DNA of 64,000 nt, taken from positions 79,348,053 through 79,412,052 of the forward strand of contig OY720344.1 in assembly GCA_963082975.1 (NCBI GenBank), written 5' to 3'. This stretch comes from Labia minor (lineage: Eukaryota > Arthropoda > Insecta > Dermaptera > Spongiphoridae). Every line of letters begins with the position of its first letter. Position 1 is the first letter of the stretch. The notes under the pieces are model-generated. The model did not search any database. It saw nothing but the letters and a program-made list of their open reading frames with translations, and was not told where the DNA came from. Made by a program: the position numbers and the translations under genes. Of the stretch, positions 1-64,000 are shown piece after piece.

Positions 1-146
1 ATTATAATTTTCTACACACCTTAGATTAGATATGACATCAAGAATTCAACAAGATTCTTCATATTTTGTGTTTAATTAAAAAATTGTTAATAATCTATCC
101 ATGGGATGGCATATATGGTTAAAATAAGATAATAATGTTGGGGATT

Positions 147-238
147 CGTCATAGCCTAGTGGGTAGAGCGCTCGCTTGCTTTGAGCGCTATGACGTAGTC
201 GAAGAGAGACATGGTAGGTTCGAATCCTACTTCAGGCA
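147..238 (+). repeat. tRNA-like SINE head (pol III A and B boxes)
   Basis: Seen: an A-box-like stretch (TAGTGGGTAGAGCG) at 159-170 and a perfect B box inside a 5-bp T-arm, GTAGG-TTCGAAT-CCTAC, at 214-230. The end TTCAGGCA resembles a tRNA acceptor 3' strand, but no matching 5' acceptor strand is present, so a working tRNA is unlikely. A 7-bp anticodon-like stem AGCGCTC/GAGCGCT and an outer inverted repeat CGTCATAG/CTATGACG are also visible. Inference: the promoter-bearing head of a tRNA-derived SINE or a tRNA pseudogene. I see no second copy in the window. Confidence 0.5.
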
Positions 239-350
239 AATAAAAATTTATTTTTCTGGAAAAACAAAAAAACTGTTAATTTTTCGTGTCACACATCTTA
301 AAATTTCACTCCCCATCAATTTTCCATAACGCGCCTAAAGAAGTATAACT

Positions 351-1370
351 TCAAAAAATGTGGGTTTGGAAGAATGACAAACACACGTATTAACAATGCC
401 AGAAGACCGGCTCGTAAAAAATTATATAAAGGAATTAAATTTTCAAACTGATTAAGCATTTTCAAGGCATTTTTAAGAATATCGTGGCATAAATCTATTT
501 AGAAATTTGTTAATGGTAACCTTTTTTCTACAAACACTTTAAATAGTTGTTCTGTAAAAGGATATTATTTCTATTAACATTACTTATTTCAATTTACCTA
601 ATGGTGCAATTTCAAAATAACTCCTGAGAAATTTTCTTCAGGGCCTCGGTATTTAATCTGTAGATATCCTAAATCTTCTAATTTGGATAAATCAGATGGC
701 CAGGTTCTTTTACTTGAATGAAACCGGATTTATAATTGTCTTAAATTAGAAAAGTTTACTTCGCTTATAGAAGAGCTAAAAATTAAAACTAGAAAGTGCA
801 AATATTTTACAACTTTAGACATCAACTCTGCATTTTGATCGGGTCCACTCCGAATAGAGGACAATTAAAAATAATGTGGGTTTGGAAGAATGACAAACAC
901 ACGTATTAACAATGCCAGAAGACCGGCTCGTAAAAAAGTATATAAAGGAATTAAATTTTCAAACTGATTAAGCATTTTCAAATTTGTTAATGGTAACCTT
1001 TTTTTCAACAAACACTTTAAATAGTTGTTCTTCAAAAGGATATTATTTCTATTAATATTACTTATTTAAATTTACCTAATGGTGCAATTTCAAAATAACT
1101 CCTGAGAAATATTGTTCAGTGCCTCGGAATTTAATCTGTAGGTATTCTAAATGTTCTAATTGGACAAATAAGATGGCCAGGTTCTATTACTTGAATGAAA
1201 CTGGATTTATAAATGTCTTAAATTAGAAAAGTTTACTTCGTTTATAGAAGACCTAGAAATTAACACTAGAAAGTGCAAATATTTTATAACTTTGGACATC
1301 AACTCTGCATTTTGGTCGGGTCCATTCCGACTAGAGGACAAGTAAAAAAAATGTGGGTTTGGAAGAAAAG
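351..1370. repeat. Tandem ~500-bp repeat carrying a reverse-transcriptase scrap
   Basis: The phrase ATGTGGGTTTGGAAGAA recurs at about 358, 874 and 1351, giving two nearly full units and the start of a third. The units are about 85-95% alike by eye; the second lacks about 40 bp. Each ends with a + strand reading like a gypsy RT motif (TTLDINSAFWSGP), interrupted by a stop in the first unit. The array therefore grew from a decayed retroelement fragment. No open frame survives. Confidence 0.75.
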
Positions 1371-1614
1371 TTTACTATTGTTTTGATCAATTTTTTGATA
1401 ACTACTATTATCTAATAGAAAAAGAAATTAATAGCTAATTGAAAATTATGATAAATTTTTAAATGACCGCATATATCAATATCTTCCACTTTATTGGGAA
1501 TAGGATAAGTAGGTAGTTTATCTTCTTGTATAAGACTACCTAATTTTTGTTGTAGATCTAATATTATATGTAATTTATTTAAGGGGAGGCAGGGGTTAGT
1601 ATTCTGGTTGTAAT

Positions 1615-2350
1615 CTATTATCCTCGCTCGACCGTTAAAGCAGTATTGCTCCCAATCCATCTTGAGAAGCGTCTGTGTGTAATTCCGTTTCGGCATCCTG
1701 ATCGTAGATTTATAGCACTGGCTTTTCTGAAAGAATTTTTTTCAACTGTTTAAATGCTTTTCTTTGATCCTCACCGAAATTAAATTTGATATCTTTCTTC
1801 AATAGATTACTCAGAGGTCTTGCAATTACGGCGTAATTTGTTATGAATTTTCTAAAGTAACCCGTGAGACCCAAAAAACTTTGTATTTGTTTTGTGTTTT
1901 GTTGCTCTGGGTAGCGTTCGACAGCTTCACTTTTTAATAAAGATAGTTTCCCGTTGTCAATGATGTAACCCAAAAATTCAACATTCTTCTTTACGAACTG
2001 GCATTTTCTAAAATTTATTGAAGAACAATTTTCAATCGATTAATAGCTTCTTCTTCGTCTTCTGCTGATATTATTAAGTCATCCATATACGGGAGCGCAA
2101 TCTTTTGAAGGATTAAATCTTTGACTCCCTTGTTTATAAATCGTTGGAAAACTGGAGGCGAATTGGATAATCCAAATGGAACCTTACGGAACTGGAAATG
2201 TCCTCGATGAGTAACAAAGGCTGTGTATTCTATGCTTTCCTTCTCGACATACACAGAAAAAATCCATTTTTTAGGTCTAGTGTGGAGAATACTTTACCTC
2301 TTTGTAGGTTGTCTAGTTGGTCTTCAATTGATGGTTAATGATATCTATCC
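1615..2350 (-). pseudogene. gypsy RT palm/thumb and RNase H start
   Basis: The minus strand at 2254-2015 reads as RT palm with FGLSNSPPVFQRF and the catalytic YMDD box (PYMDDLIIS). After a break, 1973-1710 reads as the RT thumb and connection (FLGLTGYFRKFI, LLKKD). About 1700-1615 gives the start of RNase H (ETELHTDAS) in another frame. At least two frameshifts separate these blocks. Homology ends near 1610, beyond which I see no recognisable gypsy sequence. Confidence 0.87.
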
Positions 2351-2354
2351 TTAA

Positions 2355-3867
2355 CCCCTTACCTGCCAAGGAAAACTTACGAGATTCGCTCCCCAGTGCC
2401 ACCGGTTTTCGCACAGGCGCGCGCAGTTATGCGGTGTATCGGTGGAAAAGAAGAGACACGCTTTCCTTGATATATTTTGAAACACGGCTGTACTCATAAT
2501 CCAACATCACATTCAGTGCATTGGTATCGTGATTCACGTCGAATTTTTTTTTGGAACAAACAATGCATTTTCTCGATGCATTTTTCTTTGAAGACGTTGA
2601 TGGTACTATGTCCGGAAAGTGTCTAGCAGTAGGTCATAAAGGGCAGTCACTTTGCAACTTTTGTCGTTTTGTGGGTCCTGGTGCTGCAATATGATATTTC
2701 TCAATTATGCGATCTACCAAATTCATGCGGAAGTTGTCATTTTCAGTGCTTGGGAGTTGTTTTTTCTGTAAGATGAAGGCTTTCTAAATAGCCATATCTA
2801 ACAGGTGGCGAAATATTGTCACATAATACCTCTTCTGTCTTTTTCGAGTTGTTGGATAACAATCTAGTGCCTGATCCGCTCTATCTACCCTACCCATCTT
2901 CAAGTTATAATCTATGACAACAGCTGGTTTTATAACTTTTTTATCGGTTTCAGAGCTGTTTGCTGTATGGATAGAGCTAAGAAGAGATACATATTTTTTT
3001 GTCACGCCATTTCAATAGCGTAATTTTTCCTCTTTGGAAAGCGGCAATTTCACCTTTCTTCAAATGAAGTTTATTGAAATTTTCCGGCAAATCTCGTCGA
3101 TTAGGACGAAGAGTTCCATATACGTCAGTGATATTTTGGATAAGAAGGTCACCTATTCTGGTGAGAGATAGAAATTGTCGGCAATTACACAATAACCTTT
3201 TCTCAAAAAAGGTTCAACAAGCGTCATCACTGATTTTGTAGTGACTCCATAGTTCTCATACTTTTTATCAAAGATTGTACTCTTCCCTGTATATACAATC
3301 GTATTGTGAATATATCCTGACTTTGCTTCAGCAAGTACAAACAGTTTTACTCCAAATTGAGCTCTTTTTATTGGTATGTACTGTACCCATGACAGTCTGC
3401 CTTTGAAAAGCATCATACTTTCATCAATGCTTAGATCTCTTTCGGGTGTATAGCAAGTTGAAAATTTTTTCATCAAGTCAGAAAACACGGGCCATATTTT
3501 TCTAAGTTTCTGATTTGGATGTGAACTTTCGTCAAAATTATCATTATCCGAAAAGTGCAAAAACTTCATGATGAGCTGGAAACGATTTCTACTCATGAAT
3601 TTTCCAAAAATTGGCGTTTCGATCAGTTTATTTTTAGATCAGTAAAGAGCAATTTCTGGTTTTACTGTTATACCTTGTAAAATCATTATACCTAGAAAAA
3701 CATATATTTCCCCTGAATCTGTTGGATGACACAACTTTGTTCTTGATTTCTCTTTAGTAGCAGAGCATTGCAGGGAACCGTACTTCGGAAAGCCGTATAT
3801 ATACGCCCGGGGCAGTCAACGCATCGGCTTAGCGCGGCGTATATATACGCCCGCGGCAGGCAAGGGA
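2355..3867 (-). mobile_element. piggyBac element inserted in the gypsy RT, TTAA duplicated
   Basis: TTAA lies at 2351-2354 and 3868-3871. The ends read CCCCTTACCTGCC... and ...GGCAGGCAAGGG, an imperfect inverted repeat of about 12 bp. Subterminal CG-rich repeats (CGCGGCGTATATATACGCCC) are near the right end. Inside is a broken piggyBac transposase on the minus strand. The flanking gypsy RT resumes in register across one TTAA, which dates this insertion after the gypsy. The MITE at 11524-11709 shares both ends with it. Confidence 0.92.
2784..3596 (-). pseudogene. piggyBac transposase (DDE_Tnp_1_7) remnant
   Basis: Three overlapping minus-strand frames together cover the catalytic region: 3596-3153 (RFQLIMKFLHFSDN, DLSIDESMMLFKGR, GYCVIADNFYLSPE), 3192-2977, and 3005-2784 (YNLKMGRVDRADQ). 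In piggyBac the catalytic aspartates lie in motifs like SIDE, ADNFYT and the MGVDRADQ-type segment, all recognisable here. Frame changes near 3153-3190 and 2977-3005, and the missing N-terminal half, make it non-functional. A functional copy elsewhere would have been needed to mobilise the related MITE. Confidence 0.88.
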
Positions 3868-4121
3868 TTAATCATCTTTGCGTTTATCCGGCGATAATCA
3901 ATGCAAACGCGAGGCGATCTGCATTTCTTCCTAGTTACAACCACTTGACTGGCATATGTTGATTGACAGGGTTCGACGATTTTTTCCTTAATCCATTCTT
4001 CTACTTGTCGATCTACTATGTCTCTTTCGACTAAAGGTAAATGTCTGGGTCTATGGTATATTGGTTCTTCATCTTTTAATTTTATCTTCATTTGGACGTT
4101 TGTGTTTTTAATCTTGTTTGG
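3868..4121 (-). pseudogene. gypsy RT N-terminal fragment
   Basis: A minus-strand reading of about 85 residues carries hallmarks of the N-terminal Ty3/gypsy RT: the proline-rich YHRPRHLP segment, a run like VDRQVEEWIKEKIVEPCQST, and VCIDYRRIN, the fingers motif. It stops exactly at the TTAA where the piggyBac begins. The sequence on the far side of the piggyBac picks up at the next RT codons, so one gene was split by the insertion. Upstream it is bounded by the mariner-like fragment. Confidence 0.85.
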
Positions 4122-4127
4122 TGTAAA

Positions 4128-4590
4128 GGGTGTCCCAAAATTAACGCAAGATTTGAATTAAATAGAAAACACAGTTTTTAGTCTTTTGATTGTAATTTTT
4201 TTAATGATTCATAAAGTACATAGGATAGGGTTATTTATGGAATAACACATCGGGCAAATGGCCTCCGCGGCTTTGCATACACATACGCACTCGTTTGTCG
4301 AAATTTTCCATGACCGTTCTGCATAAATGTGGCTGAATTTCGTTGATGCAACGTTGAATCTCCTCCTTTAATGCACGTGTAGTTGTGGGCTTATTGACGT
4401 AGACCTGTGATTTTAGATATCCCCATAAAAAGAAATCTAATGGTGTTAAATCACACGATCTAGGGGGCCAATTCTGATCATCGAAACGAGAGAGTACACG
4501 ACCTGAAAATGTCTCATGCAGTAATTGAAGTGTTTCACTGGCTGTATGGCATGTGGCACCGTCTTGTTGAAACCACATATTTATGTATGT
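4128..4590 (-). mobile_element. mariner-superfamily (DD34D-like) transposase C-terminal half
   Basis: The left end GGGTGTCCCAAAATTAACGC (4128-4147) looks like a terminal repeat, but no matching inverted end exists at the right, so the element is 5' truncated. The minus strand from about 4578 to 4231 encodes the second and third catalytic segments: QQDGATCHTASETL and WPPRSCDLTPLDFFLWGYLK, continuing to a natural-looking C-terminus (GGHLPDVLFHK). The first catalytic Asp and the helix-turn-helix are missing. It sits inside the gypsy between protease and RT, where roughly 100 gypsy codons are also gone. Confidence 0.85.
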
Positions 4591-4614
4591 ATAATAAATA
4601 TGTAGTTTCACCCT

Positions 4615-5423
4615 AATCCAACTAGAGTTAATTCGGCTTTATCCAACTTTGGTGAATTTAGTTTTCTAAAGACATCTTCATTAACGAGTGTAATACAGCT
4701 TCCGGTATCAATCATTGCTTTAAAGGTATGGCTTTCTATGGTAACTTCTTTGTGACATAACTTGTTTTCTTGGTTAATTCTTTTCCTGATCTCCGTGACT
4801 GTGGCTAATGTTTTAGGACATTGTGGAGATTTATGTCCAAATTCATGGCATTTTGTTCCTTTATTCTTAAAAGGGCATTTTTCTGTTGTGTGATTTCTCT
4901 CACCACAGTTAAAGGAACGTCTCCTGAATTGTCTTAAATCTTCGACTGCTGGTTCTTTTTTTAGGCTTCTTGAAGAATAATTAGATTCATTGTGTGAGTT
5001 TTTGGCTCTTACTTGAGCACATGTTTTATTTTTCGTTTAAATTCATCAATGGATGTGGCATCTTGGAGAAAAAGTATTTCATTTTGATCCAAGAATCCAT
5101 TGATGACATAATCCATTATTACTCGATCACTAGCATCTACTAGATTCATTCTAAGAAAATAGGCAAAGGCGTCTTCATCTTTTTCTATTTTCATAGTGCC
5201 CAATTTGCGATATATCTCTGCAGCATTGACCCTTTCTGAAAATTCATTTCTCAGCAGGGTTTTCAATTTGTGCCAGGTCTTTATTCCTCGTTCGCTATCG
5301 ACCAATGTTTTAGCTAGTCCTTGTAAGGATCGTCTAGCAAGTATCAATATTTGTTGGTCTTCAAGACAGTATAGATCTGCACCATCATCTATATCCCTTA
5401 ACCATTTATTTATTGGGTAAGTG
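4615..5423 (-). pseudogene. gypsy gag-protease remnant
   Basis: Minus-strand gag-like sequence runs from about 5423 down to 5009 and includes ILARRSLQGLAK and a conserved helical block ending KIKHVLK. After a frame change, two zinc-knuckle-like motifs follow (CGERNHTTEKC at about 4890-4920; a shorter CHEFGHKSPQC at about 4830-4860). An aspartic protease active site is near 4700 (MIDTGSCITL). The knuckles lack some spacing residues, which indicates decay. The neighbouring RT fragments lie further down the same strand, so this was the 5' part of the gypsy body. It is not functional. Confidence 0.8.
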
Positions 5424-5562
5424 TTATTTATGTTTTTGACACTAAATTAAAATTAGGGTTGCGCAGAAAAAAAGGAAAAGGTGGTGCATAATTATAAAAT
5501 ACAGAACAGATATTTAAAAAAAAGTAAAACAAATTATAAAACCACTAAATATTAAAACTTTA

Positions 5563-5830
5563 TTACATATTAAAAATACATTTAATCCGAGAGTTGAAAT
5601 TAAAAGTGTTTTTTCTCACTTTTAATTCTGAAAATTGTTTTTTAATTTCTTTAACATTAATTTTTTCAGCCAGGTCATGTTCGAAGGCTATTTTTGTTAA
5701 GCCGTTTAGTCGATCCTCGGTAGTTGTGGAGCGTAAAAAATTTTTAATTAATTTTAATTTGGAGAAACTCCTTTCTCCACTTCTCACACTTATTGGAAGA
5801 GTCAGCAATATTCTTAGAACTATACTAAGA
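5563..5830 (-). pseudogene. hAT dimerisation domain fragment
   Basis: Minus-strand reading with the hAT C-terminal signature LTLPISVRSGERSFSKLKLIK followed by LRSTTTEDRLNGLTKIAFEHDLA, the dimerisation helix pair. Upstream codons to about 5940 still read like hAT sequence but contain stops. The same signature occurs in a different hAT at 47876-48109, where the match is LTLPVTVASGERSFSKLKIIK, so two related families are present. Confidence 0.85.
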
Positions 5831-6127
5831 TTGGGAGCAAAATCCAGGTTCGATATGAATTTTAAAATCTCAACTGGACTTTCTTTTTGTTTAGCAAATC
5901 CAAAACAGCACTCTGCGGATATGCTCTTCCATTACTGGATCAAACTCAAATAATGAAGAGCGCTAAATCTTCGACCGGTATAATTATAGGGAACACTATT
6001 CTTTTAATGGTTGAGGTTAATATTTCTGCTTTTAATAAGCTAGTTGGCCAGGAACTCGGATGTGAATTTATTCTTGTACCAAGTGACTCTTCTTTAGATA
6101 TCCCTGAAGTAGGTTCAGTAGACGTCC

Positions 6128-6391
6128 CTAGAGTTTCTTCAGTAGACGTCCCTGGAGTAGGTTCAGTGGACGTCCCCGTAGCTCCACTTTAGCAATATCG
6201 GATTCTTGATTGGTACTGGTTTCATAATTAAGATTTGAAGCAGTTTCTAATATTCCTGTGTCGTCATCATTTCTTTTTATTCCTTGTAGATAACCTAACA
6301 GACTTCCAGTCTGTTTTTGACTTTGAAATTGCTTTTCGACTCTTTTTCTTTTATACTGAGCACCCGATAATTTTTTACGTCCATCAGCCAT
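6128..6391 (-). pseudogene. hAT transposase N-terminal leader (ZMYM1-like type)
   Basis: The minus-strand ATG near 6391 begins MADGRKKLSGAQYKRKR, followed by QKQTGSLLGYLQG. This basic leader is typical of hAT proteins whose C-terminal half resembles host ZMYM1-like proteins. The frame runs about 87 codons and ends before any BED or TTF zinc finger or catalytic residue. It shares the element with the dimerisation fragment at 5563-5830; everything between is missing. Confidence 0.65.
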
Positions 6392-6704
6392 TCTAAAAAC
6401 AAACACAAATAAAATGAAGAAAATGCTTAAAAAAAAATCATTGTGTTTTATTTAAACGAAACAGAGGCAGTATATATACTGGGTGTTAGGGGTTTGATTC
6501 CAAATATCTTAATACATAAAAATATGATTCATTTTAAACAAAAAAGGTTAGTATATCAGTGGGTCAAAATTCAATTATTTTAGAAAGAAAAAATGTTTAA
6601 AAGTTTGAGAAATTTAATTTTAGATCCAATTTGCCGCCCCCTAAGGTTGCCGCCCCGGGCAGGGGCCCGGCTTGCCCACCCCTAGCGCCGGCCCTGATCA
6701 CACG

Positions 6705-6960
6705 CAATTCACGAACGTTTGCGGTGGGACTTTCACTGTTCTTATAATAACTTTTTATCACCTGGATGCGCGTTGCTTAGTAGTTATCTGGCGTATGATG
6801 GAAATAAACAACAAACAACAATGCTCACCACACAAAAGCTATCAGGATAACAATGGGAAAGATAACAAATAACAAACGTTATAAAACCACGTCGTATGAT
6901 AAAATGGCGCTAAATTGAAATTCGTCTTTATTTCCCTTTATATATGCTTTCCCAATTTAT
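6705..6960. other. Unassigned 250-bp stretch
   Basis: Between the hAT end and the repeat that precedes the Bel/Pao LTR. Moderate GC, no long frame, no terminal repeats that I can pair. I see nothing identifiable. Confidence 0.3.
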
Positions 6961-7210
6961 ATTTATATATAGCCTGTGAAAACTAAAAAAAACCTGAAAA
7001 TTCTTATATTATGAAAATGTTTTTTTGGAAAATAATTTGTATAATTATTTTAAAAAATTAAATAAATTTAGATATGAAGATTTGTAAATTATGTGTGTGT
7101 GCTTGTAAGTAAGCAAGTAAATATATGATTTGTAAATATATAAATAATAATGATTAATATTATAATATTATATTATTATTAAATATAGTATTTGATAATT
7201 ATATACCTAT

Positions 7211-7634
7211 TGATTCCGCATGGAACCTGAATGTAATTTAATTTGAATTATTTTATATTATATTTTTATTTAATTAACATAAAAATAGGTTTTTAATATT
7301 AAGTAATTATAAATGTTAATATTAGATAATTGTATTATTAAGATCAATATATATATAGTTTTAAGGTATTTCAATTATAATTTTTAGTTTTTTTATTTAA
7401 ACCAATGAGTTGACCACCCCCCTCCCTTACTATCTACATATAAAAAGACAGGCCGAGCTCTCTGAAGTGGCCCTGTCTTGTTGCTGTCGCTGCTGCCTGT
7501 TGTTTCTACCTGCTTGTCTAATGCTTACTGGGGCTTCTTGGCCCACCGACGCCTTATTCGACCCGTTCGAATTTACGACTTGAACGCGGTGCTTTTGGGA
7601 TCGTCGACGCTGCTACAGACTGCAGCTGCCGGCC
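7211..7634 (+). repeat. 5' LTR of the Bel/Pao element
   Basis: Starts TGATTCCGCATGG and matches 11029-11450 almost base for base up to CTGCAGCTGCCGGCC, after which the two diverge. A TATA-like ACATATAAAAAGACAGG lies at about 7434-7450. The true 3' edge could extend slightly past 7634 if the downstream copy is truncated. Confidence 0.7.
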
Positions 7635-8666
7635 CTATGCTCCAGAGTTTGTTCCGAGAGGGCAAACCCAGTGATTCCTGAGGGGGATCATTTCTACTTT
7701 TGGATCCGTGGTGGTCCATTTAACTAGTTGGAGACTCGAGGAGTGTCCAAAGCCAATTGATAGTTGGATCAATTGCGAAATCAGCAGAGAAGACATCCAG
7801 GCAGCGAACGGCCGTGAAACCCCCCCTTTTTTCAATTCCCGTGGTCAACAGATAAGTGCACTTATGAACACTTTGAACTATATTTATTTTAGTCTTAAAT
7901 TTTAGATTTAAGTTGATATATATATATATATATATTTAGGTGAACCTAAATATAATTAATCCATTTTCATTGAACCAAATAGATTAAATTAAAAATATTG
8001 TAAAATTTGATTACAGTTTTATTTAGCGATCTTTTCTCTATCCCGAAACCTTAATATCTTAAAACATAGACCTTTAATACAGTCCACTTAATTTTCAAGG
8101 TGCGATAGAAGTGAAGAGGTAGCTATCGTAATTTTATTAATTCCTCTTTTTAGCCTTCGAGCAAAATTAATATATATTAAGGATTCATCCCATTCCATTT
8201 CCTCCCACTTTCGATTTTCAGGAACAATAGCTTTCTATTATTTGTTTAGGCCTTACAAGCATTAAATTACATCATTAAATTTTTTGGTCCTTCTTTAGCC
8301 GGATAAAATTGAAGATTTTATCTGGTTTTAATTTATTATAAATAATTTTATATTTGTTTTAAAAGAAAGCATTTGTTCTTGAGATAGAATTGCCATAGTC
8401 CCTATAAACATTATATTCAGTTTGAATATTTTGTTACCTGACCCTTTCAACACACACAAGTAAATTTACTTTTCATTCATTTTCTTTGTCCTTTGTTTGA
8501 AAAAAGGTCGCTAAAGTTTTAAAAGGTTCTTTTAATATTAATATTTAAAAGGATCTTTTAAGAGTTAAATAAATAATTTTAGTTTATCAGGTAGATTAAT
8601 TAAAATTAAATAAAATTTATAAATTGTCGAGGGCATTTAAATTATTCAACAGAAAATTAAATATAT

Positions 8667-9632
8667 GTGCACACCATCACTTCCGCCTTGGGGGATATAT
8701 GTAAGGCCGACTCGGATGTTTTAGAAGTTCGATTGGTTCAGTTGGAATCTTCCAATGTAAGCATCAACGAGATGAACTCAGATGTTCTCTCAGATGCTTC
8801 ATTGGGAGATGAAGAAACAACTGAGATGATTAATCGGATTCTAGACATGTCGGGTGGCCTTTTATTAAAAATTAGGCAAATTAAAAACGAGCTAGAGGCT
8901 CGTAGGCAGACTTGCGATAGGTCTAAAATTATGGCAAAGCCAAGTCTGCCTCAATTAGATATTCCCAAATTCTCTGGAAAAATTGTGAATTGGGAAAGTT
9001 TTAAAAATAGTTTTTCTTCGATAGTAAGAGATCGAGTTAATTTATCCTCTCTCGAGAAATTAAATTATTTAAAAGGAGCCTTGCAAGGGGAGGCTTTAGA
9101 ATGCGTGGGCATGTATCCAATGAAGAGTGAGAATTATAAAATTATATGGGACACCCTCAACAATAGATACAATAGGGAATCGGAAATCGTGTACCGGTTT
9201 ATTGGGCAGATTATGGATATCCCTAAAGCCACTTCACAATCGGCGAATAGTTTATTCAAAGTATTTTCAACGTTTCATAACGTTTTAAACAATCTTGAGG
9301 CGTTGAAAATACAAATAGATGACTGTGACCCGCTTTGGACTTTCTCTCTTCTAGAGAAAGTTGACTACGAAACAAAGCGGGCATGGTACTTTGAAATAAA
9401 TAATTTCGAACTGCCCAGCATTAAAAAGATATTGGCCTTTTTAGAAAGGAGGTATAATTCTTGCCTAGGAGCTCAGCCAGGCCTGAGCATTGAAAAGGGC
9501 AATAAAACAAATTGGGGAAGGGAAAAACAAAATTTTAAAAAAGTGGGCAATTTTCATTCAACGGGCGGGCTCCCATTCAACTGCAGCATATGTGATAAAA
9601 AACACTCTTTAAAAGAGTGTCATAAATTTTAA
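8667..9632 (+). pseudogene. Bel/Pao gag (DUF1759-like) with first zinc knuckle
   Basis: About 320 codons, beginning in frame with a non-ATG codon; the first in-frame ATG lies near 8772. The core PKFSGKIVNWESFKNSF, LSSLEKLNYLKGALQGEAL and YDTLNNRYN-like segment (WDTLNNRYNRES) are the classic Pao-type Gag block. Near the end a knuckle-like CSICDKKHSLKECHKF appears, then a TAA and a TGA in the same frame; the next knuckle follows in that frame at 9687. Compensating frameshifts near 9625-9670 would explain this. It normally packages element RNA in particles. Confidence 0.85.
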
Positions 9633-9671
9633 AAATGATCCCTTGGCGAGCGCAAGAGAAAAATTAGGGAA

Positions 9672-10097
9672 TTGAAGCGATGCTTCAATTGTCTAGGATT
9701 AAAACATTCTGCGGCAGACTGTTTTAAACCTCCTTGCGCTCATTGTAATAAAAAATTAAATAAAATGTTGCATAATCATAAACTAATTAATTCGAATGTA
9801 GATGCATTACAAACGCATATAAGGCAGTCGAATGCGGGCTGTAACAATAATAATTTTAATCCATCACTATTGGCAACTGCGCAGGTACAAATAATAGACG
9901 CCGAGGGAAAATTGATAAAGGCTAGATGTCTATTAGATAGTGGGGCACAGATAAGCTGTGTTTCGCTTTCAATGGCCAAACGACTGGCTCATAAAATTGA
10001 AAAGACCTCTACAAGTCTATTCAATTTGAGTGGCCTGTCAATGAGAGTAAAAGGGAAGGTTCACCTCATTTCTGTTCATCGCAAAATTATAAGATAG
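9672..10097 (+). pseudogene. Bel/Pao second zinc knuckle and aspartic protease
   Basis: Same reading frame as the gag above. It opens with CFNCLGLKHSAADCFKPPCAHC, a knuckle pair typical of Pao proteins, then a linker and an aspartic protease core with RCLLDSGAQISCVS, where DSG is the catalytic triplet. The frame breaks near 10085, but protease-like sequence continues in another frame (about 10200-10260, IDIILGAEIYPF). The enzyme would cut the polyprotein; here it is broken. Confidence 0.82.
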
Positions 10098-10169
10098 CCC
10101 CTCTTGTTTTGGAAAAATTAACAGGTGAACAGCCAATACAACAGGTAAGGATCCCCCCCTTTCACACTG

Positions 10170-10682
10170 CCGGCAGGTAATAAATTAGCTGACCCCGAAT
10201 TTAACATACCTGCAGGCATTGACATAATTCTCGGAGCAGAAATATATCCCTTTCTAATGAAATCGAAAACGAAAGTATTTAGAAGGGATTTACCAAAAGC
10301 GCAAGACACCCACCTGGGGTGGGTTCTAATGGGCCCTTGTAAATATATTAATTCATATCAACAAGGGTCCAATGGGGAAAGGGTAGGGCAAAATAGGCTA
10401 CCTGGCTCTAGGCGTGAACCTAGGCAAAATTATTCAACCAATCGGCAATCTCATAAAAAGTGGTTTCGGGAGAACCCTAATGATTTGCGTAATAGATTGG
10501 TATTGATACACGATTCCGGCGTGCCCCCCTTGCAATGGAAACTGGGGAAAATTATTAAAACCTTTCGAGGAAAGGACAATTTGGTACAGGGGGTTAAAAT
10601 AAAGACTGAGAGGGGAGAAAATAACCTTTCGATCAACAAAATCTCATTGCTACCCGATAGCATATATTTAAATAGATTTTGA
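10170..10682 (+). pseudogene. Bel/Pao protease end fused to integrase C-terminal tail
   Basis: One open frame runs from the protease end (ILGAEIYPFL, then HLGWVLMGPC, a conserved post-protease motif) straight into a DUF5641-like integrase tail (NDLRNRLVLIHDSGVPPLQWKLGKI, then VQGVKIKTERG and SINKISLLP). In complete Bel/Pao elements RT, RNase H and integrase core separate these parts. Here they are joined in frame near 10360-10460, marking a deletion of the whole catalytic pol. The stop at 10680 is followed at once by the polypurine tract. Confidence 0.83.
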
Positions 10683-10704
10683 CAGTCCGTCAAGGGGGGA
10701 GTGA

Positions 10705-11450
10705 TGATTCCGCATGGAACCTGAATGTAATTTAATTTGAATTGCCGCTCTCCGATGATATTTTTATTTATCTATAGCCTGTGAAAACTAAAAAAAACCT
10801 GAAAATTCTTATATTATGAAAATGTTTTTTTGGAAAATAATTTGTATAATTATTTTAAATTTATTTTATAAAATTAAATAAATTTAGATATGAAGATTTG
10901 TAAATTATGTGTGTGTGCTTGTAAGTAAGCAAGTAAATATATGATTTGTAAATATATAAATAATAATGATTAATATTATAATATTATATTATTATTAAAT
11001 ATAGTATTTGATAATTATATACCTATTGATTCCGCATGGAACCTGAATGTAATTTAATTTGAATTATTTTATATTATATTTTTATTTAATTAACATAAAA
11101 ATAGGTTTTTAATATTAAGTAATTATAAATGTTAATATTAGATAATTGTATTATTAAGATCAATATATATATAGTTTTAAGGTATTTCAATTATAATTTT
11201 TAGTTTTTTTATTTAAACCAATGAGTTGACCACCCCCCTCCCTTACTATCTACATATAAAAAGACAGGCCGAGCTCTCTGAAGTGGCCCTGTCTTGTTGC
11301 TGTCGCTGCTGCCTGTTGTTTCTACCTGCTTGTCTAATGCTTACTGGGGCTTCTTGGCCCACCGACGCCTTATTCGACCCGTTCGAATTTACGACTTGAA
11401 CGCGGTGCTTTTGGGATCGTCGACGCTGCTACAGACTGCAGCTGCCGGCC
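10705..11450 (+). repeat. 3' LTR region with duplicated flank
   Basis: After the polypurine tract, TGATTCCGCATGG and about 25 further bases match the LTR start. The sequence then switches at about 10743 to a copy of the block that precedes the 5' LTR (GCCTGTGAAAACTAAAAAAAACC...), and a second LTR start follows at 11029. Either the LTR is long and the 5' copy truncated, or unequal recombination carried flank plus LTR downstream. Confidence 0.65.
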
Positions 11451-11523
11451 GTGTGTTTATATTTTGAGAGTATCTACATATAATTATAAATGAATATAAA
11501 GGCTTTGGTTAATATACTTTTAA

Positions 11524-11709
11524 CCCCTTAACTGCCAATGAAAACTTACGAGATTCGCTCCCCAGTGCCACCGGTTTTCGCACAGGCGCGCGCAGTTATA
11601 TACGCCCGGGGTAGTCAACGGATCGGCTTAGCGCGGCGTATATATACGCCCGGGGCAGTCAACGCATCGGCTTAGCGCGGCGTATATATACGCCCGCGGC
11701 AGTTAAGGG
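11524..11709. mobile_element. piggyBac-derived MITE
   Basis: About 186 bp flanked by TTAA (11520-11523) and a mutated TCAA (11710-11713). Ends CCCCTTAACTGCC and GGCAGTTAAGGG. The first ~70 bp match the left end of the piggyBac at 2355, and the rest matches its right end, with the 42-bp CG-rich unit duplicated. It has no coding capacity and is an internal-deletion derivative of that family. Confidence 0.88.
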
Positions 11710-11994
11710 TCAATGTTGAAATGTAAATTAATATAAAAATTTGATATTTAAAGTATAAAATATAATAGACAAGAATAAATTTTAATAATTTATTGAGAGT
11801 TCCTAAACACATAAAAATTAAATATATTTTTTAAAATGAATTAACACAAAAGTCAAGAATTAACGTTAATTATATTTAAAATAATAATTAATATTTACAT
11901 TAATATTTACATTTATACCTTATAATATTATATAATAATAAAAATATATGTACTACTCTGGGCAATAAATAGTAAGACTGTTCTTAATTTTAAA

Positions 11995-12483
11995 ATTCTT
12001 TATTTATTCTTCCAAATCTATTTTGACCCCTCAAAGTAATCCCCCCTGGCCTCAATAAACTTGCACCAACGTTTTTTCCAATCCTCGAAACAGTTGTTAA
12101 AGCCAATTTCCGGAATAGCCTTCAATGCGCGTAGCGATTCGCGTTTAATATCTTCAATTGACTCAAAACGGTTTCCCCGGAGCGGTCGTTTGAGTTTGCT
12201 GAACAGTCACATTGAGCTAAATTAGGCGAATACGGTGGTTGTGGAACGATATTGGATGAATTTTTGGCGAAAAACTCACGATGAATCAATACAGTATGCG
12301 AAGCCCGTCAAGCCCGGCTTGGCCACTGTTGGGACGATTCACCGGCCGGAGAGTAGACTTTGAAGGGCCACCGCGTCTGCCGTAAAATGTGCGCAATGTG
12401 CGGAACGTTCCCACTAACGAACACTCATTTTGATAATAAATTTTTATCATTTGCACATGCTGCTCGACTGTGTAACTTGCCAT
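11995..12483 (-). pseudogene. mariner transposase, internally deleted
   Basis: The minus strand from 12483 opens with MASYTVEQHVQMIKIYYQNECSL, the helix-turn-helix start of a mariner-superfamily transposase. It then jumps (near 12290) to the C-terminal part: PPYSPNLAQCD (third catalytic Asp region, degenerate), LKRPLRGNRFESIEDIK, and FEDWKKRWCKFIEARGDYFEG. The middle, with the first two catalytic Asp residues, is missing. I could not pair terminal inverted repeats. It is distinct from the mariner at 56763 and the fragment at 4128. Confidence 0.82.
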
Positions 12484-12728
12484 GGTGATTTGGCATCAGT
12501 GACTGAATCAGAAAAAACAGATTTGACAGATGCCGCCACAGATCGACCATAGACCCGTCATTATAAAGAGAAAGGTATGCGCCATTAACGATGAAAAATG
12601 ATATTATCCAAATGCCACTAAGGCTTCAGCAGTGGCACCATATACTTTTCATGAAATTTTCCATGACCAATTTGGTTGGTTTTTATTATTAGTTGGTTAT
12701 CCCACCTCTACCACCTACCCTTTTACAC

Positions 12729-13658
12729 TATGTCAACAGAAAAGAAAAAAATCCGTCAATATTCCGAAAAATATTTAAAATTTGGGTTTGTGGTAGCTCC
12801 GGGCAATTCATCAATGCCCTTATGCCTCATTTGTGAAAAAAGTTTCAGCAATGACTATATGAAACCTTCCAAACTAAAAGATCATTTGAATAGGATGCAT
12901 GCCGAGAAAAAAGACAGCAATTTACAATACTCCAAAAATCTAACTTTTTAACAAATAAAGGAATCAAATCTTTTATGAAACCTTCATCATCAAAAAATGT
13001 CGAAGGGGGCCTCGAAGCTTCCTACAAAATTGCTTACTTAATTGCCAAAGGTGAATATCCCCACATGATAGGAGAGAATTTATTATTACCAGTTATTAGC
13101 GAAGTAATAATAACTGTTTTTAATCAAAATGTCGAACCTGTCTTGCAAAGTTTGCCGGTATCAAATAGCACAGTTCAACGACGAATAGATGAAATGACAG
13201 AAAATATAGAACTGAAATTAATAACAGAATTAAGTACAAGTAAATTTGCCATACAGCTGGACGAGTCAACTTTCGGCAGGAATAGTATTTTGATGTTATA
13301 CGTACGCTATTATAGTTTTTCGAAGGAAGAAATAATCGAGGAGTTTTTTTATGCCAAGTCTCTTGAAACGTACACTAAAGGAAAAGATATATTTTATTGT
13401 TTAAAAAATATTTTAAAACAATATGATATTCCTATAAAAAACATTATTGCCGCTTCTTCTGATGGAGCTCCTTCGATGGTTGGAAAATATCGAGGATTCC
13501 TAGCATACCTCAAAAACGAAGTACCCGAGATCGGGACAGTTCATTGTTTCTTGCATAGACAGCACTTAGTAGCTAAGAATATTCACGAAGAACTACATAA
13601 TGTTTTAAATTTGTACATTAAAGCAATCAATAGTATAAGAGCAAAAGCATTTACATAA
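12729..13658 (+). pseudogene. hAT transposase, BED finger and catalytic N-half (ZBED5/SCAND3-like)
   Basis: ATG at 12729 begins MSTEKKKIRQYSEKYLKFGF. A BED-type finger follows (CLICEKSFSN...HLNRMH), then a stop at 12951. The continuing frame 12975-13658 carries YKIAYLIAKGEYPH, QLDESTFGR (first catalytic Asp region), SSDGAPSMVGKYRG (second) and VHCFLHRQHLVAK. It is truncated at 13658. The matching C-terminal half lies at 14433-14944 after about 770 bp of foreign sequence. Proteins of this type include domesticated host genes, but the stops mark this copy as dead. Confidence 0.85.
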
Positions 13659-14432
13659 ATAAAATAAACGAATAATGTTATTGTTAATATTTAATATGTA
13701 TGGATTAAAAATTTTTTTCAATGCCAATATTTGAAACGAGAGAAACACATACGAATTGTTCTTAGTGAGAAGGAAATTTATAAATAAATAAATAATCATT
13801 TCTATTTCCAAAAAGATACTATTTAAAAAGATCACAAGAAATCCATAAATCATTGATTAACTAAGAATAATTAATCAAACGCATTTTTAATCATCAAAGT
13901 TTATCAAAAAACTGAATTACGAACATTTGTGTAAATTTATAAATGAAAAAAATGTGGGATGTCTCCGGTCTAGGTTAAGATATACTGAGAGGAGTATGTG
14001 AATATATTTGATTTAATAGTGCTTATTGTGAATTTCTATATTGCTGTGAAATTTGTATTTATTTATCAAATATTAAATAATTTAACTTTGATATTTGATT
14101 TGTTACAATGTAATTTAAATTATTTATCAAACAATTTATAATAAATTTTTCAATGTTATTTGTGTTAAATGTTAAATAAAATTTATATTTATATTTATGC
14201 TGGGTTTGTTTCGAATATTATGTGCACGGATACTCTATGTACGGATGGTATGTCGAGTTTGATATTCAAATAATTGCAGGGAATTCGGAAGGCCTGTGGG
14301 AGGGGGTGATCTTTGGTCATTTTTTTTTGCGGTGCCATCTATTGGGCGCCTGAAGAGTCGACTTTTTTCATGTAACGCCATCTGGTGTTCGAGTTACACC
14401 GGTCCCATTGAGCTGATACCCCACTGATTCCG
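13659..14432. other. Sequence separating the two hAT halves
   Basis: AT-rich, without an open frame; a GC-richer patch at about 14215-14440 contains GGCCTGTGGGAGGGGGTGA and short near-repeats of GCCATCT. No terminal repeats or target duplication were paired, so I cannot say what was inserted. Confidence 0.35.
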
Positions 14433-14944
14433 TTATTTCGATCACTTAATGCAGTTATCTGTAATTGAAAAAGATTACATTTCTTCTGAATATATAACAT
14501 TATATACAACCCATTTAAAAAATTTAAAAGAGGATTTTAATGTCCGTTTTTGCGATATGGAAAATTTATGTGTCCCAGCCTGGATCATTGAGCCATTCCT
14601 CTGTGATATAACTAGGTTTTATATTTAGGTACACGAAGAACTAATTACGTTGAAGGAGGATGTCCAAGCTCAAGTATTTAACCCATGGTTATGCAAAATT
14701 TTGGACCATCAAAGTGATTCGTGAAAAGTACCCGCATTTGAAAATGAATAGCGAATCCCTATTGTTAACTTTTCCGTCATCTTATTTGGTAGAAGCTGGT
14801 TTCAGTTTCAATCAATAATTTATTAAGAAAAACAAGGAACAAACTCAATATTATTGAAAGGGGAGATTTAAGAATAAAACTCAGTAATTTTAGGCCAAAC
14901 ATAAAAGAAATCGCACAAGAACATCAAGCCCATCCATCACACTA
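14433..14944 (+). pseudogene. hAT transposase C-terminal half with dimerisation region
   Basis: The + strand reads VIEKDYISSEYITLYTTHLK, then CVPAWIIEPFLCDI, HEELITLKEDVQAQ and, through several frame changes and stops, the segment around SYLVEAGFS with a LLTKTRN-like continuation and a HQAHPSH end. This matches the order of the same ZBED5/SCAND3-like hAT family as 12729-13658, so the two belong to one broken gene. Confidence 0.78.
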
Positions 14945-15018
14945 ATTATAATATTTTGTAAAATATTAATGTTTTTTTTAATCATTAAAAATATAGATAT
15001 AATTATTGATATTTCAGT

Positions 15019-15640
15019 TTCTTTGCGATTACGACACCTTCCCACCTCAAGACGAGGAATTTCACCTTGGAGCTACCTGACACTAGTAGGCTCAGACACG
15101 AACGGGGGTTAGAAGAAGGTATTATGCGCCGATGAGATTGAGAGTGAGCCGTTTGTTGGTTTAACGACTAATTCTTGAAATTAGCCGGAGTTGAGGGTCA
15201 ATTTGATGTTGATGAAACCGTGATCAAAGTGACGTGGACACGGTATCGATGACACTTCAACTAACTCGAGTTGAGCGAGAAGTCGATATTTAAAGGGGTC
15301 TCAAGCATTAGTATTAGTAATGCGTTTAGTCAATGTGTGAGAAAGTTTACATCATCTGACTTCGCGAGGACCAGATGGCCTCGTGGGATTGTTTAGATTA
15401 TCTCGGTTGTTTATCCTATTTTGGTTTTGCTCTCCACCAAATGCCTGTAACACAATCCCTGTGGGATCGTTCTCCTTTATACTATCTTTGCTAACGTGTT
15501 TACGTTATGTGTTTAACTTATCTATTTTCCAGATGGCTTAGATACAGATTCTGTGGGAACCCATTTGTTTATGTCATAGGATGACATAACTTATATCTTA
15601 TCTTCTTATACGAGTAAAAATTGTTTCTCTGTTTCTCTGT
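15019..15640. other. GC-richer block, possible solo LTR
   Basis: About 620 bp clearly less AT-rich than its surroundings. It has a TATA-like GATATTTAAAGGGG at about 15277, an imperfect repeat of CAGATGGC...TGTGGGA, and a short inverted repeat GTCATAGGATGACAT near its end. No frame or homology that I recognise. A solo LTR is one possibility; I could not find a target duplication. Confidence 0.35.
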
Positions 15641-15647
15641 TTCATTG

Positions 15648-16340
15648 TTCTCAAAAACCGCTCTAACGATTTTTTTGAAATTCACACTAGAGATAGTATT
15701 TATAAAGAAAAATTGAGTTTTATTGACCACATCTCACGAAAACTACAACTTTATTAGTTCTTCTTAATTTAAATTTATAATATATGGATGACGTCACAAC
15801 CACCGCCTGTGAGATATATATATTCTTAAAATAAAATTAAAAATATTTATATTATATTCATATATTTGATTTTTTAATTTCATTAATAGTTTTACATTTA
15901 ATTTATTTGAAATTGTTTCACACAACGTTTAGAAGAAGATTTATCTTTATATTCGATTCGATACATAGTAGGAGAATTAAATGACATCATCAATTTATTA
16001 TAGAACGAATCCGTAAATATATTTTTAATATTATATATTAGCTATTGATTATATTGTAATTCCACTCTTAATTATATACTTACATGAAAAAGGAAATCCA
16101 ATTATGAGATCAAAATTAAAATTACTTATTTATATAATCTTTAATTTTGTATATCAAAACGCCAATTGAAAATGAGTGAAAAATGATTTCTTGGTTATAT
16201 AAAAATTAAAATATGATTTTTTAGACGTCCTCTACGCATTTTTAATATTAGAATTATTTATTAAAAGAAAACAAAAACAAAATTAAATTATAAATATAAA
16301 TAAAACATAAAAATTATAAATATTATATACATATTCTTTG
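15648..16340 (+). repeat. Interspersed repeat family D, copy 1
   Basis: Starts GTTCTCAAAAACCGCTCT, passes ATGGATGACGTCACAACC and ends in an AT-rich part containing ATTCGATTCGATAC. The same order occurs at 20336-21500, where a 636-bp Helitron interrupts it after GTGAGATATATATATA. This copy is therefore the empty-site counterpart. Family unassigned; the middle resembles the Helentron-like family A. Confidence 0.7.
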
Positions 16341-16394
16341 ACCAATTATATGTTGCATGTTGTGAGTATGTGATTACACAAATTGGGAAAAAAT

Positions 16395-17017
16395 CACTCG
16401 AAATGCAATTAAACAAAATAATTGAAAAGTTAGGCTAAGCAGACGTCTTAAATATTATAAGAGATTCGGCAATTGCAATTACAGATAGCGAGGAAAAATT
16501 AATGGAGGTTTGAAATTAATAGTGATAAGAAAAAATGTTTAGTGACAAAGAGGATCAGTATTAACATACAAAATCTTAATATACAATTTAAATCGAGGTA
16601 TCAATCGGGAAACGCCTGTTATCATGCAGTAAAGAGGCTTATCTCATTAAAATTATTATCAAAGGGAATCAAGACCATGGGCGCATAGGAAGGGACGTAA
16701 GAGAGATAGGACAAGGGCTCAGGATAGGGACATTTGGAGAAATGTGGCCAAGAACTTTCGACTATTTTTGAGCTATATAAATAGATAGATATAACATATA
16801 CAATAATAATATATATAATTAATTTACTGATTAAATTAAAATATATTTTAAATAAGAACACAAAAAGAAATGAATGTTTTATGTAATATACTGATTGAAA
16901 CAAAATGGATGAAAACCTTTTACTACTTTTAACCAAATACGATGTACCACTCGGGGGTACAGGGGGCGGAGCCCCCGTCCAGCTGTGAAGAGCGCCGAAG
17001 GCGCTCTGACCAGCTGG
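16395..17017 (+). mobile_element. Helitron 3' fragment ending CTGG
   Basis: Contains a scrap of non-LTR RT, then the shared 3' region with the hairpin GAGCGCC-GAA-GGCGCTC (16990-17006) and ends CAGCTGG followed by T (17014-17018). CTGG satisfies the Helitron CTRR end rule. Orientation is opposite to its right-hand neighbour. The 5' end is not recognisable. Confidence 0.7.
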
Positions 17018-17029
17018 TATATATATATA

Positions 17030-17603
17030 CTAGCTGCTTCGCCCCCTGTACCCCCCCGAGTGTCCCTATTCTGAGCTATAACCATCTATAACTCCTACCC
17101 TGTCCCATCTCTATAGTTTTTTATATATGTTTATTTATGCAGAAAAAATTAATTGACATAATTATTAATTTAATAAAATAAAATTTAATTTAATAAAATA
17201 AAATATTAAAATAATAAAAATTAATAAATTTGTAAAAAAAATATATAATTTTTTTTAAAAAAAAATGTGCCTTTGCGAGTTTCGAACTAAGAGTACAAAG
17301 TCATAAGATAACGCCTTAGACGGTTCACCCACGAACCACTTTTGTTTGCAAGTCTTCTATTACGATATATATACATGTCAAATTTTTGCCACCAGCGCCT
17401 CTATGATCTAGTATGGTAACTAAACTATTTTTAATTAATTAGCACCCCCTGGACACACCTTAGCAATTAGCGGTTTAATAAAAGAAGTCTGACATGCCCT
17501 GAGACCTACTGAATATGCATAAAAAATTTCATAAGTATCGGTCCAGGCGTTTCGGAGGAGTATGATTTCAAAGTTTTGTGACACGAGAATTTTATATATA
17601 AGA
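17030..17603 (-). mobile_element. Short non-autonomous Helitron (H2)
   Basis: Minus-strand 5' end TCTTATATATAAAATTC at 17603 and 3' end CTAG at 17033-17030, followed by T. The body has the 'CTCCTCCGAAACGCCTGGACC' type region common in insect Helitrons, and a tRNA-like segment at 17267-17345. The terminal hairpin has been lost. Its 5' end directly abuts the 3' CTAG of H1. Confidence 0.82.
17267..17345 (-). other. tRNA-Leu-like segment inside Helitron H2
   Basis: On the minus strand the stretch has GGGTGAACCGTCTAAGGCG, close to the D-arm/A box of leucine tRNAs, then a B-box-like GTTCGAAACTCGC. It is diverged from the copy at 20821-20896 and would not fold as an intact tRNA. Inference: a captured tRNA or SINE head carried by the Helitron. 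Confidence 0.55.
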
Positions 17604-18234
17604 CTAGCTGCTCCGAGCGCCTTCGGCGCTCTCCACACCTAGACGGGGGCTCCGCCCCCTGTACCCCCCGAGTGGTACATAGTATTTGGTTAAGAGTAGT
17701 AAAAGGTTTTCATCCATTTTGTTTCAATCAGTATATTACATAAAACATTCATTTCTTTTTGTGTTCTTATTTAAAATATATTTTAATTTAATCACTAAAT
17801 TAATATATATATTATTATTGTATATGTTATATCTATCTATCTCTGTGACTCTAAGGAACTCGAAAGTTCTTGGCAGCAGCAACCACATTTCTCCAAGTGT
17901 CCCTATCCTGAGCCCTTGTCCCATCTCTCTTACGTCCCTTCCTACACGTCCATGGTCTTCCAAGCGGACGTTTTCCAATCCAATATCTTTTTCCTCTCCC
18001 ATTCTAGCCACGTCCCCTGCCTATCGCAGCTTTTTCGTTTTATAACCCTAACTATTTCTGAAGATGCATAGAGGTCATGCAATTAATCGTTATGCAGTCT
18101 CCGCCATTCCCTCATCTTTCTTTGGCCAATAAATGCTGGAAAGATTACTCTGAATCTACTCTCATCTCCCAGGGTCATAGACCTTGCGTCCCACCCATAT
18201 AATACAACAGGCAAAATAATTGGGTTATATATTT

Positions 18235-18858
18235 ACCGACCGACGATAGTAAGGGAGGTATTGTTTTCACACCAAATTTCACATGTGGAGATTTTTACAT
18301 ATCTCCACGAATCATGCATTTTCTAAACAGAAAAAAGTATTTTTAGCATGTCTGTCCGTCCGTCTGTCCGTCCGTATAGATGTGTACAGCCTGAACGGCT
18401 CAACGGATTTTGATGAAATTTGGTATATTTACTTAATGCATCAGTGGGATGAATTGATCAACTTTTGGTGCAAATCCGGAAACCGGAAGTGGTAGTATCA
18501 GCGACCGACGATAGGAAGAAAAGGGTTATTTTCACACCAAAGGAGATTTTTTTATATATCACCACGAATCATGCACTTTCTATTGGTTTTATCCTCGAGA
18601 AAAATCATATTTATTAGTTTTTTCTTGATTTAAAATTATATGATGTCATCCAGCCATTCATGACGTCACAGCCTGGTCTTGCATATATAGTATAAATAAA
18701 ATAAAATTAAAAATGTTTATATTTATTATTTATGTATCCATATCTGTTTTTTATTACATTAATAGATATATGAAAATTATTTGAAATTGTTTCTGTAGCT
18801 GGAAATTAATTTATTTCAAACCGTCGGTCGGTTCGGACCTGGCCACAGGTCAACTTAT
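18235..18858 (+). mobile_element. Helentron-like non-autonomous repeat, family A (copy A1)
   Basis: 5' subterminal repeat CCGACCGACG, a central GTCC-rich microsatellite, a 3' subterminal repeat CGTCGGTCGG (inverse of the first) and a terminal stem-loop GACCTG-GCCA-CAGGTC at 18836-18851. It interrupts a T run in Helitron H1; the H5 copy near 53262 shows the uninterrupted TATATATTTTAATTTT, consistent with T|T insertion. This is the plan of Helentron-associated (DINE-like) elements. Confidence 0.8.
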
Positions 18859-19855
18859 TTAATTTTGATTCCTTTTGATAATAATTTTGATGAGATAAGC
18901 CTCTTTACTCCATGATAACAGGCGTTTCCCGATTACAACCTCGATTTAAATTCTTCTCAAATATTATTATCCTTCGTGATTACATTCAATTTTTCTACAT
19001 ATTCAAATTCTACATTTTGTATATAGATTTTGTTACTAAATATTTTTTCTTATCACTATTAATTTCAATCTGAATTAGAAGAAAATTATAAATTTCCTCC
19101 TCTTCCAGCCCATTTACCTATCCAGGTATCTTAATTTCTTAACACTCCGTTTTTTTTAAATTTAAAATAGAAAGAGAGAAATAGTTTTAAATTATATTCG
19201 AATGGTCTATTATATTCTATATATCAGTATTTTGTTCTGAATTTAATACCAAGTTGATTTTCAAAATTTTCCATTCGTTATGCATATGATTGATTACATG
19301 TGTTAAAATTAAAAAAAATTCAAATATTCTAATTTTTAAATTTATAGATAATTTAATATTATTTTTTATTAATATCATATCAAAAAAGAGAATTTATTAA
19401 AAATTAAAAATAAAAAAAGAAGCCTATTAATAAAAAAATATAATTGAATACAATAATTTTGATTTAAAACAAATTTTAATTTTAAAAAAATACTCAATAT
19501 AAAAAAGACATAAATTTAAAACATCTCGTTTATATCATTTGTCTAAAAAATCATATTTTAATTTTATATAACCAAGAAATCATTTTTGCACTTAAAATAT
19601 ATTTGTAATAATAATTGATACAAAATCAAAAATAATATAATTTAGTTATTTTAATTTACGTTTTGAAAATATTCATAAAACATTAAAAATAATATATTCT
19701 GTTTTTTTAACCTTTCACTTTCAAATAGAAAAGAAGAAATATTCAAATATATAGAAAGAATAAATAAAAATTAAGTTATATATGATCTAAATATTTTATT
19801 AAATATATTAAATTAAAATGAGAACTTTTAGAATAAATTATTTAATTGAATTGAT

Positions 19856-19992
19856 AACGGAATTTTGTAAATTAAACCACATATTGATATTTGTTATTGT
19901 AAATTTATTCAAAAAATACAAAAATATACACAACGTTTCGATTGCAGAAGTATCAAATATCAATATGTGGTTTAATTTACAAAATTCTGTTA
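19856..19992. repeat. Inverted repeat with 38-bp arms
   Basis: Arms 19856-19893 and 19954-19992 are nearly perfect inverse copies (one to two differences), separated by 60 bp. Compared with Helitron H4 near 49830, the region is an insertion of about 185 bp flanked by AATTGAATTGATA on both sides. It may be a small MITE or retroposed hairpin. Confidence 0.7.
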
Positions 19993-20520
19993 TAAATAAA
20001 AACAACCACCAAAGATTTAATAATTTAATATAATTGAATTGATATTTGAATATTAGAATTTAAAATAAAAAGTGAAATATTACAATAAATTTTAAATTCT
20101 GAGCAAATGTCAAATTATCGCCACCAGCGCCTCTATGATCTAGTATGGTAACTAAACTATTTTTAATTAATTAGCACCCCCTGGACACATCGTAGCAATT
20201 AGCGGTTTTATAAAAGAAGTCTGACGTGCCCTGAGACCTACTGAATATGGATAAAAAATTTCATAAGAATCGGTCCAGCCGTTTCGGAGGAGTATGATTT
20301 CAAAGTTTTGTGACACGAGAATTTTATATATAAGATATGGGTTCTCAAAAACCGCTCTAACGATTTTTTTGAAATTCACACTAGAGATAGTATTTATAAA
20401 GAAAAATTGAGTTTTATTGATCATATGTCTGGAAAAATACATTTTCATTAGTTTTTTCTTAATTTAAATTTATATATGGATGACGTCACAACCACCGCCT
20501 GTGAGATATATATATATATA

Positions 20521-21156
20521 CTAGCTGCTCCGAGCGCCTTCGGCGCTCTCCACACCTAGACGGGGGCTCCGCCACCTGTACCCCTCCCCGAGTGTCCCTA
20601 TTCTGAGCTATAACCATCTAACTCCTACCCTGTCCCATCTCTATAGTTTTTTATATATGTTTAATTATGCAGAAAAAATTAATTGACATAATTATTAATT
20701 TAATAAAATCAAATTTAATAATAAAATTAATTTAATAAAATAAAATAATTAAATAAAATATTAAAATAATAAAAATTAATAAATTAGTAAAAAAAATATA
20801 TAATACTTTAAAAAAAATTTGTGCCTTTGCGAGTTTCGAACCGAGAGTGCAAAGTCATAAGATAACGCCTTAGACCGTTCACCCACGAACCACTTATATT
20901 GAAGACTCCTATCAGGATATATTTAAGATGTCAAATTTTCGCCACCAGCGCCTCTATGATCTAGTATGGTAACTAAACTATTTTTAATTAATTAGCACCC
21001 CCTGGACACATCTTAGCAATTAGCGGTTTAATAAAAGAAGTCTGACATGCCCTGAGATCTACTGAATATGCATAAAAAATTTCATAAGAATCGGTCCAGC
21101 CGTTTCGGAGGAGTATGATTTCAAAGTTTTGTGACACGAGAATTTTATATATAAGA
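20521..21156 (-). mobile_element. Complete short Helitron (H3)
   Basis: On the minus strand A|TCTTATATATAAAATTC starts at 21156 and the end is CTAG|T at 20524-20521. The 3' hairpin GAGCGCC-GAA-GGCGCTC is intact, 10-11 bases before CTAG. Length 636 bp. The neighbouring repeat D copy at 15.8 kb shows the site without the insertion. The interior contains a scrap also found in the larger Helitrons and a tRNA-like segment. It has no protein and needs a Rep/helicase supplied in trans. Confidence 0.9.
20821..20896 (-). other. tRNA-Leu-like segment inside Helitron H3
   Basis: Minus strand: GGGTGAACGGTCTAAGGCG, near-identical to the leucine tRNA D-arm/A box, then about 30 bases later GGTTCGAAACTCGC, a B box with mismatched last bases. 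T-arm and acceptor pairing are poor, so it is not an active tRNA, but the two pol III boxes are well spaced. The H2 copy shares it. Confidence 0.6.
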
Positions 21157-21889
21157 TATATATATATCTATTCTTAAAATAAAATTTATATTATTATTAT
21201 TATTTATTTAATTTATCTTTATATTCGATTCGATATATAGTAGGAGAATTAAATGACGTTATCAATTTATTATACTCCGGTAAATATTATAAAATATTAT
21301 TTACTAAATATTCAATCAGTATCAAATATTCAATTAGATAAAACATTTATTTGTTTTTGTGTTCTTATTTTTAATATATTTTAATTTAATCAGTAAAGAT
21401 TAATTATATATTATTATTGTAAATCTACCCATCTCTTGTGTCACTTCATACATTGTGAATTCCACCCATAATATAATATCTTACTTACTTGAAAATGAAA
21501 ATCCAATTATGAGATCAAAATTAAAATTATTTATTCATATAATTTTGAATGTTTTCGTGTTTTATAAATAAAAACAAATATATACATATTCTTTGAATAA
21601 CAAATTCCAATTTATATGATCTTAATATATTGTGAGAATTAGATAATGTAGACAGAATGAAAATGTCTATAATAATGTTCCCAAACGAAATTTAAAAAAC
21701 CAAGACCACTTTACATTTAGACATTTTAAGCTCTTATCGAATCCAAAATCAAAATTTAAAAAATCGAAAAACAAACAGACAGATATATAGATTTTATATT
21801 AACAAACCTACTTTTCTGTATAATAAAGATATAAAGAATCATATTTTAATTTTTATATAACTAAGAAATCATTTTTTCACTTAAAATAT

Positions 21890-21990
21890 AGTTGTAAAGT
21901 CCAAATCTTCGATCCATATAACATCATCGACTGGGCCACTACCTTAAGGAGTCTTCTTTTGCTCTGACTAGGGCCACCTGTGTATTTGCC
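21890..21990 (-). pseudogene. Non-LTR RT scrap
   Basis: Minus strand reads QSKRRLLKVVAQSMMLYGSKIW, matching the post-catalytic 'LYGSEIW' segment of insect non-LTR reverse transcriptases. Only about 33 codons survive. The rest of 21500-22290 is AT-rich and shows nothing else. Confidence 0.6.
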
Positions 21991-22289
21991 ATTAGTCACG
22001 AAAAAATAATATTAAATTGTATATAAATTTAAAAATTAGAATATTTGAATTTGTTTAAATTTTAATACATGTAATCAATCATATGCATAAAGAAAAGAAA
22101 AGAAATACTAATATATAGAATATAGACGATATTACTTGGAATAATCTTATAATGCTAGCTAAAATTGTTTGTTTGTATTATTGAGGACCCCAGTTCCATT
22201 CATTTTAATCAGATCGATGCAATGATGCAACATTTAATAATTGTAATAAATAATTAAAGAATTGTATATCAGTATTTTTTAAAGGGTCG

Positions 22290-23560
22290 AGCAATAACTC
22301 GGGGTGTTCCAGGTATCTATGCGCACGGCAGTGCGCCGGCCAAGTTCCAGCAAGCCGCGCGCATGCCGTAAGTATATTTACACGAATGGTTTGGAGTCAC
22401 TTTTGACCCCCCTGTATCTCAGTGCCTATTGCAAGTACAGAGATAAAATTTTATCTACGTAGTCATATACTAGAACTAAAGCAATATGCCAAATTTCATA
22501 GTTATAGCTTCAGTAGATCCTGAAATATGACCCTGTGAAAATAGCTTATTTTGGAACTGATTCACTGATTGGTCAACAAAATTCTTAGGGTATTTCCAAT
22601 TGTCCTAGCGCTATGAAATTTGGCATACAGGTCGTGTGTTATAAGTAGGTTAACAAAAAATTATGAAATTTAAGAAATCGGTCAAGCTTGAGTTGAATTT
22701 GCAATTTTTTTAAACACAAAATTACTTCAAAGGCTAAGAATGGAGGCGGGCGCGGCACAAAAAGGAAAAAAATAGGAAGCTTTCTTAAAAAAAAAATGTG
22801 CAGCATCGTACACGTGGCGGAAGTGAAACTTCTTACAATCTAGAGAATAAGATAAATTTTAGTTGAGAGTGTGAGTGAGAGAGAAATAGAGAAAAATAAA
22901 GGGATCATTTCGAAAGACATATAACAGTATAAAATTTTCGTAACAAATATTCGCTTTATTATTATTATTATCTACTCTATCATCATATCTACATTGCCTG
23001 TACTATTGTCGGTTGGTGCTTCAATTGGTAATACTGATATTAATGGCTTGTGATAACTAAAATAAGATATATATGTTCGTGATTCGACATTTTCTATATA
23101 ACGTGTAAAAACAGCATCTATTGTAGTTCCAGATTTTGTTGTTGATTCCTTGGGATCGTTATTTATAAGCAGACCAAATGTTTCTTGAAGAAAGTTGATC
23201 AACGGCAACGAATCATCAGATCCAAAATTTACATTAAAATCTCCCCCGAGAATTAGAGGGATTTTATCTTCGCCTCGTTCAAGTGCATTAGCACCTGTGT
23301 GGCTATAAACCAGTAGTGAACGGTGTATGAAATAAATAATATCGTCTAAATTTTGGTCGTTATTTTTTTTCGGCATAGTGAAATCTGTGGAGTAGAGAAA
23401 AGCAGTTTTAAATGCAATAATAATTTTAAATTGATTTAGTAGTGTTAAAGTAATGTTGAGATTCGGATAAATAACGTGAATGGTCATCGACGCACATAAC
23501 TGTATGTGTTGGCGTGTGAATCGCCGACCATGTTCACACACACAATTACATGCGTCGGTA
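22290..23560 (-). mobile_element. 3' part of a Helentron with endonuclease
   Basis: The minus strand holds the endonuclease fragment (about 23480-22972), then about 600 bp of non-coding tail. Near its end lies a strong hairpin GCGCAC-TGCC-GTGCGC (about 22318-22334), in the place a Helentron 3' stem-loop should occupy. The Rep/helicase part is absent. It lies just beside a Helentron-like family B repeat. Confidence 0.6.
22972..23480 (-). pseudogene. Helentron-type AP-endonuclease-like domain, C-terminal part
   Basis: A frame of up to 189 codons whose latter 120 resemble an endonuclease/exonuclease/phosphatase fold: IHRSLLVYSHTGA, then IPLILGGDFNVNFGSDDSLPL with the catalytic GDFN, TTIDAVFTRY, and YFSYHKPLI with the conserved late SYHKP. 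In insects this combination is typical of the C-terminal endonuclease of Helentrons (Helitron2). The N-terminal catalytic residues and the helicase are missing. Its first ~60 codons have no homology that I recognise. Alternative: a non-LTR endonuclease, less likely given STTKSGTTIDAVF. Confidence 0.7.
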
Positions 23561-23640
23561 TGCGTGCACGCTGTATATTTGACTTGAGAATTTTAATTAT
23601 TTCACGATATATATATATATATATATAAATATCAATTTTT

Positions 23641-23780
23641 ACTAGAGATAGTATTGCGATCACGAAAATTTTCGATGTTGAGATTTTGATGTTTTTATAC
23701 GTTTTGAAGGTTCCTGAATCATTTTCACTAAGGTTGTGAAAAATGTCTGTATGTGTGTGTGTGTGTGTGTGTGTGTTTGT

Positions 23781-23827
<47 letters not shown>

Positions 23828-24288
23828 GGCAAGATTACGCAAAAACGGTTTGAGCTAGAATGATGAAATTTGGTACATGGACATTATTCAAAATTCATAG
23901 TTTTCTATCAACTTTTGAGAAATGTAGGTCAACCGGAAGAGGGTCATTACCTACAACGTTTTGATTTTTTTTCCTCTAAAGTGACCGTAAAAATAAAGAT
24001 ATATGTTTGATAATTTTTCACATGATTAATAATTGTATAAAACTGCTATATATAGAATTTCAGCTTGATTGATTCGCTAAAATTACCAGAATTAATTTTT
24101 TAACACTGCAAATCTCACGCGCCAACACGTAACGTGGTGCCATCAACAAAAAGCCAAACATGCGCTGATTTAATATTTATTATTTATTATTTATAATTTA
24201 TAATTAATTAAATTTAATTTAAATATAATATATTATATTATTTAATCCAATTCTCAAATTGCGAGATAGTCGAGTGGAGACACTCCAG
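23641..24288 (+). mobile_element. Helentron-like repeat, family B (copy B1)
   Basis: Begins ACTAGAGATAGT (degenerate form of ACTATCTCGCCA seen in other copies). It carries a GT microsatellite, a block with AAACGGTTTGAGCTAG and ATGAAATTTGGTACA, then the 3' inverse repeat GCGAGATAGT and a stem-loop TGGAG-ACA-CTCCA at 24275-24287. It shares this plan with copies at 31266, 37043 and 43156 and with family C. Confidence 0.75.
23747..23822 (+). repeat. (TG)n microsatellite within family B
   Basis: About 75 bp of TG repeats with a few TTTG and TATG interruptions. It occupies the same place where family A has GTCC repeats and family C has TATG repeats. Confidence 0.95.
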
Positions 24289-24361
24289 CTAATTATATAT
24301 GACTTAACTAGCGCGCATGCGCGCCATGGACTTTGGACCTAGCGAGAGGGTATTAGAACGA

Positions 24362-24500
24362 AAGACAGCACAAAAGCAACACGCAGATAGCCTCTTTCTC
24401 AAAGACGAAAGACCGGACAAAAGAAAGACCCAGATAGCCTCTCTCTCAAGAACGAAACACCGCACAAAAGAGAGACGGAGATAGAGGCTATCTCATTCTC
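24362..24500 (+). repeat. Minisatellite, three ~47-bp units
   Basis: Three consecutive units start GAAAGACAGCACAAAAG, GAAAGACCGGACAAAAG and GAAACACCGCACAAAAG, each passing AGATAGCCTCT or AGATAGAGGCTATCTC. A perfect palindrome GCGCGCATGCGCGC lies just upstream at 24313. No frame. Confidence 0.7.
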
Positions 24501-24633
24501 ACTCGTTATATCTATATCTTTTTTCTCTCTTGCGTTTCGTAACGCGTTACGAAATTTCAATTTTTCAATTCACTCTCCATTCTCAACCAAATGTCAGGAC
24601 GCCGCTAAAGAAGTTTCACTTCAAAAGTATTGA

Positions 24634-25631
24634 AATCTAATCAAAAACATACCTGTTAAAAAGGGGGCCAAGTTCCTATCGGCTATTTGTTTGCCTAAAA
24701 AAGGGTTCAAATCCATCCCAATGCCAAGTTTAGATGCACTTCAAAATCATTCATAATCATTTTTATCAACAGCCTGATCCACTGGTAAACATTTGGCATT
24801 CCAAAGAATCGCCACCACACCCAGTCCTCCGCCTCCTGCATCCAGGCAGGCCACTTTATTCACGTCAACGGTCCATCTGGCCGAAATTCACTTTACCATA
24901 CACCCAACTTAAAATATGGTATAGTTGTTAAAATACGTAGGTACATGGTTTAAAATATCTAAAATTATAATACTTAGAAATTTGAACTTGGCAGGTTTTC
25001 GTACTGTACGTAACACTAGATTAATTGTATAATTATATTTATTATTTAAATATATAAATTAACCTGCTAATTCTAAGTATTAAAATTGTAGATATTTTAA
25101 ACCAAGTACCTACGTATTTTAACAACTATACCATATTTTAAGTTGGGTATATGGTAAAGTGAATTTCGGCCAGATGAACCGTTGACGTGAATAAAGTGGC
25201 GTGTAGTGTGCCTGGATGCAGGAGGCGGAGGACTTGGTGTGGGACTGAGTGTTTTGTACAGCACGAAAACCTGCCAAGTTCAAATTTCTAAGTATTATAA
25301 TTTTAGATATTTTAAACCATGTACCTACGTATTTTAACAACTATACCATATTTTAAGTTGGGTGTATGGTAAAGTGAATTTCGGCCAGATGGACCGTTGA
25401 CGTGAATAAAGTGGCGTGCCTGGATGCAGGAGGCGGAGGACTGGGTGTGGTGGCGATTCTTTGGAATGCCAAATGTTTACCAGTGGATCAGGCTGTTGAT
25501 AAAAATGATTATGAATGATTTTGAAGTGCATCTAAACTTGGCATTGGGATGGATTTGAACCCTTTTTTAGGCAAACAAATAGCCGATAGGAACTTGGCCC
25601 CCTTTTTAACAGGTATGTTTTTGATTAGATT
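24634..25631. mobile_element. Foldback palindrome with 376-bp arms
   Basis: Left arm 24634-25009 and right arm 25256-25631 are inverse copies differing at only a few positions, beginning AATCTAATCAAAAAC and ending ...GTTTTTGATTAGATT. The 246-bp spacer holds a third partial copy (about 25071-25250) in the orientation of the right arm. No protein. This looks like a foldback-type DNA transposon or a recent inverted duplication; identical short frames in the arms are mere consequences of the repeat. Confidence 0.92.
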
Positions 25632-25707
25632 AATATTACCAGACTAACCCAATAATAATGAATCATTTTTTTTAACTTAAGTACCGAACCCAGGCTCGGG
25701 GTCCCGG

Positions 25708-25779
25708 TATATATTATAAATAAAATAAAATTAAAAATATTTGTTATATCCATATCTGTTTTTATTGCATTAATAGATA
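25708..25779 (+). repeat. Family A repeat, copy A4, left remnant
   Basis: ATATATTATAAATAAAATAAAATT through TTAATAGATA matches the distal part of family A. It continues at 30458 after the gypsy insertion; GATA is duplicated at the break. Confidence 0.75.
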
Positions 25780-26116
25780 TGTAAGGTTTTTATGGTTGAA
25801 TGGTAACAATGGTAATGTATGGTGAAATAATATATAAAAATATAAAAAAATGTATTTTATTGGAAACTTAATTTTATAATAATAAAAAAATTTGCTACGT
25901 GAAAATAAACACAAAAAGGAACTCACTTCAAGGAATGACAACTTGACAAATTTTATTTTAATTAAATTATTTCATTTTAATTAAATTATTTTATTCGAAT
26001 TAAATTATTCTATTTTAACTAAATTATTTCATTTCAATTAAATTATTTTAATTAGATAATTTTAATTGTCAATGTTTTGTGTTGAGCGGGATTTTCGAAT
26101 TTGCCTGGCCGCCACA
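25780..26116 (-). repeat. 3' LTR of the CsRn1-type element
   Basis: 337 bp; on the minus strand it starts TGTGGCGGCCAGGCAAATTC and ends ACCTTACA. It contains a minisatellite of ATTTCAATTAAATT units; the other LTR has one more unit. Confidence 0.93.
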
Positions 26117-29100
26117 CACTCCCTCCCCAGTGATAACGTTTAGGTATTTCTTGGGAAAGGAAACCGTTCTTCCGGATCTTGTTGTTTTCCTTTCAGGTGT
26201 ACTTTCAACTGGTAAAGAATCTTTTCTCTCTTGATTGTTGGGAAGCTTATTCAAATTTTCATTTGGAATTTCGGATTCTAAAATGAAAGCTGGTTTAATG
26301 CGATCAATGCTCACAGTTTATAATCCTGATGGTGTTATGATGACATAATTCTTTTCTCTTCGTTCTTTCACTTCATATGGTCCGTCATATGTGGGTTGTA
26401 AAGGTGTTCGAATAGCGTCATGCCGGAGGAAAATGTATTTGCATGAGTTTAATGCTGGATGAATAAAAATATTTTTTTTACTATGGTGTTCTATCTGAGT
26501 AGGTTTGAGTGATTTTATATGTTCTTTGAGTTTGTAAATGTAAGTATTGATGTCTGAGGAACATTTGCTATCTTGGATCAAATCTGATGGGAGTCTAATT
26601 GGTGAGCCATATGTCATTTCTGCTGGAGTTGCATTGTTTCCGACTATGATATATGAGCGAAGACCCATTAGTACAAGTGGCAGCTTACAATTCCAATCTT
26701 CTGTCAGATGACATTTAAGCGCACATTTCAAAGCTCTGTGCCATCTTTCTATCTTACCATTTGCGGCTGGATGGTAAGCCGTTGTTTTGATATGTTTTAT
26801 TCCAAGGATGTTTGTCAGGCTTTTGAATAGATTGCTTTCAAATTGTCTTCCTCTATCGGTTGTAATGATTTGAGGAACACCAAATCTTGAAATCCATGTT
26901 GACAGTAATGTGTGTGCAACTGTTTCAGCACTAATATCTACCATTGGTGCTGCTTCAGGCCATCTTGTAAATCGGTCAACCATGGTGAGTAAATAGCGAA
27001 AACCTTGAGACGATGGCAAGGGTCCGACAATATCAAGGTTGATGTGTGAAAATCTTGAATGCACTTCTGGGTATTTTCCGATTTCACTATTGGTATGTTT
27101 CCATACCTTACTTTTTTGACAAGGTACGCAAAATGTCGTCCATTCTTTAATCTCTTTTTTCATAGAAGGCCAAATGTATCGATTAGTTAACATCTTGATT
27201 GATCCTTTAACTCCTGGGTGTGCCAAATTATGAACTGACTCGAATATAGCTCTTCGAAATTCTCTTGGAATGTATGGACGTAGTCGATTTTGGGATGCAT
27301 CACAATTCAGGATTTCACCATTTGCAAGTGTCATTTCCACGAGTTTTAATGAAGAGTCAAGTTTCATTTTTTTGAGTTCTTCGTCATCTAGCTGTGCTTT
27401 CGCTATCTCCTCCATTGTAATATTGGGATATATGTTAATAGATTGGATACGAGAGCAAGCGTCGGCTGCTATATTTTCTTGGCCTTTTGTATAACGGAAA
27501 TCTGTAGTGAATTGTGCAATAAAACTGCTGTAGCGCATTTGTCTGGGTGTTGATTTTTCTGGTCGTTGTTGGAATATATAGGTGAGAGGTTTGTGGTCGG
27601 TATAGATGGGGAAAACTCTTCCTTCTAACATATATTGAAAGTGTTTTACAGCGGAGTATGCGGCGAGAAGTTCTCTATCATATGTGGAATAATTTTTTTG
27701 TGCGTTGTTAAGTTTTTGAGAAAAGAAAGCTAAAGGTTCTAAAATTCCTTTATTAGTTTGGTGAAGAGATGCTCCTATGGCAAAATCAGAAGCATCAACC
27801 ATTAAGATGAGAGGTAAATCTGAAGATGGATGAGCTAAAAGAGTAGCTTCTGCAAGGCTATTTTTGAGATTGTTAAATGCATCTACTTGTTCTGGCGTCC
27901 AATCTATTTTTCTCGTATCGTTTTTTTTAGCTCCCTTTAGATAATCTAGAAGAGTAATTTGTTTATTGGCCATATCAGGGACTGCACGTCGGTAAAAGTT
28001 TATTAATCCTAAAAATCTTCGTAAATCTTTAATGGTGGTTGGTAATGGGTAGTCAGAAATTAATTTTATTCTTTCCGGAAGTGGTATTATTCCTTTGCTT
28101 GTGGTGTTATAGCCTAAAAAGGGTACTTCTGAGACGCCGAAAATACATTTATTAATATTTATGTTTATATTGAATTTGTTGAGTCGATTTAGGAGTAAAT
28201 GGAGGTGATTTTTATGTTCTTCTTCATTTTTTGAGGCGATTAATATATCATCAATATAGCAAAAAACGAAATCGAAATCGCGTGTGATAGAGTCAATATA
28301 TCTCTGAAATGATTGGGCTGCGTTACGAAGTTCAAATGGAAGTCGAAGAAATTCAAACAATCCAAATGGAGTGATTACAGCTGTTTTGGGTACATCATCG
28401 GGATGAACTGGTATGTGGTGATATGCTCTAATTAAATCTATTTTAGAGAAAATTGTTTTATTGTCCAGTAGATGATTAAAATCTTGCAGATTGGATATGG
28501 GGTATCTGTCCGGTATTGTTATGTTGTTTAGTGCACGATAATCTCCACAAGGACGCCATGAGCCGTCCTTTTTGGGTACTAAATGTAGTGGACTGGACCA
28601 GCAACTTTTGGATGGTTGGCAAATTCCAAGGTTTATCATCTGTTGGAATTCGTTTTTGGCTATTTTCATTTTGTCTGGTGCTAATCTTCGTGCTTTTGCA
28701 GATGTCGGGTGATCTTTTGTGTCGATTGTGTGGTGGATGTCTAATGGAGGTGAGCCAAAATGAAGGTTTTCTCGCATAAGGTTTGGATGTTCTTTGATAA
28801 TTTCACCATATTTGATATTCGGAGGAACTAAATGGATAGATTCTACACCAGGGGCTTTAATTAGACTACCTTGTGTAGAAAGTGTTGTAGTGCAATCGAA
28901 GAGTTTTCTATTTTTTAGGTCTATAAGTAAATTATATTGTTTAATGAAATCAGCTCCAATAATTGGGGATTGTATGTCTGCAATAATAAAGTTCCAGGAG
29001 AATTTCCGTCTCAATCCAAGATCTATTTCAAAAAGACGTTCGCTATATGTATTAATTACGGTGCCGTTTGCTTCATACAGCTTTCTTTTGTTAATGTTAT

Positions 29101-29299
29101 TTCTGTCTTTTTTTAAAGGTGGAATTACTGAGAGGTCTGCCCCGGAATCAATTAAGAAATTTAAATTATTTGTTTTATCGAATATGAAAAGGCGACTTGA
29201 ATTAAATCTCCGATCATTGGTCGCCGACAATGTGGAGTATTTTAGTTTAAAGATGTATGTTGCTGAGTTGGAGGTTTGTATGAACAAGGTTTTTGGCAT
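26069..29299 (-). pseudogene. pol polyprotein (PR-RT-RNase H-IN), one in-frame stop
   Basis: A frame of 993 codons from 29299 to 26318, then a stop at 26315-26317 and 81 more codons in the same frame to 26069. Order: aspartic protease ([13 protein letters not shown]), RT ([20 protein letters not shown] and the catalytic [10 protein letters not shown]), RNase H ([20 protein letters not shown]), integrase zinc finger (HNLAHPG...CVPCQ) and DDE core ([32 protein letters not shown]). The C-terminal tail is TRSGRTVSFPKKYL followed by CGG. Expression is probably by -1 frameshift from gag. All catalytic motifs are present; only the stop and the gag frameshift look disabling. Confidence 0.93.
26117..26128 (-). 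promoter_or_regulatory. Polypurine tract
   Basis: Minus strand GGGGAGGGAGTG directly before the 3' LTR, the expected plus-strand primer site. Confidence 0.85.
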
Positions 29300-29454
29300 T
29301 TTTGGGCATGTTCTCTAAAGGTAAAATGGTACCAACATAGGGATCCGGACGGGTTGTATTTTGATTTAGATCGTGGTCTTGAACGAGAACGATGTCCACT
29401 ACTACGAGATGACGATCGGCTTCTTGCTCTAAGTTCTTGTATGACGGATGTTAA

Positions 29455-30063
29455 TTAATCTATTCGAGCTTCGAGGCTTGATATTCTATCATTGTCATGA
29501 ATTGGAGGTTGGGAAATGGTATTTTGAGAAAATATAGATGGTCCAGTAAATTCCATAATTTTATCGGCCATTGAGGCTAATATATCTAAATCATCTTTAC
29601 TTGAGGCTAAAATAGCTCTTATATTAACAGGTAATCTTTGTAAAAAAATTGGTTTTAAAAATTCATCTTTGATTTGCGTACCTGCTAATGTTCTCATTTC
29701 TCTCAATAATTGTGTAGGTTTTTTGTCACCTAATTCTAATTCGGATATTAATTTGTTTGCCTTTCGGCCCTCCGATTCTTCGAATTCGCGTATTAATCGG
29801 TCTTTTAAATCGGTATACGGCGTTTGAGATAATGGTTTAATTAAAAAGTCCGAAATTGTTTCAGCTATTTCAGGCTCAAGGGATCCAATTATATAATTAA
29901 ATTTTGTAGTTTCGGATATTATGCCAACGGTCTGGAACTGAGATTCAATTTGTAAAAACCATACCTTGAGATTTTTTCGCCAGAATTGTGGAATCTTAAC
30001 AGAGACTCTTGCTAATTCTATCTCATTCAGTTGTTTTGTAGTTTGATCGATTGTTGTTGCCAT
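29455..30063 (-). pseudogene. gag of the CsRn1-type element, frameshifted before the knuckle
   Basis: The minus-strand ATG at 30063 begins MATTIDQTTKQLNEIELARVS. The core PQFWRKNLKVWFLQIESQF and the following helical region resemble the Gag of CsRn1/Micropia-like elements. The frame stops at 29455 after SSLEARID; reading on in the next frame gives an Arg/Ser-rich linker and then [18 protein letters not shown], the C-H-C-C knuckle. A single-base indel near 29458 therefore separates the knuckle from the rest. Gag would assemble particles and bind RNA. Confidence 0.87.
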
Positions 30064-30085
30064 ATTTCTTCTTAATGAGATGTCC

Positions 30086-30100
30086 AAATCGGGGTCACCA
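30086..30100 (-). promoter_or_regulatory. Primer-binding site, tRNA-Trp
   Basis: Minus strand TGGTGACCCCGATTT, one base after the 5' LTR. It complements the 3' end of tRNA-Trp (…CGGGGTCACCA) over its first 12 bases. Confidence 0.8.
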
Positions 30101-30101
30101 A

Positions 30102-30457
30102 TGTAAGGTTTTTATGGTTGAATGGTAACAATGGTAATGTATGGTGAAATAATATATAAAAATATAAAAAAATGTATTTTATTGGAAACTTAATTTTATA
30201 ATAATAAAAAAATTTGCTACGTGAAAATAAACACAAAAAGGAACTCACTTCAAGGAATGACAACTTGACAAATTTTATTTTAATTAAATTATTTCATTTT
30301 AATTAAATTATTTTATTCGAATTAAATTATTCTATTTTAACTAAATTATTTCATTTCAATTAAATTATTTTACTTCAATTAAATTATTTTAATTAGATAA
30401 TTTTAATTGTCAATGTTTTGTGTTGAGCGGGATTTTCGAATTTGGCTGGCCGCCACA
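30102..30457 (-). repeat. 5' LTR of the CsRn1-type element
   Basis: 356 bp, same ends as 25780-26116, with an added ACTTCAATTAAATTATTTT unit and one GCC/GGC difference near its start. Confidence 0.93.
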
Positions 30458-30552
30458 GATATATTAAAATTATTTGAAATTGTTTCTGTAGCTGGAAATT
30501 AATTTATTTCAAACGGTCGGTCGGTTTTGTGCCTGGCCACAGGTCAACTTAT
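30458..30552 (+). repeat. Family A repeat, copy A4, right remnant
   Basis: Continues from 25779. It contains a CGGTCGGTCGG-like subterminal repeat and the stem-loop CCTGGCCACAGG, then AACTTATTTT. It shows that the gypsy inserted into a pre-existing Helentron-like repeat. Confidence 0.8.
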
Positions 30553-31265
30553 TTTTTAGATTAGATCGTTTTCATCATACCCTTAAATGTATTTCATATT
30601 TTAATTAATTTTTATTATTTTTAGTATTCACAGATTTTTAATAATAATAACTGCATAATCAATTAATGATATAAAATACAGTACTTAATAAATAAATATT
30701 ACCCACAATGAATTCCTCAATAGTAAACGCTAGAATATTCAAGTTACAATGCCATACTTTCGATGTGGAACATCACAATTTTTCTAATTTATAAATAAAA
30801 ATTTAATATAAAAAATATAAAGAAACTAAATTTTTTGATGTCTATATTTTTCACTTCATTTCACAGTGATAAAAACAAACATTCTTTCAAATAGGCTCTA
30901 TCTGTTTAATCTTCTTAGTTATTCTACTTATATTTATATTTTGGACGTTTGTTTTCTATGTTTTTGTTCTAATTCTTTGTGCTTATTGTGATTGAATTTA
31001 TTATAATTTAAAATATAAATATATACATTATTTTGATTGAAGAATCATTCATTCCTTGTCATCATCATCATTTGCATAGAGTTGAAAATCCGAAGTCTAA
31101 ATAAAACTAAGTTATCTTTAGATCTGAATATCGATTTAAATTTCGTTTATCAACTGATTTGATTTTCATTTCCCATATTATTTTTCCAATTCATTTAATT
31201 ATATTAGACAACTGTTTATTTAATTATTTATCTTTTGAATTTTATAATTGCTTATCTTCTTTTTT

Positions 31266-31500
31266 ACTATCTTGCCAGATATATATAGAATTTCAGCTTG
31301 ATTGAATCGCTGAAAGTATCGGAATTAATTTTATAACACGTTGCCTGGCAATCACGCGCCAGCACGTAACGCGGTGCCATCAACAAAGAGCCAAACATGC
31401 CCTGGTTTAATAAATATTATTTATTAATTTTAATTTAAATAAAATATATGTTAATTAATCCAATTCAAAATTGCGAGATAGTCGAGTGGAGACACTCCAG
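31266..31500 (+). mobile_element. Helentron-like repeat, family B, short copy B2
   Basis: Starts ACTATCTTGCCAG and ends GCGAGATAGT-CGAG-TGGAGACACTCCAG. Both subterminal repeats and the stem-loop are present, but the microsatellite region is deleted, leaving 235 bp. Confidence 0.8.
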
Positions 31501-31679
31501 ATTTATTATTTCTCTGACTAGGGAAAAATTTAAATCTTAAAACAGTTACTACTGCTAAATTTCTAGAATTTTTCAAAACTACTGTACTAAACTATTAAAA
31601 TTTAAAATTTTGTATCAATTCTATTTCGCATCTCTGATATAGACAGTGATGAAAATAACTTAAATATCTTATTTAACAA

Positions 31680-31694
31680 CTAGCTGCTCAGAGT
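31680..31694 (-). mobile_element. Helitron 3' stub
   Basis: CTAGCTGCTCAGAG matches the last 14 bases of the Helitrons (minus strand CTCTGAGCAGCTAG|T) and then stops. The flanking base obeys the A|T rule. The hairpin is gone. Confidence 0.5.
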
Positions 31695-31885
31695 ATTAAA
31701 TTATTTAATTTTTATTTAAATATTTTATTATTATTTAAATTATATATATATTTATATATATATACAGGCAACAGCCCAAAGATTAGCGCAATCAACAAAT
31801 GTCAATATTAAACATGAACTTATCGGCAAAAGAGATCGTTTTTTTAATTTTTTAATATCCACGACCAGAACAACATCAAAACAAA

Positions 31886-32512
31886 AATAAGTTGACCTGT
31901 GGCCAGGTCCGAACCGACCGACGGTTTGAAATAAATTAATTTCCAGCTACAGAAACAATTTCAAATAATTTTAATATATCTATTAATTCAATAAAAAACA
32001 GATATGGGTATAACATAAATATTTTTAATTTTATTTTATTTATAATATATATGTAAGACCAGGCTGTGACGTCATGCATGGCTGGATGACGTCATATAAT
32101 TTTAAATCAAGAAAAAACTAATAAATATGATTTTTTTCGAGGATAAAACCAATACAAAATGCATGATTCGTGGTGATATATAAAAAAATCTCCTTTGGTG
32201 TGAAAATAACCCTTTCCTTCCTATCGTCGATCGCTAATACTACCACTTCCGGTTTCCGGAATTGCACCAAAAGTTGATCAATTCATCCCACTGATGCATT
32301 AAGTAAATATACCAAATTTCATCAAAATCGGTTGAGCCGTTCAGGCTGTACACATCTATACGGACGGACAGACGGACGGACAGACGGACAGACATCATGC
32401 TAAAAATACTTTTTTCTGTTTAGAAAATGCATGATTCGTGGAGATATGTAAAAATCTCCAGATGTGAAATTTGGTGTGAAAACAATACCTCCCTTACTAT
32501 CGTCGGTCGGTA
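31886..32512 (-). mobile_element. Helentron-like repeat, family A, copy A2
   Basis: Reverse orientation of A1 with 5' CCGACCGACG at the right edge, GTCC repeats near 32365-32395, and at the left the inverse repeat plus stem-loop GACCTG-TGGC-CAGGTC. It looks full length, about 627 bp. Confidence 0.85.
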
Positions 32513-32514
32513 AT

Positions 32515-33122
32515 TAAAGAAAACTCCGCTCAAGGCAGATTACTAAAAAATGATCATTAGGTATACAAAAAATATTATTTTCAAAGAAGTATTTGATTAA
32601 TTGCTACAAGCCACGAAAATTAATTTTAAACTTAGATTGCAAACACCGTTTGCAACGGATTCAACTAGTACATTTAATAAAAAAGTATAGATCTTCTTGT
32701 TTTATTACCCGTAAAGTCCATCAAATAAATTATAAAATATTAATTAATTATTTATATATATATATAATTCTATTGCAGAGGATTTTCCAGAGCTTCAGTA
32801 GTCAAAGATTACCCACCCACCCACTCAAATTCAAAATTCTAACATTGAGTCTTGGTCAGTGGTACGAGCCAGACGTATGTTAGTGTCAATACTAGTGCCG
32901 AGGACTCCTGTGTGTGCAGATTTATTTAGAACCAGAAATTGTAGTTCCTGGAGCGTAGAGCTATTATTAATTTATTAATAACAAGAAAATATCTTGAGCT
33001 TGGTTGATCTTAAACACGGGGTTCCTACTTGTTGATCCTAGCCATATGCAAACACTATTTCTTGATTAATTATTTCCAAGGAGAAAGAATTATATATTGA
33101 TTGAAGTCAAAATAATATAAAA
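32515..33122. other. Unassigned stretch before the chimeric retroelement
   Basis: Contains a splice-acceptor-like ATTCTATTGCAG at about 32768-32779 followed by GC-richer sequence to 32930, but no convincing frame. The last bases resemble family B sequence, the likely target of the insertion at 33123. Confidence 0.3.
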
Positions 33123-33126
33123 TATG

Positions 33127-33664
33127 TATAGGATCTGAAAAAATGAAATTTATTTTATTTTATTATTTTCCCATGAAGATGTTCTCGGAGCGACTAAGCA
33201 AATTCCTGTTGCGCCGGGACATATATTTAAAACCTCGCTACCCCCTCTTAGAAGCTTTCGATTGGCTATAATAAGCTGGCCATTCATTGGGTCTTCGTTC
33301 AGCGCCTAGCACGCTATTGGTTGTCGAGAGTCCCCACCACTCCACGTAGATATCGCCAGCCGGGTATAAAAAGCAGTGAAGCAGGCTAGCTTGCCAGTAG
33401 CAGTTGTGATTCAAGACGTTAAGAAGAACATATACGAAGAACGAAGGACCGACGATTTCCAAGACGTTTATTTTTATCTGTGTATATATTTTTTACTAAT
33501 ATTTCTAAACAAAAACCATATATTTTTTGCTACACTTTTCAATAAAAACGATATATTTTTTGCTAATACTTTTCATCAAAAACGATATTATTTTTGCTAC
33601 CTTTTTCTTCAAAAACGATATTTTTTAATATATCTGCTTCACTATCGAAGCCACCAACCCTACA
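33127..33664 (+). repeat. 5' LTR of the chimeric element
   Basis: Begins TATAGGATCTG, ends CCCTACA. It has a CCAGCCGGGTATAAAAAGC promoter and, in its second half, four imperfect repeats of AAAAACGATATATTTTTTGCTA. The 5' edge is set by the TATG duplication; it lacks the usual TG start. Confidence 0.9.
33364..33371 (+). promoter_or_regulatory. LTR TATA box
   Basis: GTATAAAAA within CCGGGTATAAAAAGCAG, with CCAAT-like ATTGG upstream (33246 and 33317). Transcription probably starts near 33395-33402. The same box is in the 3' LTR at 36738. Confidence 0.75.
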
Positions 33665-33690
33665 ATTTGAGGGCTCAGTCCGAGATTGAA
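33665..33690 (+). promoter_or_regulatory. Possible primer-binding site
   Basis: Directly after the LTR: TTTGAGGGCTCAGTCCGAG. It resembles the complement of the tRNA-Pro 3' end (TGGGGGCTCGTCCGGG) but with mismatches and one extra base, so the assignment is tentative. Confidence 0.4.
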
Positions 33691-33792
33691 GAATTATTAC
33701 CCCTAATAACCACGAAGAAACAAGAGCCAAACGAGGAAATATCCAGTCTTCAAGATACAAGTCGCAAGATTCAAGTTTCAAGATTTTTCTAA

Positions 33793-36465
33793 ATCTTTCT
33801 CCTTTTTCTCCTTATCCCCTCAGTGAATTGGAAACGACCCACGTTAATCAATTCATTGGGCACCGAAGGACCATCACGCTGTCAAATCCTATTTTCATTT
33901 AATATTTCCATACATACGCCTTTCAAAATAACTTCCTTTGAAACTATCCCATTCGTTCAACGTCAGCTAGCTTTGGCTGAATTCAAGATTATAAAAAGTT
34001 TGCACAAAATTCTTTACGACGAAGAAGCCGATCGAAAAAGCCGTAGCAAAGTAAAACGATTTGCTGGATTTGATTTCGAAAGAGAGTCAGAAGAATTCAA
34101 GAATCGACTTGAAACGATGAACTCTTTAAACACAGCCACTTTAATTAAAATTGGAAACATTTTAAATATAGCTGAAAATTCTAAAGACGACATAATAAAC
34201 GCTATTACAGATGTTTTATTCAATTTGGCTGAATTTGGAAGATCATTAAATGAATCGGAAGCAGAAGAAGATGAAGAAGAAGAAGAAGAAGAAAACGAAG
34301 AAGAAGCAACTGAAGAAGTACGCCAAGTTCCATCTTCATTAAGATATCCCTCTGCTGTCAACATAAGAGATATCGAAGACTTGGTAAAGAAATTTGATGG
34401 TGCTAAAACATATTCAGTTAACCGCTGGATACAAGATATAGAAGACGAAGCAGACATCCATTTATTAGACGAAAGACAAACGATGATACTCGCAAGAAGA
34501 TGTCTCACAGGACTTGCAAAATTGTATTTCGAAAATACAAAAGGTGTCAAGACATGGAGAGATATGAAAACAAGCCTGAAAAATCAATTTTCCCCAAAGA
34601 TCGACGAAATCGAGATTCATCGACAATTGGGAAACAGGAAAATGAAAAGAGGCGAAGATGCAACTGAATATTTTATTCATATGCAAAAGATTGCGAATCA
34701 AGGTGATATAAAGCCGAAATTATTAATTGAATATATAATCAATGGAATCGAAGATCCTCATAGCAAAATGTTTCTAGTTGGAACAAAAACAAAACTAAAC
34801 ATGTTGGGCGACTTTATAAAAGAAGCATCAATAACAAGAAACCCTGTTGAAAGAAAAGATACTAATCAGAAGCATACTGTCAAAGAAAAGAAAAAAGAAA
34901 TCACAAGATGTTTCAACTGTGGAGACACTTCACATTTTTCTAACGAGTGTCCATCTAAGAACAGGGGCGTCAAATGTTTTAAATGTAATAATTTTGGACA
35001 TAAATCATTTGATTGCCCCACTAAGAAAAAAGAAATATATAAAATGGAAACAAAACCGTCAACTAGAAATCACAAGATCGTATCAATCCAAAATAAGGAA
35101 ATAAATGCCCTTATCGACACGGGTAGCAGTTTGACATTCTTGTCAAAAAATATTCATAATGAAATCAACTCGCCTCAATTATCCAAATCTGACGTGACTT
35201 TAACTGGCCTAGGAAAAACGACAACCAATTTGTTGGGTTATTTCCAAACAAAAATAACAATCGACGGAGATGAATTTCCAACAAAAGTATACGTCGTTAA
35301 CAATAACGCCATGAACGAAGATGTAATCATAGGCGACGATGTGCTTAAGCAAGCCACTCTTACAATCTCCCAAGAATATATCAAGTTGAAGAAAATTAAT
35401 GATTTAGAAGAATACGCCATCATGTACATCAAAGCAGAAGACTCTGATAAAAAAGATGATAAAAAATCTGAATCAGTTTCAGCTGACGACAATGATAAAG
35501 AAAATGAAAAAACCGAATCAAAAAAAGAAAATGAAATTAAATCTGATGAAACATCTCCAGGAGAAACAAAAGAAGAAGAGAAAAAAGACGAAAGCACCTC
35601 GATGGAAACGGATGAAGTGAAAAAATCTAAAGAAGTGACAAAAGAAAAAAAAACAGAATTCGAAACTAAGTCAAAAGAAGAGAAAACAGAGAAAATTGAT
35701 ACGAAAGAAGCCAAAGTAAATGAATCCACAGAAAAAAAAGATGAAACACCAAAAGAAAAAGAAACAACTAAAGAGGAAAAAGATGTGAAAAAGGCAGAAG
35801 AAACCAAACCAGAAGTTAAAGAAGAAAAAGAAAAAGAGGTCTCTTCTGAAGAGAAGAAGAAAGAAGAGAGTGAAAATGAAAAGATGGAGGTAGAAAAAGA
35901 AGAAGAAACTGATAAGAAAGAATATGATGAAAAAGTGGAAGTCAAAGAAGAAAAGAATGAAGATGAAGATGAAGAACCTCCAAAGACTGATAATGAAAAA
36001 AAGACTCAAAGTAAAGTTAATGAAGAGGATAAATCAAATGAAGGTGAATCAATGGAAGTTGATAAGGATGAAAGCACTTCAGAAGATCAAAATAAAACAA
36101 TTCGTGGAGAAGATTTTGATCCCAATGATAAAATTTTTGATCTTGATAAAATACGAACTACAAGTAAAGTTAAAACTGAAGATAGTATATTAAATAAAGA
36201 AAAGGAAGACTTTAATTTTTATGAGGTTAGTGAATTAAAAGAAATAATGAATGTAAATTTAGATTTAGAAACAGACATAAATAATTTATCCGAATCACAA
36301 GATATGGATGATAAGAAAAGTATATTTGATGTGCAATCTAATAAACTATTTTATCCTGCTCATTATGTGAAGAAAGAAATTGATAAATATCGAAAAAGGA
36401 AGAAGGTGAAGTGGAGAGACAAGATAGAATGTTGTGAAGGTGCCGATGACAACTACGAGAATTGA
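33793..36465 (+). CDS. Gag-protease polyprotein with N-terminal DEK-like domain and Lys/Glu-rich tail
   Basis: The frame is open from 33793 (after a TAA at 33790) to 36465. Numbering from 33823: residues 33-140 resemble the DNA-binding N-terminal part of DEK (PFKI, SLHKILY, KRFAGFDFERESEEFK, LIKIGNILNI, then a closing helix). Residues 145-165 are almost all Glu. Residues 180-345 are gypsy Gag (ILARRCLTGLAK, GVKTWRDMKTSLKNQF). CCHC knuckles are at 363-376 and 385-398, and the protease DTG at 432-434. Residues about 538-770 are Lys/Glu-rich, and a short basic end follows. No RT motif is present. The first in-frame ATG is at 34117, inside the DEK-like part, so initiation must use splicing, a non-AUG codon or that internal ATG. 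Gag would form particles; the DEK-like part could bind chromatin or DNA (inference). Confidence 0.85.
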   Translation: MFLLFLLIPSVNWKRPTLINSLGTEGPSRCQILFSFNISIHTPFKITSFETIPFVQRQLALAEFKIIKSLHKILYDEEADRKSRSKVKRFAGFDFERESEEFKNRLETMNSLNTATLIKIGNILNIAENSKDDIINAITDVLFNLAEFGRSLNESEAEEDEEEEEEENEEEATEEVRQVPSSLRYPSAVNIRDIEDLVKKFDGAKTYSVNRWIQDIEDEADIHLLDERQTMILARRCLTGLAKLYFENTKGVKTWRDMKTSLKNQFSPKIDEIEIHRQLGNRKMKRGEDATEYFIHMQKIANQGDIKPKLLIEYIINGIEDPHSKMFLVGTKTKLNMLGDFIKEASITRNPVERKDTNQKHTVKEKKKEITRCFNCGDTSHFSNECPSKNRGVKCFKCNNFGHKSFDCPTKKKEIYKMETKPSTRNHKIVSIQNKEINALIDTGSSLTFLSKNIHNEINSPQLSKSDVTLTGLGKTTTNLLGYFQTKITIDGDEFPTKVYVVNNNAMNEDVIIGDDVLKQATLTISQEYIKLKKINDLEEYAIMYIKAEDSDKKDDKKSESVSADDNDKENEKTESKKENEIKSDETSPGETKEEEKKDESTSMETDEVKKSKEVTKEKKTEFETKSKEEKTEKIDTKEAKVNESTEKKDETPKEKETTKEEKDVKKAEETKPEVKEEKEKEVSSEEKKKEESENEKMEVEKEEETDKKEYDEKVEVKEEKNEDEDEEPPKTDNEKKTQSKVNEEDKSNEGESMEVDKDESTSEDQNKTIRGEDFDPNDKIFDLDKIRTTSKVKTEDSILNKEKEDFNFYEVSELKEIMNVNLDLETDINNLSESQDMDDKKSIFDVQSNKLFYPAHYVKKEIDKYRKRKKVKWRDKIECCEGADDNYEN
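33795..33822 (+). promoter_or_regulatory. Splice-acceptor-like tract before the DEK-like coding part
   Basis: A run of nearly pure pyrimidines (CTTTCTCCTTTTTCTCC...) ends CCCCTCAG at 33822, a textbook acceptor. It lies between the TAA at 33790 and the frame that carries DEK homology. It could join an upstream leader with an ATG, or be a leftover of a captured host intron edge. Confidence 0.5.
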
Positions 36466-36485
36466 CATTCGGGTCGAATGTCACC

Positions 36486-36500
36486 AAAGAGGGGGTGAGT
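36486..36500 (+). promoter_or_regulatory. Polypurine tract of the chimeric element
   Basis: AAAGAGGGGG (36486-36495), then TGAGT, then the 3' LTR. The five bases between tract and LTR are unusual; if TGAGT belonged to the LTR, the 5' LTR would have lost it. Confidence 0.75.
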
Positions 36501-37038
36501 TATAGGATCTGAAAAAATGAAATTTATTTTATTTTATTATTTTCCCATGAAGATGTTCTCGGAGCGACTAAGCAAATTCCTGTTGCGCCGGGACATATAT
36601 TTAAAACCTCGCTACCCCCTCTTAGAAGCTTTCGATTGGCTATAATAAGCTGGCCATTCATTGGGTCTTCGTTCAGCGCCTAGCACGCTATTGGTTGTCG
36701 AGAGTCCCCACCACTCCACGTAGATATCGCCAGCCGGGTATAAAAAGCAGTGAAGCAGGCTAGCTTGCCAGTAGCAGTTGTGATTCAAGACGTTAAGAAG
36801 AACATATACGAAGAACGAAGGACCGAAGATTTCCAAGACGTTTATTTTTATCTGTGTATATATTTTTTGCTAATATTTCTAAACAAAAACCATATATTTT
36901 TTGCTACACTTTTCAATAAAAACGATATATTTTTTGCTAATACTTTTCATCAAAAACGATATTATTTTTGCTACCTTTTTCTTCAAAAACGATATTTTTT
37001 AATATATCTGCTTCACTATCGAAGCCACCAACCCTACA
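36501..37038 (+). repeat. 3' LTR of the chimeric element
   Basis: 538 bp, aligned end to end with 33127-33664. Differences noted: C/A in ACCGA(C/A)GATTTCC and A/G in TTTTTT(A/G)CTAATATTTC. Confidence 0.92.
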
Positions 37039-37042
37039 TATG

Positions 37043-37320
37043 TTTGATATATGTTTGATAGTTTTTCTCATGATTAAAAATTGTATAAAACTACTATATA
37101 TAGAATTTCAGCTTGATTGAATCGTTGAAAGTACCGGAGTTATTTTTTAACACGTTGACTGCAAATCATCCGCCTGAGCACGTACGTGGTGCAATCAACA
37201 AAGAGCCAAACACGCGCTGGTTTAATAAATATTATTTATTAATTTTAATTTATAATTTATAATTAATTAAATTTAATTTAAATATAATATGTGTTAATTA
37301 ATCGAATTCGAGATAGTCGA
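37043..37320 (+). repeat. Family B repeat, copy B3 (partial)
   Basis: TTTGATAGTTTTTCTCATG through TATATAGAATTTCAGCTTGATTGAATCG to CGAGATAGTCGA matches family B; the final stem-loop is lost. Its left part is displaced to the other side of the chimeric LTR element. Confidence 0.75.
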
Positions 37321-37852
37321 GATTTTTTTGATTTTTTTTAAAAAGTTTTGGAGAATTCTCTACTCTCTTCTAAATACATGTATGAATGAATTAATTTTTA
37401 TATTATTTGGTTATCTTTTTTCATATTTCATTTATTCTATATATTTTTTTTATTATTAATCACCTTCTACTGATTCGCAATGATACCACTAATGAATCAT
37501 CTCATCGTGAAAAAAGAAATTAATTGTGAGGAATCCGTTGTGCTTATCATCTATGGTTTTATTTGTCTGTTATATCATTTGGCATTTAGCTTGCTATGAC
37601 TGCTATTGTCTCCTTGGGAACTTTTTTATTAATTCCCGGTTGTAGCGAGCAAACGGTAGAGGTGGGGACGAATTAATTGTCTCGGCGGGGGTGTTGTCGA
37701 GGGTCCTTGCACGTTTGGCCGGGGCCGAGGGGCGCAGGTGCGCGCGCCGTTCGCGGAGTCTCCCTTCGCGCTTTTCGCATTTCGCGTCCCGACCCCAACT
37801 GTTACAGATCAACATCCCCAGTTCCGGCACCATCATCACATCCACAGCAAGC

Positions 37853-38211
37853 ATGTCTGTCAATTCCCCGGGCATCGAGCTCAGCCCCAGCAAAAATCAC
37901 ATTCATTTTGTATTCCCGCCTACCCTGACAAGCACGCTGACCACCACGTCGTTGTCGAATTCCGTGTCCACTCGATCGACATCGTCCTCCTCGAGACGAC
38001 GATCCTCAACGACGACAATCATCTCAACGACCGCGTCTACACGCACCGCGAATCAACCATTACGATCCCCGAAATCACCCACCACACCACGCTCACCACG
38101 CTCCCCACGCTCGCCGCGATCACCCCGGTCACCCAAACATTTCGTGTTTGCCAAAAATCCCGATGGCAGAAAAAGCACTTCTGATTTGACTGAACTCGAC
38201 ACGGTATCCAG
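37853..38211 (+). CDS. Host gene, coding exon with Ser/Pro/Thr-rich disordered region
   Basis: A GC-rich island in an AT-rich setting. ATG at 37853 has an A at -3 and starts MSVNSPGIELSPSKNHIHFVF. The encoded ~119 residues are Ser/Thr/Arg-rich, with a striking RSPKSPTTPRSPRSPRSP run, then KHFVFAKNPDGRKSTSDLTELDTVS. The exon ends TCCAG|GTGAATTC, a good donor, in phase 2. Joining to the exon at 63542 keeps the frame open. The frame is also open upstream to about 37691 and a TTACAG acceptor-like site lies at 37802-37807, so the start could be further 5'. The product is not identified with confidence; an N-terminal region of a signalling protein such as an RGK-type GTPase is one guess that I cannot verify. 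Confidence 0.7.
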
Positions 38212-40586
38212 GTGAATTCAAATTATTCAAATTCTTTTTTTATATTTATTAGATATTCCTCTTACCTCTCCAAAGATTATTATTATTATTATTATTATTA
38301 TATTATTATTTTATTAATACATTAACCAACTTATTTACCAATTATATTATTCTTAAATCAACATTTATATATTATTAATTTTATTAATTTATTAATTATT
38401 ATTTATTCCTTTTAAATTTAAACTTAAATTTATTAAAAATTTAAAAACAAACAATAAGAATTATTAAATAATAAAATCAATTATATTGTAATTAAATATA
38501 TTCTTTAAAAAATTCTAACGTTTTACAATTTCAAATTTTAATACTAGTATAACATATATATATATATATATATATGTCTTATCTAGGTCATGCAAAAAAT
38601 AAACTAGATTTTTTTTTCGTTAATCTTATCTATTATCATATATTATTAGAAACACATATATAAAGGCATATTTTTTAGATACTTAATCCTTATCCCTTAA
38701 TAATTTTCAAATTTTCATTATTTCATGCAATTTTCCCCCATTTTTATTATTAATTTAAGAATAATTTTTAATTATCATAAATATAAATAAATAAAAAATA
38801 AATACCTCTAAAAAAGTGAACATATTTTTTAATAATAAATTTAATAAACTACAAATATAATTACAATTTAAATGAAAAATTATATTATTTTTATTTATCC
38901 ATATAATCAATTTTTAATTATTGTATATTATATATACATAGGTAGTTATATCAGGAAAATATTAAAATTTTTAATATGTAAATAAATTTATACCTATTCA
39001 TAATTTTAATGTTTTATTAATATTAAATTTCAAACCTTATACTTTTTAAGTTTAATTCAAATATATTGAGAAGTTAAAAATAAATGTATAAATAATGTAA
39101 TATAGTCCAACATATACTCATCTTAAAATATATTTCTCAATCACATATAATTTCTATTTGAATTTATTATTAATTTATTTATTAAAAAACTTTTTCTCAT
39201 TTACTGGTTGCATTTTTTCAAATATTCTGGTGAAATTCATATATTATAATATTGATTTTTAAGGTAGCAATATTGTAGTCAGCTGAAGCATTAGGAGGAA
39301 TGAGTTGTGGGTGGGAGGTGGAACAAATGAATGGGCTAGCGATACCACATGTTGCTTGACTTTCGTGATCTTAAGAACCAATGAGTTAAACATTCCATAA
39401 GTTAAATACCAATAAGTACAATACTTCTAATCAAATTGAGATTATATTTTTAATATAAACTTAAATCTTGATTTAATATTTTACATTTTTCATAATAAGA
39501 ACTTAAATTTTCGATTTTTCTCATTATGTCTATTGTCAGAGGCTATGTATTTTTTAATGCTTATTAAATTCAATTCATATCTTAAATATATAGTATAATA
39601 TAAGAGTATCTTTTTAAATTATATATTTTAAAATTTTTTAATTACATGTGGTAGAAGAATATCATTGAAAAGTTGAATTTTCTCAAATACTCGGATCGAA
39701 TAGGAAGGTGTTTTTTTACAAATATATGTTCCCTGTAATTACATTAGTTAGATATATAATGATAATAATAATATAATTGTAAGAAAAATTATAGAATGTG
39801 TTGCACTATAAAAGAGGCACTTCATACTAAATGCTTGAATGATTTTCATAAAAATGATAATAAATATTTACAAAATAAATAATTTGCAATATAGAATAAA
39901 TTTTTTTTTAAAAAAGTAGTGAAAATATTAGATAAAAATCTTGTTTTTATAAAAAATTATAATTCTTAATTTATTTAATAAATATTTATCATGAATTATT
40001 GAAAAAATAATGAAAATACATTATTTTAGCTTGTATCCTATAGACCGTATGTTCACAAATAGGAATCTTTATTTCTACAAATCATCACCCCATTCAATCC
40101 CATTATTCCTATTTGAGAACAAGCTTTTTCCAAAAATTTGAATATTATATTAAAAAATCCATTATTAAAATGTTTTTTTTGATTTAGTTTACTTAGTTAA
40201 TACATAAATTTTTCAATTAATAATTTGAGATCAAATGAGAAAAACGTTTATATTCAACCAAAAATGTTTTATATATTGATTTCTTAATTTGATATATGAA
40301 TCATGAATGAATGAATTAATTAATTTGATATATAAATCAAACAAAATCAATTTCATGATTGTTTTCATTTTTTCTAAAGACTAATTAAATTTGATTGCAA
40401 TTAATATGACAATATTTATCTTCATTTAAAATTTTTAAATAATTTTGATTTACAAATTCTAGATATTAAAGATTATCATTCTGTTGATACACAATTGCTT
40501 GGTCATTTAAAAAATATTTTTTTTATTTTATATTATAGTAAGTCTTTATGTGTGTATATCTGCAATACGATTTTCTAAACAATCCA

Positions 40587-41166
40587 ATAGTAAGGGAGGT
40601 ATTGTTTTCACACCAAATTTCACATGTGGAGATTTTTACATATCTTCACGAATCATGCATTTTCTTAACAGAAAAAAGTATTTTTAGCATGATGTCTGTC
40701 CGTCCGACAGCTTGAACGGCTTAACCGATTTTGATAAAATTTAGTAGATTTGATTAATGTATCAATATGATGAATTGATCAACTTTTAGTGTATATCCGG
40801 AAACCGAAAGTGGTAGTATTACCGATCGACGATAAGAAGGAAGGGTTATTTTCAGACCAAATTTCACATGAAGAGATTTCTCACATATCTCCTCGAATCA
40901 GGCACTTTGTATTGGTTTTATCCTCGGGAAAAATCATCTTTATTAGTTTTTTCGTAATTTAAAATTATATGACGTCACCCAGCCCTTTACGACGCCACAG
41001 CTACCGCCTTATTATATATTATAAATAAAATAAAATTAAAAATATTTGTTATATCCATACCTTTTTTTATTGCATTAATAGATATATTAAAATTATTTGA
41101 AATTGTTTATGTAGCTGGAAATTAATTTATTTCATACGGTTCTGTGCTTGGCGATAGGTCAACTTA
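40587..41166 (+). mobile_element. Helentron-like repeat, family A, copy A3
   Basis: ATAGTAAGGGAGGTATTG to GGTCAACTTATTTT, without the 5' CCGACCGACG and with a decayed stem-loop (CTTGGCGATAGG). It is more diverged than A1 and A2. Confidence 0.8.
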
Positions 41167-43155
41167 TTTTGATTTAATGTTAAAATTATTGAATAAGTTT
41201 TCCTAAAATTGAGACCGTGACAGATTTAATTATTGTCATCTAAAAAATAATAATATTTATAATAAAAAATATAAGTTATAATTTACGTTTTCAATGTAAG
41301 AATAATAAGCCACTTCAATCATTTCATAGATTTTGATTTTAAATTCATTAACAATTCATTAATCACTTTAATTAATTAAAAAAAAAAACAAATAAGTTAA
41401 AATGAAATGATCCCGGCAGTTCGATTTTTCAACTCTTTTATATCTATTTAAAATTATTCATATAAATATATAAAATATATGAGCTATATTAACATACATT
41501 ATTTACTCACACTTGTATAATAAGATTTGATAACATATTGATAAAATACCAAATTTATGTGTAATTAAAATTAAAAGTCAGGCAAACATCAATAATTCTT
41601 CGTTATTATAGTTCGATAACAATAATTATTATAAGAACATGAATAGGCAATCTAATTTAATTTAGTAATTACCTTGAAACGGCCATTTAAATTAATAATA
41701 ATTTAGCACAAACCAGTTTGAATTTATTTTTGTTAAAATAAATTAATAAATTGGCAATCACAGAGTCAAAAGAATATTTTCTATTTAATTTGATGAATTT
41801 ATTTTTCATAATTTTCTTGTTTATATTACCTTGTTTGAACTACCATTCCTATGACAAATAATATTAAAATCTTCAAAGGAGTGATAAATCAAAATATTCC
41901 GCTTACATTCATTTTAAATTTCTATTTAACAAATCCTTTGTGTTCACAAATACTTTAACATGAAATATGAAATTTTATACACATACGAGTATAATATATA
42001 TATATATATATATAATTTATATATTTTTTTATCCACACTCTTCAGATAATTCAAAATCCAATAACAGGAAGAAAAAAATAAATAACATAAATTAATTTAA
42101 TAATTCTCGACAAGGTTTCCAACTACTTTGGGTTTACTTGTTATCATTCAATGAACTTATTTTTTTTGTCTTTTTTTTATAAATGAAATTTAATTAAAAT
42201 TCATTTTTATGTATTCTTCCTTATTACAATATTTAATAAATATGTATGATGGAATATATTTATAATATAAAGGAAAATATTTATTGTAATATTGATAAAT
42301 TCGTTTTAAATATAAGTAAATATTTAATAATTAAATATAGGTATAATTAAATTTATTAAATCAGAGTTGAAACTCAAAAAAATAAATTGTATTACATAAT
42401 AATATAATAAAATTATTATTATCAAATTTTACTTTTAAATTAATATTGATAAACAAATAATATAATATGCATAATAGAATAATCCGATTATTGGAAAATG
42501 TGGCTTGAAAAAGGGTAGAAATATCGATGATTATTGATTGAAAATAAACCAATTGGAAAGCGTATATATCGATTTGGTGATAAAAGTAACCCAAATACAT
42601 TTTTATGAAAATTTTTTAACTGAATCTATTACATAATAACTTTATTTATCACCTGTAAAAATATTTTTAACTTTCCAATGAATTTGGAATAAACAATTGT
42701 TTTATAGCATTAATTAAGATATGTATATATTTTCAGAATATTACCTAACCCCACAATAGTAAAATTCAATATTTGAAATAAATAAAATAAATAAAATAAT
42801 TGAAATAACTGAAAATAATTAAACCTTTTCAGATTTCCTCCTGTAAAATTTCATCGAGTTAATTAAGTCACTTTCGTCACCAAACCGAAAATATATTATA
42901 TATCCCTTTCTAAGTAATGAAAAGATTAGGAGTATATATAAATTGGTTGAAAGAGGTTCAATTTAATAATGTTTGGAGAAAGGTGGTTTCTTTTTGCAGA
43001 GATAGATATAATCGATATATATTAAAATCAGTTATAGAATTATTTGGTAATCATTCTCGAACCATTTATAATAGATAACATTAATTTTTTTTTATTATCT
43101 TATCTAAGCCTATTTCAACTATTCTAAATTTTTATATTTTTCAATAGATGTTTTT

Positions 43156-43590
43156 ACTATCTCGCCAGTATAGTATTGTGATCATGAAATTTTTCGATGT
43201 CGAGATTTTGATATTTTGATATGTTCTGAAGGTCCCTGAGTCATTTTCACTAAGGTTGAGAAAAATATCTGTTTTGTAGATTTCTATCAACTTTTGAGAA
43301 ATGTAGCTCTTTCGGAAGAGGGTCATTACCTACCACGTTTTCATTTTTTTTCCTCTAAACTTTACGTAAAAATAAAGATATTTTCACATGACTATAAATT
43401 GTATAAAACTGCAATATATAGAATTTCAGTTTGATTGAATCGCTGAAGTCTGGAATAATTTTTTAACACGTTGACTGGCAATCACGCGCCAGCACGTGAC
43501 GTGGTGCCATCAACAAAAAGCCAAGCTGGTTTAATAAAAATTATTTATTAATTTTAATATATAATTTATAATTAATTAAAGGTAAAAGAT
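43156..43590 (+). mobile_element. Helentron-like repeat, family B, copy B4
   Basis: Clear 5' subterminal repeat ACTATCTCGCCAG at 43156; the microsatellite block is deleted after AAAATATCTG. The copy ends near 43590 without the 3' stem-loop. Confidence 0.75.
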
Positions 43591-44199
43591 TCTATTTTCT
43601 TACCCTTATTTAAATATAATAAAAACAATTTTTATTTTATCAATTAATAAATAATTCTCAATCAATTCAATTTTATTTAATAATACTTGTAATATAATTC
43701 AAATTCCATTTTATAAATAAATAAATAATACAATGACATGATATAAATGACATTTCGAACATAAATTATTTTCAAATAAGCAGATAATCACCATTATTAA
43801 CAAATAATGTGTTATTAATAATTTTTATTTTTTTTTATTTACATAGCGTAAAACGAAAAATGTAAAAGTTAAAATTCTTTTTTTTTTGTTTTTATCAAAT
43901 AAATATATACAATATCCGGTATTTATTTCTAAAGTAAATAAATAAATATAATTAAATAAAATGTGATTTATATGTATTAGCTTTTTGTTATATTTATTTA
44001 TTAATATAAAAACAAAGGTTTAAATTCGAAAAATGAACAATAAATTAAATAAATATTTATTGGCTCGCAAATCCATTAGGATTAAGAAAAAATAATAATA
44101 AATATTAATAACGATTATTTTAATTCACATGTATATATATATATACTCAGAATACTATATAGATTAAAAATTTAGAAGTCTATATTTTTATTTCTCAAC

Positions 44200-44290
44200 T
44201 GAAATCGAATGTTGTTGACCATAATAACCACATCCCCAACCCTCGCTATTCTGAGCAACTTTCATCCACTTTCTATCTTTCCTAATTACA
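44200..44290 (-). pseudogene. Diverged non-LTR RT tail scrap
   Basis: Contains a form of the CTATCCTGAGC...AACCACATT block (here CTATTCTGAGCAAC, AACCACATCC) seen in the RT tail of the large Helitrons. Too short and diverged to translate convincingly. Confidence 0.35.
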
Positions 44291-44619
44291 TTTCATTTCT
44301 GATTATATATTATCTCTCATCGTCCCTGGTCGTTTTCCATTTGTTATTCTCAAAATGAACTTTTGCACATTTAAACTAATGAAATAATTATTTTATATTA
44401 CTATGTATGTAGTTAAATTTATAAATCTCAAATTCGAATTTTTGTGTCAATTTATATAACTGATTCATGACAATCACTCTACTTGTAACATTAACATCAA
44501 ATTATAATCAGAATTATATATATATATACAATTATATATTATATAATATATAATATTATATATATTTTATATAATTATAATTATTATTATATAATATTAA
44601 AACTGAAAAAAAATTTTGA

Positions 44620-44916
44620 AAATCAACATGTATTAAATTCAGAAATATGAGTGTAATTATAATACTCAAAGTTATATATTTAATTATAATATTAAAACAG
44701 GGGTATATTATCTGAGAATATTTAAAATAAATATATGCTTAAAATATATTTTAAATAAACACACAAAAAGAAATTAATGTTTCAAGTTATGTACTGATTG
44801 AAACAAAATGGATGAAAACCTTTTACTACTTTCAACCAAAACTATGTGCCACTCGGGGGTACGGGGCGGAGCTCCGTCTAGGTGTGAAGACCGCCCAAGG
44901 CGCTCTGAGCAGCTAG
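44620..44916 (+). mobile_element. Helitron 3' fragment
   Basis: Carries the shared AAATGGATGAAAACCTTTTAC block, CACTCGGGGGTACGGGG and a damaged hairpin (GACCGCCCAAGGCGCTC), ending GAGCAGCTAG|T at 44916. The 5' part is lost. Confidence 0.75.
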
Positions 44917-45179
44917 TTGGTAAATAAAATCATTGCCAATCATTGATTAATTATACTATATTTAAATAAATATATAATACATATTTAATTTTATAAATAA
45001 AATAATTAATATTTTATATTATTGAAATCAGAAAAAATCTTTAATGTTTAACTTAATAAAAATATATTTATTTCTATTTAAATTAGATCTATATTTGTAA
45101 AACCACTGAGCTATAATATTATCATTCACCCATATTATATCTATTATTGTAGAAAATATTAATTTAATTTATATATAAA

Positions 45180-45482
45180 ATGGTTCAAAATGTCACTTCG
45201 CAATTGTGGCGCACCTGGTCTATATCATATTTTGCCCAATTTCAACTTAAAGCCAAAGTGAAAAATTGTACGAATTTAAATGTAAACGACTTTGTTTTGA
45301 TTAAAGACCTGTCCTTCTTGCCTAACAACTGGGTAAAAGGCCGAGTGGTGAAATTGTATACCGCTCGCGATAAAAATGTAAGAGTGGTGGACGTGCTCAC
45401 TGTCAAGGGAGTGGTGAAATGTTCATCACATAAATTGGTAAAACTGCTTTCTGAGAATAAATTTGATGTCGTAACCTTGTAA
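45180..45482 (+). pseudogene. Bel/Pao integrase C-terminal tail
   Basis: An open frame of 100 codons reads LWRTWSISYFAQFQLKAK, then NLNVNDFVLIKD, WVKGRVVKLYTARDKNVRVVDVLT and a final HKLVKLL. This is the DUF5641-like C-terminal module of Pao integrases, which follows the catalytic core. Everything 5' is gone. Forty-five bases downstream is a polypurine tract and an LTR start, so this is the 3' end of a second Bel/Pao family distinct from the one at 7-11 kb. Confidence 0.85.
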
Positions 45483-45538
45483 CTCTAATAAGCAATTATA
45501 ATTGTTTTGATTGTTTATACAATAAAAGGCGGGGAGTA

Positions 45539-46020
45539 TGTTGGCGCAAGCGCCTTGCATTGTTTAAATGAATAGAAATAATTTTTAAATTTCCCCCCTT
45601 TGAACATTTAGTTTTAACGTTCGTAAATATTTTTAATTTTCTTTATATTAATGTTTTATATTTAAAATTTATAAAATCAAGTGAATTTTTTTTGTTACCT
45701 GTTCACTTGGTTTTATAATTAATAGTTTATAATTCCAAATGACAAGAAGCTTTTTTGACTTTTTGGACACAGCTTTTTCAAGAGCTGTGCATTCCATATC
45801 GACACTCACTTCTGATAAAGTTATCATAGTATAAACATTTTCTTCCTTGCTAACCTGCTTTGGTATAGATTTTTCGAGGAAAGTACTCCAATTCGGGTTG
45901 CCTCTTATTTCTTATTAGTAAAATTTTCTAACAGGCTTGCAAGAGGTATATCTATTTTATCAACCAATTTGGTATCGAATAAACCTGTTTTTTATACTAA
46001 GAATCTTTCGTTAGTATAAA
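45539..46020 (+). repeat. LTR of a second Bel/Pao element (3' copy)
   Basis: Follows the polypurine tract AAAAGGCGGGGAG. Starts TGTTGGCGCAAGCGCC, with a GGCGC-AA-GCGCC hairpin, and has an AATAAA signal at about 45977. The right boundary is not certain. Confidence 0.65.
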
Positions 46021-46579
46021 TATCTATAAATTTCATTTATATAAATTATATTATATTTATATATCTCCATTTTGGGCAATCTTTTTAGAAAGCCTACTTT
46101 TATTTATAATTCACCATTGGATTGATATATGCTGTTTTGTTCTTACAATCAGTTTTCATTATAATTTATTAATTTAATTTAATTAATTTTTTATATTACT
46201 ACTATTTCTTTATTATCCAAACAATTATTTGTTACTCTTTTGTATTGTCTAATTATATTCAATTTTCTTATTATAATTATATTCAATTTTTCATAATTTG
46301 TCTCGTTATATCAATTTAATATCAAAATCTAACTTTATATTATACTAGCTGCTCAGAGCGCCTTCGGCGCTCTTCACACCTAGACGGGGGCTCCGCCCCC
46401 TGTACCCCCGAGTGTTACATAGTATTTGGTGGTTGAAAGTAGTAAAAGGTTTTCATCCATTTTGTTTCAATCAGTATATTACATAAAACATTCATTTCTT
46501 TTTGTGTTCTTATTTAAAAAATATATTTTAATTTAATCACTATATTAATTATATATTATTATTGTATATGCTATATCTA

Positions 46580-47400
46580 TCTACCTATGTGGCTCAAAGA
46601 TACTCGAAAGTTCTTAGCCGCAACAACCACATTTCTCCAAGTGTCCCTATCCTGAGCCCTTGTTCCATCTCTCTTACGTCCCTTCCTACGCGTTTTTTTC
46701 CAAGCGGACGTTTTACAATCGGTCTTCCCACCAATATCTTTTTCCTCTCCCATTCTAGCCACGTGCCCTGCCTATCGCAGCTTTTTCCCTTTTATAACCC
46801 TAACTATTTCTGAAGATGCAGAGAGGCCATGCAATTTCTTGTTATGTTGTCTCCCCCATACCCGGTGACCTCATCTTTCTTTGGCCAATAAATGCAGGGA
46901 AGAATCCTATTCTCAAATACTCTGAATCTACTCTCATCTCCAAGGGTCATAGACCATGCCTGCCACCCATATAATGCAACAGGCAAAATAATCTTTTTAT
47001 ATATTCCCTTTGATAATAATTTTCAAGAGATAAGCCTCTTTATTGCAGATAACAGGCGTTTCCCGATTGCAACCCCGATTTAAATTCTTCTCAAATATTA
47101 TTATCCTTCGTGTTTACATTCAATTTTTCTACATATTCAAATTCTACATTTTGTATCTTAAGATTTTGTATGTTAATACTCTTCCTCTTTGTTACTAAAT
47201 ATTTTTTCTTATCACTATTAATTTCAAACCTCCATTAAATTATCTGTAATTGCAATTGCCGAATCTCCTATTATATTTAAGTCGTCTGGGTAACCTAATA
47301 TTTTACAATTGATTTCCGCATCTTATTCTTTCTTTACTACCTTCAAGACAAATTTGAAGATTGAAAATTTGAAAAAGTTTATCCGGATCTATTGAGTCAT
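46580..47400 (-). pseudogene. Non-LTR reverse transcriptase C-terminal part inside Helitron H4
   Basis: The minus strand reads, with frame changes, the RT block ending ILGYPDDLNIIGDSAIAIAD (47300 region), then ...SGLQSGNACYL, KRLISLKII, VALYGWQAWSMTLGDESRFRVFENRILP and IYWPKKDEVTG, then HVARMGEEKDIG and a tail with QDRDTWRNVVVAAKNFRVS. This is the RT thumb and C-terminal region of an insect endonuclease/RT retrotransposon. The expected YADD box reads YPDD. The same fragment appears in H1, H5, H6 and at 16.4 and 59.5 kb, always linked to the Helitron 3' end. Confidence 0.8.
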
Positions 47401-47709
47401 GCGTATGTTTTACTAAAGTCTACAAATAATTAGTGAATAGAAATATTGAATTCGCGGTTTTTTTCCTAATATCTGTCATAATGAAAATATCTTAATTAAT
47501 GTTGGTCGATTTGGCCTGAACCCGCAATGATATCTCCTAATATTTCCTCCGCCTATGGTTCTTAAGTATTGTATATGTTATAATAGTGAAATAGAGTATA
47601 ATATTTCTTGATCATTACATTTTGGTATTTTATTTTCATTCCTAGATTATTATTGAATATTTTTAATTATAATGAAACTTGAGAAAATGCAAAAATAGAG
47701 ACTTGAGAC

Positions 47710-48371
47710 CAGGGCCGCGGCGTGCACGTGTGCAAGGTGGGCGCTGCCCACGGGCGCCTGGTGTAGGGGGCGCCAAACTGACCATTCTTTTTTATTTTAT
47801 TTTAAGTGTTTTAAAAATGAATCAATATAATTGTGGACGTGAATCCTACGACACGTTTAAATATATTTTCCAAATTTGTTTGTTTTACTGCGTATCTTTC
47901 TAACCTTGCCCGTAACTGTAGCTTCGGGTGAACGAAGCTTCTCTAAGTTAAAAATTATAAAAACGAATTTGCGTTCGACATTGTCGCAGGAGCGCTTAAC
48001 AGATCTTTCTATGATAGCAATAGAAAATGAAATCATGGATAACTTAGAAATATATGATATTATTAAAGGTTTTGTAGCTTCAAAGGCTCGAAGAATCCGA
48101 ATAGTATAGTTTTGTGATGGAATTTCATATTGTATTATGTTTTCATTTTTGAATTTTTTTTATGTTTATTGTTCTAGAAATTTAACCTTGTTTCTATTGT
48201 TAATGAGTTAATTATTTTGTTATTTCCTATTATTATGTAGATAAATTCCTCTGTATTCATAAACACAGTTTTCAAAATTAAATGTTTTATTTGATTTTAT
48301 TGTTCTATTGATAGAGGGGGCGCTTTTTAAAAATTTGCACACGGGCGCTTTGCACCCACGTCGCGGCCCTG
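47710..48371 (+). mobile_element. hAT element with perfect 8-bp target duplication
   Basis: CTTGAGAC at 47702-47709 and 48372-48379. Terminal inverted repeat CAGGGCCGCGGCGTG / CGTCGCGGCCCTG. The uninterrupted site GAGACTTGAGACAATTTATAAAAATT is present in the related Helitrons near 53960 and 61660 (inverse). Inside is only the C-terminal part of a transposase, so it is a 662-bp deletion derivative. Confidence 0.95.
47876..48109 (+). pseudogene. hAT dimerisation domain
   Basis: Reads IFLTLPVTVASGERSFSKLKIIKTNLRSTLSQERLTDLSMIAIENEI and ends KARRIRIV. The ASGERSFSKLK...RL..L..I signature is the hAT C-terminal dimerisation region. The first 500 or so residues of a full transposase are absent, so this copy cannot cut DNA. 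The frame reaches its natural stop and is undamaged, suggesting a fairly young internal-deletion derivative. Confidence 0.88.
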
Positions 48372-50136
48372 CTTGAGACAATTTATAAAAATTAACGGTA
48401 TAAAACTATAGATAAATGACCAATATATACATTCATTAATAGTATTAATTTAAATTAATTGATTTATTTGTTTTTTTATTATTAAGTTCATTTATTAATT
48501 TTTTTAGATCATAGTTATTTTCCTTAAAAGAAACTTAAATTCTGTGGTGCTAGGGGATTTGAAAATCATTCGTCGCAATATGAAGATTTCGCTTACAGTT
48601 TCTGTCATGTCCGACCTCCATCCAAAAGTTATTTTCTGTCAAGTTTTTTGCTTCTCTTAATCATGTGATCTATATATTTAATTTTTTTTGATTCATTATA
48701 ATAAAATTTAAACAAATAAAAATTTTTACTTTGTTAATTTATATAAATTTCAATATAAACTGATTGTGAGTGATACGCTTAGCCAATACTCTGAATAATT
48801 TGTGTACAAAAATATTGAATGTTCTTAGCGAGATTTGATATAATGTTGTACGATTTGTCCTAAATCTGAATTAGAAGAAAATTATAAATTGCCTCCTCTT
48901 CCAGCCCAATTCATTTACCAACCCATGTTGCATATGGCATCTAAATTTCTTAAAACTCCGTTTTTTTAATTTAAAATAGAAGGAGAGAAAGAGTTTTAAA
49001 TTATATTCGAATAGTCTATATATTCTATATATAATAGTATTTTTTTTCTGAATTTAATAGCAAGTTGATTTTAAAAATTTTCCATTCTTAATGCATATGA
49101 TTGATTACATGTGTTAAAATTTAAAAAAATTCAAATATTCTAATTTTTATATTTATATATACAATTTAATATTATTTTTTATTAATATCATATCAAAAAA
49201 AGAGAATTTATTAAAAATTAAAAATAAAAAAAGAAGCCTATTAATAAAAAATTGAATGGTGATTTAAATATTTTATTAAATTAATTAAAATGAGACCTTT
49301 TAGAATAAATTATTTAATTGAAATGATATTTAAATATAAGAATTTAAAAAAATATTATATTCTTTGTTTGGCAATTGTTATTTAATTATGTGCAACATGA
49401 TTCGACTTGCACAGAGCATCGTTATTTTTTATTAATATCACATAATAAAATAGAATCTTTTAAACATAATAAATAAAAAAAAACATTTTAATAATATTAA
49501 AAAATATACCCAATTTAAAACAACTTTATATCATCATATTTTAATTTTTATATAATATATATATATATTTAGTAATTAATAATAGAGTAATTAAATTAAA
49601 ATAAAAAACAAAGATAATAAAATTCAGTAAAGATAATATAATTCAGTCATTTTAATTCAGGTTAAATAATATTTTTTTTTATTATTCAATGATAAAATTT
49701 ATATATTATTATATATATATTATAGAAAAGAAGAAATATTCAATTAAATAAAAAATAATTTAAGATAAAAATATGATCTAATAAATATTTTAATTAAATT
49801 GAGAACTTTTAGAATAAATTATTTAATTGAATTGATATTTGTATATTAGAATTTAAAATAAAAAGGGAAATATTATAATAATTCTTCGATTGGGAATCTC
49901 TATGATAATTCATTGTTTGAAATGATTCCGCTAGGCCGACAGTGAGCCGCGAGCTGCTCTTGAATGAACAACACGGAGAATTATATAAACTTTAAAAAAT
50001 TAATTTCTGCGGTTATTGATAAGTTATTAATAAAATTTATAGCCTATGTTACTCTAGAGGTATATAAGAATATTGTGATGTAATTTCAAAGAAATCGGTT
50101 CAGCCAATTCTGAGTCTATAAAATAGTAATTTTCCG

Positions 50137-50227
<91 letters not shown>
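50137..50227 (+). repeat. (GACA)n microsatellite at the Helitron H4 5' end
   Basis: About 22 perfect GACA units. The same position in H6 (60718-60742) has only about five inverse units (GTCT), one with an interruption. Confidence 0.97.
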
Positions 50228-50819
50228 GTGAAAAATTCTAAAGTCACTTTTGGATTCTAGAGGTCATGAAACGCGAAGATATGCAAAAATTTTTAAATTC
50301 TGAGCAATGTGCAGACAAAAACCTTTTTTTATATATATAGATTTAAATTTAATCCAGATTATCTTTACTTGTTCATTTATTAAAAGTTTATATTTAGTTA
50401 CATAATATATCTTATTTATATTAATTTTCTTTCTTTCATTGTTTCTTTCCAGAAACTTAAATTGGAATAATTCTAACCTAAACCATCTTTCGTTGAGTTG
50501 ACAAGATCCGATTTTGGCTTCTTCCATTAGGCACACCCTTTTTCATATTCTTATTAATTAATTTCAAATAATTTCTGAACAAAATACGACTGGCGACTTA
50601 CCCTTTTTTTTATACACCCATCTTTATTTTTCCTCCCAAACCACGGTCATTCGAATCTAAGATAATTTTCCATTGGCTAGTTATCTTCAAATCCCCCCAA
50701 CAGCTCCTGGTTCCGAATTATTCCCCTTTCGGGTTGTAATAAGGGCCTTAAGCGGTTTTAAATTATTTGTTAATTTTACGAACTATTTTATAGTAGTTAT
50801 CAACATTTGTGTGTACAAG

Positions 50820-51150
50820 AATATCTTTTCTTGATTAAACATTGTTTTTTAATGGGAAAAACTTGTGAACAATCATTGCAGTGTTTGCCCGAATGTTATC
50901 CCACATCTGCTCCTTCGAGAACAATGTTTAATCAAGACGCGATATTCCTGTTTTTTCCATTGTTCTTATGAAGGCGAAAGTAGCGTCACTCAAACGACTG
51001 TAGCTTGTAAACAAATGGACGAAATGTCATGATACTTCATACATAAACTAGTGACAGATGACCCTCTCGAAATGAGTCATGTTTATTTTCTAGTGGCGCC
51101 ACCTACTGGAAAATCCCGGGACTTTTCAGCCCATGTAGTATAAGTAGTTT
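50820..51150 (-). pseudogene. mariner 5' end and transposase start, rearranged
   Basis: The minus strand from about 51140 shows a mariner terminal region (GGCTGAAAAGTCCCGGGA, GGTGGCGCCACTAG), then an ATG near 50970 with a start like M-EKT..YRVLIKHC in shifted frames, as in SETMAR-like mariners. About 35 codons later the sequence breaks. A 17-bp segment CTTGATTAAACATTGTT (from about 50832) recurs inverted from about 50918, showing a local inversion. Confidence 0.6.
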
Positions 51151-51854
51151 TAAAATACTAAATCGAATAACAATGTCTATTTCAATGTTGTAAAGAACTA
51201 GTGATATGCCTAGAAAATATATAAAAAACATAAATGTAAGTAAAGTTGTTTTCAATTAAACAAGAGTGAGGTGAAAAGATAAGATATAGTCAGATATTTG
51301 ATTAAATTTTCTCAGAAAAGTGATGGTTGGAGGGAAGTGGTTGTTGCGACCAAGAACTTTTGAATTAAATAGCGCCATAAATATATTTATATATATACGT
51401 ATATGGTATCATGGTTATTATAGTAAAACTGAAAAAATTGTTATTTTAATTATTATAGTTATGGTCCGCCCATCTTGACATCGAGTCGATATATAATTTT
51501 AGTTGAGATTTAATTAAAATTTGATTAATCAATATGGACAGGTCATTAATAAAAATGACTAATGATTAGTTTAAAAATTGTTTGTCTTTTTAATTATTAT
51601 GAATTATACAAAATAAAAAAATATATATAATATATATTATATACCATAAATTTGATAAAATAACTTTATGAAAAACCCTCCATTAATTGTTTTGTTCTTT
51701 GTGAAAAATTCAAACAAATTCAAATAAATTTCCTTTTGAATATTACAAATGTTAAATAATAACTAGTTAAAAAAACCAATTAATGTTCCATTTTTTATTT
51801 TATTTTATTTTTTCATAAGAAAGATTGGTGAGTAAATAAGGAAGGGTAGCAAAA

Positions 51855-52052
51855 ATGCATGAAATGGGCTTGAGTGATGGCTTAGTTCTCGGCACTTTCG
51901 CTTATTCCTTCCTGATAACCCGACTGACGTCACTCGTGGCAACGAAGACTGATCGCTTGAGGATTTGCCTTCCTTTTTCGCCAACCTATCTTCTCATCGA
52001 ACTGACTTCATCTGCTTCTTTACCAGCCAATATTTTCCATCTAACGAATTGA
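51855..52052 (+). other. GC-richer intronic island with a CRE palindrome
   Basis: A 200-bp patch of near-even base composition in AT-rich intron. It has an open frame of 65 codons from a non-ATG start (an ATG at 51855 is available: ATGCATGAAATGGGC) and the palindrome TGACGTCA at about 51925. It could be a cassette exon, an enhancer or chance. Confidence 0.3.
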
Positions 52053-54093
52053 TAAAGAAAAATGTACCAATTTTTTTCTTTTATTTCTTTATCCTTATTC
52101 TTTTTTTACATTTTAAATAATTCGGTTTCTAATATATATAAATATAAAAATAAATAAATAAATCATTATTATATTATTTGCCATACAATTCAACAGGAGA
52201 GCATCAAATTGGGTTTATATAATAAAATTATTAATATCTCAATGACCACTCTTAATTAATTTATTTTGGAAAATGTTTAATTGCTATTACAATTTATTTT
52301 TCTAAAGAAACATTTATAGATTTTAGAAACCAATATTTGAGAAACAGGATAAGATAAAAATTGTTTTCAGGTAAATGATGTGACTGCTACAGTTAAAAAT
52401 ATCGAAAATCACAAGACATACAAGTAGATAATTTATCAATATTTAGGTAAATTACACAGGCCAACGATGAAAAAACTTTTTTAATGAATATACCTTATTA
52501 TTATGTTTTTTAGGTTGCTGAATCCAAATATGATGCTTAAAAAACTGAATCACCTACCATTTCTTCACATTTTATAGTTAAATGCATTTTTTTCGAGATT
52601 TTTGCGTTTAGCGATATTTAAAGAATTTAAACAGATTTATAGTATTACTAGCTGCTCAGAGCTCCTTCGTCGCTCTTCACATCTAGACGGGGGCTCCGCC
52701 CCCTGTACCCCCGAGTGGTACATAGTATTTGGTTGAAAGTAGTAAAAGGTTTTCATCCATTTTGTTTCAAACAATGTATAACATAAAACATTCATTTCTT
52801 ATTGTGTGATTATTTAAAATATATTTTAATTTATTTAGTAAATTAATTATATATATTATTATTGAATATGTTATATCTATCTACTCGAAAGTTCTTGGCA
52901 GCTACAACCACATTTCTCCTAGTGTCCCCGGTGACCTCATCTTTCTTTGGCCAATAAATGCTGGAAAGAATAATCTGAATCTACTCTCATCTCCCAGGGT
53001 CATAGACCATGCGTGGCTCAACGGTACTCGAAAGTTCTTGGCAGCTACAACCACATTTCTCCAAGTGTCCTTATCCTGAGCCTCTGTTCCATCTCTCGTA
53101 CGTCATTCCCTGATGTACTCATCTTTCTTTGGCCCATAAATGCTGGGGAGAATCCTATTTTCAAATACTCTGAATCCACTCTCATCTCCTAAGATCATAG
53201 ACCATGTCTCACACTCATATAATACAACAGACAAAATAATTGTTTTATATATTTTAATTTTCATTCCCTTTTATAATAATTTTGATGAGATAAGCCTCTT
53301 TACTGCATGATAACAAGCGTTTCCCGATTGCAACTTCGATTTAAATTCTTCTCAAATATTATTATCCTTCGTGATTACATTCAATTTTTCTACATATTCA
53401 AATTCTACATTTTGTCTGTTAATACTGCTCCTGTTTGTTTCTAAATATATTTATTTATCATTATTCATTTCAAACCTCATCTCTTTTCCTACCTCGATTA
53501 ATTTTTCCTCGCTATCTGTAATTGCAATTGCCGAATCTCCTATTATATTTAAGTCGTCTGGGTCACCTAATATTTTACAATTGATTTCCGCATCTTACTC
53601 TTTCTTTACTACCTTCAAGATAAATTTTAAGATCAAAATATGAAAAAGTTTATCCGGATCTATTGAGTCATGCGTAGGTTTTACTAAAGTCTACAAATAA
53701 TTAGTGAACAGAGATAGTGAATTCGCGGTTTTTTTAATATCTGTCATAATGAAAATATCTTAATTAATGTTGATAGATTTGGCATGAACCCTCAATGATA
53801 TCGTCTAATATTTCCTCCGCCTATAGTTTATAAGTATTGTATATGTTATAATAGAGTATAATATTTCTTGATCATTTCATTTCGATATTTTAATTTCATT
53901 GTTTGATTTTTATTGATTATTTTTAATTATAATAAAATTTGAGAAAATGCAAAGTTAGAGACTTGAGACAATTTATAAAAATTAATTTATAAAAATTAAG
54001 GGTATAAAAATATTGATTAAAACTAAAGATAAATTAATAATATATACATTCATTAGTAGTATTAATTTAAATTAATGGATTTATTTGATTTTT

Positions 54094-54232
54094 ACTTTCC
54101 CGCATACTTCGTATAAGGGAAGTATTGGAATCGTCAAAAATTTCGACTTCGAGATTTCGATAGATCTTGACGTTTTAGACCTCCCTGAGTCGGAAAATAC
54201 CATTTTTCGAATTATGTCTGTGTGTGTGTATG

Positions 54233-54263
<31 letters not shown>

Positions 54264-54885
54264 TGTCTGTAAGCACATTTACTCAAAAACTAATCAAGCT
54301 AGGACTTCGAAATTTGGTACACCGATATTATTCACAGTTTGTAGATTTCTATCAAAATTTCGTCAAAATCGGTGGTACTTTACCTACACTGGTTGCGTTT
54401 ACCTTTCAAGTAAAGTACCAGTTTGCTTCGAGATATTTGCTTCATTTTTTGTATATAGATTTAAAAATATGAAAAAAATTGAGATACCAAATTTCATCAT
54501 GATCTGACTACCGGAAGTGACATTTTACCTATACAAGTAGCGTTTCTTTTTTACCGTCCGACGATAGTAAGGGAGGTATTGTTTTCACACCAAATTTCAC
54601 CTATGGATATTTTTAGGTACATATCTCCACGAATCATGCATTTTCTTAACAGAAAAAAGTATTTTTAGCATGATGTCTGTCCGTCTGTCCGTCATTTAAA
54701 ATATCAGTTAACCGGAAGTAGCACTTTATTCTATATATATAAATGTTACCAAATATCAAATTTGACACCAATAAACTAATACGAACTGGCTCTTTATCAA
54801 TACCAAGTTTACACATTCTAAATATTCATTCACAACTCTTTATACCTATTTATATGCGGGAAAGTCTAGGGGAGGACACTCCCGC
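54094..54885 (+). mobile_element. Helentron-like repeat, family C
   Basis: 5' ACTTTCCCGCATA (54094-54106), TATG microsatellite, 3' inverse TATGCGGGAAAGT (54853-54865) and stem-loop GGGAG-GACA-CTCCC (54870-54883). It contains the first ~150 bp of a family A-like sequence near 54560. Inserted in a T run of Helitron H5; the same run is uninterrupted in H4 near 48475. Confidence 0.82.
54222..54262 (+). repeat. (TATG)n microsatellite within family C
   Basis: About nine units of TATG, preceded by TGTGTGTG. Confidence 0.95.
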
Positions 54886-55263
54886 TTATTTATTATTAAG
54901 TTCATTTATTACAGAGGTATATAAGAATATTGTGATGTAATTTCATAGAAATCGTTTCTTATTTTTTGATGTTTATAATTCAAAATTACCGGTAAAGTGT
55001 CGGTTAAGTAGGAAATTTCTTTTTTGTTTGTTTCTATGACAGCAAAAAAGTAAACAAATTACATACATATATACATACATACATACAAACACTCTCCTTT
55101 ATATATATAGATAATATTTATAAGTAAATTGGAAAAGTAGGTCTAATGGATGTAGATGATGTTGGTAGCACTGCCAAAAAACATTTGCTGGTCAAACAGC
55201 TGATGTTTTCTTTACTGTCAACCAAACCTCACTTTAACGTTTCTAGTACATGTGCTCAGTAAA

Positions 55264-55701
55264 ATGTCTAATCGCGGATGTAAAAACTCTGCTGACAGTT
55301 TTTGTTATATTTGTGGTGAGTTTGTGACTAAAAAACACCAAAGAAACATTACAGACTTTGTGAAAAAGGTTTATCTATCATATTTTGGAACTAAACTTGG
55401 TGATCAGGAGAAATCTTGGGCACCACAGGTATGTTATGTTTGTGTTGAAGATCTAAGAAAATGGTCAAAAAAGGAGAGAAAAACCTTTAAATTTGCTGTT
55501 CCTATGATATGGAGGGAGCCGAAAAATCATTCTGATGACTGCTATTTTTGCAGTGTTGATATTACTGGTCATAACTCAAAAAACAAGAAGGTAATAAGCT
55601 ATCCTAATCTTCCGTCTGCCATCCGACCAGTAGGACACAGTGTAGATTTACCGAAAGAAAAAAGAGAACGGAAGTATAAACCAATTCCAGCTGACAAGTG
55701 A
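55264..55701 (+). CDS. Cys-rich putative zinc-binding protein of an unassigned transposon
   Basis: ATG at 55264 (MSNRGCKNSADSFCYICGEF) with AAA before it; 145 codons to a stop at 55701, no interruptions. Three CxxC pairs stand out: CYIC (residues about 14-17), CYVC (about 58-61) and CYFC (about 94-97). With conserved WAPQ, WREPKNHSDD and SYPNLPSAIRPV segments they suggest a compact metal-binding fold. I recall similar multicopy proteins in insects and cnidarians without a known role, but cannot verify that. An AATAAA lies 15 bases past the stop. It sits in the transposon 52455-55973 and may be the N-terminal piece of a larger protein in complete copies. Confidence 0.7.
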   Translation: MSNRGCKNSADSFCYICGEFVTKKHQRNITDFVKKVYLSYFGTKLGDQEKSWAPQVCYVCVEDLRKWSKKERKTFKFAVPMIWREPKNHSDDCYFCSVDITGHNSKNKKVISYPNLPSAIRPVGHSVDLPKEKRERKYKPIPADK

Positions 55702-56762
55702 AACCTGTTATATCAATAAAAACCTATAATGGCACATTCGGTCACTGTTTTAAACTGTAAATACAAACCATGCTTATGATTTAACATAGCGTTTCATTAA
55801 TTTCCCTATATATTAAAGTGGTTTTATACTATATCATTAAAAAACAGATTGCTCAAAAACTGTGCATGATACAAAAAAACCAAGGCCAGATTTGGATTCA
55901 GCTCAAAAAAATCTATAAACATCACCTATTAACGTGAAAAAAGTTTTCAAAAAAATTTTTTTGTTGGCCTGTGTTATTCAAAAATTCAACTATATAAAAT
56001 AAATTTTTTTTTTATTTACTTGTTTTCAATCTATAAAAATACTGTTAATTAATAATATTTGTTTCCACTTTGAAATTTACAATTATTAAAATAATAATTA
56101 ATATTTTGCAAATAAACAAATCAAATTATATTATATAAATATTAAAATGAATATATATTTTTTAATTTATTTCACATTCTTATATTATTTGCCATACAAT
56201 TCAACAGTTGTGACTTGTTGAAAGTGTAAAAGAGTCACTCAATCAAATAAATAAAAAATAAGAAAAAATATTATGCAAATATTATTTATTTCAACGAAAT
56301 AAACGACAAAGAGGGAAGTTTGTATACTTCAAAAAATCATTGTTTGTAAGAAAATGAATAAATTTGATCTTCTTTAAGAAAAGTGCATATGGTTCAATAT
56401 CAACTACAATCATTACGTTTCATTGATGGCTCTTGTATATTAATTAATATTTAATATTTATTTTTATATAATTTACAAAACTTTATTTATAATTTTTAGT
56501 ATAAATATATTTTATGATATTATGATATTCTTAACATAATAACTGAGATTCAGTAATATTTGCGTATATTTTACATTATTTTTTTTTTATAAATGTGAAT
56601 ATAAATTTACCTTTTAATTATATGTTATAAATTCTCTTGTATGACATCATTAAACATCAAAAAAAAATCAACTTTTGTTTTTTTGTCTATCATTATATAT
56701 ATATATATATAAATATATATATATGTGTAATATGTGAAATATTTATATATATATTATATATA

Positions 56763-57663
56763 CGAGGTAGGGTCAAAAAGTTCGCGGAATTGGTTATTAA
56801 AAATTTATTAAAAATATTTATAACATTCTTACATTATTTCCCTTCAAAATACTCTCCTCCTGCATCTACACATTTATTCCACCGTTCATATAATTGTTGG
56901 AAAGACTCTTGAAAGCCGTTTTTTGAAAGTTCCTTCAGCCGCTCCGTCGCATTTTCAATCACCTCTGACGAATCAGCAAAACGATGTCCCTTCAATGCCA
57001 TTTTTAACCTTGGAAACAGGTAGAAATCTGGTGGTAGAATATGGAGGATGTTCCAGAGTGGTAACATTATGCTTGGCAAGGTATTGTTTCACCATTAGGG
57101 ATCGATGTGCTGGGGCATTGTCGTGCAACAAACACCAGTCATTCTCTGCCCATTTTTCAGGTCGTTTTCGTCTAATTGCATCTCGTAGCCGTTTTAAGAT
57201 CTCTGTGTACAATTCTTTATTTACTGTTCTCCCTTCAGGAATAAATTCATAATGAATCACTTCACGGTAATCAAGTGGAAGGCCGCCCAGTCCGAACGTC
57301 ATCACCAATTGTTGTGCGACCGTCGCGAAAACGCTTATGCCACTCGTAAACTGCTGATTTCTTCATCGCAGAATTTCCGTATGCTTTTTTTAGCATCTCA
57401 AGAGTCTCCGAGGGTGATTTCTCCAGCAACACACAGAATTTAATATTACCACGCTGCTGTAATGACGACATTGCACAATCCGACGAAAGAAAGAAACTAC
57501 GATCTACAATATTAAACACGCACGGAACCAACTACAACTGCCTGCTAACCTCAAAAGCACATTCACTACCAGTTATGCCAACCTCACAAACAAAAATTTC
57601 CCTTTCAGCTAAGAAATACTTGACTATAAGCGACCATTCCGCGAACTTTTTGACCCTACCTCG
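56763..57663 (-). mobile_element. mariner element, internally deleted, TA-flanked
   Basis: Near-perfect 27-bp inverted ends (CGAGGTAGGGTCAAAAAGTT and its inverse), TA at 56761-56762 and 57664-57665. At 901 bp it is about 400 bp shorter than full-length mariners. The transposase lies on the minus strand. Confidence 0.93.
56834..57478 (-). pseudogene. mariner transposase (SETMAR-like), deleted and frameshifted
   Basis: The minus-strand ATG near 57471 begins MSSLQQRGNIKFCVLLEKSPSETLEMLKKAYG, the helix-turn-helix part, reaching a DVRTGRPST linker. A deletion near 57300 then joins to a late segment LDYREVIHYEFIPEGRTVNKELYTE..., DNAPAHRS (second catalytic Asp) and PPYS. After a frameshift the end reads LPPDFYLFPRLKMALKGHRF and KCVDAGGEYFEGK. 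The first catalytic Asp region is lost, so it is inactive. Confidence 0.9.
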
Positions 57664-58495
57664 TATGTGTAATATAGATCCCTTTCTCTCTCTTTCTCCT
57701 ATTACGTATATATCTATACACGTATAAACTTTTATTTTTTATAACATTGTGCATTCATTCAACCAAAAAGTATGTTTTTTTTCTACACCAATCCACCTAT
57801 CAATATATTGAGTTTTTTTTCCTGTTTTCATTTCCCTGTCGACAATAAGAAATAAGAAAGGGAAACCTTAAAGTCAATTCAAAAGGGTTTTTTCAATGAA
57901 AACTCTTTTATTTTCTTTTTTCTCTAATAATTGATTTTTACAAAAGAAAAATAATAATCCCTTTTTTATATTCTTTATAATAATAGCTATTTTATTTAAT
58001 ACAAGGAGCATTTTATTTAAATTTAATATTTTTTGTCATTTATTAATAAGAATATAATCGGAATATTAAAATATGAAAATATACTGAAAATATTTCAAAA
58101 TATCTATAAGAAATTAATTCGTGAATTTTTGGACGCATCTATATATCTATATATAGCTTTTTATTATAGTTATTATTAGTTATTATAGTTATTATAGTTT
58201 TTATTTTGAAAGGTATAAAAGATACTCTTTCTCGCGATTCGATCATTATAAAATAAATAAAAAGTATATTTTTGTTTTATTTAAAGAAAAAATAATATAC
58301 CAATATATATTTGTTAAGGGAATTTTTATTTAAAGACCACATTGTTTGTATTAATTACTTTTAGTAACTAACTCCTTTTGTATTGTTCCGATTATTTTTT
58401 TTTCAACGGATATTGAAACAGGATAGATTTTCATTTTGAACGTATTTAAAAATATTTCATAGCATTAAAATTAATGATGAATTCTTAATAATAGG

Positions 58496-58902
58496 AATTA
58501 CTTCATATTCAACGAAAAACGTTGGGCGCATTTAGTTCTATGCAATTAACTTCCTTTATAGAGCTATAATTCATATATATATATACTAAGATACATATCA
58601 CACTAAAACACTTAATTAACAAGTAACACTATTTCTTCAAATATAATCAACTATTTTGGATTTGAATTTAATAAAAAATCTTTTAAATTTTGATACATAC
58701 TTTGATATAAGAATATTACAGTGAAAATTAATAAAAGATTAATTTCTTAGCTCTTAAAAAATCAATTTTATTGCATGATAAAAAAATTTGTCAGTTTATG
58801 AGTTTAATAAAATTTTTATTATTACAAAAATTTGACTTGATTGTTCATATAAATAAATTAAACGAAATGCGCCAAACGTTTTTCGTTGAATATGAAGCAA
58901 TT
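58496..58902. mobile_element. MITE with ~40-bp inverted ends
   Basis: Left AATTACTTCATATTCAACGA...GGCGCATTT and right AAATGCGCC...TCGTTGAATATGAAGCAATT are inverse copies with about three differences. 407 bp, AT-rich, no frame. No clear target duplication, so the superfamily is open. Confidence 0.75.
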
Positions 58903-59514
58903 CATCCATCAACTTTGTCAGGCTTATAGAAAAATTATTTTATTCTTTTTAGTCCATTGGAAAAACGTTATTTTATAAAAAATTTTTATATTTATATTTT
59001 TAATTTATATCTTCCTCTATTTTTGAATAAAAGTAAATGCTGTCATTTAAATTTTGTCATTTTTCATTAATGGAATAATTAAGTGAATTATAAAATATAA
59101 TTTAGAAGATATATTGATTATAAAAAATATGGATGATAAAGGTATAAAGAGAAAATTGTTAATCTAGAGGTTACACTTAAAGAGAGGAAGGATCCTTTAA
59201 GACCGCTGATGCGATAAAAACATTTTTAATAAGTTACCCTTTGAACTTTATTTTCTTAGAGCATGTAAATAGACCCTCTTCTCACGGGATAAGAAACTAT
59301 GCCAACCAAATATACATAGAGAGAGATTTAGTGAGTCAAATTTCAATTTTAATGAACCACCATCCAAAGGGTAATCAACTGATGGGAATAGAAATGAAAG
59401 GAATTTTCGAATTAATTTCAATAATAAGTAATTGAGAAGTTATAAAGATTGGTTGAGGGAATTAATTAAAGTGAATAAAAAAATGAATAAAATGAAAACA
59501 GAATTTTATTAACT

Positions 59515-60600
59515 AATAATCTATCTATCTATCTTTAACTTCTTGGCCGCAGCAACTACATTCCTCCAAGTATCCCTATCCTGAGCTACAACCATAATGA
59601 TTTCTCCCAACTCCCTTCTGACCCATGTCGAAAGTATCGGACAATTGATTTCCGCATTTTACTCTTTTTTACTATCTTCAAGACAAATTTGAATTATCGG
59701 GATCTATTGAGTCATACGTATGCTTTACTAAAGTCTACAAATAATTGGTGAACAAAAATATTGAATTCGAGTTTTTTTTTCTAATACCTGCCTTAATGAA
59801 AATATCTGATCTAATGTTGATCGATTTGGCCTGAACCCGCATTGATATCCTCCTAATATTTCCTCCGCCTATATACCATATTCTATACCATATTCTATAA
59901 AAGAATATAATATTTCTTAATCATTTCATTTTGATGAATTAGAAAAAAATTATAAATTGCATCCTCTTCCAGCCCAATTCATTTACCCATGTTGCATAAG
60001 GCATCTATATTTCTTAATTTGGCAAGAACACTTTCCATTTTTTAAAATTTAAAATAGAGGGAGAGAGAAAGGTTCTAATTATATTCGAATGGTATATCTA
60101 TTATTGATATAAGAAGTTTTTAAATTATCAATATAAACATAGATTTATTTTAAATATTCTCAGGTAGTACCCCTAGTTTAAAAAAATATACAACTTTTAA
60201 AGTATTATATTTACACTCATATTTCTGAATTTAATACCAAGTTGATTTTCAAAATTTTCTATTTTATTTGCATGTGATTGATTACCTGTATTAAAATTTA
60301 AACAAAATATTGAAACAAAAACAAAGATAATAAAATTTAGTCATTTTAATTGATGTTTTAAAAATAGTTTTGTATTCATAAAACATTAAAAATAATATAT
60401 TCTTTTTTCTATATTAGACATTGATAAAATTTATACCCTTCACTTTCAAATAAAAAAGAAGAAATATTCAAATATATAGAAAGAATAAATAAAAATTAAG
60501 TTAAATATGATCTAAATATTTTATTAAATTAATTAAAATAAGAACTTTTAGAATAAATTGTTTAATTGAAATGATATTTGATTATTAGAATTTAAAATAA
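59515..60600 (-). mobile_element. Internal Helitron fragment with non-LTR RT scraps
   Basis: It follows the same order as H4 in reverse orientation (CTTGGCCGCAGCAACTACATT, CTGAGC, then TCCTCCGCCTATA, AATTGC..CCTCTTCCAGCCCAATTCATTTACC) but lacks both Helitron ends and many internal parts. It directly abuts the 5' end of H6. Confidence 0.65.
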
Positions 60601-60602
60601 AA

Positions 60603-63038
60603 TCTATATATATAAAAAAAGGTTTTTGTCTGCACATTGCTCAGAATTTAAAATTTTTTGAATATCTTCGCGTTTCATGACCTCTAGAATCCAAAAGTGA
60701 CTTTAGAATTTTTCATGTCTGTCTGTCTGTCGGTCTGTCTGTCCGGAAAATTACTATTTTATAGACTCAGAATTGGCTGAACCGATTTCTTTGAAATTAC
60801 ATCACAATATTCTTATATACCCTTAGAGTAACATAGGCTATAAATTTTATTTATATCTCAACAATAACCGCAGAAATTAATTTTTTAAAGTTTATATAAT
60901 TCTCCGTGTTGTTCATTCAAGAGCCTGGCGTGGCCCACTGGTTCTAGCGGAAACATTTTAAACAATGAATTATCATAGCCATTCCCAATCAAAGAATTAT
61001 TATAATATTTCACTTTTTATTTTAAAAATTCTAATATTTAAATATCAATTCAATTAAATCATTTATTCTAAAAGTTCCCATTTTAATTAATTTAATAAAA
61101 TATTTAGATCATATTTATATTAACTTAATTTTTATTTATTCTTTCTATATATTTGAATATTTCTTCTTTTCTATTTGAAAGTGAAAGGTTAAAAAATCTC
61201 GCTAAGAACATTCAATATTTCTATACACAAATTATTCAGAGTATTGGCAAAGCGTATCACTCACAATCAGTGTAAATTGAAATTTATATAAATTAACAAA
61301 GTGAAAATTTTTATTTGTTTAAATTTTATTACAATGAATCAAAAAAATTAAATATATAGATCACATGATTAAGAGAAGCAAGAAACTTGAGAGAATATAA
61401 CTGTTGGACGGAGGTCGGACATGACAGAAACTGTAAGCGAAATCTTCATATTGCGACTAATAATTTTCAAATCCCCTAGCACCGCAGAATTAGATAAGTT
61501 TCTTTTAAGGGAGGAAAATAACTATGATCTAAAAAAATTAATAATTGAACTTAATAATAAAAAAAACAAATAAATCAATTAATTTAAATTAATACTATTA
61601 ATGAATGTATATATTGGTAATTTATCTATAGTTTTATACCGTTAATTTTTATATATTGTCTCAAGTCTCTATTTTTGCATTTTCCCAAGTTTCATTATAA
61701 TTAAAAATATTTAATAATAATCTAGCAATGAAAATAAAATATCAAAATGTAATGATCAAGAAATATTATACTCTCTATTTCACTATTATAACATAGAAAA
61801 TACTTAAGAACCATAGGCGGAGGAAATATTAGGAGATATCATTGCGGGTTCAGGCCAAATCGATCAACATTAATTAAGATATTTAAATTATGATAGATAA
61901 TAGGAAAAAAACCGCGAATTCAATATTTCTGTTCACTAATTATTTGTAGACTTTATTAAAACATACACATGACTCAATATAGATCAGCATAAACTTTTTC
62001 AAATTTTGATCTTCAAATTTGTCTTGAAGTTAGTAAAGAAAGAATAAGATGAAGAAATCAATTGTAAAATGTTAGGTTACCCAGACGACTTAAATATAAT
62101 AGGAGATTAGGAAATTGCAATTGCAGATAGCGAGGAAAAATTAATGGAGGTTTGAAATTAAAAGGGATAAGAAAAAATATTTAGTAACAAAGAGGAAGAG
62201 TATTAACATACAAAATCTTAAGATACAAAATGTAGAATTTGAATATGTAGAAAAATTGAATGTAATCACGAAGGATAATAATATTTGAGAAGAATTTAAA
62301 TCGGGGTTGCAATTGGGAAACGCCTGTTATCTTGCAATAAAGAGGCTTATCTCTTCAAAATTATTATCAAAGGGAATATATAAAAAAATTATTTTCCCTG
62401 TTGCATTATATGGGTGGGAGGCATGGACTATGACCCTGGGAGATGAGAGTAGATTCAGAGTATTTGAGAATAGGATTCTTCCCTACATTTATTGGCCAAA
62501 GAAAGATGAGGTCACCGGGGAATGGAGGAGACTGCATAACAAGAAATTGCATGGCCTCTCTGCATCTTCAGAAATAGCTAGGGTTATAATAGGGAAAAAG
62601 CTGCGATAGGCAGGACACGTGGCTAGAATGGGAGAGGAAAAATATATTGGTGGGGAGACCGATTGGAAAACGTCCGCTTGGAAAACCAATGGCGCGTAGG
62701 AAGGGACGACAGAGAGATGGGACAAGGGCTCAGGATAGGGACACTTGGAGAAATGTGGTTGTTGCGGCCAAGAACTTTCGAGTATCTTTGAGCCACATAG
62801 ATAGATAGATATAACATATACAATAATAATAAATATAATTAATTTACTGATTAAATTGAAATATATTTTTAAATAAGAACACAAAAAGAAATGAATGTTT
62901 TTTGTAATATACGGATTGAAACAAAATGGATGAAAACCTTTTACTACTTTCAACCAAATACTTTGTACCACTCGGGGGTACAGGGGGCGGAGCCCCCGTC
63001 AAGGTGTGAAGAGCGCCGAAGGCGCTCTGAGCAGCTAG
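60603..63038 (+). mobile_element. Helitron H6, full length, + orientation
   Basis: 5' A|TCTATATATATAAAAAAAGG at 60603; 3' hairpin GAGCGCC-GAA-GGCGCTC (63011-63027), end GAGCAGCTAG|T at 63038. Same 5' and 3' subfamily as H4. It holds the most complete copy of the non-LTR RT tail. 2436 bp, no Rep/helicase. Confidence 0.9.
61830..62800 (+). pseudogene. Non-LTR reverse transcriptase C-terminal part inside Helitron H6
   Basis: In broken frames: [14 protein letters not shown] (61850 region), a D-S-I segment, MLGYPDDLNIIGD, then an open run of 100 codons (62307-62609) with LGNACYLAIKRLISSKLLSKGIYKKIIFPVALYGWEAWTMTLGDESRFRVFENRILPYIYWPKKDEVTGEW-like content, then AGHVARMGEE and a DRDTWRNVVVAAKNFRVS tail. 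These are RT palm, thumb and C-terminal motifs of an insect endonuclease/RT element. YPDD replaces the usual YADD. It never reaches a poly(A) end; the Helitron 3' end follows. Confidence 0.82.
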
Positions 63039-63328
63039 TATTATATAAATTCTTTGTTTGGGAATTGCTAGAATTATTAATTTATATTCATTCATAAAGT
63101 AAATCGGGATGTTTCAGTGAGCCGCAAGAGGCTCTTGAATGAACAACACGGAGTATTATATAAATATTAAAAAAATAATTTCTGCGGTTATTGATCAGAT
63201 ATTTATAAAATATATAGCCTATGTTATTATATATATTTAAATTAAGAAAAAAACTAATGAAGATGATTTTTCCCAGAGATGTGATCAATAAAACACAATT
63301 TTTCTTTATAACTACTATCTCTGGTGTG

Positions 63329-63359
<31 letters not shown>

Positions 63360-63541
63360 GATATATATATAGAATAATAAATAATAATAATAATATAATA
63401 AATAATCTATATATATATCTATATATATATCTATATATAGATATATATATATAGAGAGAGAGAGAGATTGTAAACATCTTAGAGGTACATTATTCATTGT
63501 ATTATATCAATTTGTTATAATTTGTTGTATTGATGTTACAG
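63039..63541. other. Intron end with Helitron scrap and AT microsatellite
   Basis: 63050-63240 matches part of the Helitron H4 5' region (GAGCCGCAAGAGGCTCTTGAATGAAC); 63331-63455 is an AT-rich microsatellite (ATAG/TATA) and a short (GA)n. A pyrimidine-poor acceptor TTGATGTTACAG closes the intron. Confidence 0.6.
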
Positions 63542-63693
63542 ATCAAGCTCGCGGTCCGGTCTGGCATACTTGGCTTCCCGTCGGAGCAGTCGAGGTTCAA
63601 CGCAGGCATCCGCCGAGGATATTGCCCCCCTTAACTTCCATAATACAGTCCGGGGTAAACAGCGACGCACAAGCAACTTCCTCGAATTGCCTG
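63542..63693 (+). CDS. Host gene, downstream coding exon
   Basis: Acceptor TGTTACAG at 63541 and donor CTG|GTAGGT at 63693 (alternatively TAG|GTACC at 63697). The first base completes the AG left by the exon ending 38211 to an Arg codon. Reading on gives SSSRSGLAYLASRRSSRGST, then EDIAPLNFHNTVRGKQRRTS and NFLELP without a stop. Serine/arginine sites (RRSSRGS, RRTS) look like kinase targets. Codon composition is balanced, unlike the AT-rich surroundings. The sequence style suggests a conserved regulatory region of a signalling protein; an RGK-type small GTPase is a guess only. Confidence 0.75.
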
Positions 63694-64000
63694 GTAGGTA
63701 CCATTGATTTCATATTCTATTCGATTTTGTTTATCTAAACGGAGTGATTGATCCATCTTTGATCATTTGTTTGCCAGCCGATTACCACGAGGTTGCAAAT
63801 GTTTCGTGTTTAATCTGTACAACGTGAACAACGTTTCATTATTCTCAGTTGGTTTAATTTTGGGTAAAGGGAGAGGAGTAAGGCGGAGTGAGGGAATCAA
63901 TGCCAGGATTTTGATTTGATTCTAATCTCAGATTAATCTTTTTGTATTGCATATTAATACATGTTCAAATATATTTAAATATATTTAAATTACGCCTATC

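Follow-up and report, generated by a model that had tools for sequence, protein, structure and literature searches.

A DEK-type Gag domain and a host NASP fragment in a probable non-autonomous Ty3/gypsy element of Labia minor

What kind of LTR retrotransposon has a Gag that opens like the chromatin protein DEK and carries no reverse transcriptase of its own, and where did its parts come from? The question is raised by an element at positions 33127-37038 of the window (the whole stretch of Labia minor DNA that was analysed, 64,000 nucleotides). A first-pass annotation had read it as a recently mobile, non-autonomous gypsy element that acquired a DEK-like host module for tethering to chromatin, an interpretation that our analysis supports in part. 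Very probably, we are dealing with a non-autonomous Ty3/gypsy element with a DEK-type Gag module, in which an acidic fragment of the host NASP gene replaces pol and Pol is provided in trans. Its features are the following.

33123..33126, no strand: TATG, 4-bp target-site duplication on the left side (its right-hand counterpart at 37039-37042)
33127..33664, + strand: 5' LTR, 538 bp
33665..33690, + strand: putative primer-binding-site-like stretch, by its likeness by eye to the L066 and L064 counterparts
33928..34251, + strand: DEK-type pseudo-SAP/SAP domain at the Gag N-terminus, without a start codon in the window copy
34252..34324, + strand: E/D run forming an acidic linker
34369..34870, + strand: Gag core, with a Retrotrans_gag match at 34537-34749
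34909..34950, + strand: CCHC knuckle 1
34975..35016, + strand: CCHC knuckle 2
35080..35367, + strand: retroviral-type aspartyl protease
35440..36150, + strand: host NASP piece, in frame, drawn from the acidic stretch interrupting TPR2 (about nt 384-1324 of the CDS, minus internal deletions)
36151..36465, + strand: post-NASP tail and stop, partly common to L062 and L064
36486..36500, + strand: polypurine tract, read by eye
36501..37038, + strand: 3' LTR, 538 bp

The element itself is confirmed as first described. Its LTRs show 2 mismatches over 538 bp, consistent with the recent mobility already proposed, and, as in other Ty3/gypsy elements, they are paired and flanked by a short target duplication, TATG. 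Identical 4 bp flank one LTR on both sides in 19 of 30 LTR loci compared (the window's two counted); most of these 19 sit in TA runs, where such a match is little informative. In profile searches, a single stop-to-stop frame of 890 codons (33793-36465) contains Gag, two stretches of CCHC knuckle (1.7e-8) and an aspartyl protease (5.3e-8), the Retrotrans_gag match (1.7e-4, 22.1 bits) falling below the cut-off of 24.1. A tblastn search with the pol of two autonomous relatives detected neither RT nor RNase H nor integrase within the element, which retains PR alone of the PR-RT-RH-IN series, and the longest frame among 37 loci with at least 90% Gag identity (from the best 115 of 1405 candidates) is 908 aa long; the family is thus non-autonomous, as had been claimed. 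The window copy is probably impaired, since its Gag has no start codon: the first in-frame ATG, at 34117, already lies within the DEK-type domain. An ATG is present at the start of this domain in all 23 other copies read, which rules out non-AUG initiation as a family trait.

What occupies the place of pol? The stretch 35440-36150 is a piece of the host NASP gene (L071): blastn to this gene gives identities of 87.1% in an alignment of 551 bp and 78.7% in one of 460 bp, and the window's own locus, recorded as L031, is 96.6% identical to host NASP over the first 295 bp. PF10516 (SHNi-TPR) is matched genome-wide by L071 alone, indicating a single host NASP gene, a close donor in the same genome. 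Compared with NASP, an SHNi-TPR histone chaperone, the element's piece has an acidic region that is close at the DNA level; it lacks the SHNi-TPR match and leaves out TPR1, TPR3, TPR4 and the C-terminus, with a partial TPR2 retained only in L028-, L062- and L064-like copies. NASP sequence was seen in 22 of the 24 loci L031-L054, and the tail of L062 has a match at 5.2e-5 to NASP structures. Because L028, from the window family, and L062/L064 have the same NASP 3' end (nt 1509) and the same downstream sequence, their alignments are most simply explained by a single capture in this genome of a fragment now present in two gypsy lineages. This capture of a histone-chaperone gene is a young one, with donor, boundaries and many copies all found in one genome. 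In the second lineage, 57 matches have short frames sized for a protein made of DEK and NASP parts only, and the seven that we read all proved to be of this kind. These copy counts are lower bounds (drawn from the best 115 of 1405, 150 of 241 and 40 of 306 candidates), and such short elements make the role of both pieces in mobility accessible to experiment. The first-pass annotation had overlooked the NASP piece.

Is this tail a passenger, a neutral filler acquired by template switching, with only the DEK-Gag (and protease) mattering? We give this reading an even chance. Constraint on the NASP part is weak (pN/pS 0.52-0.65 among copies and 0.60-0.89 against the host, one set having kept a row, L033, that is apparently misaligned or frameshifted), TPR2 is incomplete and the NASP alignments begin at differing positions (about nt 345-351, 384, 431, 506, 515, 576 and 802). 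The piece has nevertheless kept its acidity, with a net charge per 100 residues of -15.2 in the window and -12.7 in the host, and with the 138-residue tail as query, 74 of 90 rows match over its full length at a level of at least 92%. The frame also stays open across K/E-rich, near-stop sequence, although, with 2.56 stops expected, their absence does not reach significance (P0 0.077). The post-NASP tail argues again for a passenger, with per-pair differences of 6.0 nonsynonymous against 0.3 synonymous (n = 4, from four of six copies, L015 and L028 having dropped out). Its 124 matches up to E = 1 include no clear host gene as a source, and its strong genome matches sit in element-like frames. 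The acidic region of NASP is required for linker-histone binding. If it is more than a tolerated passenger, the captured piece may contact histones, most likely linker histone.

Is the N-terminal Gag domain truly related to DEK? When the window domain was compared by phmmer with every PDB chain, three sequences came up to E = 10, each of them DEK, the best at 5e-6. A profile built from nine element domains recovers DEK at 2.1e-14 and scores the host dek exon at 54.8 bits, the best of 1000 shuffles reaching 10.1, and hhalign of the element domains to host plus human DEK gives 97.7% and 1.9e-12. When each of the nine domains is left out in turn, it scores 34-108 bits on the profile of the others (1000 shuffles, at most 13). 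The match covers both the pseudo-SAP and SAP halves, with the F.GF motif in register, and the domain is like DEK (PDB 2JX3, 9L1X, 8KCY) in length, order and conserved motif. By these comparisons it is DEK-type, with a resemblance above chance. The earlier proposal was right about the relation; the boundaries are better set at 33928-34251. Pfam by itself is uninformative here, matching nothing at the N-terminus of the window frame. This miss is no evidence against DEK, because Pfam SAP misses the host's own dek exon too.

The proposal that the window element acquired this module did not hold. The domain is also present in two autonomous gypsy elements (L065 and L066) and in five other Gag types (L061/L080, L074, L076, L077 and L081). 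In both L065 and L066, a single frame between repeats 5054 bp apart encodes the DEK-type domain and the complete PR-RT-RNase H-integrase series in the Ty3/gypsy order. Furthermore, single-sequence BLASTP does not align the window domain with the host dek exon. From this distribution and divergence, the module is an old component of the Gag clade, not captured by the window element. The first-pass annotation had also envisaged a domain normal in this clade and unrelated to DEK; the first half is right and the second wrong. In a sister branch, a canonical SAP motif occupies the equivalent Gag site (L073, Pfam 1.6e-7). One scan of viral contigs found no relative; the spread described here is within this genome.

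If the module is old, what does it do? According to the part of PMC12263440 available to us, DEK makes nine contacts with nucleosomal DNA that can be scored for basic residues. Three of the nine are basic in the window domain and 3-5 in six elements, against seven in host DEK and nine in human DEK, and the domain's net charge is -3 to +4 in elements versus +6 (host) and +8 (human). These mostly non-basic contacts weaken the earlier suggestion of chromatin tethering in the manner of DEK. DEK_C is absent from the element frames scanned. In simple descriptive pairwise counts on related copies, pN/pS is 0.25 for the module (n = 24) and 0.15 for Gag (n = 20), with 0.10 in the module's first 63 codons and 0.56 in its last 45. 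In the 17 of 24 copies with homologous upstream sequence, it is 0.08 versus 1.01 for 45 upstream codons (an earlier control of 0.90 had included copies with unrelated upstream sequence). By these counts the module, like Gag, is under purifying selection. Within the short class no such constraint is evident, six DEK plus NASP copies giving a module pN/pS of 0.75 from per-pair differences of 0.3 (synonymous) and 0.9 (nonsynonymous); the short-copy rows comprise six of the seven copies for DEK and five of the seven, plus L062, for NASP.

The module may be a chromatin tether that brings the integration complex to nucleosomes, by analogy with MLV p12 and foamy virus Gag, a possibility that we hold tentatively. 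DEK homology, the strongly constrained stretch of 63 codons at its start, the K or R that six of six elements have at human positions 107 and 124, and the canonical SAP of L073 at the same place all favor it, as do the retroviral Gag tethers described in the accessible part of PMC6021111, whereas most DEK DNA contacts are non-basic. Alternatively, though this too seems rather unlikely, it could be a Gag assembly or RNA-binding domain, its fold kept and its DNA binding lost: it lies ahead of the Gag core, and basic contacts were lost while constraint stayed strong elsewhere, but the canonical SAP found in the sister branch speaks for contact with nucleic acid. DEK engages the nucleosome dyad and linker DNA, like linker histone. 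More speculatively, and in our view improbably, the DEK-type module and the NASP acidic region may together form a two-part chromatin effector that strips or holds linker histone and so opens or marks chromatin, whether for integration or to evade silencing; the short elements would then be selfish spreaders of a borrowed chromatin regulator. Convergence of a SAP-like helical Gag domain on DEK is highly improbable, for all the lack of a BLASTP alignment to the host dek exon and the low identity to the host (16% in one alignment), given a profile match across both halves with F.GF in register, shuffled scores well below the observed one and the failure of the canonical-SAP Gag pair to match the DEK-type profile (a weak control, with two near-identical sequences).

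In the reading that we prefer, the lineage is a Ty3/gypsy one whose Gag opens with a DEK-type pseudo-SAP/SAP module that would serve in nucleic-acid or chromatin contact or in assembly. The window family would supply its own Gag, plus protease in some copies, and take RT and integrase from another element. The autonomous relatives L065 and L066 share only about 40% of Gag-PR with the window family. One element protein unites two chromatin-protein modules, a DEK-related start and a host NASP-derived end, and a gypsy Gag with a DEK-type or canonical SAP start offers a direct, testable Gag-chromatin link outside retroviruses.

How does this compare with known systems? MLV p12 and foamy virus Gag engage nucleosomes and are not known to use a DEK-type domain for it. 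A chromatin-engaging part of Gag would work alike here (PMC6021111, in the part available). Maize Bs1 is likewise an LTR element with host-gene pieces in its coding region (PMC13317346, in the part available); here, in contrast, a histone-chaperone piece joins a DEK-bearing Gag, at many loci and in two lineages. Chromoviruses carry their chromatin module in the integrase, whereas in the window clade it lies in Gag. These chromodomain elements are also gypsy elements with a chromatin-protein module (PMC2864245, in the part consulted). Literature searches for a DEK domain together with retrotransposon Gag returned nothing; those for gypsy/Ty3 retrotransposons with DEK phrases had none among the matches listed, the sole match for a SAP domain in gypsy Gag concerned a retroviral integrase, and those for NASP with retrotransposons gave none on capture, judged by title or abstract start.

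As to the host dek gene, L063 was dropped as a candidate exon, being surrounded by RT- and integrase-like fragments. DEK_C matches exceed the cut-off at three genome loci, none of them an element by our reading; L067, which presumably encodes a slingshot phosphatase, and L069 were rejected, and L068 was retained as a dek candidate.

The window element has the architecture claimed in the first-pass annotation, with matched LTRs, a 4-bp duplication and one long frame:

33127-37038, + strand: LTR element with 538-bp LTRs, which differ at 2 positions, and a TATG duplication
33793-36465, + strand: stop-to-stop frame, a single frame with Gag, two CCHC knuckles and protease

The pol of two relatives has no match inside the element, in keeping with the reported lack of RT and integrase. 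This copy has no start codon at the start of its N-terminal domain, where all 23 other copies read have one; its first in-frame ATG (34117) lies within the domain. Since intact copies exist, the finding is a better description of the family than of a working element. A search for further copies had been proposed, and our Gag-PR search of the genome (604 Mb, 71 contigs) found at least 37 loci that are 90% or more identical across the aligned part among 115 loci scored, the best of 1405 candidates. The longest frame among these 37 loci does not exceed 908 residues. In the LTR flanks of L001-L030, loci that include the window's own two, TA-rich or (TA)n targets are frequent, which may point to a target preference.

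Is the N-terminal domain related to DEK, as first proposed? It is, and the relation is real. Searched against the PDB, the window domain retrieved three sequences up to E=10, DEK every time (best 5e-6). A profile of nine element domains, with human and host DEK left out, found DEK at 2.1e-14, after which came PcApiGT, an unrelated protein (two sequences, 0.0012), and a permease (2.9). The host dek gene that was to be looked for is present (L068, located via DEK_C); its SAP exon scores 54.8 bits on this profile versus 10.1 for the top of 1000 shuffles, and hhalign of the profile against host and human DEK gives 97.7%. When every one of the nine is scored in turn on a profile of the other eight, values range from 34.0 to 107.7 bits (best shuffle 7.0-12.8), with L077 lowest. 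The link is old, since single-sequence BLASTP of the window domain against the host dek exon gives no match.

The module was originally described as captured by this element. It was inherited instead, and SAP-type N-terminal modules are usual in these Gag types. We scored 150 genomic matches to the domain, the best of 241 candidates, with identities from 100% down to 25%. Two autonomous relatives, L065 (1446 aa) and L066 (1398 aa), each encode a DEK-type domain, CCHC, PR, RT, RNase H and integrase in a single frame between repeats. We read nine more N-termini. Five carry the DEK-type domain (L074, L076, L077, L080 and L081; L080, of the L061 type, has an open frame that begins within it). The other four have a canonical SAP motif in its place: L073 (Pfam SAP, 1.6e-7), in a 1375-residue frame that is Gag-Pol-sized judged from length alone, and L075, L078 and L079, near-identical to L073 by reading. 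As to the autonomous gypsy that had been sought, L065 and L066 carry the domain, but the Gag-PR of the L066-like L062 is 40% identical to that of the window element. L061 itself (965-3463) is another DEK-Gag element that is non-autonomous; it has two knuckles and a long tail, and up to E=1 nothing in it matches a protease.

The gene that was captured is NASP. At 35440-36150 the tail can be aligned to L071, the host's NASP gene; L071 encodes a 701-residue protein, and no other locus in the genome matches SHNi-TPR. Over its first 295 bp, the piece in the window is 96.6% identical to L071; three other copies (L033, L035, L045) reach 95.9-96.4% across 274-293 bp, and L049 88.6% across 289 bp. Within 1.5 kb on either side, NASP sequence occurs at 22 of the 24 loci L031 (the window's own) to L054, and is absent at L040 and L054. 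Over 236 codons, dS between the window piece and host NASP is 0.078 and dN 0.051. Transfer ran from host to element, given that L071 has the whole of NASP, TPRs included, and that L062's piece can be recognised from the NASP of other species (5.2e-5).

L062 and L064 form a second NASP-bearing lineage, matching L066 at 90.7% over 2450 bp (LTR through Gag-PR) and 92.4% over 1243 bp (LTR through DEK-type domain), respectively. Their NASP alignments stop at CDS nt 1509, as in L028 of the window family, and the three have the sequence beyond in common; in other window-family copies seen the alignment ends at 1323-1326, and starts differ among copies. The simplest reading is one NASP capture, then deletions and a transfer from one lineage to the other, for which template switching is the probable route. 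Among 90 matches to the L062 tail, 74, some of them tandem-array units, cover the entire 138-residue query at 92% or more, in frames of 457-619 (57), 887-1123 (14) or under 400 (3) residues. All seven of the 57 short copies that we read (L064, L082-L087) have a DEK-type domain at one end, a NASP-derived tail at the other and, between them, a charged stretch in which D, E, K and R make up 67-72%. CCHC and protease-site motifs are missing from all seven, and a Pfam scan of L064 up to E=1 gave no match. NASP-bearing elements also stand in head-to-tail arrays, at L062 1-7000 (spacing 3632 bp) and at G000 C5:65615676-65622452 (spacing 2121 bp).

The module is constrained but altered. Its pN/pS is 0.25 (24 copies; Gag, 0.15 in 20 copies), with 0.10 in the first 63 codons and 0.56 in the following 45; in 17 copies with homologous upstream sequence, these values are 0.08 and 0.51, against 1.01 for 45 codons of upstream, non-genic sequence. 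According to PMC12263440, nine residues of human DEK contact nucleosomal DNA. Host DEK is basic at 7 of these positions, the window element at 3 and six elements at 3-5; at human-DEK positions 107 and 124, every one of the eight sequences compared has a basic residue. With so few contact positions basic, DEK-like DNA binding by the element module is doubtful as it stands.

The NASP acidic region is reported to be required to bind linker histone and dispensable for H3-H4 in vitro (PMC9122598, PMC4082323), and DEK contacts the nucleosome dyad and linker DNA (PMC12263440). These properties allow a bold reading, to which we give little credence, of module and acidic region as a two-part chromatin effector acting on linker histone. 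Besides the poor contact positions, three things speak against it: the NASP part is only weakly constrained (pN/pS 0.52-0.65 among copies, 0.60-0.89 versus host), its absence of stops is not significant, and the modules of the short copies show no constraint among themselves (0.75, on few differences), though about 0.16 versus L066. That the NASP tail is a passenger on a working Gag is about as likely as not. The post-NASP tail (36151-36465) has 6.0 nonsynonymous versus 0.3 synonymous differences per pair, few in number, in 4 copies.

Elsewhere in the window, none of the 185 frames of at least 60 aa scores above shuffles on the DEK profile, the element studied excepted. A broken relative of L066 lies at 1599-5446 (-), its Gag-PR and pol pieces 40-70% identical to L066; within it are part of a piggyBac-type transposase (Pfam DDE_Tnp_1_7, 3153-3638) and what reads as a mariner-like piece (4231-4638). 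Another gypsy element (26318-30111, -) contains a pol frame of 998 aa together with a Gag frame that matches DUF7041, and a Gag-like frame at 8661-9632 (+) matches DUF1759, of the BEL/Pao type.
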